A stretch of DNA of 40,142 nt from Luteitalea sp. (GTDB lineage Bacteria > Acidobacteriota > Vicinamibacteria > Vicinamibacterales > Vicinamibacteraceae). Where the stretch lies: positions 1-40,142 of the forward strand of contig WHTT01000060.1 of assembly GCA_009377605.1 (NCBI GenBank). Reading direction: 5' to 3'. Below the pieces are notes generated by a model. That model ran no database searches. It saw only the letters and a program-made list of their open reading frames with translations, and was not told the origin of the DNA. Shown piece by piece: positions 1 to 40,142 of this stretch (the first letter of the stretch is position 1; each line of letters begins with the position of its first letter). A program made the position numbers and the translations under genes.

Positions 1-707
1 ACGGCCTCCAGGTGGCCATCAATCGACCGTTCAGGAATGGCTTGCTCCTCAAGGGCGCGTACACCTGGTCGAAGTCGATGGGCGACTCGCCCGACGGTGA
101 GGACGACCAGGACAGCCTCTTCTGGAACGCGCCGAACCAGCTCCATCGCAACTATGCGCTGCAGCCGTTCGACCGCACACACGTCTTCCAGCTTGGATTC
201 CTGTACGAGCTGCCATTCGCGCGGAACGCCACAGGTCTCACCAAGGCACTGGCCGATGGCTGGCAGGTGAACGGGGTCTTCTACGCCTACACTGGCTTAC
301 CCTTTACGGTAACCGCCAACAGCGGCATCTCGATCAACATGCCTGGCAACGAGCAGACGGCTGATCAGGTAGGAGACCCTCAGAAGCTCGGGAACATTGG
401 TGACGATGGCCCGTACTATGATCCGAGCGCGTGGGAGCAGCCCGAGGGTGTGCGCTTTGGCAACAGCGGCCGCAGCTCCGTCCGCGGACCCGGCGGCTGG
501 AACACGGACCTCTCGGTCTTCCGGAGGTTCCCGATGGGCGGCACGCGCAACCTCGAGCTTCGCGTCGAGGCGTTCAACGTCTTCAATCACCCGGTCTTCA
601 CGAGGCCTGAAACGACGCACTCGTTGACCGACGACACCTTCATGCAGATCTTCGACACCGACGTCGGTCCGCGAGCGGTCCGCCTCGGTATGCGCTTCAG
701 CTTCTAA
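1..707 (+). CDS. TonB-dependent receptor, Oar-type, C-terminal fragment
   Basis: The 3' end of a gene that starts before the window; the frame is open from base 3. The fragment holds the last barrel strands of an Oar/CarboxypepD-reg-type outer-membrane receptor. Visible family hallmarks are a YTWSKSMG segment, 'FDRTHVFQLGFLYELPF', 'GWQVNGVFYAYTGLPF', an 'ELRVEAFNVFNHPVF' motif and a terminal Phe after 'RLGMRFSF', as expected for a BAM-assembled barrel. The same motifs occur in the two complete receptors at 21671 and 33871. Its stop codon overlaps the ATG of the next gene (TAATG), so it is co-translated with a GH109-like enzyme; this suggests that it imports a glycan or a product of that enzyme. 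The substrate cannot be read from the sequence. The GTG at base 12 is internal and is not the real start. Confidence 0.9.
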   Translation, partial: GLQVAINRPFRNGLLLKGAYTWSKSMGDSPDGEDDQDSLFWNAPNQLHRNYALQPFDRTHVFQLGFLYELPFARNATGLTKALADGWQVNGVFYAYTGLPFTVTANSGISINMPGNEQTADQVGDPQKLGNIGDDGPYYDPSAWEQPEGVRFGNSGRSSVRGPGGWNTDLSVFRRFPMGGTRNLELRVEAFNVFNHPVFTRPETTHSLTDDTFMQIFDTDVGPRAVRLGMRFSF

Positions 708-2083
708 TGGATACTCACATCGACCGGAGAGCATTCTTGAAGGCCTCTGCCGTCGCGGCAGGCGGCGCGACCCTCGCGTCCGGCACCGCGTCGCGCGCTC
801 AGGTGCCAACCGCTGCCAGTCCCTCTGCGAAACCGATCCGGCTCGGTTTCGTTGGTATCGGGGGAAGGGGCACGTACCACCTCGACTGCGCGCTCGGGAT
901 GGAGGGCGTGGAAATCCCAGCGCTCTGCGAGATCCGAGAGGATCGGCTGCAGAACGCGAAGAAGATGGTCGAAGAGTCGGGCCGCGGCGAGCCCACCCTC
1001 TATGGCCGCGGCGAGACGGACTTCCAGCGGATGTGCGAGACCGAGGCGCTCGACGCCGTCATCTGCTCCACCTCCTGGAAGTGGCACACACCAGTGTGCC
1101 TGGCGGCCATGCGAAGCGACAAGCATGCCGTGAGCGAGGTCCCCATCGTCCTCACGGTAGACGAGGCGTGGGAGCTGATTGAGACCTTCGAGAAGACCAA
1201 GAAATGGGCCACGCTCGCGCTCGAGCAGGTGCTGCTCGAATCCAGCGACGGGATGAACCTGGCCGTCTTGAACATGATCAAGGAAGGCGTCCTCGGCGAG
1301 ATCATTCACGCCGAGGGCGGCTACATCCACGACCTCCGACTCGTGATGCACGATCCGGAGGAAGAGCCGTGGCGTCTCTGGCACTCGATTCATCGCAACG
1401 GCAACCTCTACCCGGATCACCCCATGAACACCGTGATGCCGTATCTGGACGTCAATCACGGCGACCGCTTCGACTTCCTCATGTCCATGAGCACGCGTTC
1501 CGGCATGCTCAACGAGTTCGCGAAGACGTACTACTCGCCGGATCATCCCAATGTCACGCTGGAGATGAAGCAAGGTGATTACAACGCGACCATCCTCCGT
1601 ACGGTCGATGGCAAGGTCGTGACATTGAATCACGACACCCACACGCCGCATCCCAGGGGCATCGTTCGCGTGCAGGGGTCGAAGGGCGTGTTCATGAACG
1701 GGCGAGGGCTCGACGGGCCGAAGATCTACCTGGACGGCATCAGCCCGGAAGAGCACGAGTGGGAGGACGCGACGCCGTACCTGCAGGAATATCAGCACCC
1801 GCTCATCAAGGCGTACGACCCACCGGAGCGCACAGCCATACGCGGGCACGGCAGCGGCGCCAGGCGAACGCCGCTGACCTGGAGCCTGCTCGTCGAGGCG
1901 CTGCGCCGGGACGAGATGCCGTACTTCGACGTGTACGACTCGGTCACCTCGAGCGTCATCTCTCCGTTGACGGAGAAGTCCGTCGCCAACAGGAGCAAGC
2001 CGGTCGACTTTCCGGACTTCACCCGAGGCAAGTGGCAAAGCCGGCCGCGTCTCGACCTGTTCAATTTCGTGGCGTACGTCTGA
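707..2083 (+). CDS. Gfo/Idh/MocA-fold protein, GH109-like (alpha-N-acetylgalactosaminidase family), Tat-exported
   Basis: 458 residues. The N-terminus is a twin-arginine signal (DRRAFLKAS, then an Ala/Gly-rich stretch ending near ASRAQ), so it is probably exported folded with its cofactor. A Rossmann motif GIGGRG lies at residues 50-55. The rest matches the GH109 pattern better than an ordinary sugar dehydrogenase: 'EGGYIHDLR' (Tyr206), 'HSIHRNGNLYPDH' (Tyr235, His238, the Tyr-x-x-His pair of the GH109 active site), 'HGDRFDFLMSMS', 'VTLNHDT' and a C-terminal 'VDFPDFTRG'. GH109 enzymes cleave alpha-GalNAc or related glycosides by an NAD+-dependent oxidation-elimination mechanism; the actual substrate here is not proven. 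The start overlaps the receptor stop (TAATG) without a clear Shine-Dalgarno, implying translational coupling. A paralogue follows 24 bp downstream. An alternative call is a plain Gfo/Idh/MocA oxidoreductase. Confidence 0.9.
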   Translation: MDTHIDRRAFLKASAVAAGGATLASGTASRAQVPTAASPSAKPIRLGFVGIGGRGTYHLDCALGMEGVEIPALCEIREDRLQNAKKMVEESGRGEPTLYGRGETDFQRMCETEALDAVICSTSWKWHTPVCLAAMRSDKHAVSEVPIVLTVDEAWELIETFEKTKKWATLALEQVLLESSDGMNLAVLNMIKEGVLGEIIHAEGGYIHDLRLVMHDPEEEPWRLWHSIHRNGNLYPDHPMNTVMPYLDVNHGDRFDFLMSMSTRSGMLNEFAKTYYSPDHPNVTLEMKQGDYNATILRTVDGKVVTLNHDTHTPHPRGIVRVQGSKGVFMNGRGLDGPKIYLDGISPEEHEWEDATPYLQEYQHPLIKAYDPPERTAIRGHGSGARRTPLTWSLLVEALRRDEMPYFDVYDSVTSSVISPLTEKSVANRSKPVDFPDFTRGKWQSRPRLDLFNFVAYV

Positions 2084-2107
2084 CCTGGGAAGCGAAAAGA
2101 GACGCGT

Positions 2108-3400
2108 ATGGGCACCTCGACGGATCGCAGGAGCTTTCTGAAGACCCTTTCCGCGCAGTCTCCGCGCGGAACGGATCGGCCGATCAAGCTTGGATTCATC
2201 GGCGTCGGCGGGCGCGGCTCCTTCCACCTCGATGCTGCCCTGGGCATCGAGGGGGTGGAGGTGCCGTGCCTGTGCGACATCAGCAACGCGAATCTCTACC
2301 AGGCAAAGCGGTGGGTGGAGGAATCCGGTCGTCCCACACCGCGTCTCTACAACCGCAGCGAGACCGATTTCGAGCGCCTCTGCGAGAAGGAGGAGCTCGA
2401 CGCCGTGCTCTGCGCCACCTCGTGGGAATGGCACGTGCCGGTCGCGCGCGCGGCCATGCAGAACGGCAAGCACGCGATCATGGAGGTGCCGCTCGTCCTG
2501 ACGGTCGATGAGGGCTGGGAGCTGATCGAGACCTTCGAGCGCACCGGTAAGTGGGCCACGCTTGGCGTCGAAGGGTTCCGCAGCCTGGCCGTGACCCACA
2601 TGGTGCAGCAAGGCCTCTTCGGCGAGATTCGCCACGCCGAAGGCGGATACGTGCACGATCTTCGGCTCGTGAAGTTCGACCCTGAGCGCGAGCCGTGGCG
2701 CCTGCACCATTCCGTCGAGCGCAACGGCAATCAGTACCCGGATCATCCGATGAGCGCCATGATGCCGCAGCTCGACATCAATCACGGCGACTGCTTCGAG
2801 TATCTCGTGTCAATGAGCTCGAAGGCGATCATGCTCAATGAGTTCGCGAGGTTCTACTACGGCAAGGATCATCCGTATGCGACCAAGCCGATGGCGCAGG
2901 GCGACTACAACGTCACGCTGATCCGTACGGCCGGGGGCAAGATGGTCACGCTGAACTTCGACACCAACACGCCGCATCCACGCGGTTTCTATCGCCTTCA
3001 GGGGACCAAGGGCGTGTGGTGGTCGCCGCACTACGTGGAGACGCAGGAGTCGCGCATCTACATCGAGGGCCGCAGCCCGGAGAGCCATCAGTGGGAGCCC
3101 GCCGCGAAATACGTCGAGGAGTACCAGCACCCGGTGCTCAAGAGCTACAGCCCCGCACCGCGCCGCGCCGCCCTCCGGGGACACGGTGGCGCCTCGCGGC
3201 GGACGCCCATCGAATGGCATCGCATGATCGCGGCGCTTCGCGAAGACAGGATGCCCGACTGGGACGTGTACGATTCAGTGACGTCGAGCGTCATCTCGCC
3301 GCTGTCGGAGCAGTCGGTCGCCATGAACGGACGCCCCGTGGACTTCCCCGATTTCACCAAGGGTAAGTGGAAGGCCGCATCGCGATGGCTCCTGACTTGA
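2108..3400 (+). CDS. Second Gfo/Idh/MocA-fold GH109-like paralogue with a defective Tat signal
   Basis: 430 residues, collinear with the upstream paralogue from the Rossmann motif GVGGRG (residues 32-37) to the C-terminal 'VDFPDFTKG'. The GH109-type Tyr-x-x-His is kept (Tyr210, His213 in 'NGNQYPDHP'), as are 'EGGYVHDLR' and 'INHGDCFEYLVSMSS'. The N-terminus begins with an intact twin-arginine motif (DRRSFLKTL), but the hydrophobic core that should follow is missing: only about ten polar residues separate it from the Rossmann domain, against about 35 in the paralogue. It may therefore stay in the cytoplasm, or travel with a partner such as the upstream protein. It is the third gene of the receptor-GH109-GH109 operon and ends 59 bp before a convergent gene. 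Start chosen from the Tat motif, with a weak GGGAAG upstream. Confidence 0.88.
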   Translation: MGTSTDRRSFLKTLSAQSPRGTDRPIKLGFIGVGGRGSFHLDAALGIEGVEVPCLCDISNANLYQAKRWVEESGRPTPRLYNRSETDFERLCEKEELDAVLCATSWEWHVPVARAAMQNGKHAIMEVPLVLTVDEGWELIETFERTGKWATLGVEGFRSLAVTHMVQQGLFGEIRHAEGGYVHDLRLVKFDPEREPWRLHHSVERNGNQYPDHPMSAMMPQLDINHGDCFEYLVSMSSKAIMLNEFARFYYGKDHPYATKPMAQGDYNVTLIRTAGGKMVTLNFDTNTPHPRGFYRLQGTKGVWWSPHYVETQESRIYIEGRSPESHQWEPAAKYVEEYQHPVLKSYSPAPRRAALRGHGGASRRTPIEWHRMIAALREDRMPDWDVYDSVTSSVISPLSEQSVAMNGRPVDFPDFTKGKWKAASRWLLT

Positions 3401-3458
3401 TAGCTCTTTCCTACACGTAGCGCGCGCGCCCTACCATCGCGTGGAAGGGCCGCCGGGC

Positions 3459-4526
3459 TCACCGCTCGACGGTAATCACTCCCCACGGACGGTCGCCCAC
3501 CTCGATCTTCTTGATGACGGTTCGCTTGGCGAGGTCGACGACCGAGACGTCGTTCGAGGGCCCGTTGGCGGTGTAGAGGTATCGGCCGTCCGGCGACACG
3601 GCAATGCCCCATGGGCGCTCACCCACCTCGAAGGAGGCGGTCACCTCGTCTGATGCCGTGTCAAAGACGACGACCTGGCCGCCACGGCCGGTGCTCACAT
3701 ACGCTTCCGCTGCATCTGGCGAAAGCGCAATCGCCATCGGTCTCAGCGTTGGCGCACCCAGTTTGATGGTCTTGATCTTCTTGTGACTCCGTGGGTCTAC
3801 GACGGCGACACCCGCCTCGTTCTCCAACGTCACGTACGCCTTCGATCCGTCCGGTAGGAAGGCGCTGTCGCGCGGGCGCAGGCCGACCGGCACGTTTGCG
3901 ATGACCTCCGCCTTGGCCGTATCGATAACGGCCACGCCATGGTCACCTTCCGACGTGACGTACACCACGCTCCCATCGGGGCTGGTCGTCACCCCTTCCG
4001 GCTCCTCGCCCACCGGCAGCGCCTTGATGATCTTGCCGCTGGCCGTGTCGAGAATGCTCGCCTCGGCCTTGTCCTCGTTGGAGATATAGAGCAGGCGTCC
4101 GTCCGGGCTGAGGTCGAACTCTTCCGGGTCCGATCCGGACTCCAACACCTTCTCGAGCTCGTTCGCCTGAAGGTTGAACCGGCCGATACCGTCTGCGCTT
4201 CTATCCGGGGGCGGCAACGTCGACTCGTCCACGCCGGGCGGCGAGATCGGCGAACCGCTCAGCGCGACGTAGATCGTCTGGCGATCGGGGCTCGCGTGGA
4301 TGCCGCGTGGCCGCTTTCCAAGCGGCACCGTGGCAATGACCTCGTGCGTTGCGCCGTCGATGACGCTCAGATCGCCCGACATCTCGTTGGTGACGTAGAT
4401 GCGATACGCGCCGGGCCGATCCTGCGCCTCGGCACGCGCATTCGTCGTTGTCGGCTCTCCGGCACTCCCGCCGCAACCCATCGCCGCGAGCACGGCACCA
4501 ATAACAAAGCCATGCAATAAGCGCAT
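3459..4526 (-). CDS. YVTN-repeat beta-propeller lipoprotein
   Basis: 355 residues. The N-terminus is a lipoprotein signal with Cys18 after AAM (a slightly unusual lipobox). The body is built from about seven repeats of roughly 40 residues with the pattern 'YVTN/YISN...V.VIDT....I...PVG..P.G....PDG...Y', a typical seven-bladed propeller. It probably sits in the periplasm, membrane-anchored, as a binding or scaffold protein. It is the last gene of the minus-strand run that includes a TonB receptor, a PQQ dehydrogenase and a cytochrome c. YVTN propellers are known companions of PQQ-dependent alcohol oxidation genes, so a role in that module is likely but not shown. It is separated from the receptor by a 158-bp gap filled with REP-like palindromes, which may weaken transcriptional linkage. 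Confidence 0.9.
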   Translation of the reverse strand: MRLLHGFVIGAVLAAMGCGGSAGEPTTTNARAEAQDRPGAYRIYVTNEMSGDLSVIDGATHEVIATVPLGKRPRGIHASPDRQTIYVALSGSPISPPGVDESTLPPPDRSADGIGRFNLQANELEKVLESGSDPEEFDLSPDGRLLYISNEDKAEASILDTASGKIIKALPVGEEPEGVTTSPDGSVVYVTSEGDHGVAVIDTAKAEVIANVPVGLRPRDSAFLPDGSKAYVTLENEAGVAVVDPRSHKKIKTIKLGAPTLRPMAIALSPDAAEAYVSTGRGGQVVVFDTASDEVTASFEVGERPWGIAVSPDGRYLYTANGPSNDVSVVDLAKRTVIKKIEVGDRPWGVITVER

Positions 4527-4551
4527 CGTTACCCCTTATTGCCTTGGACGC

Positions 4552-4671
4552 GCCCGACCTAAAGTCGGGCCTACACTCGAATGCCGAAACTGCACACCGT
4601 ACTCGTAGCGCAGGCCTTTAGGCCTGCCAACAGCGGCACGACACATGGGCAGGCCTGAAGGCCTGCGCTAC
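4552..4671. repeat. REP-like palindromic element, three units
   Basis: Three related palindromic units. 4605-4628 begins GTAGCGCAGGCCTTTAGG and is mirrored at 4648-4671, with one mismatch, across a 19-bp spacer. A third, diverged unit at 4552-4574 (GCCCGACCTAAAGTCGGGC followed by CTAC) has the same plan: GTAG at one end and a GC-rich palindrome centred on CTTTAG. The first arm is identical over 24 bases to one at 37100-37123. The paired arms could fold into a long hairpin between the TonB receptor and YVTN genes and affect the operon's 3' end. Confidence 0.85.
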
Positions 4672-4684
4672 GGCCTGAAGAGGC

Positions 4685-6986
4685 TCAGAATCTGACGTCG
4701 ATGCTGAGCCAGGCGGTACGCGGAGCCCCAGGGCTCACGAACCGCCTGTCATCGAAGTCTGCACCCAGCAGAGACGCGTCACCAAGCACGCCAAATGTCT
4801 GATACTCCGCGTCGAAGACATTGTGCACGGTCACCGAGGCGGCAAGCTCTGGTGTGATCCAGTACCGCGCGCTGGCGTTCAGTAGCCAGAAGCCATCCAA
4901 TGGCGCGAGCCGGTTCGCCTCGTCTCCCCGGTAGAACTGCGACGATTGCGCATGAAGGACGCCGCCCAGCTCGAGTCGTCCGACGCTCGCCTCCACACCG
5001 GCTTTTGCGGTGTGCAGCGGCACGCCTGGAAAACGACTGCCGGCTTCAACCTCGATCTCACCCGATGCCGCCTCGGGATGCTGTTGGCTGGCGATCTGTA
5101 GATCGGTTCCGAACCTGACATTCTGGAGGCTGTAGCTGCCGAACGCGTGAAACAGCGCGCCGTGCGCCTCGACGCCAGCCTCGAGACCGCGCCTGGAGGT
5201 CCGGTCGACGTTCTCGAAGTGCCCTTCACCGCGGAGCGCGCCGCTGCTGACAAAGATGATGTCGTCGCGAGACGAGGTGGAGAACGTCGCAATGGTCCAC
5301 TCCAGCGCTCCCGTCGTACCTCGCACACCGCCCTCCCACGTCCGAGCGACGACCTGCTCGAGCGGCGGATCGGACACGAACGCGTTTGGAAGCCGGCACG
5401 GGTCCTCCGGGTCGGCGCAGGTCAGCTCCACAGCCGTTGGAATCCGTGACGACTCGCTGTAGCCGCCATACAGGTTGATCGCGGGCCTGAGCTGATACGT
5501 CACGCCGGCGGCTGGATTGACGCGCGCGAAGCGATGGTCTCCATTGAGCGCGGTGCCTATCTGGTCGCGGAGGGCCATTGTCGACCAGTTTGCGCGAGCC
5601 GAAGCGGTGACGGCGATCGTGCTGGTCATCGACCACGTGTTGGTCAGGAAGACACTGCCGTTCACCATGCGGCTGCGAAGCCCCACCGCCGCCTCGTCTT
5701 CGAACAGCCCCGTGCCGATGGTGCCGCGGTCCGGCGTGAGATGCGCCCACTCTGACGCAAAGGCAAAGCGCGTGACGCCGGCATCGAGGCCGCCACCCAC
5801 GATCAAGTGGTTCTCGCGGCCGAGCATCGGCGCCGTGTGCGTGAGCTGTGCGCTGACGCCGGAGGCGTTGGTCCGCGTGTCGCTCAGGCTATTGACACCA
5901 TCGAACGCCAGCTCGTCAATCCTCGTCCAGCACCCCTTCCTCCTCTGTCTCCTCCTCTGTCTCCTCCTCTGTCTCCTCCTCCTCCTCCTCCTCCTCGTCC
6001 TCCTCGTCTGCCGCATCGCCGTTGAAGGTGTCGACGCTTCCGTCGCGATAGTACGCAACGGCGTCCAGACGCGTCCGATCGGAGTGCACGCGGCGCGCGC
6101 GCACGGTCGCCATGAGCATGCGATTGTCGGTGGCGTCTGGATGTGTGAACACGGCGCGCCTGTTGGTTGTGAGGAGCTGCTCGGGCACCGCACCGTTGCC
6201 GATGACGTCGTTGCTCGCCGCGGTGACGCTGACCTGGACGAGGTGGACCTTGTCGCGCCACGCGACGTCGCCGTACACGCGACGCACCGATGAGGGTGAG
6301 AAGTCGCGCCACCCATCCTCGTCTGTCAGCGTGCCGGCCGCGAAGTACGCCAGCGAGCCGCGCCGACCACCGGACGACACCTCGAGCGTCTTCCTGCCGA
6401 ACGAGCCCAGCGTGAAGGACGCGCTATGACCAGGGTGCGTGAACCCATCCTTTGTTTGGATGCTCAGCGCGCCACCGAGTGTATTGAGCCCAAAGAGCGG
6501 ATTCGAGCCAGGGATGCCGTTCACGCTGGCAATCGCCGCCACCGGGATCGTGTCCCAGCTCACCGTGTCGCCGAACGGCTCGTTGATCCGCACGCCGTCC
6601 TGGTACAGGGCCAACCCCTGGGCGCCGCCGAGCAGCGGCGATCCGGTGAAGCCGCGGAAGAGCAGATCCGGCTGGAACGTGCCGCCCTGTACCTCGCTCA
6701 GCTGCATGCCCATGGCGCGCTCGGCGAAAAGCGACGGCAGCTCGGCCTGCGGAGCGGCCCGCGAAACGGCCCTGGCGCTTGGGGTGAGCACCTGGACGTT
6801 GGCTGGAATCTTCAGCTTCGGAAGGCCGATCCCATGGATCGGTGTGACGCCAACCACCTCGATGGTCTGCTGATAACGTGGAGCCTGCGAGCTCTGCGCC
6901 TGCGGTGCCTGGTCTGGATCCTGCGCTGCTGCGGCAGGAATGGTCGCCAACAGCAACGCGATGAGAGGCAGGCAACGGACAATCAT
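4685..6986 (-). pseudogene. TonB-dependent receptor with acidic repeat loop, frameshifted
   Basis: Two overlapping frames encode one receptor of about 765 residues. The N-terminal part runs from ATG 6986 (signal peptide MIVRCLPLIALLLATIPAAAA) through the plug ('LPSLFAERAMGM', 'QPDLLFRGFTGSPLLGGAQG', 'DGVRINEPFGDTVSWD', 'GSNPLFGLNTLGGALS') into the first barrel strands, and stops at 5916. The C-terminal part resumes in another frame at 'DELAFDGVNS' and ends with the barrel signature '...WLSIDVRF'. Joining them needs one base removed (or two added) within about 5920-6010, where a Glu-rich repeat (DEEDEEEE...TEEETEEETEEE) sits in a probable surface loop. The start lies 31 bp after the PQQ dehydrogenase stop, so it belongs to that operon. 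It could be a true pseudogene, a phase-variable gene or an assembly error. Residues upstream of 6986 are not part of the protein. Confidence 0.8.
5937..6009 (-). repeat. Acidic-loop microsatellite: 12-bp units plus (GAG)8
   Basis: On the plus strand this reads as three 12-bp units (5937-5948 with one variant base, 5949-5960, 5961-5972, unit CTCCTCCTCTGT), then eight CTC triplets (5973-5996), then a mixed Asp/Glu tail. On the coding strand it gives Glu-Glu-Glu-Thr repeats and a Glu run. Units are multiples of three, so gain or loss of whole units changes loop length without changing frame. The frame change must come from another event, such as the adjacent CCCC at 5933-5936. Confidence 0.85.
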
Positions 6987-7017
6987 CGGAAAGGCGTGTG
7001 GTCTCGTCCTCGTCTCT

Positions 7018-8663
7018 TCATTGACGCGCCGACTCGGGCAGCGCGAAGGCGTACAGCGCGTTGCCGCCAGGCACCGCGACGTACTGGCGGCCACCCACGG
7101 CGTACGTCATCGGACCGCTCCTCCCCACCGTGCCGCCAAGATTCGTCCTCCACAAAACGACACCACTGCGCACGTCGAGGGCGACGAAGGTGCCGTCCAT
7201 TCCGCCCCCAAAGAGCACGTCGGCGGCCGTCGTGAGAACGCCGCCCTCAGTATAGTTGGGCATCTTGAATTCCCACTTCTTCTCGCCGGTGCGTGGATCC
7301 AACGCTCGAATGGCGCCGTATCCCTCTTCTTCCTTCCGGACGGCCGCACGCACGCGCACCTCTCGCCGCGAGCCGGGAGGCGGCCCGCCCCTGCCGGCAT
7401 ACTTCTCCCCTGGCACGTACTTCGCGGGCGCTGAGTACGACACGGAGCTGTAATTGTCCCACGTGGGCACATAGATCAAACCGGTGCGCGGGCTGTACGA
7501 CGGCGAGTACCAGTTCGTGCCGCCTTGCGTGCCAGGTTCGATCAACGTGCCTTCCGGGCTCGATTGTGACCCGGGGGCGCGGATGGGGCGACCCTTTTCG
7601 TCGAAGCCGATGTTCCAGTTCTGTGTGACGAACGCCTTGGCCATCAGAAACTCGCCGGTGGCGCGATCCAGCACGTAGAAGAAGCCGTTGCGATTGGCCC
7701 ACAGCATCAGCTTCCGCGGCTCGCCTTCCCATTCCGCGTCGACCAGCACCGGCACCTGCACCGAGTCGTGATCGAAAGGATCGCCAGGTGTGAACTGATA
7801 GTGCCATTTCAGCTTGCCGGTCGCGACATCCACGGCAACGACCGAGTTCGTATAGAGGTTGTCTCCGGGCCGCGGCTCGGTGTTCCATCCCGGGTTGGGA
7901 TTCCCCGTTCCCCAGTACGTCACGTTCAATTCGGGATCGTAGGCGCCAGTCACCCACAGCGGCGCACCGCCATGCTTCCAGGAGTCGCCACCCCAGCTCT
8001 CGTTGCCCGGCTCGCCTGGCTGGGGAATCGTGTTGAAGCGCCAGAGCTCCTTCCCCGTCGCCGGATCGTGCGCGCTCAACCAGCAGTTCTTCCCCCACTC
8101 GTTGGTCCCGACACCGACCAGGATCTTGTCATCCACGGCCAACGGCGCAAGCGTCACCGAATAGCCTTCTTCCGTCTCCGCGAGCAGCGTGTTCCACCGC
8201 TCGCGCCCTGTCTTTGCGTCGATGGCAATCAGGCGCGCATCGATCGCCACCCAGTACACGGTGTCGCCGAGAATGGCGACACCCTTGGCGACCTTGAGCC
8301 AGTACTTCGCGTGGGGTTCGACTCATACCGATAGGTCCAGAAGATGCGGCCCGTGGCGGCGTCGAGCGCCACCACCTCGTCTGCTTGGACCGTGTACATC
8401 ACGCCGTCCACCACGAGCGGCGTGGCCGAATAGCCTCGGTCCAGGATGTAACCCGGTTGATAGACCCATTGCAGCTGCAGGTTCTTCGCGTTGTCCGTCG
8501 TAATCTGGTCCAGCGCGCTGTAGCGGTGGCTATCGTACGTCCCCGAGTAGGTCAGCCAATTCTGCGGCTCCTTGGAGGCATGCCGGATCCGCTCATAGCT
8601 CACCTGCGCTTGAACGGAGCCCACGAGAAGACAGACGGCCACCGCGGCGGTCGGGAGTCTCAT
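7018..8663 (-). pseudogene. PQQ-dependent alcohol dehydrogenase (quinoprotein), one-base frameshift
   Basis: About 548 residues once a single frameshift is repaired. The signal peptide (MRLPTAAVAVCLLVGSVQA) starts at ATG 8663, overlapping the cytochrome stop (ATGA). N-terminal blades ('TYSGTYDSHRYSALDQIT', 'LDRGYSATPLVVDGVMY') break after 'YRYESNP'; the propeller continues in another frame as 'HAKYWLKVAKG...'. One C is missing from the coding-strand run at 8313-8316 (GGGG on the plus strand). Quinoprotein hallmarks are 'YWGTGNPNPGWN', 'RPGDNLYTNSVVA' and W-docking repeats ('ALDPRTGEKKWEFKMP'). The catalytic region reads FDHDS: the Asp at 7771-7773 aligns with the catalytic Asp, and the Asp two residues later (7765-7767) is in the position that marks lanthanide-type enzymes. 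It would oxidise an alcohol in the periplasm and pass electrons to the adjacent cytochrome. The homopolymer site makes a sequencing error likely. Confidence 0.85.
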
Positions 8664-9448
8664 GGCTGGCCCTCCTGTTCGGCGACGAGATAGTGAATGA
8701 TGTCGATGACCTCCTGCTCGCTCAGCTTTCCTCGATAGGAAGGCATCAAGCCCTTCTCCACGAACGACAGCTCACCGACGTCTGCTCGCTGATACGACCG
8801 AAGCTGCCCGTTCGTGTCTCGTAGCTGAAGGCTGAACGCATCCTGGTTGAGGAGCGTTCCTCTCACGGTCTCGGCCTCGCGGGTGACCAGTTGAATGACG
8901 CGGTTCTCAGGGGCGATCTCGGCGTCCGGCTCCAGCATCGAGCGCTTCAGCTCGTCCATCGTGCGCCCTCGCGTCCCGAGGTCCGTCAGATCGGGACCGG
9001 CGTACGATCCCTGGTCTTGCACGCGATGGCAGGTGAAGCAGTCGTTGCCGGCAAAAAGCGCCTTCCCCCCCTGCGCATCGCCAGCAGGCAGCGTGAGCGT
9101 CCCGCCAAGCGCCTCTGATCGCAGGAATGCCACAATCTTCTCTGCGTCTGCATCGCTCACGTTCGAGGGCGGCATGGCGCCGCCCTCGGAGCCCTTGATC
9201 ATCACCTCGGTGAGCCGCTCATCGCTCATGTTCTGGCGAAGGAACTTGCCGCGCAGCAGATCCAGGGGCGGAAGCGCGTCCCCCCGCGCCCCGTGGCACA
9301 GCGCGCAATACGTCTGATAGAGCTCCGCCCCCGCGCTGACCTCTTCCGCCGAATACAGCTCTACCTCCGGCCGCTCCTGCGCCACCAGCGGACCGCTCAC
9401 CAGCAGGAACAGGACAAAAGCCGCCCCCGCGCCTCGCCAAGGTGTCAC
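8660..9448 (-). CDS. Dihaem cytochrome c, electron acceptor for the PQQ dehydrogenase
   Basis: 262 residues with a signal peptide (hydrophobic stretch to about VAQ, residue 24). Two c-type haem sites are visible: Cys48-Ala-Leu-Cys-His52 and Cys137-Phe-Thr-Cys-His141. Candidate axial methionines lie in 'GGAMPPS' (Met92) and near the C-terminus in 'GLMPSYRGKLS'. Each domain ends in a typical helix ('EKIVAFLRSE', 'VIDIIHYLVAE'). The start is GTG 9448, supported by a strong ribosome-binding site GGGAGGT at 9455-9461 with six bases of spacing. The stop overlaps the PQQ dehydrogenase ATG by four bases (ATGA), so the two proteins are translationally coupled and very probably partners. The gene lies only 53 bp downstream of the PfkB gene, so it could be read through from the sugar cluster, though its own good ribosome site suggests a separate unit is possible. 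Confidence 0.93.
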   Translation of the reverse strand: MTPWRGAGAAFVLFLLVSGPLVAQERPEVELYSAEEVSAGAELYQTYCALCHGARGDALPPLDLLRGKFLRQNMSDERLTEVMIKGSEGGAMPPSNVSDADAEKIVAFLRSEALGGTLTLPAGDAQGGKALFAGNDCFTCHRVQDQGSYAGPDLTDLGTRGRTMDELKRSMLEPDAEIAPENRVIQLVTREAETVRGTLLNQDAFSLQLRDTNGQLRSYQRADVGELSFVEKGLMPSYRGKLSEQEVIDIIHYLVAEQEGQP

Positions 9449-9501
9449 TGTCTCACCTCCCTGGGCTTACAAGGAAACCTTTAGAAAGTGATTGTAAGGC
9501 C

Positions 9502-10434
9502 CTAATCCATCCAGCGAATGACGACCTCTGGCAGAAGCCGTTCGATGTCTTCCCGGCGAACGAACCCGGTCTCTTCGCACAGCAGCTTGGCGCTTCCGCA
9601 GGCCACGCCGAGGCGGAGGGCCTCCTCCATGGGCGCCTGACGGGCCAGGCCGACAGCCAATCCACCGACGAGACAGTCGCCAGCGCCTACGGTGTTGCGG
9701 ATCTCGCGCACGCTCGGTGCCGAGACGAGGCACGTCCGGCCATGCCAGGCGGCAACGACGCCCAGCTCGCCAGCCGACACCACGACTAGCTCCACGCCCC
9801 GGCGCTGCAGCTCATGGACGGCATCCACGAGATCCTCTTTACCAGCGAGGGAACGACCGATCAAGGCTGCCGCTTCCGCGATGTTCGGTTTGATCGCAAA
9901 GACGCCCGCGCTGACCGCCTCGCGCAGCGCGGCGCCGCTCGCATCGACGAGGCACCGGATGCGGCGCTCGGCGAGCGTGCGGCCAAGACGTGCGTACGTG
10001 CTCGCGTCGAGCCCGGGCGGCAAGCTTCCCGAAAGCACCGCCACGTCTGCTCCCTTGCAGCACTCGAGAAAGCACGATGTCAGTGACTCTCGCTCTGCCT
10101 CACGCAGCGCTGGGCCCGGTTCCAGAATCTCCGTCACTCGGCCCTCGCGATCCCTGATCGCGAGACAGGTGCGAAGCGTGCCCTCTATCCGCACGCCGTG
10201 GAAGGCGACGCCGCGAGCTTCGAGAAACGACCTGAGCTCTTCGTCGCTCCGTTCATCTACGCAGCCGACGAGACGGACCTCTTCTCCAAGCGCTGCAACG
10301 GCAAGCGCGACGTGCAGCCCTTTGCCGCCCGGCAGCGCCTGGACATTCCGTGTCCGCGTGACGCCGCCGATCTCCAGGAGGTCGACGTCGATCTGCTTGT
10401 CGATCGCGGTGTTGAAGCCTGCAACGGTGATCAC
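9502..10434 (-). CDS. PfkB-family kinase, 1-phosphofructokinase / tagatose-6-phosphate kinase-like
   Basis: 310 residues. It phosphorylates a sugar phosphate with ATP. N-terminal 'VAGFNTAIDKQI' and 'ALPGGKGLHVALA' are the LacC/FruK-type substrate signature; the C-terminal 'NTVGAGDCLVGGLAVG' holds the catalytic Asp and anion hole. The most likely start is GTG 10434, which overlaps the preceding gene's stop (GTGA) and puts the conserved N-terminus at residue 1; the same frame stays open for about 80 further upstream codons, but these lie inside the neighbouring gene. The AgaS-like protein upstream makes a tagatose-6-phosphate kinase role attractive, in a galactosamine-type pathway, but fructose-1-phosphate kinase cannot be excluded from sequence alone. 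No aldolase for the product is in the window. Confidence 0.88.
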   Translation of the reverse strand: MITVAGFNTAIDKQIDVDLLEIGGVTRTRNVQALPGGKGLHVALAVAALGEEVRLVGCVDERSDEELRSFLEARGVAFHGVRIEGTLRTCLAIRDREGRVTEILEPGPALREAERESLTSCFLECCKGADVAVLSGSLPPGLDASTYARLGRTLAERRIRCLVDASGAALREAVSAGVFAIKPNIAEAAALIGRSLAGKEDLVDAVHELQRRGVELVVVSAGELGVVAAWHGRTCLVSAPSVREIRNTVGAGDCLVGGLAVGLARQAPMEEALRLGVACGSAKLLCEETGFVRREDIERLLPEVVIRWMD

Positions 10435-11354
10435 GACGAGGCCCGCAAGAAGTCGCCCAGTTGGCTCGCGTCCGGCTGACTCGTCACGCCGCCCAGACCA
10501 AGCGTTGACAGCGCACCGCACGCGGCCCCCTGCCGCATGCATTCCTCCAAGGAGCGTCCGCGCAGCCAGCCGTGGAGGAAGCCCGCATTGAACGAGTCGC
10601 CCGCGCCGGTCGAGTCTACGGCGTCGATTGGAAACGCAGGCACGTGGAGCGGCTCGCCGTGAGACAGCGCCAGGCATCCCTTCGCACCAAGCTTGACGAC
10701 CGTCACCGTGCGCCCATTATCGAGCTTCCGTAGTCCTTCGAGGTGGTCGCGGCATCCGGTCACGGCGGCGAGCTCCACCTCGTTGGGAAGAAAGATGTCG
10801 GTGAGCCGAAGCAGGTCGACCAGGTCATCACCCCAACGCTCGCGTGGATCGAATCCTGGGTCGAGTGACGAGGTGAGGCCAAGACTGGACGCTCGCGCAA
10901 ATAGCCGCGCGCAGCACGGACGAAGCCCTGTCTGCAGGAAGTAGGAAGACACGTGCAGATGCGCGAACTGCGAGAGGACCTCCTCGCCCAGCCCCGCGTC
11001 GGTTTGGACGCGGCTGGCGCCCGCGAACGTGACGAGCGTCCTGTCGCCGTCGAACGGAATGGACACCGTCATCCCTGTTTGAAGCGAGCCGTCCTGTGTA
11101 ATGCGCGAGACGTCTATGCCCGCCTGACGCAATATGTCCAGGCAGTAGTCTGCCCAGCCGTCGCGCCCGACCGTGCTGACAAACGATACTGGATTCCCCA
11201 GCTTGGCCAGGCCGACGGCGAAGATCGCGGAGGCGCTGCCGAGCGTGAGCGCGCAGCTCTCGGCAAACACTTCGTGGCCGGGCGTGGGATAGCTATTGAC
11301 GCCGTGGAGCACCAAGTCGACGTTGAGCTCGCCGACGACCAGAGTTCGCTTCAT
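10431..11354 (-). CDS. PfkB-family carbohydrate kinase
   Basis: 307 residues from ATG 11354 ('MKRTLVVGELNVDLVL'), a start that matches the family N-terminus; an in-frame GTG at 11381 would add nine residues. Ribokinase-fold features: N-terminal beta strand with 'GELNVD', 'LTLGSASAIFAVGLAKLG' at the sugar-binding glycine-rich site, 'FLPNEVELAAVTG' before the nucleotide site, and 'DSTGAGDSFNAGFLHG' with the catalytic Asp. It differs from the adjacent kinase in lacking the GGKG signature, so it probably acts on an unphosphorylated sugar or sugar acid. It lies 28 bp after the SIS-domain gene and overlaps the next kinase by four bases, which makes a tight three-gene sugar operon. The substrate is not determinable. 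Confidence 0.9.
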   Translation of the reverse strand: MKRTLVVGELNVDLVLHGVNSYPTPGHEVFAESCALTLGSASAIFAVGLAKLGNPVSFVSTVGRDGWADYCLDILRQAGIDVSRITQDGSLQTGMTVSIPFDGDRTLVTFAGASRVQTDAGLGEEVLSQFAHLHVSSYFLQTGLRPCCARLFARASSLGLTSSLDPGFDPRERWGDDLVDLLRLTDIFLPNEVELAAVTGCRDHLEGLRKLDNGRTVTVVKLGAKGCLALSHGEPLHVPAFPIDAVDSTGAGDSFNAGFLHGWLRGRSLEECMRQGAACGALSTLGLGGVTSQPDASQLGDFLRASS

Positions 11355-11382
11355 TGAGTGATCGAGACTCGCAGCGCACACC

Positions 11383-12684
11383 TTAGGTCTGCGTGCGCCG
11401 ATGAATGTCGAATGACGCTACGACACGGGCGATTGCACCGTTTCTGGAGGGCCGATCCGGCTCGCAGCCGACGTGGAGCGACGAGAAGAACGCCATGAGC
11501 TGCCCCGCGAGCATCTCGAGCAGCGGCAGGTCGTCGTCTCGCAACGCATGTTCGTCGGAGACGTTGATGACAACAGCTGGCGTTCGAGCGCAATCGGTGG
11601 CGAGTCCCCGTCCGACGATCACCTTCAGCAGCCCGAGGTCCTTCTGATCCATCTCACGGATGACGTCCATCTCGTAGGCGCGCGTCACCGGATCCGAGGA
11701 CAGGAAGCAAAGCAGCACCGTGCCATCGTGGACCGCGCTCATGGGTCCATGCCGCAGCGACAGATACGTCTCGGCCATCGTCGGCATCTGTCCGGCGGTC
11801 ATCTCGAGCATCTTGAGGGCGGCTTCGCGCGCTGCACCATACATCGAGCCACTGCCAAGGAAGACGGCAGACCGGAAGCCATCGCGAGCAATGCGCGCGA
11901 GCGCATCCGCGTGCTGCAGTAAGAGCTGGGTCGCCGCTGCCGCGAGGCCCTCGATGCGTGAGATGTACGAATCGGGCGCATCGAGCGAGCCGAGAAACCT
12001 GCCAGCGGCCAACATGTTGGTGAGACTGCTGGTCATCACCAAGCTTCTATCGCACGTCGCATCATCGAGCACAACGGCCAGCGCGCGCGGATCGCGCTGG
12101 TATCGCTGCGCCAGGCGTCCCTCTTGGTTGCACGTGATGATGAGATGGCGGCACTCTGGCTCGGTCTCGAGGAGCAGGTCGATCGCAGCGGAGCTCTCGG
12201 GGCTGTTGCCTGACCTGCCGAGCGAGATCATCAAAGAGGGGCGCTCCACGGGCAGATGGCGGACGCCGTCGGTGAGCAGCTGCCCCGCCGGCACCGCGAC
12301 GACCGGCCGAGGAAGCGCGCCATGCAAGCACCACGACAGGCACTCCGCGCCGTAGAACGAGCTTCCGGATCCCGTCACGAGGATCGCGCCGGCCGGGCCT
12401 TGTGCAGAGGCATCCTGCAGGAAGCCTACGAGGATGTCGCGCCGCTGCACCATGGCGGCCGCCGTCCGGCGCCAGGTGCCCGGCTGCTGACAGATCTCGC
12501 GCAGCGTGTGATAGTAACCACTTGCGTGCTGCGCCTCGACCGGCCTGTCCAGCAGCGCGGCGAACGAGGCAACCCGGGCTCCGAGCTCGACCGCTGCGGC
12601 ATCGGGCGGCTGCATCGAGGTGGGCTCCGCCGGTTGCGCGAGCGGCGCATCGCTTACCGCTCGCCTGCGCGTCGTCTCAGGCAT
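11383..12684 (-). CDS. SIS-domain sugar isomerase/deaminase, AgaS-like
   Basis: 433 residues with two SIS domains: the first around 'ILVTGSGSSFYGAE' and 'ISLGRSGNSPESSAAID', the second around 'VFLGSGSMYGAAREAALKMLEMTAGQ' (quoted in part) followed by 'AETYLSLRHGPMS'. The latter pattern is typical of AgaS and glutamine-independent GlmS-like isomerases that act on 2-amino-2-deoxy-hexose 6-phosphates. The family converts galactosamine-6-phosphate to tagatose-6-phosphate and ammonia, which fits the LacC/FruK-like kinase two genes downstream. It is the first gene of the minus-strand run and is divergent from a DeoR regulator across 157 bp. The first 30 or so residues are low-complexity and poorly conserved, so the start could be slightly downstream; GGAG at a suitable distance supports ATG 12684. 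Confidence 0.88.
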   Translation of the reverse strand: MPETTRRRAVSDAPLAQPAEPTSMQPPDAAAVELGARVASFAALLDRPVEAQHASGYYHTLREICQQPGTWRRTAAAMVQRRDILVGFLQDASAQGPAGAILVTGSGSSFYGAECLSWCLHGALPRPVVAVPAGQLLTDGVRHLPVERPSLMISLGRSGNSPESSAAIDLLLETEPECRHLIITCNQEGRLAQRYQRDPRALAVVLDDATCDRSLVMTSSLTNMLAAGRFLGSLDAPDSYISRIEGLAAAATQLLLQHADALARIARDGFRSAVFLGSGSMYGAAREAALKMLEMTAGQMPTMAETYLSLRHGPMSAVHDGTVLLCFLSSDPVTRAYEMDVIREMDQKDLGLLKVIVGRGLATDCARTPAVVINVSDEHALRDDDLPLLEMLAGQLMAFFSSLHVGCEPDRPSRNGAIARVVASFDIHRRTQT

Positions 12685-12743
12685 GGGGCATCGGCTCCGG
12701 ACACAGCGTTGACAGGCACAAGCGTCCTGCTTGGGGGTCTTGC

Positions 12744-12772
12744 TTGACAGGTTCGCATCGTAAGACTATAAA
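12744..12772 (+). promoter_or_regulatory. Sigma70-type promoter for the DeoR gene
   Basis: TTGACA at 12744-12749 and TATAAA at 12767-12772 are separated by exactly 17 bases, a near-consensus housekeeping promoter in an otherwise GC-rich sequence. It reads towards the DeoR-family gene starting at 12842, leaving a leader of roughly 60 bases. No experimental support. Confidence 0.65.
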
Positions 12773-12812
12773 ACAAGTTAACACAGGATATAGTAAACAG
12801 GTAGAAAACAAT
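12771..12812. promoter_or_regulatory. Candidate DeoR/AgaR operator array
   Basis: Just downstream of the -10 box, an AT-rich tract holds four similar short words, read on the minus strand as TGTTTTA, TGTGTTA, TGTTTAC and TGTTTTC, spaced about 10, 14 and 11 bases apart and hence on roughly one face of the helix. DeoR-family regulators of amino-sugar genes bind such T-rich direct repeats. Lying in the divergent region between the agaS-like gene and the regulator, this is a plausible autoregulatory operator controlling both directions. Confidence 0.5.
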
Positions 12813-12841
12813 AGCAGCAACCAAGCGAAAGGTTACACCCA

Positions 12842-13633
12842 ATGCCGGCGCCAAGTGGAGCCCGTCTGATGACGGAAGAGCGGCGGCGACAGATCGTCGA
12901 TCTGGTCGGGCAGCAGAAGCGCGCCACCGTTCACGAGCTCGTCCAGCGCTTCAATGTCTCGGCCGTGACGATTCGCGCCGATCTCGACGCGTTGGCGGAA
13001 GTGTCAGCGGTGGTCAGGTCTCACGGCGGCGCGCTGGCGCCGCTCGAGGGCGACCGCGACGTGCCGGTTGACGTCAAGGAGACCTTGCGGCGGGCGGAGA
13101 AGTCCCGCATCGGGCGTGCCGCCGCGCAGCTCGTTCGTGAGAACGAGACGATCATCCTCGACTCGGGCACGACGACGGCGGAGGTGGCCCGGCATCTCAA
13201 GCTGCTCAATCTCAAGTCGCTGACGGTCATTACCAACGCCTTGAACATTGCCATGCAGTTGGCCAGCGTCCCGCAGGTGCGCGTCATCATGCTCGGCGGC
13301 ATTCTTCGGCCGTTGTCCTATTCCCTGGTCGGGCCGCATGCCGAGCAGGCGCTGCAGGGTCTCAACGCCGAGCGGCTCTTCCTTGGCGTCGATGGATTCG
13401 ATGCGGAGCTTGGCCCCACGACGCCAGACGTCCTGGAGGCCCAGCTCAACGCGCTCATGATTCGCGTCTCCAGAGAGACAACGATCGTGGCCGACTCCAC
13501 CAAGTTCAGTCGCCGCAGCCTCTCGCTCATCGCCAAGATCGACAGTATTCATCGGGTCATCACTGATGACGGCGTGCCTCCCGAGACCGTCTCGGCGCTG
13601 CGCGCCCGAAGCGTCGACGTGATGGCGGTCTGA
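12842..13633 (+). CDS. DeoR/GlpR-family transcriptional repressor
   Basis: 263 residues. The N-terminal winged helix-turn-helix ('RRQIVDLVGQQKRATVHELV', then 'FNVSAVTIRADLDAL' and 'VVRSHGGAL') binds DNA. The C-terminal DeoRC sensor domain has 'IILDSGTTTAEVARHL' and 'RLFLGVDGFDAELGPTTPD', which sense a sugar phosphate. Two starts are possible: ATG 12842 (AAAGG nine bases upstream) or ATG 12869 ('MTEERRRQIV', GGAG eight bases upstream), the latter matching the usual family N-terminus. It is divergent from the SIS-kinase-kinase run and most likely represses it, with a phosphorylated amino sugar or ketose as inducer, in the manner of AgaR. It is followed by a strong hairpin. Confidence 0.92.
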   Translation: MPAPSGARLMTEERRRQIVDLVGQQKRATVHELVQRFNVSAVTIRADLDALAEVSAVVRSHGGALAPLEGDRDVPVDVKETLRRAEKSRIGRAAAQLVRENETIILDSGTTTAEVARHLKLLNLKSLTVITNALNIAMQLASVPQVRVIMLGGILRPLSYSLVGPHAEQALQGLNAERLFLGVDGFDAELGPTTPDVLEAQLNALMIRVSRETTIVADSTKFSRRSLSLIAKIDSIHRVITDDGVPPETVSALRARSVDVMAV

Positions 13634-13702
13634 GAAACGGCGAAAACGAGGCTGCCCCCGTTTTTCGTATGTTGGAAAACGGGGGCTGTCCCCGTTTCTC
13701 GC
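13634..13702. repeat. Intergenic palindromic element, possible terminator of the DeoR gene
   Basis: A perfect 11-bp stem pairs 13654-13664 (GCCCCCGTTTT) with 13676-13686 across an 11-base loop. The flanks extend it imperfectly (GAGAAACGG... against ...CCGTTTCTC). The element starts directly after the DeoR stop and ends 14 bp before the next start. Its form (AAACGGGGGC with its mirror) resembles dispersed intergenic repeats more than a simple terminator, but the hairpin could stop transcription. Confidence 0.65.
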
Positions 13703-13716
13703 AGACACCGTCAACC

Positions 13717-14679
13717 ATGACACGCCCTCGCAATCGCAAACCCCGAGGCTGGCTCTTCTACGCGACGTTCACCACCGTGGCGTGGGGCATCTGGGGCGCG
13801 TTCATCGAGATCCCGGAGCACGCGGGCTTTCCAGCCACGCTTGGCTACGCGGTCTGGGCGCTCACGATGATTCCGTGCGCCGCGGTAGCCCTGCGCAATA
13901 CGCACAGCCGTGTGGACTCCGATGGGCGTGCGCTGCTGCTCGGTGGCGCAATCGGCTTTCTCGGTGCTGGGGGCCAGCTCCTCTTGTTCCAGGCGCTGCG
14001 ATCCGGTCCGGCATATCTCGTCTTTCCTATCATCTCGCTCTACCCGCTGGTCACGATCGTCCTCTCCGTCACGCTGCTTCGCGAGCGTGCGGAAGGCCGA
14101 CCGCTCGCTGGCATTGTGCTCGCGCTTCCGGCAATCGTGCTGCTCTCGTACGTCGAGCCCACGAGTGGTGGAACGACCGGCTACGGTTGGCTGCTGCTGG
14201 CCGTCACGGTGCTCTTCATGTGGGGCGCCCAGGCTTTTGTCTTGAAGAAGGCGCAGGACGACATGAGCGCCGAGGGCATCTTCTTCTACATGGCGCTCAC
14301 CGCTGTGCTGCTCGTGCCGGTCGCGCTGCTGATGACTGATTTCAGCGCACCCATCAACTGGGGTCTCCGCGGACCGTATCTCGCCGCGCTCGTGCACATC
14401 CTCAATGCTGCAGGGGCGCTCAGTCTCGTGTACGCCATGCGTTACGGCAAGGCCATCATCGTCGTGCCGATGACGGCGCTCGCGCCGGTCATCACAATTG
14501 TCCTCTCGCTGCTGATCTACCGGGAGCTGCCGTCGATGTATCACACGATCGGCATGCTCTGCGCCGTGCTGGCGATCTATCTCTTCGCCACGGAATCGCC
14601 GGGAGCCGACGCAGAGCACCCGCCCGTCGAGGTCGAATCGTCGACCCGCCCCGTTGATACCCGCAACGCAGGCCTTTAG
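13717..14679 (+). CDS. EamA/DMT-family membrane transporter
   Basis: 320 residues, with about ten hydrophobic segments in two repeated EamA halves: the first begins at 'WLFYATFTTVAWGIWGAF', the second at 'GYGWLLLAVTVLFMWGAQAF'. A characteristic end-of-half motif 'ALRSGPAYLVFPIISLYPLVT' has a counterpart in 'RYGKAIIVVPMTALAPVIT'. It acts in the inner membrane, exporting or importing a small metabolite; the substrate is unknown. Start ATG 13717 is chosen because the 16 upstream codons fall within the intergenic palindrome and do not look like protein. The last codons and stop (GCAGGCCTTTAG) match the core of the REP-like element found elsewhere in the window, so the C-terminus may have been rewritten by such an element. 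It may share sugar-cluster regulation or stand alone. Confidence 0.88.
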   Translation: MTRPRNRKPRGWLFYATFTTVAWGIWGAFIEIPEHAGFPATLGYAVWALTMIPCAAVALRNTHSRVDSDGRALLLGGAIGFLGAGGQLLLFQALRSGPAYLVFPIISLYPLVTIVLSVTLLRERAEGRPLAGIVLALPAIVLLSYVEPTSGGTTGYGWLLLAVTVLFMWGAQAFVLKKAQDDMSAEGIFFYMALTAVLLVPVALLMTDFSAPINWGLRGPYLAALVHILNAAGALSLVYAMRYGKAIIVVPMTALAPVITIVLSLLIYRELPSMYHTIGMLCAVLAIYLFATESPGADAEHPPVEVESSTRPVDTRNAGL

Positions 14680-14738
14680 TCCCACGCCTCATTTGTGTAG
14701 TCAGCGGTACGGACGGTAGGGCGGGGCTTTAGCCTGGC
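14668..14738. repeat. Eroded REP-like pair
   Basis: GCAGGCCTTTAG at 14668-14679 is identical to the core of the elements at 4605 and 37100 and includes the stop codon of the transporter gene. A second diverged unit at 14716-14738 begins GTAGGGCGGGGCTTTAG. The arms no longer pair well. Confidence 0.5.
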
Positions 14739-15029
14739 GCATCGGGCGCATACCTCCGGCTCCCGCCGCACAATGGAAAGCAAACGCAACCCACGCGCCG
14801 TGACGGTCACCCGGCTCGCGTCGCGATCGGCCCCTGAGCGCTAATCCTCCTCGGCGCCCAAAAATGGCGACGCGCAACGGGCATCGGGGACCCCTTTTTC
14901 TCGCCGCGATTGCCACCTCGCGATCATCGCGCTGGCGCAGCGGGCCCAACCCCTGCTAGAATCGTTTTCCCTCCCAAAGACAATCTACACGTGACCGATC
15001 GCGGCACGAGCCTCCCTGGAGTGCAATCC
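14739..15029. other. Intergenic region upstream of the FAD oxidase
   Basis: Together with the eroded repeat before it, this makes a 350-bp gap between genes. No convincing coding sequence or RNA gene was recognised. The frame of the downstream gene is open back to 14910, but those 40 codons show no family similarity. A GGAG at 15017-15020 serves as ribosome-binding site for ATG 15030. Confidence 0.5.
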
Positions 15030-16415
15030 ATGACTGACCAGATCGTTTCAACCTTCCAGAAGAACCTTCGCGGGCAGCTCGTTCGTCCTGGCGACGCCAA
15101 TTACGACACGGCGCGCTCTCTCTACAACGGCATGATCGACAAGCGTCCGCGGTTGATAGCCCGCTGCGTAGACGTTGCCGACGTCATCACGGCGGTCCGC
15201 TTCGGCCGCGAGCAGGGTCTGCTCATCGCGATCCGCGGCGGCGGGCACAACGGACCGGGGCTCGGCTCTTGTGACGATGGGCTGGTGATCGATCTGGAGA
15301 TGATGAGGAGCGTGCGCGTCGATCCGGCGAGTCGGACCGTCCGTGTCGATGCTGGGTGCACGTCCGGCGATGTCGATCATGCCACTCACCCCTTCGGCCT
15401 GGCGGTCCCCTTCGGCATCGTCTCCACGACCGGTGTGGCTGGCCTCACGCTCGGCGGCGGCACCGGGTATCTCACGCGCAAGTACGGCCTCACCATCGAC
15501 AACCTCCTGGAGGCGGACGTCGTGCTTGCCGACGGACGCTTCGTTACGGCCAGCGAGGATCAACATCCCGATCTCTTCTGGGCGCTTCGCGGCGGCGGCG
15601 GCAACTTCGGCGTCGTGACCAGCTTCCTCTTCCGGGCGCATCCGGTTGGCATGGTCTACGCTGGCCCGATCTTTTGGGATGCCATCGACGCACGAGTAGT
15701 CATGCAAACCTATCGCGACTTCCTGGCGTCGGCGCCCGAGGAGCTCGGCGCCTTCGTGGGCCTCAAGACGGTGCCGTCGATGGACCCGTTCCCCAGGGAC
15801 TCCTGGGGTAAGCGCGCCTGCGCGGTGATCGCCAGCTACAACGGCTCGGCGGCAGACGGCGAACGGGCTATGGCGCCGCTGCTCGAGGCCGTGCCGCCGC
15901 CGATGTTCAACTGGATGAGCGCGATACCGTTCCCCGCGATGCAGGCGCTCTTCGATCCGTTCTTTCCCAAGGGGCTGCAGTGGTATTGGAAGGGCGACTT
16001 CGTCCAGTCGCTTCCCGACCAAGTCATCGACGTGCACATCGCGCAGGCGGCTCGGGCGCCAACCGAGCTCTCGCTCATGCACCTCTACCCCATCGATGGG
16101 GCTGTCGAGCGCGTGGCCAAGGACGCAACCGCCTGGAGCACACGCGACGCGCGGTGGTCGATGGTCATTGCAGGGATTGATTCGGACCGGAACGGCGCTG
16201 ACGCGCTCAAGGCATGGGGGCGCATGTACTGGAAGGCGGTCCACCCATACAATCTCGAGGGCGCCTACGTCAACTTCATGATGGATGACGAGGCGGAGGG
16301 CCGGGTCGAGGCGACCTACGGCGACAACTACCGCCGCCTGGTGTCTGTCAAAGCAACGTACGACCCTGACAATCTCTTCCGGGTCAACCAGAACATCCAG
16401 CCGGTGCACGCGTAA
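15030..16415 (+). CDS. FAD-linked oxidase, berberine-bridge-enzyme (BBE) type
   Basis: 461 residues. N-terminal PCMH-type FAD domain: 'AIRGGGHNGPG' supplies His73, the usual site of covalent 8-alpha-histidyl FAD attachment, and 'GVAGLTLGGGTGYLTRKYGL' is the flavin-binding loop. The second covalent site of bicovalent BBE enzymes (a Cys before the 'TxGVGG' loop) is replaced by 'FGIVSTTG', so a mono-covalent flavin is expected. 'LFWALRGGGGNFGVVT' and the C-terminal BBE segment 'YVNFMMDDE...YDPDNLFRVNQNI' complete the fold. Such enzymes oxidise sugars, alcohols or amines with oxygen or another acceptor; the substrate here is unknown. No signal peptide is seen. Start ATG 15030 fits the family N-terminus and has GGAG nine bases upstream. 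It appears monocistronic. Confidence 0.92.
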   Translation: MTDQIVSTFQKNLRGQLVRPGDANYDTARSLYNGMIDKRPRLIARCVDVADVITAVRFGREQGLLIAIRGGGHNGPGLGSCDDGLVIDLEMMRSVRVDPASRTVRVDAGCTSGDVDHATHPFGLAVPFGIVSTTGVAGLTLGGGTGYLTRKYGLTIDNLLEADVVLADGRFVTASEDQHPDLFWALRGGGGNFGVVTSFLFRAHPVGMVYAGPIFWDAIDARVVMQTYRDFLASAPEELGAFVGLKTVPSMDPFPRDSWGKRACAVIASYNGSAADGERAMAPLLEAVPPPMFNWMSAIPFPAMQALFDPFFPKGLQWYWKGDFVQSLPDQVIDVHIAQAARAPTELSLMHLYPIDGAVERVAKDATAWSTRDARWSMVIAGIDSDRNGADALKAWGRMYWKAVHPYNLEGAYVNFMMDDEAEGRVEATYGDNYRRLVSVKATYDPDNLFRVNQNIQPVHA

Positions 16416-16485
16416 CAGCAGGTCCGGGCTGTTCAGTGCGTTGGGTGGTGGCTCACCCACCTTCGGTGTGCGATACCGGGCCGGT

Positions 16486-17192
16486 TCAGACGGTCTCGAG
16501 ATAGCGGTGAATCGTGTAAATCGCGGCGGCGCCCTCGCCCACCGCCGAGGCGACGCGCCGGTTGCTGCCAGCCCGTACGTCGCCGGCCGCGAACACGCCG
16601 GGCATGCTGGTCTCGAAGAAGAACGGATCGCGATCCAGCGTCCAGCCGCGCGGCTTGCGGCCGGATCGGAACAGGTCTGGACCTGTCAGGATGAATCCCT
16701 TCTCGTCGCATTCGACGACAGCGGACACCACGTCGGACCTCGGTGCGGCGCCGATGAAGATGAACATCGCGTCGACATCGATGCTTCCTGGCTGGCCGGT
16801 GTCGAGGTTACAGATCGTCACCTGCTCGAGGTGGCCGTTCCCGCAGGCGCCCGTCACCTCGACCCGCGCGAGCACGTCGATGTTCGTCGTCGCCGCGATC
16901 CTGTCGACCAGGTACTGCGACATCGACACGGAGAGACTCTTCTGGCGTGCGAGCACCACAACTCGCCGTGCATAGCGCGTGAAGAAGAGCGCCCCTTGGC
17001 CGGCTGAGTTCGCGCCGCCCACGACACACACGTCTCGGCCGCGATAGATGGCTGCCTCCGTCGTTGCGGCGCCGTAGTAGATGCCGGCGCCGACCAGCGG
17101 CGCCACGCCCGGCACGTCCAGCATCGGTCGCGCTCGATCGCGCTCAACACCTCGGGGTCATCGTCGACGGTGAGAATGACGGGTTTGGCCAC
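16486..17192 (-). pseudogene. Remnant of a receiver-domain / thioredoxin-reductase-like fusion protein
   Basis: Starts as a response regulator ('MAKPVILTVDDDPEVLSAIE', Asp triad at residues 10-12) but after residue 22 jumps, in a different frame, into the C-terminal part of an FAD/NAD(P)H disulphide-reductase-like domain beginning 'MLDVPGVAPLVGAGIYYGAA' at 17124. The rest is normal: 'VVGGANSAGQGALFFTRYA', 'MFIFIGAAPR', 'DEKGFILTGPDL' and 'PGVFAAGDVRAGS'. Full-length members of this fusion family are about 550 residues; here about 325 residues are gone: most of the receiver including its phospho-acceptor, the linker, and the N-terminal FAD-binding half. The junction is near 17124-17127. It lies 18 bp downstream of the damaged histidine kinase that is its usual partner. 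The 212-residue remnant could still be translated but should not bind FAD or be phosphorylated. Confidence 0.8.
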
Positions 17193-17210
17193 GTGAAAGT
17201 CCGATGGTGC

Positions 17211-18697
17211 TTACGAGACACGTGCGGCGGGCAGCGTCACGCGAAGCTCCGTGTGTCCCGGCCGCGACAGCACGCCGATCTCGCCATCGTGCTGTTTGAC
17301 GAGCCGCCGCGCGATGTCGAGGCCCAGTCCCGTGCCCTGCCCCACGGGCTTCGTCGTGAAGAACGGCTCGAAGATGCGCTCCAGGGTCACGGCGGGGATG
17401 CCGGGGCCATCATCGACGACCCGGACGACCACGAAGCGCCCCTCGCGGGCGGCCGACACGCTCACATGACCGGATGAGAGAGCAGCGTCGAGCGCATTGT
17501 CAATCAGGTTCGCCCACACCTGATTCAGCTCACCGCCAAGCCCTTGAACGAGCGGGAGACCTGGTTCGACGTCGATGGTCACGCCCACGGATCGCGCGCG
17601 CGCCTTTGCGGCGAGCACGGCCAGCGTGTCGCGGAGGCCTTGACCGAGATCCACGGGCTTGGCAGCCGTCGCCTGGTCCATGTATGTGAACCCCTTCACG
17701 GCCGCGACCAGCGTGTGGATCCGTGAGGCGGCCGCTTCGATCTCCTTGGCGAGCTTCTTGGTCGTGCAGCCGGCCGTCACCGCTTGGATGGCCAGATCGA
17801 GCGTGTCACTGCTCAGCGCGGCGGCCAGCTCGTCGAGCTCCTCCAGTGTCATCGGTGTGTCCGCCAGCGCCTCGGCGGCGCCAACATCGGCGCCGTGTGC
17901 GGTCAGCCAATCAGCGATGTCGTCCTCTCGGTCAGCCTGCTCGATCGGCGATCGGATGGATGTGGTGGCAACGTTCCGGCACATCTCGAGCGCCCGTTCG
18001 ACGAGGGCGAGCTGGGGCGGCGGAAGTCTCGCGGCGCCGATCGCGCGTGATGTCCGCTCTATCTCGGAGAGACGGTTCGCGAGCCCGTCCGCGCTGCGTG
18101 CCACCGCCGAGGCAGGGTTGTTCAACTCGTGGGCGAGGCCCGCCGCCAGCTTGCCGAGCGACAGCATCTTCTCGTCGAGGAGGTCGCTCGACGTGAAACG
18201 CCGGGCACGATCGAGCATCACATGGACGAGAATCCTCGTCAGGTCGTAACACTCGCGGATCATGGCCGGGAAGTGCTCCGCGGACACAACCACCATCTCG
18301 GTCGACTCTTCGGCCATCACATTCCCTGGCGGGGAGCCCAGACGCGAGTACGGCAGCAGACCCGTGACGTCACCTTGCGCGGCCCAGCGCCGCGATTCAC
18401 GCGGATGCACAGACGCCCGGACAGGACGACCCACAGGTCCTCCATCGGGCCCATCTCCGGCGCTGCGACTTGGCCGGCGGAGAGGAGGCGCAGACGCCCG
18501 TGCAAGGCCACCCAGGCGAGCTGTTCGCGAGGAACGGCGGCAAGCGTCCTATGTGCGGCTAGGCGACGGACGACATCCACGGCGGTGATCGGTCTCGGGT
18601 TGACGTGCGGGGAGGAGACTGACTCGAACGCTGCAGCATCATTCTCTACTGCTGAGCTCGATTTGGCAAGCGCTCGATGGCACTCCCCAAGCTTCAA
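17211..18697 (-). pseudogene. Histidine kinase with N-terminal cyclic-nucleotide-binding-like domain, frameshifted
   Basis: The C-terminal part is a good kinase: 'EKMLSLGKLAAGLAHELNNP' with the phospho-acceptor His in the H-box, 'NQVWANLIDNALDAAL' (N-box), 'VRVVDDGPGIP' (G1), 'FEPFFTTKPVGQGTGLGLDI' (F/G2). The N-terminal cNMP-binding-like domain lies in a different frame upstream ('LAAHRTLAAVPREQLAWVAL', 'LWVVLSGRLCIRVNRGAGPR') and joins at GGTG, 18371-18374, where 'GPRKV' runs straight into 'GDVTGLLPYSR'. Relatives have a few residues between these, so a short deletion between GGTG repeats with loss of frame is likely. The true start is uncertain (18697 is the longest). It forms an operon with the receiver/reductase remnant; both being damaged argues for real loss of function of this redox-sensing pair. 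Confidence 0.78.
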
Positions 18698-18772
18698 CGG
18701 TAGGGTAGGATCGCTTCACGGTGCGGTTTGCGCAAAACCTTGCAGGTACGCAGAGCATGAGCGGAGCGTTGA

Positions 18773-20065
18773 ATGTTCAGCCGACGCGCATTTCTACGAA
18801 CGAGCGGAGCGGCCAGCGTGGCGGCGGTTGCCGCCTTCACCGACCGTGGCATCGAACGGGTGGCTGCTGCAGGACGAGCGATCGAAGGACGTGCGCCCGC
18901 GGATGTTGCCGCTGACGAGCACTACTGGCGCGAGATCCAGCAGGCCTTCACGCTCGATCGCTCACTGATCAACCTCAACAACGGCGGCTGCTGTCCCAGC
19001 CCGCGGGTCGTCCACGAAGCGCTCAAGCGCTATCTCGACATGTCGAACCAGGCGCCCGTGTACCACATGTGGCAAATCCTGGAGCCGAACATCGAAACCG
19101 TCAGGCGGCGTCTCGCCGCGGCATTCGGCTGCAGCGCCGAAGAGATGGCCATTACGCGGAATGCCAGCGAGGCGCTTCAAATCGCGCAGCTCGGCATCGA
19201 GTTGAAGCGCGGCGATGACGTCGTGACGACGAACCAGGATTACGGTCGGATGCTCGACACCTGGGACCAGCGTGCTCGGCGGGATGGGATTAACGTGAAG
19301 AAGATCTCGTTTCCCGTTCCACCGCCATCGCTGGACGATCTGGCCGATCGCCTCATCGCTGCCCTGACGCCTGCGACGAAGGTCCTGCACTTCTGCCACA
19401 TTACCAATTTGACCGGGCAGATCTTTCCGGTGCGGCGAATCTGCGACGAGGCACGCGGGCGCGGCATTCGAACCATTGTGGACGGCGCCCACGCCTTCGC
19501 ACACTTCCCATACACACTCGAAGACCTCGGCTGCGACTACTACGGTACCAGCTTGCACAAGTGGCTGCTGGCGCCGATTGGAACCGGCTTCCTCTATGTG
19601 CGGCGCGAGAACATCCAGTCGCTCTGGCCGCTCACGCCGGCTGCCGAAAAGCACACGGGCGACATCCGGAAATTCGAGGAGATCGGCACGCACCCGGCGG
19701 CAAACCACAATGCCATCGCCGAAGCCCTGAGCTTCCACGAAGGCATTGGAATCGAGCGCAAAGCGGCGCGGCTACGTTACTTGCGCGACCGCTGGGCGAC
19801 GCGGCTGCAGCAATCCTCCCGCATTCGCATTCACACGAATCTCGACCCGGGCCATTCGTGCGCGATCGGGACGGTGCAGATCGCGGGCATTCCTGCCCCG
19901 AAGGTCGTCGATCGCCTGTGGGAGCGCTGGCGCATCATCGCAACGCCCATCGTGCATGCTGAATACGAAGGCGTGCGTGTCACACCGAACGTCTACACGA
20001 CACTCGAAGAGATCGATACGTTTGCCGCGGCAATGGAGGAGATGGTCGCAAAGGGCCCTCACTAG
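18773..20065 (+). CDS. Tat-exported class V aminotransferase (isopenicillin-N-epimerase-like)
   Basis: 430 residues. The N-terminus is a clear twin-arginine signal (SRRAFLRTSGAASVAAVAAF). The fold-type I PLP enzyme follows: 'LINLNNGGCCPSPRVVHEAL' at the start of the catalytic domain, 'TRNASEALQ' binding the PLP phosphate, 'IVDGAHAFAH' with Asp237 and His240 contacting the cofactor, and 'YGTSLHKWLLAPIGTGF' with Lys263 as Schiff-base lysine. Related enzymes include isopenicillin N epimerase and cysteine desulphurase-like proteins; the substrate is not predictable. Export of a PLP enzyme is uncommon but recurs in this family, and Tat would allow the cofactor to be loaded first. Its stop overlaps, by four bases, the stop of the convergent amidohydrolase gene. 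Confidence 0.92.
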   Translation: MFSRRAFLRTSGAASVAAVAAFTDRGIERVAAAGRAIEGRAPADVAADEHYWREIQQAFTLDRSLINLNNGGCCPSPRVVHEALKRYLDMSNQAPVYHMWQILEPNIETVRRRLAAAFGCSAEEMAITRNASEALQIAQLGIELKRGDDVVTTNQDYGRMLDTWDQRARRDGINVKKISFPVPPPSLDDLADRLIAALTPATKVLHFCHITNLTGQIFPVRRICDEARGRGIRTIVDGAHAFAHFPYTLEDLGCDYYGTSLHKWLLAPIGTGFLYVRRENIQSLWPLTPAAEKHTGDIRKFEEIGTHPAANHNAIAEALSFHEGIGIERKAARLRYLRDRWATRLQQSSRIRIHTNLDPGHSCAIGTVQIAGIPAPKVVDRLWERWRIIATPIVHAEYEGVRVTPNVYTTLEEIDTFAAAMEEMVAKGPH

Positions 20066-21348
20066 TCCGGGCTACGCTCCGGGACCTCTGTCCAGAGAGG
20101 ATGCGCGATTCCGTTCAGATCCCACACCACCTCACCGCCCTTGACCGTCAGCTCGCACTCCAGCTTCCGATCGCCGGCGAGCTTGCCGCCGGACACATCG
20201 ATGAAGCCGAACGTGCCGCGCCGGACGTTCAGCACCGCGACATCGGCTTCGGCTCCGACGCTCAGGTGACCCAGATCGGATCGCTTGATGATCTCGGCCG
20301 CCCTCGATGTGTTGCTCTTGATGACGTCCTGGAGCGACATCCCCATATTCAGGAATTTCGACATCGTGTTCAGGATGTTCTTCATGCCCCCGTTCATGCT
20401 GCCAGTGTGCAGGTCGGTGCTGATCACGTCGGGAGCGAAGCCCTGCTCCATGGCGGGCACCGCCTGCCGGTAGAGAAAGCTGCCTCCGCCGTGGCCAACG
20501 TCGAAGATGATGCCCCGCTTACGCGCCTCCCAGACGTACGGCCTGACTTTTCCTTCCTCGTCCACGATCGGCGTTCTGCCGCGCACGTGGGCGAAGGTGT
20601 GGGTCAGGATGTCGCCCGGGCGAAGGTACTTCAGAAGCAAGTCCTCGAGCGAAAGCGGCGGAGTATGGCCGCCGAAATCGACCATGACCGGGACATCCGC
20701 CTCACGGCCGGCTTCCACGGCTCGTGTCACGGGATCCCACTCCGGACCGCTGTAGTGGGCGACTTTGATGCCGACGATCAGCTCCGGATGCTCACTGATC
20801 CGCATTGCCGTCAGGGCGGCGTCCATATCGGAGAGATTCTGTTCGACCGGTCCCCCCTTCATGCCCGACCCCACGATGTTGATGAACGAGAGCACGCGCG
20901 TCCTGGAGCGGTCGATGACCTGTGCTTTGAACTGCGGGAAGTTGCGCCAGCCGGCGCCGCCAACGTCGACCAACGTCGTCTGGCCGCTCCTGAAGGAGTA
21001 GCTGTCGGCGGGAACGGCCGAGAAGCCGTTGCTCAGGTACGCATCGTCCTCCGTCCCGTAGAAGACATGCGCGTGGATGTCGATCAGGCCGGGGACGACG
21101 TACAGGCCGCCGGCGTCGGCCACCCGTCCGGCCCGGGAGGAATCGATGTCGGCCGCCACTTCGGTAATCTTGCCGTCGGCAATGCCGACGTCCATCACGG
21201 CGTCGATCCCGTTCTTCGGATCGATCACGTGCCCGCCTTTGATCAGTAGATCGAAGTCAGGGTTCTGACCGTGCAGTGGCGGAGCAACCATGACAATCAG
21301 GACCAGGAAAGCCAGTAGTCGACGGTGAAATGAGTGTCGGTATGCCAA
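20062..21348 (-). CDS. Exported amidohydrolase (COG3964-like deacetylase / dihydroorotase fold)
   Basis: 428 residues with a TTG start at 21348, chosen because GAGGGAAG sits just upstream and the codons that follow encode a signal peptide (RHSFHRRLLAFLVLIVMVAPPLHGQ). The longer reading frame upstream crosses an intergenic palindrome and is not protein. Metal-dependent hydrolase features: 'GLIDIHAHVF' (His92, His94), 'GIKVAHYSGPEW' with a Lys likely to be carboxylated, 'ILTHTFAH', 'FDVGHGGGSF' and 'ISTDLHTGS' with the catalytic Asp. Characterised relatives hydrolyse acetylated hydroxy- or amino-acid derivatives. The product would work in the periplasm. It converges on, and overlaps by 4 bp at a CTAG, the aminotransferase gene; both being exported suggests related periplasmic amine/acid metabolism, but this is inference. 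Confidence 0.9.
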   Translation of the reverse strand: MAYRHSFHRRLLAFLVLIVMVAPPLHGQNPDFDLLIKGGHVIDPKNGIDAVMDVGIADGKITEVAADIDSSRAGRVADAGGLYVVPGLIDIHAHVFYGTEDDAYLSNGFSAVPADSYSFRSGQTTLVDVGGAGWRNFPQFKAQVIDRSRTRVLSFINIVGSGMKGGPVEQNLSDMDAALTAMRISEHPELIVGIKVAHYSGPEWDPVTRAVEAGREADVPVMVDFGGHTPPLSLEDLLLKYLRPGDILTHTFAHVRGRTPIVDEEGKVRPYVWEARKRGIIFDVGHGGGSFLYRQAVPAMEQGFAPDVISTDLHTGSMNGGMKNILNTMSKFLNMGMSLQDVIKSNTSRAAEIIKRSDLGHLSVGAEADVAVLNVRRGTFGFIDVSGGKLAGDRKLECELTVKGGEVVWDLNGIAHPLWTEVPERSPD

Positions 21349-21670
21349 GCTTCTTCCCTCGTGATTAGTAGCCGCGCGTGGCGGCTGGACGGCACGCAAC
21401 GGCTGGTCTGCGAGTAGACCGGGCTCTGCTTTTCGCGGATAATCCGTCATCGGTTGTTCCCGCTTGGGAACGGCCGACAACCTCGAACGTCCCTCGACCC
21501 TTCGACAGCGCTCAGGGTCATCCCGAGCGAAGTCGAGGGATGAGCACGGTCGAAGGGCGAGGTTGCCACCCACGCGGCTGCACCGTACGACAGATCGGAC
21601 GAAAAGGAAAGGGTCTCGGGGAACCCGGTCCGCTCTCGGTCTTCTTTGGATGGAGGAGAGGAGCTTACCC
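21349..21670. other. Divergent intergenic region with repeat
   Basis: 322 bp between the amidohydrolase and a TonB receptor. It holds the palindromic element at 21489-21557 and, at its right end, a long purine-rich ribosome-binding site (GGAGGAGAGGAG, 21652-21663) seven bases before the receptor ATG at 21671. Frames open across it on both strands are extensions of the flanking genes without family similarity. No clear -35/-10 pair was recognised. Confidence 0.6.
21489..21557. repeat. Nested palindromic repeat (CCCTTCGACAGCGCTCAGGG type)
   Basis: Two interleaved inverted repeats: CCCTCGAC (about 21491) pairs with GTCGAGGG (about 21532), and CCCTTCGAC (about 21498) pairs with GTCGAAGGG (21549-21557). 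The inner part also has TCATCCC and GGGATGA. Such elements are familiar dispersed intergenic repeats in several bacterial phyla. Single copy in this window. Confidence 0.65.
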
Positions 21671-24600
21671 ATGTGTACGCGTTCGTGTTTTGTAGTGCGG
21701 CTCTGTCTCGCCGCGCTCGCCGGCTTCGTCGTCTCGACGACGGCCACGGCGCAGACAGGCTTGGCCACCGTCACGGGCATTGTGTCCGATGATTCGGGCG
21801 CGGCCGTGCCTGGCCTGACCGTCACCGCAACCAATCAAGCCACAAACATCACCTACACCGGTGTGACGAACGAGGCCGGGAACTACGTCATGACGAGCGT
21901 GCCGATTGGCACCTACATCGTCGCCGTGGACATGGAGGGCTTCAAGGGCGTGCAGTCCACGGTCACGTTGTCCGCGTCACAGACGGCGCGTGTCGACTTC
22001 ACGCTGGAGCTCGGCGCCGTCGAGGAGCGGGTCGAAGTGACCGCGACAGGGGCCGTGCTCCAGACGGAGAACGCGGTCGTGGGCAACACGCTCGACCGCG
22101 AGCAGATCGAGAAGCTGCCGGTCCAAGGGCGAAACCTCGCGACGGCCACGCTGTTCACGCCCGGGACGACCACGCCTCGTCCGGGCACGTTCAACAGCCT
22201 GACGAGAGGCGGACGTCCCTTCTCCAACGGCCAGCGTGAGCAGGCGAACAACTTCACGCTCGATGGCGTCGACGCGAACGACGCCATCGACAACGGCGTC
22301 GCGTACCAGCCGAGTCCCGACGCGGTGGAACAGGTCAGCGTCGAGACGAACAACTACTCACCCGAGCTGGGTAACGTCGCCGGCGCCATCGTCAACATGG
22401 TGATCAAATCAGGGACCAACCAGTTCCGCGGGAACGGGTTCGTCTATTGGCGCGACAACGAGCTGGCGGCGACGCCCTGGGCCACCAATCGCGCGGGTGG
22501 CACGAAGTCGGAGTTCTCGCGCGACATCTTCGGCGGCACCGTTGGTGGCCCGATCGTGCGCGACACGCTGTTCTTCTTCGGCGACTATCAGGGGGCCCGC
22601 CAGGAGACCCCGCCTGCGGACGCCTTCACGACCGTCGTGCCCGACGCGTGGCGGCGAGGCGACCTCAGCAGCCTGCTCGCGAGCGGCATCCAGGTTTCTG
22701 ATCCGCTGACCGGCCAACCTTTCCCCGACAACCAGATTCCCGTCAGCCGATTCAGCACCTTCGCGCGCAACCTGTTTGCCGACGAGTCGCTGTACCCGCG
22801 GGCCAATGTCTCGCGTCCGATCAGCGACTTCCGCGACAACTACCAGGGCACGACCGCGTCGAAGGAAGAGTCGGACCAGTTCGACGTGAAGCTGGACTGG
22901 AATGCGTCGTCGCACGACAAGCTGTACGTGCGCTATTCCCGGCTGGCGCACGACGACCGCCCCGAGGCGACGGTCATGCCGCTGTTGTTCGCCTCGGCCT
23001 CCAACGATCCCGGCTGGAGCGTGGGCGCAAACTGGAACCGTATCTTCGGCACCGCGGTGGTCAACGACCTGCTCATCGGCATCAACGACAACGCCGCCAA
23101 CAGTCAGCCCGTCGACATCCGCGGCCTCGGCGCGCTGAACAACCAACTGGGCATTGGAGGGGCGCAAGCCATTCCCGGCCTGACCCAAGTGCGAATGGGC
23201 AACACCGTGTCCAACATCGGCAACGTCGCGATTGGCAGCAACACGGCCAACCGCGTGCTCCAGATCAACGAGCGGCTAACGTGGGTGCGCGGCCGGCACA
23301 CGCTGAAGTTCGGCGGGTCGTGGCACTACTACGAGATGGAGCGGTACTACTCGTCGAACAACGGCCAGAATGGCTTCATCGACTACACCGCCTTCAACTT
23401 CACCGGCGCGCCCTTCGCCGACTTCCTGCTGGACCAGGTGTCCGCGAAGGGGCGCGGCTCGCTGTCGGAGCCGTGGACGCACCTCCAGCATCGCCTCGCG
23501 TTCTATGCCGCCGATGACTTCAAGGTCACCGACAGCCTGACGTTGAACATCGGCCTGCGGTGGGGATATACGTCGCCGCTCGTCGAAAAGGACGACCGCC
23601 AGGCCAACTTCGATCTGACGAACGGCGAGCAGCTTCTCGCGGGACAGGACGGTAACAGCCGCGCGCTGTACGACTCCTACTACCAGGGCTGGGAGCCACG
23701 GGTGGGCTTTGCCCATCGCCAGGGCGCACGTTGGGTGTTCCGCGGCGGATATGGCATCACGCAGTACATGGAAGGCACGGGCGCCAACCTGCGCTTACCG
23801 CTCAACCCACCGTTCTTCTTCGAGTCCGAGGTGGCCTACGATGCCACGAGTGGCGCCGGCACGATCGCGACAGGCTTCGAGGGTCTCCAGGCGCTCGATC
23901 GGCCCTCGGGCCAGCTCCGCGCGTGGGATCCGAACGTACGGCCGCAGTTTACGCAGCAGTGGAATACCGTCGCCGAGTACTTGATCGGGTCGAGCTCCTC
24001 CATCAACATCGGATACGTCGGCAGCCGCTCGACGCATCTCATCACGCCGGTCGACGGCAATCAGCCGCTTCCCGGCACGGGCGACCCGAACACCTGGGCA
24101 CCAGTCCAGGAGCGACGGCCACTCTATCCCTTCAACCCGGACATCGCGTCCATCAGCACGACAGCGTCGCGAGGGCGCGCCAACTACCATGCGCTGCAGA
24201 CGACGTTCAAGCAGCGGCTGTGGGAGGGGCTGGACTTCGTCGCCAACTACGCGTACGGCAAGGCCATGTCGAACAACCGCGGCTACTACGGCGCGGGAAG
24301 CTTCACGGCCGCCGAGGGCGCGTATCCCATGAACAGCTACGACATCGAGGCCAACTACGGGCCGGCGTTCTTCGACGCGCGGCACGTCTTTTCGTTGGCC
24401 GGCAGTTACGACCTGCCGTTCGGCCGGGAGCGCAGGTTTGGCAGCGACTGGAACCGCGCGTTCGACGCGGTTGCGGGCGGCTGGGCAGCGAGCTTCGCGG
24501 TGACCGCTCACAGTGGCTATCCGATCACGGTGACCGACGGCGCGAACCCGTCGCTGCAAGCCTCGCGCTCACCCGAGCGGCCCAATCGGATTGGCCGCGG

Positions 24601-24916
24601 TGAGGTGGACAACCCGACCCTCGAGCGCTGGATCGATCTGTCCGCGTTCGAGTCGGCGCCGCTCGGCCAGTTCGGCGATGCCGGTGTGGGCATTCTGCGC
24701 GCACCCGGCTACTGGAACGTCGATCTCTCCGTCAGCAAGCGCTTCCTCACGCTCGGCCGGCAGTACTTCGTGATTCGCGGCGAGCTGTTCAACGCGCTCA
24801 ACCATCCGAATTTCGGACCGCCGACTGCGAACATCCAGAGCACGCAGTTTGGCACCATCACCACGACGGTCTCCGATCCGCGTGTCGTGCAGCTCGTGGC
24901 GAAGTACTACTTCTGA
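21671..24916 (+). CDS. TonB-dependent receptor, Oar type, complete
   Basis: 1081 residues from ATG 21671; the 69 upstream codons of the open frame cross an intergenic repeat and are rejected. Signal peptide (CTRSCFVVRLCLAALAGFVV, ending near TATAQ). Residues about 30-110 form a carboxypeptidase-regulatory-like Ig domain ('VTGIVSDDSGAAVPGLTVTA', 'TNEAGNYVMTSVPIGTYIV'). The plug follows ('EQIEKLPVQGRNLATATLFT', 'FTLDGVDANDAIDNGV', 'GAIVNMVIKSGTNQFRGNGF'). The large barrel includes 'TLFFFGDYQGAR', 'HTLKFGGSWHYYE', 'HVFSLAGSYDLPFGRERR' and 'VIRGELFNALNHPNFG' and ends 'LVAKYYF' with the C-terminal Phe. It imports a large or scarce nutrient across the outer membrane with TonB energy; the substrate is unknown. 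It is followed by a strong terminator and so is probably monocistronic. Confidence 0.95.
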   Translation: MCTRSCFVVRLCLAALAGFVVSTTATAQTGLATVTGIVSDDSGAAVPGLTVTATNQATNITYTGVTNEAGNYVMTSVPIGTYIVAVDMEGFKGVQSTVTLSASQTARVDFTLELGAVEERVEVTATGAVLQTENAVVGNTLDREQIEKLPVQGRNLATATLFTPGTTTPRPGTFNSLTRGGRPFSNGQREQANNFTLDGVDANDAIDNGVAYQPSPDAVEQVSVETNNYSPELGNVAGAIVNMVIKSGTNQFRGNGFVYWRDNELAATPWATNRAGGTKSEFSRDIFGGTVGGPIVRDTLFFFGDYQGARQETPPADAFTTVVPDAWRRGDLSSLLASGIQVSDPLTGQPFPDNQIPVSRFSTFARNLFADESLYPRANVSRPISDFRDNYQGTTASKEESDQFDVKLDWNASSHDKLYVRYSRLAHDDRPEATVMPLLFASASNDPGWSVGANWNRIFGTAVVNDLLIGINDNAANSQPVDIRGLGALNNQLGIGGAQAIPGLTQVRMGNTVSNIGNVAIGSNTANRVLQINERLTWVRGRHTLKFGGSWHYYEMERYYSSNNGQNGFIDYTAFNFTGAPFADFLLDQVSAKGRGSLSEPWTHLQHRLAFYAADDFKVTDSLTLNIGLRWGYTSPLVEKDDRQANFDLTNGEQLLAGQDGNSRALYDSYYQGWEPRVGFAHRQGARWVFRGGYGITQYMEGTGANLRLPLNPPFFFESEVAYDATSGAGTIATGFEGLQALDRPSGQLRAWDPNVRPQFTQQWNTVAEYLIGSSSSINIGYVGSRSTHLITPVDGNQPLPGTGDPNTWAPVQERRPLYPFNPDIASISTTASRGRANYHALQTTFKQRLWEGLDFVANYAYGKAMSNNRGYYGAGSFTAAEGAYPMNSYDIEANYGPAFFDARHVFSLAGSYDLPFGRERRFGSDWNRAFDAVAGGWAASFAVTAHSGYPITVTDGANPSLQASRSPERPNRIGRGEVDNPTLERWIDLSAFESAPLGQFGDAGVGILRAPGYWNVDLSVSKRFLTLGRQYFVIRGELFNALNHPNFGPPTANIQSTQFGTITTTVSDPRVVQLVAKYYF

Positions 24917-24946
24917 CGCGAGCCCGCCTCGCTTTGCCCGCCAGGA

Positions 24947-24985
24947 TTCCCACGGAGATCGACGTGATCTCCGTGGGAACGTTTT
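24947..24985 (+). terminator. Rho-independent terminator of the TonB receptor
   Basis: A perfect 14-bp stem (TTCCCACGGAGATC, 24947-24960, with its complement at 24966-24979) closes a 5-base loop and is followed by CGTTTTC with a short T run at 24982-24985. It lies 30 bp after the receptor stop. Confidence 0.85.
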
Positions 24986-25295
24986 CGTCAGACGCGCATC
25001 TTCAGCTTCCCTTCTAGCCGGCGAAATGCAGCACAGCCTGCTCTCGTACCCGGATGTCGCGCGTGTGCTGACCACGTTGATCGCGACGGTGTGGCGTTCG
25101 CGGCGGCGTTTCGTCGTGATCCTTGATTGATGGACGACGCGATGGGCCGCACAGGCAAGGTCCGGTGTGCAGCGCGGGCACTAGTTTTCGAAGATCGTGT
25201 GAGCCCCTGTCGCGGCGTTGCGTGTCTGTCTCATGGAAGAGCAGACCGTAGTGAACAAGGGCGATGAGCGCCCGTTTCTGACAGGAGTGGACAGC
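24986..25295. other. Intergenic region before the secreted unknown gene
   Basis: About 310 bp. No coding sequence with family similarity or RNA gene was recognised. An AGGAG at 25282-25286 is the ribosome-binding site for ATG 25296. Confidence 0.5.
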
Positions 25296-25961
25296 ATGAA
25301 GTACAAGCTACCCGCAATCGTATTGACCCTGGTCGGTCTGGGCGCCGCTCTGCCGGCATCGGCCCAGGTTGCCGATGCGACCCAGGTCACCGATCCTAAA
25401 GTGCTGCAGAGCATGGGCTTTGCTCCAGACGCCGATAACGTCTACATGGACAACGCGGTGGGTCTGGCAATCATATCCGACCAGGAGGACGCCATCATCG
25501 CTCAGGCGACTCCCACCACCGGCGTCGACTTCAGCGCGATATCGGCGAAGGAGTTCATCGGGCGTATCGACACCACCGGTACCCAATGGCGCTACGCTGG
25601 AGGGCCGAACTGCTGTACGGATCTCAGCCGCGCAGGCACCGAGCGGTTCGCCGATGCCCAGTTCGAGGTGCCGACTGGCGCGACCCTGAGCTTCTTCCGG
25701 TTCTGGGCGTTCGATAACAACCCGTCCAATCTCGCGTTCTTCGTGTTCGAGGTCTGCCAGCCGCAGTTCGCGGGCGGTGCCCCCGCGGTCACCACCATCG
25801 CCAGCGCCGCGACGAGCGGCACACCTGGTCATACATCGAACGTCGTGAGCCTCAACCGGCCGGTCAACAACCGGGAGTGCACGTATCTGGCGCGGGTCCG
25901 CTTCGACGCCGCCAGCACCAATTTGGCGCTCCAGAAGGTCCGCTTGCAGTTCACGCGCTAG
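25296..25961 (+). CDS. Secreted protein of unknown function
   Basis: 221 residues from ATG 25296, supported by AGGAG ten bases upstream and by a standard Sec signal peptide (KYKLPAIVLTLVGLGAALPASAQ). The mature part has no motif I recognise. It contains four cysteines: an adjacent pair Cys106-Cys107 ('GGPNCCTDLSRAG'), one in 'FEVCQPQFAG' and one in 'NRECTYLARVRF', which could form two disulphides in the periplasm or outside the cell. The C-terminal half ('LSFFRFWAFDNNPSNLAFFV', 'LARVRFDAASTNLALQKVRL') alternates hydrophobic and polar residues like a beta-sandwich. The frame is open back to 25218, but those 26 codons precede the signal peptide and the good ribosome site. It appears monocistronic, followed by a GC-rich hairpin. 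Confidence 0.75.
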   Translation: MKYKLPAIVLTLVGLGAALPASAQVADATQVTDPKVLQSMGFAPDADNVYMDNAVGLAIISDQEDAIIAQATPTTGVDFSAISAKEFIGRIDTTGTQWRYAGGPNCCTDLSRAGTERFADAQFEVPTGATLSFFRFWAFDNNPSNLAFFVFEVCQPQFAGGAPAVTTIASAATSGTPGHTSNVVSLNRPVNNRECTYLARVRFDAASTNLALQKVRLQFTR

Positions 25962-26001
25962 GCGTCGAGACGGGCGGTCATCCGCCCTTGGCCCGATTGC
26001 C

Positions 26002-26027
26002 GCCCCGCCGGGCGCCGCCGGCGGGGC
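26002..26027 (+). terminator. GC-rich hairpin after the secreted unknown gene
   Basis: Stem GCCCCGCCGG (26002-26011) pairs with 26018-26027 over a six-base loop, 40 bp past the stop. Only a weak T-containing tail (GCTGTTGTC) follows, so termination is possible but less certain. Confidence 0.5.
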
Positions 26028-26156
26028 GCTGTTGTCTCGCCCCCCTCGCAGCCACGCCGGCGAGGGCGCCATCCGCCCCCCATTCCGTCCGTGCCCTGCA
26101 GCTTGTTGATCGAGCCCGGGGAAACACCGGCGGACGACACGGCCACCCAATCAGTG

Positions 26157-26181
26157 GTAGGGACGCCTCGCCGAGGCGTCC
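26157..26181. repeat. Short perfect palindrome with GTAG head, REP-like
   Basis: GTAG at 26157-26160 is followed by GGACGCCTCG, one central base, and the exact complement (to 26181). The layout (GTAG head then GC-rich palindrome) resembles the units at 4605 and 37100, although the palindrome itself differs. It lies between the secreted unknown gene and the 3' end of the flavoprotein gene. Confidence 0.6.
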
Positions 26182-26215
26182 GTTCACCGATCCTTTGAGG
26201 CTTCTGATCCTCTCG

Positions 26216-27425
26216 TCATACCGCGACGGCACCGAGGAGTCGCTGTAGGTGCTCCGGGTTGAAGAACTCCGCTGGATCGATCATGCGCATGCGGGCCTTG
26301 ATGAAGCGCGTCGACTCCTGCGGATCGTTCCTGATAGCAGCGCGGACTGCCATGACCTGGGTGGGAACGGTGTGAAACGCGCAGCCGCTAGATTTTCTTC
26401 GTAATCAATTGCTGACGTCTCGTTACGCTGTTGCTCGTAGTCGGCCAGTGCCTCGTCCAGGACACGTCGCCCGCCGAGGCCGTCGGCGATCGCGGAGCTG
26501 AGGGGGGCGGCGTGATGGAAGGCGTCGCTGATTCCAAGCGCGAGGTAGGGGTCCTTGTGATAGCCGGCATCACCTACCAGCGCCCATCCCGCGCCGAACG
26601 GCTTGCGGTAGAAGTTTGGCAGGTCGGACGCTCCATAGTACAGCTCCTCGCGCCGGCCCGCTCCAACGCGATCGGCAAGATCTGGCACGGTATCGAGCGA
26701 TCGCATGAAGGCGGCGTCGATGTTCCTGCGAATCGCTGGCAGCTCCTCCACGGGCATGCCGATGAACACAGCAAAGAGGTTCTGCTCCGTCCGGAAGGAA
26801 AAGATCACTCGGCGCTGCTGCGCTCGGACGTAGAGCTCGAACTCCTCACTTTCTATTCCGCTCCAATAGGAGAAGTAGTAACAGAGCACGGCGGGCGATT
26901 GCTGATAGATCGGCGCCTTCACGGCTCGTGCAAGGCGCGAGTGGCGCCCGTCGGCACCTACCGTGATGGTCCCGCGCTCCTCCACGGTCGTGCCGCTCGC
27001 TATCCCTCCGCGGATTCCAACGCACTTATCGCCCTCGAAGACGTACTCACCAACGCTGAAGCGTTCCCGTACCTCGACGCCGTACCCGACTGCCGCGTCG
27101 ATCAGGATCTTATCGAGCGTCGTCCGGCGCGGCGCATACGCCCAGGCCACATCGTCTTCGACGAGGTCGCGGACCACCAGCGGAAAGTCGCCGAAGTCGG
27201 AGACCATGTTGCGAACCGCGGGTGTCGCCGCGGCGATCTGGTCCAGCAGGCCCATTCTTTGAGCAGCCGCGGTCCCCGCCGGTGGATGAAGTGCCCGTGC
27301 GGGATATCGCTGGGAAACGTCGCACGGTCGACCAGTAGGACCTTCGCTCCCCGCTTGGCCAGTAGCAGCGCCAGCGGTGCTCCGGCACAGCGAGCGCCCA
27401 CGACGATCACGTCATACCTTGGCAT
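26216..27425 (-). pseudogene. FAD-dependent oxidoreductase (geranylgeranyl-reductase/monooxygenase-like), two frameshifts
   Basis: Repaired length about 403 residues. Frame 1 from ATG 27425 holds the Rossmann segment 'YDVIVVGARCAGAPLALLLA', a known GARCAG variant of GxGxxG. It shifts at the plus-strand CCC 27251-27253 (coding GGG, probably one G lost) into frame 2, which carries 'ITVGADGRHSRLAR' and 'WALVGDAGYHKDPYLALGIS' (second FAD motif). It shifts again at GGG 26359-26361 (coding CCC) into a last frame ending 'MRMIDPAEFFNPEHLQRLLG' and stopping at 26216; this tail matches the family C-terminus, whereas the frame-2 tail does not. Both lesions are single-base losses in homopolymers, so they may be sequencing errors and the gene may be intact. 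Such flavoproteins reduce or hydroxylate small hydrophobic substrates. It is divergent from an SRPBCC gene. Confidence 0.78.
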
Positions 27426-27655
27426 TGCTCCCTCCTTCGTCCGCCACGTGCGAGAATCGGGTCCAAGTGCTAGAGCCTACGCAGCTCCAAGCGGAGGCGT
27501 CCTTTGATGAATGTGAAATCGCTGTGAAACTTTTGTGAGGCTCGGGGCGAACCAAGGCTTCGCGGAGACGGTCAGGATCTCGCGGGCCCTTCCGGCGATG
27601 TCGTTCGTTGTCGAGTATCCTCGGACGAGGCCGTTGGTTGGGGGGATGGGTCGCC
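27426..27655. promoter_or_regulatory. Divergent intergenic region between the flavoprotein and SRPBCC genes
   Basis: 230 bp separating two divergent starts, so promoters for both should lie here; I could not identify a convincing -35/-10 pair. A minus-strand reading to a TAG at 27477 ('REILTVSAKPWFAPSLTKVS' and about 12 further residues) has protein-like composition and may be the tail of a lost gene, but no family was recognised. Confidence 0.35.
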
Positions 27656-28084
27656 ATGACGACTCGATCGGTTCAGCAGGCCATCCGGATTCGCGCGAAG
27701 CCGAGTGAGGTGTGGAGCTCACTCGTCGCTCCGGCCAAGCTCGCGCGATGGATGGGCGGCACCCAGGTCGACTCAACCTGGGAGCCCGGCAGCGCGATGA
27801 CATTCACGTGGACCGTGCGCGGGCGTCCTCTTCGAGATCGCGGCACCGTCCTCGCCTGCGAGCCGGCGCGACTTCTGCGCTACAACCACTGGAGCGTCAT
27901 ATCTCGACTCCCCGATTCGGACGAGACCCGAACCGTCATCACGCTTACGCTGACGCCCGAAGGCGACGAGACCTCTCTCGAGGTCAGCCACGAGAATCTT
28001 GCGAGTGACGAAGCGTTCGGGCATGCGAGGTTCTTCTGGAGGAACGCGCTCCCCGACGTAAAGAATATTGTTGAGCGCGCCTGA
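27656..28084 (+). CDS. SRPBCC (START/AHSA1-like) domain protein
   Basis: 142 residues from ATG 27656, preceded by a G-rich ribosome-binding region (GGGGGATGG). The N-terminus 'QQAIRIRAKPSEVWSSLVAP' followed by 'LARWMGG' is the classic opening of the SRPBCC helix-grip fold, and 'MTFTWTVRGRPLRDRGTVLA' plus 'ITLTLTPEGDETSLEVSHEN' are its beta strands. This fold has a hydrophobic pocket that binds lipids, polyketides or other small molecules. No catalytic residues can be assigned. It is divergent from the flavoprotein gene at 27425 and precedes a small cupin gene on the same strand by about 110 bp. Confidence 0.85.
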   Translation: MTTRSVQQAIRIRAKPSEVWSSLVAPAKLARWMGGTQVDSTWEPGSAMTFTWTVRGRPLRDRGTVLACEPARLLRYNHWSVISRLPDSDETRTVITLTLTPEGDETSLEVSHENLASDEAFGHARFFWRNALPDVKNIVERA

Positions 28085-28194
28085 ATCTCGATGTTGAGTT
28101 TCCGTGTCGAAGCTCACGATGCCGTCCGGGACGGATGGTGGCCAACCAGTCGGCTTCAAGACGGTTCCTGAACGTATCTGGAATGGAGGTGCTC

Positions 28195-28563
28195 GTGCTT
28201 GACGTGGTACTGAAGCGATTCGATCGCCCGGACGAGGTTCGAACGTTCGCCAAGGGGCGATTCGAGCTGGTTCACATTGGCGGCCTGACCATTGGCCGCG
28301 CGACGTACGAGCCCGGCTGGAAGTGGTCCGATGACGTTGGACGCGCGATGGGCAAGACGAGCTGTGATGTCGAGCACGTGGGGATCGTCCTGGCTGGATG
28401 CGCAACGGCGGCCATGAACGATGGCCGCGTGATTGAGATGCACGCCGGCGATATCTTTTATATCCCACCCGGTCACGACAGTTGGGTGGTGGGCGACGCC
28501 CCGTACGTCTCCCTGCACCTGATGGGCGCGAGCGAGTATGCGGCTCGCAAGAACGAGGCGTGA
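28195..28563 (+). CDS. Small cupin-domain protein
   Basis: About 122 residues. The conserved body starts 'LKRFDRPDEVRTFAKGRFEL' and contains 'ATYEPGWKWSDDV', the cupin half-motifs around 'VEHVGIVLAG' and 'EMHAGDIFYIPPGHDSWVVG' and 'YVSLHLMG'. His residues in 'EHVG' and 'GHDSW' could bind a metal. Several starts are in frame: ATG 28183, GTG 28195 (best ribosome site, GGAGG at 28185-28189, five bases away) and GTG 28204 (closest to the usual family N-terminus). I favour 28195. Function is unknown; single-domain cupins of this kind bind small ligands or act in sugar or aromatic metabolism. Confidence 0.8.
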   Translation: MLDVVLKRFDRPDEVRTFAKGRFELVHIGGLTIGRATYEPGWKWSDDVGRAMGKTSCDVEHVGIVLAGCATAAMNDGRVIEMHAGDIFYIPPGHDSWVVGDAPYVSLHLMGASEYAARKNEA

Positions 28564-28662
28564 TCCAAAACTGGTGTCGACCCGGGTGGCAGAATCGTCC
28601 ACACTGTGCTGGACGCTCAGGCAACCGGCATCACACGCTCGGGGCGGAAAGGTAGAACACGA

Positions 28663-29535
28663 ATGATCGCAAACCACATCCCACTCGTGGCGGTGGCGTC
28701 GATGGCGCTGCTCACCATCACGTCCCCGAGCGCACGCGGGCAGGAACCGGCCGCTGCGAGAACGTACAACACGGTCAAGCAGAAGCTGGCCCAGGGACAA
28801 AAGGTCGTCGGCGCCACGGTCTCGATCCCCAGCCCTGAGATCTACTGCGCGGTGGCAAATGCCGGGTTCGACTTCACCTGGATCGAGATGCAGCACAGCC
28901 CGCTCACCTATCAGGATGTCGCGCGGATGTTGATGGCCTGCAAGGGCGCTCCGGCGATCCCGTTCATTCGTGTGCCGGACGCAACCGAGGGCGACATTCA
29001 GAAGGCGGCGGACGTCGGCGCCCTGGGCATCATCGTGCCGATGGTGGACACGGTCGAGAAGGCGCAGGCTGCCGTCAAGTTCGCCAAGTACCCGCCGATT
29101 GGCCGGCGCAGTCAGGGGGGCGGCCAGTACGGCGCGATCTGGGGCGACGGGTATCGTCAAACCGCGAACGACAACATCATGATCGTGGCGATGATCGAAA
29201 ATCCCGCGGGGGTCGAGATCGCTGACCAGATCGCCGCCGTACCGGGCATCGATGTCGTGTTCGTGGCAAGCACGGATCTGGGCAGCTTTTCAGGTCTCCG
29301 GCAAGGGGATCCGCAATACGAGGCACTGGTCACCCGCGCGCAGCAGGCCGCGCAGAAGGCGGGTCGGACGGTCGGCGGTCCTCTGGCGTGGACCACCCGC
29401 GAAGGCTACAGTTTCTTTCAAGGTCCGGGCGAAGCTGCACTGCTCCGCTGCGGCTCACGTGTCTCACTCGGCGTGAAGCCGACTGGTTGCCCCAGCGTGG
29501 GCGTGGCCGCGATTGAGGGCACCGAGGACCGGTGA
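28663..29535 (+). CDS. Exported HpcH/HpaI-family aldolase/citrate-lyase-like protein
   Basis: 290 residues from ATG 28663, which gives a Sec signal peptide (hydrophobic stretch to about 'TSPSARG'). The TIM-barrel class II aldolase features are 'GATVSIPSPEIYCAVANAGF', 'FTWIEMQHSP', 'DVGALGIIVPMVDTVEKAQA', 'PPIGRRSQGG', 'VAMIENPAGVEIADQIAAV' with the metal-ligand Glu, and 'DVVFVASTDLGSFSG' with the metal-ligand Asp. Family members cleave or form 2-keto-3-deoxy acids or related oxo-acids using a divalent metal. A signal peptide is unusual for this normally cytoplasmic enzyme, although exported versions occur in this type of organism. The frame is open to 28606, but that segment precedes the signal peptide. 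It sits between a cupin gene and a beta-lactamase-like gene on the same strand. Confidence 0.88.
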   Translation: MIANHIPLVAVASMALLTITSPSARGQEPAAARTYNTVKQKLAQGQKVVGATVSIPSPEIYCAVANAGFDFTWIEMQHSPLTYQDVARMLMACKGAPAIPFIRVPDATEGDIQKAADVGALGIIVPMVDTVEKAQAAVKFAKYPPIGRRSQGGGQYGAIWGDGYRQTANDNIMIVAMIENPAGVEIADQIAAVPGIDVVFVASTDLGSFSGLRQGDPQYEALVTRAQQAAQKAGRTVGGPLAWTTREGYSFFQGPGEAALLRCGSRVSLGVKPTGCPSVGVAAIEGTEDR

Positions 29536-29638
29536 GGCCGACTGACGGCCCGTGTGTCCGATGCTGGGGCGAGACGTGTCAGCGGTTGATCGGCGTCGGC
29601 GCAGAGACGCAGGTCGAAGCCTGGGAGGAGGGTGCCGC

Positions 29639-31111
29639 GTGATCGGCGCACGGATGGCGCTTCTATTGTCGTGTGGCCTGGCGTTGGGCTCCGCCTGCGC
29701 GTCCGCGCCGCCCGCCACGAACTTCGTGGAGATAGAGACCAAGATCGAGCGCGTTGTCGCAGACGAGGGCGTGCCGTCGATGGCGGTCGCGGTGGCGCGC
29801 GACGGTCGGATCCTCTGGGAGGCGGCGTTCGGCATGGCCAACAAGGAGGCCGGGCTTGCAGCCACGCCGCACACGCCGTACTCGCTGGCGTCAATCTCCA
29901 AGCCGATTACCGCGACGGGACTCATGATCTTGGTCGAGCGAGCTCTCGTGGATCTCGACCGGCCGATCAACGAGTACCTCGGCGACGCGAAGGTCACCGG
30001 CCGTGCTGGTCCGGCGCGTGAGGCGACAATGCGGCGGGTCGCGAACCACACGTCCGGGCTGCCACTCCACTATCAGTTCTTTTACGCGGATGAGCCCTAC
30101 CGACGACCGCCGATGGATGAAACGATCCGGCGCTACGCCAACCTCGTGACCGCTCCAGGGGAACGCTTTCAGTACTCGAATCTCGGCTACGGGCTTATCG
30201 ATTACGTGATCGCACGGCGGTCCGGTATGAGCTACGCCGAGTTCACACGCGCGGAAGTGTTCGAGCCCCTTGGGATGAGCCACTCGGCCGTCGGTGTGCC
30301 GCCGGGTTTGGAAGATCAGCAGGCTGTTCGCTATGCACCGGACGGGACGCCGATTCCCTTCTACGACTTCGATCACCGCGGCGGCTCTGCCGTGTATGCG
30401 AGCGCGCACGATCTGATCCGGTTTGCGATGTTTCATCTGGGCGACGACGTCAGGGGTCAGCGCGCAGTCATCTCAGAGGCCTCCCGCCAGGTCATGCAGC
30501 GTCCTACCGCCGAGATGTCTCCCAAGGCTGCGTACGGCATCGGGTGGGGGACGGACAAATGTGCAACGGGGGCTGTTCTGGTAGGCCACAACGGCGGCAT
30601 GGGCGGCGTCAGCACGAGTCTCACCATGGTGCCGGAGCACGATCTCGCCGTCGCAGTCCTGGCCAACAGCTCCAGTCGATGGCCGGGCGTCATCACGAAG
30701 GACGTTTTGAATGCGTTGCTACCGGGCTGTGCCGAGGAATCGGAAAACGACGATGACAGTGCACCGGCGACGGATCTCCAACCGCTCCAAGGGACCTGGC
30801 GCGGGACACTTGCTGCGTATACGGGCGACCTGCCCTTCTCGATCACCATTCGAGACGACACCGTGATCGCGGCGCTCGGCGATGCCGCGCCGACGCCGGT
30901 CGACAACGTGACGTTCCGGAACAGGTTCTTCACCGGCCGGTTTCCCGGCACCATTGGAACGCCGGACGTCGAGCGCCGCGACTATCGTCTCCAGTTGGAT
31001 CTCAAGCTTCGCGGTGATGTGTTGAACGGCTCCGTCATTGCGCTATCGACCCCCGGCGAGCGCGTCGGCAATGCGTTGACGCATTGGGCCGAGTTGAAGC
31101 GACCCCTATGA
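29639..31111 (+). CDS. Serine hydrolase, beta-lactamase/PBP4* class C-like
   Basis: 490 residues from GTG 29639, backed by a strong GGGAGGAGGG at 29623-29632; ATG 29654 is an alternative. The signal sequence ends with a Cys (GLALGSAC), a possible but imperfect lipobox. The catalytic serine motif is Ser85-Ile-Ser-Lys88 ('SLASISKPITAT'), the second motif Tyr179-Ser-Asn181 ('FQYSNLGYGL') and the third His317-Asn-Gly319 ('VGHNGGMGG'), so the active site is complete. An extra C-terminal domain of about 110 residues ('LQGTWRGTLAAYTGDLPFSI') forms a small beta structure common in these esterase/peptidase relatives. It probably hydrolyses D-amino-acid peptides or esters in the periplasm; real beta-lactam resistance is not implied. 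It is the last intact gene before a 640-bp gap. Confidence 0.92.
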   Translation: MIGARMALLLSCGLALGSACASAPPATNFVEIETKIERVVADEGVPSMAVAVARDGRILWEAAFGMANKEAGLAATPHTPYSLASISKPITATGLMILVERALVDLDRPINEYLGDAKVTGRAGPAREATMRRVANHTSGLPLHYQFFYADEPYRRPPMDETIRRYANLVTAPGERFQYSNLGYGLIDYVIARRSGMSYAEFTRAEVFEPLGMSHSAVGVPPGLEDQQAVRYAPDGTPIPFYDFDHRGGSAVYASAHDLIRFAMFHLGDDVRGQRAVISEASRQVMQRPTAEMSPKAAYGIGWGTDKCATGAVLVGHNGGMGGVSTSLTMVPEHDLAVAVLANSSSRWPGVITKDVLNALLPGCAEESENDDDSAPATDLQPLQGTWRGTLAAYTGDLPFSITIRDDTVIAALGDAAPTPVDNVTFRNRFFTGRFPGTIGTPDVERRDYRLQLDLKLRGDVLNGSVIALSTPGERVGNALTHWAELKRPL

Positions 31112-31748
31112 CCATGCCTTCGTCTCCCCCAGCTGTCGTTGGAGACGTGTCGGATCGAGCCGTCCCTGACACACGACCGCGGCTACGACGAATGTCTACA
31201 GGAAGCTCCGTACGGCGCGTGAAACGGCCGGCGTTCCGGGACAGGACCGCCGAGAAGCTAGTCTTGGGACACTAGTCTGGAGCGCCAGCAGACGTCTTCG
31301 CCCAAGGCTCCAACAGCCTGATGATCTCGGCTCGGCGGAAATCGTCCGCCAGCAGTCCGACGGCACTTGGCTTTACATTGTCGATCATGCGGTCGGCTCG
31401 AGCCTACCGAGGGTAGGTTAGCGGGACGCTCAGGCGCTGCGACTGCTCCGACGCGTGGCGGTTCGGCAGCGACTCCCCGCGCACCCGAGCGCGAGAACGA
31501 TTTGGACCTGTTCGGTCATGGGACGCACCGCGCCGATTTCGAACACTCCGAGACGCTCTCCGCGAATCTCATCTGCAGGTTGATACAACGTGTCGGCAAG
31601 AAATCGGGCAGTCTTCGACGCCAGTCGCGTGGCACGCACTTCGCACTATGAGGCTAGACGCTCTGTCCTAAGGGACGCACGCAGGGGGGTGACACCGGGG
31701 CAGAATGCCTGTCAGGACGCGTAGCCCCCTTGAAAGCAGAGGTACACG
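31112..31748. other. Gene-free region with possible gene remnant on the minus strand
   Basis: About 640 bp without an intact gene. On the minus strand, a stretch from about 31400 to a TAG at about 31274 reads 'MIDNVKPSAVGLLADDFRRA' followed by 'EIIRLLEPWAKTSAGAPD' and a stop, which has protein-like composition. Another stretch, 31430-31639 minus, reads 'RATRLASKTARFLADTLYQP'. They are in different frames and match no family I know. This may be a decayed gene or chance. No promoter or RNA gene was recognised, apart from the leader of the permease gene at 31749. Confidence 0.35.
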
Positions 31749-32522
31749 ATGGCGCTTCCTCTTGCAGGATTTGGTCGTGTGTGGCGCAGGCTATTCCGCA
31801 CGCCGCTCTTCACGGCCGTCTCGATACTGACGCTCGGCGTCGGCATCGGCGCCAACACAGCCATCTTCAGCGTGCTCTACGGCGTCCTGCTGAAGCCCCT
31901 GCCCTTCGCTGAGCCGGACCGCCTCGTCGGCATGTGGCACACGGCGCCAGGGCTGGACATTGATCTCTTCACCCAGAGTCCCTCCACCTACTTCACATAT
32001 CGTGACGAGAACCGCGTGTTCGAGGACGTCGGGCTGTGGGCCCCGTTTCCTGAGGTGTCGATCACCGGCCGCGGCGAGCCTGAGCGCGTCGAGACGCTGT
32101 ACGTGACCGACGGCACGCTCCCGGTCCTGAACGTGCAGCCGCTGCTCGGGCGACTCTTCACCAAGGCAGACGACGCGCCTGGCAGTCCGGATCGGACGGT
32201 ATTGACGTACGGGTATTGGCAGCGTCGGTTCGGAGGCGCTCGAGACATCGTCGGTCAGGCCGTGACCATCGACGGCAAGCCGCACGAGGTGATCGGTGTG
32301 CTGCCCGCATCGTTCAGGTTCCTCGACAGGAATCCAGCCGTGCTGCTGCCGTTCCGGTTCAACCGCGCCGAGATCTTCCTTGGGAACTTTAGCTATCTCG
32401 GTATCGCGCGGCTGAAGCCGGGCGTCACGATCGCGCAGGCCAACAAGGATGTGGCGCGCATGATCCCATTGACGCTCGAGCGGTTCGCGCCGCCGCCCGG
32501 CTTCACGCGGCAAGTCTTTGAT
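31749..32522 (+). pseudogene. MacB/ADOP-type ABC permease, 5' third only
   Basis: About 258 residues match the N-terminal part of a MacB-like FtsX-family permease: transmembrane segment 1 ('FTAVSILTLGVGIGANTAIF'), 'SVLYGVLLKPLPF', and the periplasmic MacB_PCD domain ('LPVLNVQPLLGRLFT', 'VLTYGYWQRRFGG', 'VTIDGKPHEVIGVLP'). Full-length members have about 800 residues with two core domains and further membrane segments. After 'GFTRQVFD' (32511-32522) the frame continues to 32873 as meaningless sequence, because from here the DNA is the 5' half of a nanE gene on the other strand. The gene is therefore cut at a junction and cannot make a working transporter. Confidence 0.85.
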
Positions 32523-32888
32523 ACGCCGCAGCGTCGTCAGGGCTCCGCTCCGGCGCGCGTGATCGGTGCAGTCGAGCGCAATCATGTTGGCGCCCGCTTC
32601 CACCAAGGGACGGGCCGCCTCGAGAGAGGGCGTGATGACGGTCTTGCCACTCGCGTGGGGGACCTTCTGAATCCCAATGATTGGCACGCTCACCGCTTGG
32701 CGGATCGCGTGAACGTCGACAGGGCCGTTGGCCCGGATGCCAGCCGCACCTCCCGCGACCGCAGCACGGGCGAAGCCTGCCATGAACGATGGGTCCCCAA
32801 CGAGATCCTCCTCAGACGGTTGGCAGGAGACGATGAGGCGTCCCTTCAGGTCGTCGCAAAAGGCGGGAAGTGATGCTGAAGACTTCAT
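32511..32888 (-). pseudogene. nanE: N-acetylmannosamine-6-phosphate 2-epimerase (NanE), 5' half only
   Basis: From ATG 32888, 126 residues match NanE: 'FCDDLKGRLIVSCQ', 'VAGGAAGIRANGP', 'VPIIGIQK' (Lys75, the family's catalytic Lys position), 'ITPSLEAARPLVEAGA' and 'IALDCTDHARR'. Full length is about 230 residues; the C-terminal half of the TIM barrel, including the catalytic Glu, is missing. After 'RRIKDL' (32511) the reading frame runs into the antisense of the permease fragment and continues to 31791 as nonsense. The start overlaps the stop of the rhaT-like gene (ATGA), showing that the two were coupled in one operon. NanE converts ManNAc-6-P to GlcNAc-6-P in sialic-acid or ManNAc catabolism; this copy should be inactive. 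Confidence 0.85.
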
Positions 32889-33311
32889 AGAGTGCTTGAT
32901 ACCGCGCACAACACGACCGCAACGATCAACACGGCGATGCCGCCGCGCATTCTCTGAATTGCCCGGCGTTCAACGTGCCGCCATTCTCCCAACAGAAATC
33001 CTGCGGTGTTGGCGACGAGCAGCGCCGTCGCCAGACTCAACGGCCACCCGATGGATGGGCCGATGTCGCCCAGCATCGGGGCCGCCGCGCCGTAGAGGAA
33101 AATGCTTCCTCCCCAGAGCAGACCCATGAGAATGCTCCCGCCCCAGGTCTTATCGGGCCGCGGTCCGAGAAAGAGACGCCCGCTTGCGTGCTTCTTCATG
33201 AGATAGGCGCAAAAGACCATGTTGGGAATGGACCCGGCACCGAGCATCAGCAGCCAGATGCAGTTGGTGGCGAGGAACTGCTGGTATCCGAAGCTCTCGA
33301 TCGTCGCCGTG
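32885..33311 (-). pseudogene. RhaT-like sugar/proton symporter, 3' part only
   Basis: About 139 residues match the C-terminal half of the L-rhamnose-proton symporter family: 'FLATNCIWLLMLGAGSIPNM', 'VFCAYLMKKHASG', 'TWGGSILMGLLWGGSIFLYG', 'GPSIGWPLSLATALLVANTA' and 'GFLLGEWRHVERRAIQRMRG', with four to five membrane helices. Full-length proteins have about 340 residues. Upstream of 'ESFGYQQ' (about 33300) the sequence stops matching, because it passes into a gntR gene on the opposite strand. The open frame back to 33541 is therefore not a real N-terminus. The stop overlaps the nanE start (ATGA). The promoter and first half of the gene are lost. Confidence 0.78.
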
Positions 33312-33878
33312 ATTCGGCGCCAACGGGGGCAAGGAACCTTTGTTGCGCCTCGGAGGATGCAACAGTTACAGCACGAGATGCGCAGCTTCAGCGAGGAAAT
33401 CGAGTCACGCGGCGGCGTGCCATCCTCGCGTTTGTTGCTGTTCGCAAGACGCGAGCCCGACGCAGGGGCGCGAGAGCTCTTTGCCCTCCCCCAGAACGAG
33501 CTGGTGTGGATGATCCGGCGGGTTCGCCTGCGCGACGACATCCCGCTGGCGCTGGAGACCGCCGTGCTGCCCTGTCATCTGTGTCCGGACCTGGACCGCT
33601 TCAACTTGGTGACGCAGTCGCTCTACCGCGTCTTGGAGAACGAATACGGGTTGCACTTGGACCACAGCGTCGAAGAGATGTCTGCCGCGCGGCCGGATCG
33701 CCAACAGAAGAAGGTCTTGGAGATGCCCGCCGGAGGCGCTGTTCTGGTGATCCGGCGAAGGGCGTTTGCTCGCCACAACACGCCGGTGGAAATCGGGCTC
33801 ACGATATACCGCGCCGACATGTACACGGCCATCGTGCGTGCTATTCGAACGCACGCGGAAGGAGAATCCCATGTGTGA
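33303..33878 (+). pseudogene. GntR-family regulator, C-terminal UTRA domain without the DNA-binding domain
   Basis: The matching part begins at the end of the winged helix ('RRQRGQGTFVAP', about 33315) and continues through the UTRA ligand-sensing domain: 'LFALPQNELVWMIRRVRLRD', 'DIPLALETAVLP', 'SLYRVLENEYGLHLDHSVEE' and 'TPVEIGLTIYRADMY'. The first two helices of the DNA-binding domain are missing; sequence left of the junction is antisense to the rhaT-like fragment. It cannot act as a normal repressor. The stop overlaps by eight bases the start of the TonB receptor gene, so the intact regulator was probably encoded in one transcript with that receptor and divergent from rhaT-nanE. UTRA domains of this class often bind phosphorylated amino sugars, in keeping with nanE. 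Confidence 0.8.
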
Positions 33879-36800
33879 GCGACGAGGTGGATTCGTCTCG
33901 GCGGCCGCCGCGCTTCTGCTCCTGTCTGTGAGCGCCTCGACAGCGGATGCCCAAGTGACTCGCGGCGCCGTGGTGGGTGCGGTCGCTGATCAATCGGGAG
34001 CGGTCGTGCCAAATGCCACCGTCGAGCTGTTGAACGTCGAGACCGGGGTGCTTCGCGCAACCACGACCGGTGCCAATGGTGGCTACACGTTCACGAGTGT
34101 CGAAGCAGGCACGTATCAGCTGACCATTTCAGCCAATGGATTCCAGACGAGCACGATCTCTGGAATCCGCTTGCTGATCGATCAGACGGCGCGTGTCGAT
34201 GCGACGCTGCAGGTCGGCGGCGTAGTGACCGAGGTGGAGGTAACGGGCGCGACTCCGGTCGTGCAATCCGAGCGCTCCGAGGTCGGAAGCGTCGTCGATG
34301 GCCCTCAGATCGCCAACATGCCGCTCAACGGCAGAGGAGACATCTATGCGCTGTTGGCGCTTGGCCCGGGGGTTCAGCGGTCGAGCTCCAATCCGCTGAT
34401 CTCGGGCGGGACGTGGGTGGGGTCGACCAACATGACGGTCGATGGCGTGAACGCGAACGACGTCGGCAACGGCAGGCTCGTCGGACCGATTCCTTCGGTC
34501 GACGCCATAGACGAGCTCAAGGTCATTGCCAACGGCGCCTCGGCTGAGTACGGCTCCGGCGGGGCGCAGATTGTCATGGCCACCAAGCGTGGCAGCAACG
34601 AGCTCCATGGGAGCGCGTTTGCATTCAATCGGGACCGCGCCCTTTCCGCGAAGAACTTCTTCGCGACGGATCTCCCCAAGCGACCATTCAGCCGCAATGA
34701 GTTCGGTGGCTCTCTCGGCGGACCCGTGATCCGCAACACGCTCTTCTTCTTCGGCAGCTACGAGGGCTTGCGCCTCCGGCAGTCGGAGACGGGTGTCCGC
34801 TCCATGCCGACCGCGGCCTTGCGGTCCGGAGACTTCAGCGGGCTCCCAACCATCACTGACCCGCTGTCGGGTGCGCCGTTCCCCGATAACCGGATTCCCG
34901 CGAACCGGATCAGCCCCGTGGCCACGGAGCTGCTGGAGTTTGCGTCCGAGCCGAACATGGCGGGTACGGGAGCTGCCGGGTTGGGGGATAACCTGGTCGT
35001 CACGCTTCCCCGCCGGGAGAACATGGACCGTTATTCAGGCCGCATCGACTACGAGGTGACACCAAGCGATCGTGTGACCGGACGTTATTACCACGTGAAT
35101 GACGGTCCGTTCGTCTCTCCCGGGGGGAACGCCACGGACAGGTTTGGGAACTGGGGAGGGTTCGGAATCGCCACGCGCAACCTTGGTGCGTCGTATTTGC
35201 GCGTGATCTCACCTTCATTGATCAACGAGGTTCGTTTCGGATTCAATCAGGAGGAGAACTTTCGGACTCCACAGAATTCCGACTACGATCCGAGCAGCGT
35301 GATTCCCGGTTTGATCGCTCCAGTGGAGGGTCTTGGCGGCCTTCCCACCGTGAACATCGTCGGCTTTACAGGCTTCTTCGACCTTCCGGGCTCCGGTGAC
35401 CTCAAGCGGACCTATCAAGTCATGGACACCCTGACCTGGACACATCGACAGCACACGATCAAGGCGGGATTCGAGTTTGCGCGGGCCTCGGCCTTCAACT
35501 TTCAGAATCCGCCGCCCTATCGCGGGCAGTTCGACTTTGACGGCAGGTACACCGGCCATCCCTTCGCCGATTTCCTGCTCGGTTCGCCGTCAGCCACCGG
35601 GCGAGTGAGTAAGAACGTCGAGGCCGAGCCGCTCAACAACCGCTGGGCGGCGTACATACAAGATGACTGGTTGGTGCTTCCCAAGCTCACCCTCAACCTC
35701 GGTCTTCGGTATGAATATGCCAGCCCGTTGCGGAATGCCCGCGGCGACATGTCGAACTTCTATCCCGAGCTCAATCAGATTGTGGTGCTGTCCGGAACAC
35801 CGGATCCTCGGTTGATGGAGATGCTGCCCGTGGTCCTCGGCTCTGAGGTCGGACTGGACGCCTCGAACTACATCAACAAGGATCTCAACAACTTCGCGCC
35901 GCGTCTCGGGTTCGCCTACCGGCCGCTCGGCTCCTCGCGCTTCGTCGTCCGATCGAGCTACGGGGTCTACTACAACGTCATCAGCAACTACAGCCAATTC
36001 TTCATGGCGGTAAACCCGCCATTCCTCGTCACTGAATCGTTCGAGCCAGAGCCCGGACCGCTCCCGTCGTTGACGTTCGAGAATCCGTTCCCGGGCCAAG
36101 GCAACATTCCAACCAGCCCCGGCATCAACGCGGTGTCCCAGGATCGGCGTAGTCCGTATCATCAACAGTGGAACCTCACGCTGGAGTACGAGCTCCTGCC
36201 CAATACGGCGGTTCGCGCATCCTATGTCGGCAACAAAGGAACCCATCTCGAACGGAACTTCAATCTCAACGACCCGGCGCCGGCCCCGGGGGCGGTCCAA
36301 CCGCGACGGCCGTTCCAGCCGTGGGGACCGATTAGCTACACGGAATCCGGCCGCAGCTCCATTACGCATCAACTGCACCTCGGTGCGGTGCGCCGTCTCT
36401 CCGGAGGGCTGGCGTTTCAGCTCGAGTACCAGTTCACCCGCGCGCTGGGGGAGCAGGTGTACGGCCAGCCACCGCTGGACAATCGCAACACGCGGCTCGA
36501 TCGCGGCAACCTGGACTTCATCCGCCGACACGTGCTGACGGCAAACTACATCTACGAGCTGCCCTTCGGCAACGGCAAGCGCTGGGGGTCATCGATGAAC
36601 GGCATCGCCGACGCGTTGTTTGGCGGGTGGAGACTGGCTGGCATCATGAACATCAGCAGCGGCCAGCCCTATTCGATCACGTTTGCCAGCCAAGTGCTCG
36701 GCTGGCCGAGCGGCCGCGCGGATATCATCGGCGATCCCGAACCGGCCAATCAGACGATCGATCAGTGGTTCAATCCCGCGGCGTTCGCCGAGCCCGCGGA

Positions 36801-37053
36801 GTTCACGTTCGGAAACTCGGCTCGCAACATGCTGTTTGGGCCCGGGTTCTTTAGCTGGGATGCGGGACTGTTCAAGAGTGCGCAGCTCACCGACACGCTA
36901 CGCATGGAGATACGGGCGGAGTTCTTCAATCTTCTCAATCGTGCGAACTTTGACCTGCCAGCCAGCAACATCAGCGAGCCAGACGAGGTCGGCCGCATCA
37001 CCTCGGCGGCTGACGGTCGCAACATCCAGTTCGGCGTGAAATTTCTCTTCTAA
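33871..37053 (+). CDS. TonB-dependent receptor, Oar type, complete
   Basis: 1060 residues from ATG 33871 with GAAGGAGA as ribosome site; the 35 upstream codons of the frame lie inside the gntR remnant. Signal peptide (to about 'STADAQ'), then an Ig-like carboxypeptidase-regulatory domain ('VVGAVADQSGAVVPNATVEL', 'GGYTFTSVEAGTYQLTIS'), plug ('QIANMPLNGRGDIYALLALG', 'NMTVDGVNANDVGNG', 'GGAQIVMATKRGSNELHGSA') and barrel ('TLFFFGSYEGLRLRQSETG', 'HTIKAGFEFARA', 'HVLTANYIYELPFGNGKRWG', 'MEIRAEFFNLLNRANFDLPA'), ending 'FGVKFLF'. It is only moderately similar to the receptor at 21671. Its gene follows a truncated GntR regulator and precedes two secreted carbohydrate-active-looking proteins, so it probably brings in an oligosaccharide. 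Because the GntR lacks its DNA-binding part, expression may be unregulated or lost. Confidence 0.95.
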   Translation: MCERRGGFVSAAAALLLLSVSASTADAQVTRGAVVGAVADQSGAVVPNATVELLNVETGVLRATTTGANGGYTFTSVEAGTYQLTISANGFQTSTISGIRLLIDQTARVDATLQVGGVVTEVEVTGATPVVQSERSEVGSVVDGPQIANMPLNGRGDIYALLALGPGVQRSSSNPLISGGTWVGSTNMTVDGVNANDVGNGRLVGPIPSVDAIDELKVIANGASAEYGSGGAQIVMATKRGSNELHGSAFAFNRDRALSAKNFFATDLPKRPFSRNEFGGSLGGPVIRNTLFFFGSYEGLRLRQSETGVRSMPTAALRSGDFSGLPTITDPLSGAPFPDNRIPANRISPVATELLEFASEPNMAGTGAAGLGDNLVVTLPRRENMDRYSGRIDYEVTPSDRVTGRYYHVNDGPFVSPGGNATDRFGNWGGFGIATRNLGASYLRVISPSLINEVRFGFNQEENFRTPQNSDYDPSSVIPGLIAPVEGLGGLPTVNIVGFTGFFDLPGSGDLKRTYQVMDTLTWTHRQHTIKAGFEFARASAFNFQNPPPYRGQFDFDGRYTGHPFADFLLGSPSATGRVSKNVEAEPLNNRWAAYIQDDWLVLPKLTLNLGLRYEYASPLRNARGDMSNFYPELNQIVVLSGTPDPRLMEMLPVVLGSEVGLDASNYINKDLNNFAPRLGFAYRPLGSSRFVVRSSYGVYYNVISNYSQFFMAVNPPFLVTESFEPEPGPLPSLTFENPFPGQGNIPTSPGINAVSQDRRSPYHQQWNLTLEYELLPNTAVRASYVGNKGTHLERNFNLNDPAPAPGAVQPRRPFQPWGPISYTESGRSSITHQLHLGAVRRLSGGLAFQLEYQFTRALGEQVYGQPPLDNRNTRLDRGNLDFIRRHVLTANYIYELPFGNGKRWGSSMNGIADALFGGWRLAGIMNISSGQPYSITFASQVLGWPSGRADIIGDPEPANQTIDQWFNPAAFAEPAEFTFGNSARNMLFGPGFFSWDAGLFKSAQLTDTLRMEIRAEFFNLLNRANFDLPASNISEPDEVGRITSAADGRNIQFGVKFLF

Positions 37054-37099
37054 TCCTGGAGTTCCTGGAGTTCACTTGTGTCGTCACCCCTTGGCAGAC

Positions 37100-37176
37100 G
37101 TAGCGCAGGCCTTTAGGCCTGCCAAGCGACGCCAATCGCGGCCCGTCTAGCAGGCAGGCCTAAAGGCCTGCGCTAC
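37100..37176. repeat. REP-like inverted pair
   Basis: A perfect 24-bp inverted repeat (37100-37123, beginning GTAGCGCAGGCCTTTAGG, and 37153-37176) with a 29-bp spacer, between the TonB receptor and the next gene. The first arm is identical to 4605-4628. Each arm is itself palindromic around CTTTAG, so clover-like folding is possible. Confidence 0.88.
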
Positions 37177-37212
37177 GAGTGACTATTCAAGGGAGCTCTG
37201 GGCGTAGGTACC

Positions 37213-39348
37213 ATGCCGATTCATTGGATCATCGCCGCGGTGCTTACGCTCGGGCAGGTGCAGTCGAGCGCCGCGCCAAGGCCCCTCGTGATGGCGGCTC
37301 GTCCCGGGAGCGATCTGTATCAAGCGCTCGTGGCGGCGGGTGCTGCCGTCCAGCGCTACGACACCGCCGAGGAAGCAATCGCCGCGGCTCCTCAACGCGC
37401 CGGTGTGTTGCTGCTCGCTGACGAGTACCCTGCAAGGCCCCTCTCCATCCCAGATTCGCTCTTCGCGACAGCCACAGCAAAGAAGCTGCGGCTCTATGTT
37501 GAATATCCCTCGCATGTGCCTCGCCTCGAGCTCGCGCCGCCGCGCGCTGTCGAAAAGGAACGCGTTGTTGTCGCCAGTGACGCCCTAGCTCCACGGGTGC
37601 CTCGGCTTGCCATCCTCTCGGTGCACCGGGCGAGGTTCGTCCCAGTCGAAGGCGTATCGGGCGACATCGTTTTGGCGCGCGTTGCCGGGTTCGACACCGC
37701 TGTCTACGGGTTGCCGAGAGACGACGTGTATCCCTTGTTGTTTCAGCACCCAGATAGCGCTGTTCTCGTGGGGACCACGAGCCTGAGCCAGTTCGTAACG
37801 GCGCGCTACGCACCACCCGAAGCCTGGAACACCGTTTGGAAGCACATCTTGGCCTGGGTGACAGAGAGCGACGAGCCGCCCGAGCTCGCGTGGACCTCGT
37901 CCGTCCGGCCTTCGTTCGGACGCGATGAGGCGCTCCCGCCGGACGCGGAAGCGCACGCGCTCCGTCGAGGCATCGACTGGTTCGCGTCTGCACGCATGTT
38001 GATAGACGCCTCGTGGCGACACCAGCTTGACGAGGCCGACGGTCTGAAGGAGCGGGTAGGCCCCGGCCCACTCGCAGCGTGGAAAGTTGGCGATGGCCGC
38101 GAGGGTGTGCTCGAGGGATTCTCCAGCAACATCCAACCCGATGGCAGCCAGTGGGTGAGATGGGACCGGCGGAGTGACTGCACGGCAGAAGTGGCTGCCG
38201 CGTATGCGCTTGCCAGCGCACTCCGTGCAGACGCACGCGACGCCACAATCGCCCGGAACCTCCTCGACTTCCTGTACTTCACCTCCCCGCTGGCGGGCGG
38301 CCCCCGTCGCAACCCGGCGAGCCCGTCGTTTGGACTACTGGGGTGGTTCCTCCCGGCTGGAACGGGCGTGTATTACGGAGACGACAACGCTCGAGCGCTG
38401 CTTGGAACCATGCTGGCCGCGGCAGCTCTCGACTCGGACCGCTGGGACGAGCCCATGTTGCGGTCCCTGCTGGCCAACCTGCGAACAACGGGCCGGTTCG
38501 GGTTTCGAGGCAACCGGCTGGAGGAAGACGATCTACAAGAGCACGGCTGGCAACACTATTTCGAGAGCGACAGGATTCACTATGCCCCGCACTACGAGGC
38601 GTATGCGTGGGCCGCGTACCTCTGGGCCTACGAGAGGACGGCGTACAAGCCGTTTCTGGAACGAACACGACGTGCCATCAGTCAGACCATGGAAGCCTAT
38701 CCGGACCGGTGGCGGTGGCAAAACGGTATCCAGCAGGAGCGCGCCCGCATGCTGCTGCCCTTGGCGTGGCTCGTGCGCCTGGAAGACACGCCGAAGCACC
38801 GCGAGTGGCTCCGGCTCATGGCGCGGGACCTGACGGCGCTGCAGGATCAGTCTGGCGCGATTCGCGAAGCCATAGGCTCAGCGGCGCAGGGACACTACAC
38901 GCCGCCGAAGACGAATGAGGAGTACGGCACGTCAGAGGCCCCGCTCATTCAGGAGAACGGTGACCCACTGACTGACGTGCTCTATACGAGCAACTTCGCC
39001 TTCCTCGGTTTGCACGAGGCGGCCGCCGCGACCGGTGAGCCGTTGTATCGCGAGGCCGCCGACCGCTTGGCGGAGTACCTATGTCGTATCCAAGTCTCTT
39101 CGGAGCGTCGTCCCGAGCTGGACGGTGCCTGGTTCCGCGGCTTTGACTTCACCCGGTGGGCATATTGGGCCAGCAACGCGGACCATGGCTGGGGAGCGTG
39201 GTCCGTCGAGACCGGCTGGACGCAGGCCTGGATCACGTCGGTGCTCGCGCTTCGGCAGCTGGACACCTCGGTGTGGGACATGACGGCCAAGAGCAGGATT
39301 GCCGCCAACGCCGACAGGCTGACGACCGAGATGATTCCTGCGCGGTAA
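37213..39348 (+). CDS. Large secreted protein, probable alpha/alpha-toroid carbohydrate-active enzyme
   Basis: 711 residues from ATG 37213 with a short Sec-like signal (HWIIAAVLTLGQVQSSA). Residues about 24-230 have an alternating beta/alpha pattern ('PLVMAARPGSDLYQALVAAG', 'GVLLLADEYPARPL', 'FDTAVYGLPRDDVYP') like the GATase-like or DUF4350-type domains that precede some glycan enzymes. From about 250 to the end, repeated helical pairs rich in Trp, Tyr and Asp/Glu ('GIDWFASARMLIDASWRHQL', 'VYYGDDNARALLGTMLAAAA', 'YEAYAWAAYLWAYERTAY', 'ADHGWGAWSVETGWTQAWIT') suggest an (alpha/alpha)6 barrel like six-hairpin glycosidases. I do not recognise a named family, and no catalytic pair can be assigned with confidence. 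It sits directly after a TonB receptor and before another glycosidase-like gene, pointing to glycan processing. Confidence 0.72.
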   Translation: MPIHWIIAAVLTLGQVQSSAAPRPLVMAARPGSDLYQALVAAGAAVQRYDTAEEAIAAAPQRAGVLLLADEYPARPLSIPDSLFATATAKKLRLYVEYPSHVPRLELAPPRAVEKERVVVASDALAPRVPRLAILSVHRARFVPVEGVSGDIVLARVAGFDTAVYGLPRDDVYPLLFQHPDSAVLVGTTSLSQFVTARYAPPEAWNTVWKHILAWVTESDEPPELAWTSSVRPSFGRDEALPPDAEAHALRRGIDWFASARMLIDASWRHQLDEADGLKERVGPGPLAAWKVGDGREGVLEGFSSNIQPDGSQWVRWDRRSDCTAEVAAAYALASALRADARDATIARNLLDFLYFTSPLAGGPRRNPASPSFGLLGWFLPAGTGVYYGDDNARALLGTMLAAAALDSDRWDEPMLRSLLANLRTTGRFGFRGNRLEEDDLQEHGWQHYFESDRIHYAPHYEAYAWAAYLWAYERTAYKPFLERTRRAISQTMEAYPDRWRWQNGIQQERARMLLPLAWLVRLEDTPKHREWLRLMARDLTALQDQSGAIREAIGSAAQGHYTPPKTNEEYGTSEAPLIQENGDPLTDVLYTSNFAFLGLHEAAAATGEPLYREAADRLAEYLCRIQVSSERRPELDGAWFRGFDFTRWAYWASNADHGWGAWSVETGWTQAWITSVLALRQLDTSVWDMTAKSRIAANADRLTTEMIPAR

Positions 39349-39447
39349 CATATTCTCCGGCAGTCCTATCGTCATCCCGGCAGATCATGTTGCGGGCGGC
39401 GCCCTTGTTCCGTAGCGAAGGATACGCTCGCGAGTCACACGCTTCCG

Positions 39448-40142
39448 ATGACTATTCGCCACTGCACGACGCGACTCATCTCAATCTCGTTGATGCTCGC
39501 AAGCTTCTTGGCTTGTGCTCGATCCAACAACGGCAGTGCAGCGATCGACCGACACGCCCTGGTCACCCGGCATAACGTAAAGCTGACGAACGCCGACTCC
39601 CTCGGGTCGCTCTCGGTGGGGAACGGGGAATTTGCCTTTACGGTGGACGTCAGCGGGCTGCAAACGTTTCCGGAGCTCTATGAGGACGGCATTTCTTTGG
39701 GGACCCAATCTCAGTGGGGCTGGCACAGCTTCGCGGGACAGGCATACAGCATCGATGATGTGGCCGAGTCGTATCCAACCTGCGGCGGCAGACGTGTCCC
39801 GTATGCGGTCCAACATGAGGGAGGAGCGAAGAAGACGGCGGCAGACTGGTTGCGGACGAACCCGCACCGCTTGCATCTTGGCCTCGTCGGATTGGTGTTG
39901 CTGAAGCAGGATGGCACCGAGGCGCTAGTCGATGACTTCGAGCAGGTGCGGCAGGAGTTGGATTTATGGAGCGGCAAGATCACCAGCACGTATCAGGTGG
40001 AGGGCGTACCGGTACGAGTAGAGCTCTTCGGTCATCAGGACCGTGATCAGATCGCCGCGCGTATTGACTCTCCTTTGATCGCCCAGCGCCGCTTGAAGGT
40101 ACGGTTCCGTTTTCCTTATGGCAACGACTGCCATGTGTGTCC
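39448..40142 (+). CDS. Exported glycoside-hydrolase-like protein, partial (runs off the window)
   Basis: At least 231 residues from ATG 39448, open to the last base. The N-terminus 'TIRHCTTRLISISLMLASFL' followed by AC is a signal peptide, possibly of a lipoprotein although the lipobox is imperfect. The mature start 'RHALVTRHNVKLTNADSLGS', 'LSVGNGEFAFTVDVSGLQTF', 'GTQSQWGWHSF', 'WLRTNPHRLHLGLVGL' and 'HQDRDQIAARIDSPL' resembles the N-terminal beta-sandwich of large GH65/GH95-like hypothetical glycosidases found in Bacteroidota and Acidobacteriota. Full members are about 700 residues, with an (alpha/alpha)6 catalytic barrel that here would lie beyond the window. No good ribosome site is seen. 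It belongs to the receptor-toroid-glycosidase cluster. Substrate unknown. Confidence 0.75.
   Translation, partial: MTIRHCTTRLISISLMLASFLACARSNNGSAAIDRHALVTRHNVKLTNADSLGSLSVGNGEFAFTVDVSGLQTFPELYEDGISLGTQSQWGWHSFAGQAYSIDDVAESYPTCGGRRVPYAVQHEGGAKKTAADWLRTNPHRLHLGLVGLVLLKQDGTEALVDDFEQVRQELDLWSGKITSTYQVEGVPVRVELFGHQDRDQIAARIDSPLIAQRRLKVRFRFPYGNDCHVC

Follow-up and report, generated by a model that had tools for sequence, protein, structure and literature searches.

The question raised by this locus is whether a quinoprotein gene and a TonB-dependent receptor gene on one strand of the window (the whole 40,142-nucleotide stretch of Luteitalea sp. DNA analyzed here) form a lanthanide-type alcohol-oxidation module that has its own receptor. 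Four genes were confirmed on the minus strand, and the gene order, the single strand and the ATGA coupling proposed in an earlier sequence-only reading were borne out by the open reading frame positions and by the family scans. In transcription order, these are a dihaem cytochrome c (8660 to 9448), a PQQ dehydrogenase (7018 to 8663, PF01011), a TonB-dependent receptor (4685 to 6986, PF07715 and PF00593, also recognized by family alignment and class search) and a YVTN/YncE-type beta-propeller with a lipoprotein-like start (3459 to 4526). The cytochrome, a probable electron acceptor, has CxxCH motifs at residues 48 and 137, scored above the cut-offs of PF13442, PF00034 and TIGR02603, and overlaps the dehydrogenase start at 8663 by ATGA. 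The propeller scored above the cut-off of PF21783 and reached 264.8 bits against TIGR03866, which is below the cut-off of 287.3 and makes it a close relative only. Two PfkB kinases and a SIS-domain protein (9502 to 12684, minus strand) lie upstream of the cytochrome gene, separated from it by 53 bases, and are possibly co-transcribed with it. A codon-position scan, which is less than a full annotation, showed that the rest of the window consists mostly of long open frames, and a search for promoter-like matches returned 2 against 1.0 expected, none of them on the operon strand. The receptor, cytochrome and dehydrogenase genes occurred together in three related genomes, where the receptor gene is divergent from the others; this recurrence and the alignment of the FDHDS motif at the catalytic site show that the set is more than chance.

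The FDHDS motif had been read as the catalytic region of the dehydrogenase, with the two aspartate codons at 7773-7771 and 7767-7765. Both positions were correct, and in alignments the motif coincided with the catalytic site, both in quinoproteins of solved structure and in PedH-, MxaF- and XoxF-type rows; the misplacement that would have spoken against the reading was not seen. The metal-site Glu and Asn, the catalytic Asp and the Asp two residues after it (DxD, 7773-7765) were all present and aligned with those of the PedH and XoxF types. The window enzyme therefore has the lanthanide-type combination of Asp+2 with the Glu and Asn ligands, a non-specific combination, as the control E. coli Gcd also has Asp+2. 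This control showed that DxD is not enough to prove a lanthanide enzyme. Since the motif was also found in 10 of 12 quinoprotein frames of the same genome that were placed in the tree, DxD alone is weak evidence: the motif and ligands named in the sequence-only reading are there, but they do not by themselves mark a lanthanide enzyme.

The class of the enzyme was approached through profile scores, obtained with a read-through protein carrying an X at the frame break, and through a tree. The score of 488.6 bits narrowly exceeded the cut-off of 480.05 of TIGR03075 (PQQ-dependent methanol/ethanol dehydrogenase). The best-scoring NCBIfam model was TIGR04528 (acido-empty-quinoprotein group A), for which 507 bits remained under the cut-off of 650; the enzymes encoded beside the receptor in two related genomes (G003 and G005) passed this cut-off. 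In the tree, the window enzyme fell among other quinoproteins of its class and not within the XoxF/MxaF group, so that an identity as XoxF was rejected and neither the XoxF nor the PedH type applies. It lacks the Cys pair, its end branch is longer than any other in its clade, and it has Lys in a PQQ-contact column where the 13 other aligned rows have Arg.

The nearest solved structure to the receptor, by both profile and fold, is PqqU (E. coli YncD), and in E. coli yncE adjoins pqqU, as a YncE-type propeller gene accompanies the receptor in the window. The PqqU signature consists of Y/F/W99, R304 and R365 (PMC12124388). At these positions the window receptor has L, G and R and thus differs at 99 and 304; none of the aligned family rows had an aromatic residue at 99 or Arg at 304, and the family split from PqqU in the tree at 100/100. 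Despite the structural proximity, PqqU was therefore ruled out as the identity of the receptor. Generic siderophore-receptor models gave weak scores. The very acidic loop noted earlier does exist as a Glu-rich run, encoded by a 12-base tandem repeat of 6.1 copies (5938 to 6009, minus strand), and many relatives carry acidic, often Asp/His-rich loops at the equivalent place; these loops are variable, however, and are missing in some members. By a crude pattern, 14 of the 30 frames parsed in the window's class contained a D/E/H run of at least 5 residues; of a total of 81 frames from named loci, 16 had such a run and 4 were unparsed. The loop is a weak candidate for a defining family feature.

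The genomic company of the receptor family was more informative. PQQ enzymes were present in 46 of 50 named carrier genomes. Among 229 sampled Gammaproteobacteria, a TIGR03075 enzyme occurred in all 24 carriers and in 15 of 205 non-carriers (Fisher 1.3e-22, kinship ignored), so that relatives of the receptor do occur mainly with PQQ enzymes. Co-occurrence with DxD dehydrogenases was also found: DxD was present in 23 of the 24 carriers versus 7 of the 15 dehydrogenase-bearing non-carriers, and the XoxF-like TPHDEWDYDG in 20 of 24 versus 1 of 15 (kinship ignored in both). In the window's class, a close relative of the window dehydrogenase was found in 31 of 33 carriers and in 48 of 116 other genomes (kinship ignored), and XoxF-like enzymes in 3 of the 33. 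Direct adjacency held less well. Although it recurs in the three related genomes, a clear dehydrogenase lay beside only 4 of the 33 receptor genes of the class, with none clear in the other 29, and the receptor neighbors across the rest of the class were little conserved. Among named loci, 6 of 80 had a clear dehydrogenase in their flanks versus 1.15 expected (Poisson 0.0012, or 0.0066 without L080, whose contig appears to be the same as that of G004). Adjacency is thus modest evidence, and co-occurrence carries the weight. DxD dehydrogenases were located near family members in Sphingobium, Burkholderia and Variovorax, and a PepSY protein was encoded adjacent to a member in 8 of 80 loci. In M. 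nodulans, a lanmodulin gene lies beside a receptor gene that the tree places inside the family. Of the 18 lanM places sampled, 3 had a member and the other 15 had none nearby; lanM on plasmids was found only in M. nodulans and M. extorquens CM4, and the stretch read around the CM4 gene contained no annotated receptor.

In the window's own genome, we found no match for pqqC, no match over the cut-off for pqqE and no strong match for XoxF. A separate receptor with the PqqU signature is encoded elsewhere, beside another quinoprotein. Judged by its gene content, the organism seems unable to make PQQ, which it probably scavenges via this PqqU-type receptor.

The reading that we favor, tentatively and at slightly less than an even chance, is that the window receptor is of the LutH type, takes up metal, and serves a DxD quinoprotein that is not a XoxF and is loaded with scavenged PQQ. 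The periplasmic dehydrogenase would oxidize an alcohol or sugar-like substrate and pass electrons to the dihaem cytochrome c encoded in front of it. The receptor, whose family is found elsewhere with XoxF-type enzymes and in certain genomes with lanmodulin or PepSY proteins, would most likely bring a lanthanide ion or its chelate across the outer membrane; the imported lanthanide would metallate the DxD site, and PQQ would enter separately through the PqqU-type receptor. The family name is itself putative, being drawn from synteny and co-occurrence, and we infer the transported cargo, the metal and substrate of the enzyme, and continued working despite two frameshifts. The evidence from the receptor is stronger than that from the DxD motif. 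The earlier suggestion that the receptor captures a lanthanide or PQQ is supported in part: it gains from the company of PQQ and DxD enzymes, lanmodulin and PepSY proteins, and loses from the non-specific motif, the variable loop and the frame-shifted genes.

Two other cargoes were weighed. Import of PQQ or a PQQ-metal complex, instead of free or chelated metal, would fit the lack of a pqqC match, the PQQ enzymes that accompany the family, and the resemblance to PqqU in structure and in the yncE neighbor. The residues at 99 and 304 argue against it in all the aligned family rows, as do the signature-positive PqqU-type receptor of the same genome, the members located beside complete pqqABCDE (Burkholderia) and pqqCDE (Variovorax), and the PqqU-type gene near a member in Thiodiazotropha; we regard it as the least probable of the readings. 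Quite improbable, too, is transport of another metal or a siderophore, with an indirect link to PQQ enzymes through a shared lifestyle. The weak siderophore-receptor scores and the Asp/His-rich loops, which would suit other metals, are compatible with it, and quinoproteins abound in the window's class, so that adjacency there can be chance. It is at odds with the presence of the enzyme in every gammaproteobacterial carrier when just 39 of the 229 genomes have it, and with the lanmodulin and PepSY neighbors.

A further reading concerns this copy of the set, which may be decaying. The dehydrogenase gene is split between two frames (8663 to about 8320, and 8319 to 7018), for which the term "repaired" used earlier was apt. 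The receptor runs from an ATG at 6986 to a stop at 5918-5916 and continues in a second frame from 5920 to 4685, with the plug coded in the first and the barrel in the second; the tandem repeat lies just ahead of the change. If both genes were pseudogenes, the set would be the remnant of an operon no longer working here, whatever its relatives do. One frameshift in each of two adjacent genes, the changed PQQ-contact residue and long end branch of the dehydrogenase, and the absence of the receptor from one same-genus genome (G001) and two same-family genomes (G002 and G006) in the class search point this way. Each gene has a single lesion and no additional stops, however, the metal-site residues are retained, and the codon-position pattern is normal in the scanned stretches. 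Errors are possible in an assembly of 382 contigs, and one lesion adjoins the repeat. We consider a remnant unlikely, though less so than either of the alternative cargoes.

The favored LutH-type reading has parallels in known systems. According to an excerpt of PMC7391723, lutH and lanM belong to one cluster in M. extorquens AM1, and family members lie beside lanM in a like manner (M. nodulans, 3 sampled genomes). As in the LutH, LutH-like and LanA systems, the family co-occurs with XoxF-type enzymes, but no strong XoxF match was obtained in the window genome, and the likeness is one of gene company. The gene set had been considered notable outside methylotrophs; an excerpt of PMC10875860 already describes XoxF3 clusters of Acidobacteria and Gemmatimonadetes with cytochrome c, TonB and YncE genes, the same kinds as in the window, the TonB genes being likened by annotation. 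The non-XoxF partner makes the window set a variant, and among open-licence PMC papers we found no description of this receptor family beside a non-XoxF acidobacterial quinoprotein and no paper on an "empty quinoprotein".

A broader possibility, which we hold to be rather doubtful, is that Acidobacteriota without PQQ synthesis or XoxF run their quinoproteins on imported PQQ (PqqU-type receptor, Glu at 274) and a lanthanide (LutH-type receptor). In that case neither the "acido-empty-quinoproteins" nor their relatives would be empty, and lanthanide enzymes with substrates other than methanol would make up a large branch of non-XoxF DxD quinoproteins. The favored reading of the window would itself call the label "empty" for acidobacterial quinoproteins into question, since one quinoprotein of this genome has a PqqU-signature receptor beside it and another has a LutH-type receptor. 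If the favored reading is true, XoxF methylotrophs would be joined by XoxF-free Acidobacteriota in acquiring lanthanides, and the receptor family would be a genomic marker for which DxD quinoproteins really use a lanthanide, a distinction for which the motif alone is insufficient.

The four genes lay in one direction on the minus strand: a dihaem cytochrome c (9448-8660), a PQQ dehydrogenase starting at 8663 within an ATGA overlap with the end of the cytochrome gene at 8660, a TonB-dependent receptor ending at 4685 and a YncE-type beta-propeller (4526-3459). The single-strand make-up with an ATGA-coupled dehydrogenase described in the sequence-only reading was thereby borne out. The dehydrogenase and the receptor were each split over two frames, and the frame change in the receptor directly followed a 12-base tandem repeat encoding its Glu-rich run. 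As two genes are broken in the assembly, activity of the set in Luteitalea sp. itself is uncertain. Two PfkB-type kinases and a SIS-domain protein were encoded 53 bases upstream, also on the minus strand, with a DeoR regulator divergent to them, which makes a sugar-related substrate for the dehydrogenase possible. A tandem pair of genes at 707-3400, convergent with the operon, encodes Gfo/Idh/MocA oxidoreductases whose C-terminal domain is of GH109 type.

The C-terminal part of the dehydrogenase matched solved quinoprotein alcohol dehydrogenases, and the FDHDS motif, previously read as the catalytic region, indeed aligned at their catalytic site. In a 14-row alignment the Glu, the Asn, the catalytic Asp and the Asp two residues after it (DxD) were all present. 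The column of a PQQ-contacting Arg contained Lys, as against Arg in the other 13 rows, and the Cys pair of the nearest kin was missing. Read through with an X at the break, the protein scored narrowly above the cut-off of TIGR03075, the PQQ-dependent methanol/ethanol dehydrogenase model (488.6 vs 480.05), and missed that of TIGR04528, the acido-empty-quinoprotein group A model (507 vs 650). In the tree it grouped with F/Y-D-x-D-S enzymes of its class, as the longest end branch in its nine-row clade, and stood apart from XoxF, MxaF, PedH-type and type II enzymes; a XoxF or PedH identity was rejected on this position. DxD had been taken to discriminate lanthanide enzymes; it proved not to be specific. 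Of 12 quinoprotein frames from the own genome included in the tree, 10 had it (exceptions, loci L067 and L068), and so does E. coli Gcd (HHDLWDMD). The own genome (6.79 Mb, 382 contigs) had 71 PF13360 matches. In group f8 (e.g., G013, G093 and G097), first-look PQQ dehydrogenase candidates reached 197-219 in single genomes, a very large quinoprotein expansion.

PqqU (6v81, 9c4o) was the nearest solved structure to the receptor in profile and fold searches, the latter using a model of a relative from genome G027 (mean pLDDT 70.5), yet its residues at 99 and 304 were absent. The PqqU signature is given as Y/F/W99, R304 and R365 in PMC12124388. In the window receptor these positions are L, G and R, and across the aligned rows of its family position 99 was never aromatic and position 304 never Arg. 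Columns 99 and 304, together with a 100/100 split of the family from three PqqU proteins in the tree, ruled out PqqU as its identity. At L067 7004-11113 (contig C83, 13003-17112), a second own-genome receptor has F99, R304, R365 and Glu at 274 and lies directly upstream of a quinoprotein without a DxD site. Forty related genomes were searched for PqqU-like loci, and 7 of the best 12 carried the full signature, always with Glu274. PMC12124388 lists Vicinamibacteria among PqqU producers and suggests metal co-transport as possible for Glu at 274. Three Thiodiazotropha-type loci (L081, L083, L084) contained another receptor gene within ~2.5 kb of the family member, and the two that were aligned (L083, L084) had the PqqU signature.

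In an evenly drawn sample of 229 Gammaproteobacteria genomes, the receptor (called at E <= 1e-100) was present in 24 and a TIGR03075 enzyme in 39 (37 above the model cut-off). All 24 carriers fell within these 39 (Fisher 1.3e-22; 7.4e-22 without the centre genome; kinship uncorrected). Motifs were read in 39 of 60 carrier and 21 of 21 non-carrier dehydrogenase genes. A DxD enzyme occurred in 23/24 carriers vs 7/15 dehydrogenase-bearing non-carriers (Fisher 0.00075), and the XoxF-like TPHDEWDYDG in 20/24 vs 1/15, both uncorrected for kinship. Among named carriers, 46 of 50 had a TIGR03075 enzyme (45 above cut-off), as did 0 of 14 control genomes, again without kinship correction. The proposed association of the receptor's relatives with PQQ enzymes was therefore upheld in both the gammaproteobacterial and the named carriers. 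Within the window's class the receptor was found in 33/149 genomes, and a close relative of the window dehydrogenase (E <= 1e-100) in 31/33 carriers vs 48/116 others (Fisher 1.7e-8, kinship uncorrected). A XoxF query at E <= 1e-150 matched six of the 149, three of them carriers; the own genome was not among the six.

Among the best 80 receptor-family loci from named genomes, 27 came from genomes with the names of methylotrophs, such as Methylophaga, Methylomonas, Methylobacter and Methylophilus, and many of the remainder were gammaproteobacterial. A PepSY protein was encoded near the receptor in 8 of these 80 (median distance 58 bases); the one scanned had two PepSY stretches, and LanPepSY has two PepSY domains according to PMC12482762. 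Family members occurred on 31 plasmid records, with neighbourhoods inspected in seven. On M. nodulans pMNOD02 the member lies in the vicinity of mxa-type genes, two genes before a lanmodulin gene (6mi5, E 5e-38); a lut cluster with lutH and lanM is published for AM1 (PMC7391723). A DxD PQQ dehydrogenase lies <=5 kb from the member in Sphingobium, Burkholderia multivorans and Variovorax, the first and last also having an annotated PQQ-dependent catabolism-associated propeller. The stretches from Caballeronia, Methylocalor and M. fujisawaense had no annotated PQQ gene near the member. In a draw of 398 Pseudomonadota, a family receptor adjoined lanM at 3 of 18 lanM places examined, the 15 without it including the closest LanM relative (G584). 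Receptor loops of >100 residues of Asp/His, with up to 66 acidic residues and 10 His, were seen at L227 6884-9835, L049 7099-10491 and L228 7668-10529. A putative PhoD-type phosphatase gene, judged by its sequence, adjoined the receptor in 4/33 loci (L045, L046, L210, L227).

In three genomes of the same family (G003, G004, G005) the receptor was divergent from the cytochrome c and dehydrogenase genes, whereas all four window genes share one direction. The YncE propeller came next in G003 and G005; the G004 contig stops before the corresponding place, and its receptor-adjacent dehydrogenase (L042 120-2532) was likewise split over two frames. The receptor-neighbour enzymes of all three read HDWD, and the two scanned exceeded the TIGR04528 cut-off. 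No clear dehydrogenase (>100 bits) lay beside the receptor in the stretches read, short contigs included, from the other 29 class carriers; L227 gave a match of 72 bits in which no site was recognised, and at L222 a YncE propeller adjoined the receptor. Neither G001, of the same genus, nor G002 or G006 yielded the receptor. The pairing is thus lineage-bound in the window's class, with differing partner enzyme subfamilies; it recurs in other phyla.

LutH-like receptors and their wide distribution are already published (PMC12482762). Acidobacteria XoxF3 clusters described in PMC10875860 also contain TonB and YncE genes; the window set differs in its non-XoxF dehydrogenase. The literature searched contained no report of this receptor family paired with non-XoxF acidobacterial quinoproteins in a pqqC-lacking genome. 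Of 40 genomes searched for pqqC, 1 had a match above cut-off; the own genome was among the 40 and yielded none. No own-genome match to pqqE reached cut-off either, and the organism therefore probably scavenges PQQ. PQQ would most likely enter via the C83 receptor, and a lanthanide or its chelate most likely via the window receptor. Both would load the periplasmic dehydrogenase, its metal and substrate being putative, and electrons would pass to the dihaem cytochrome c.
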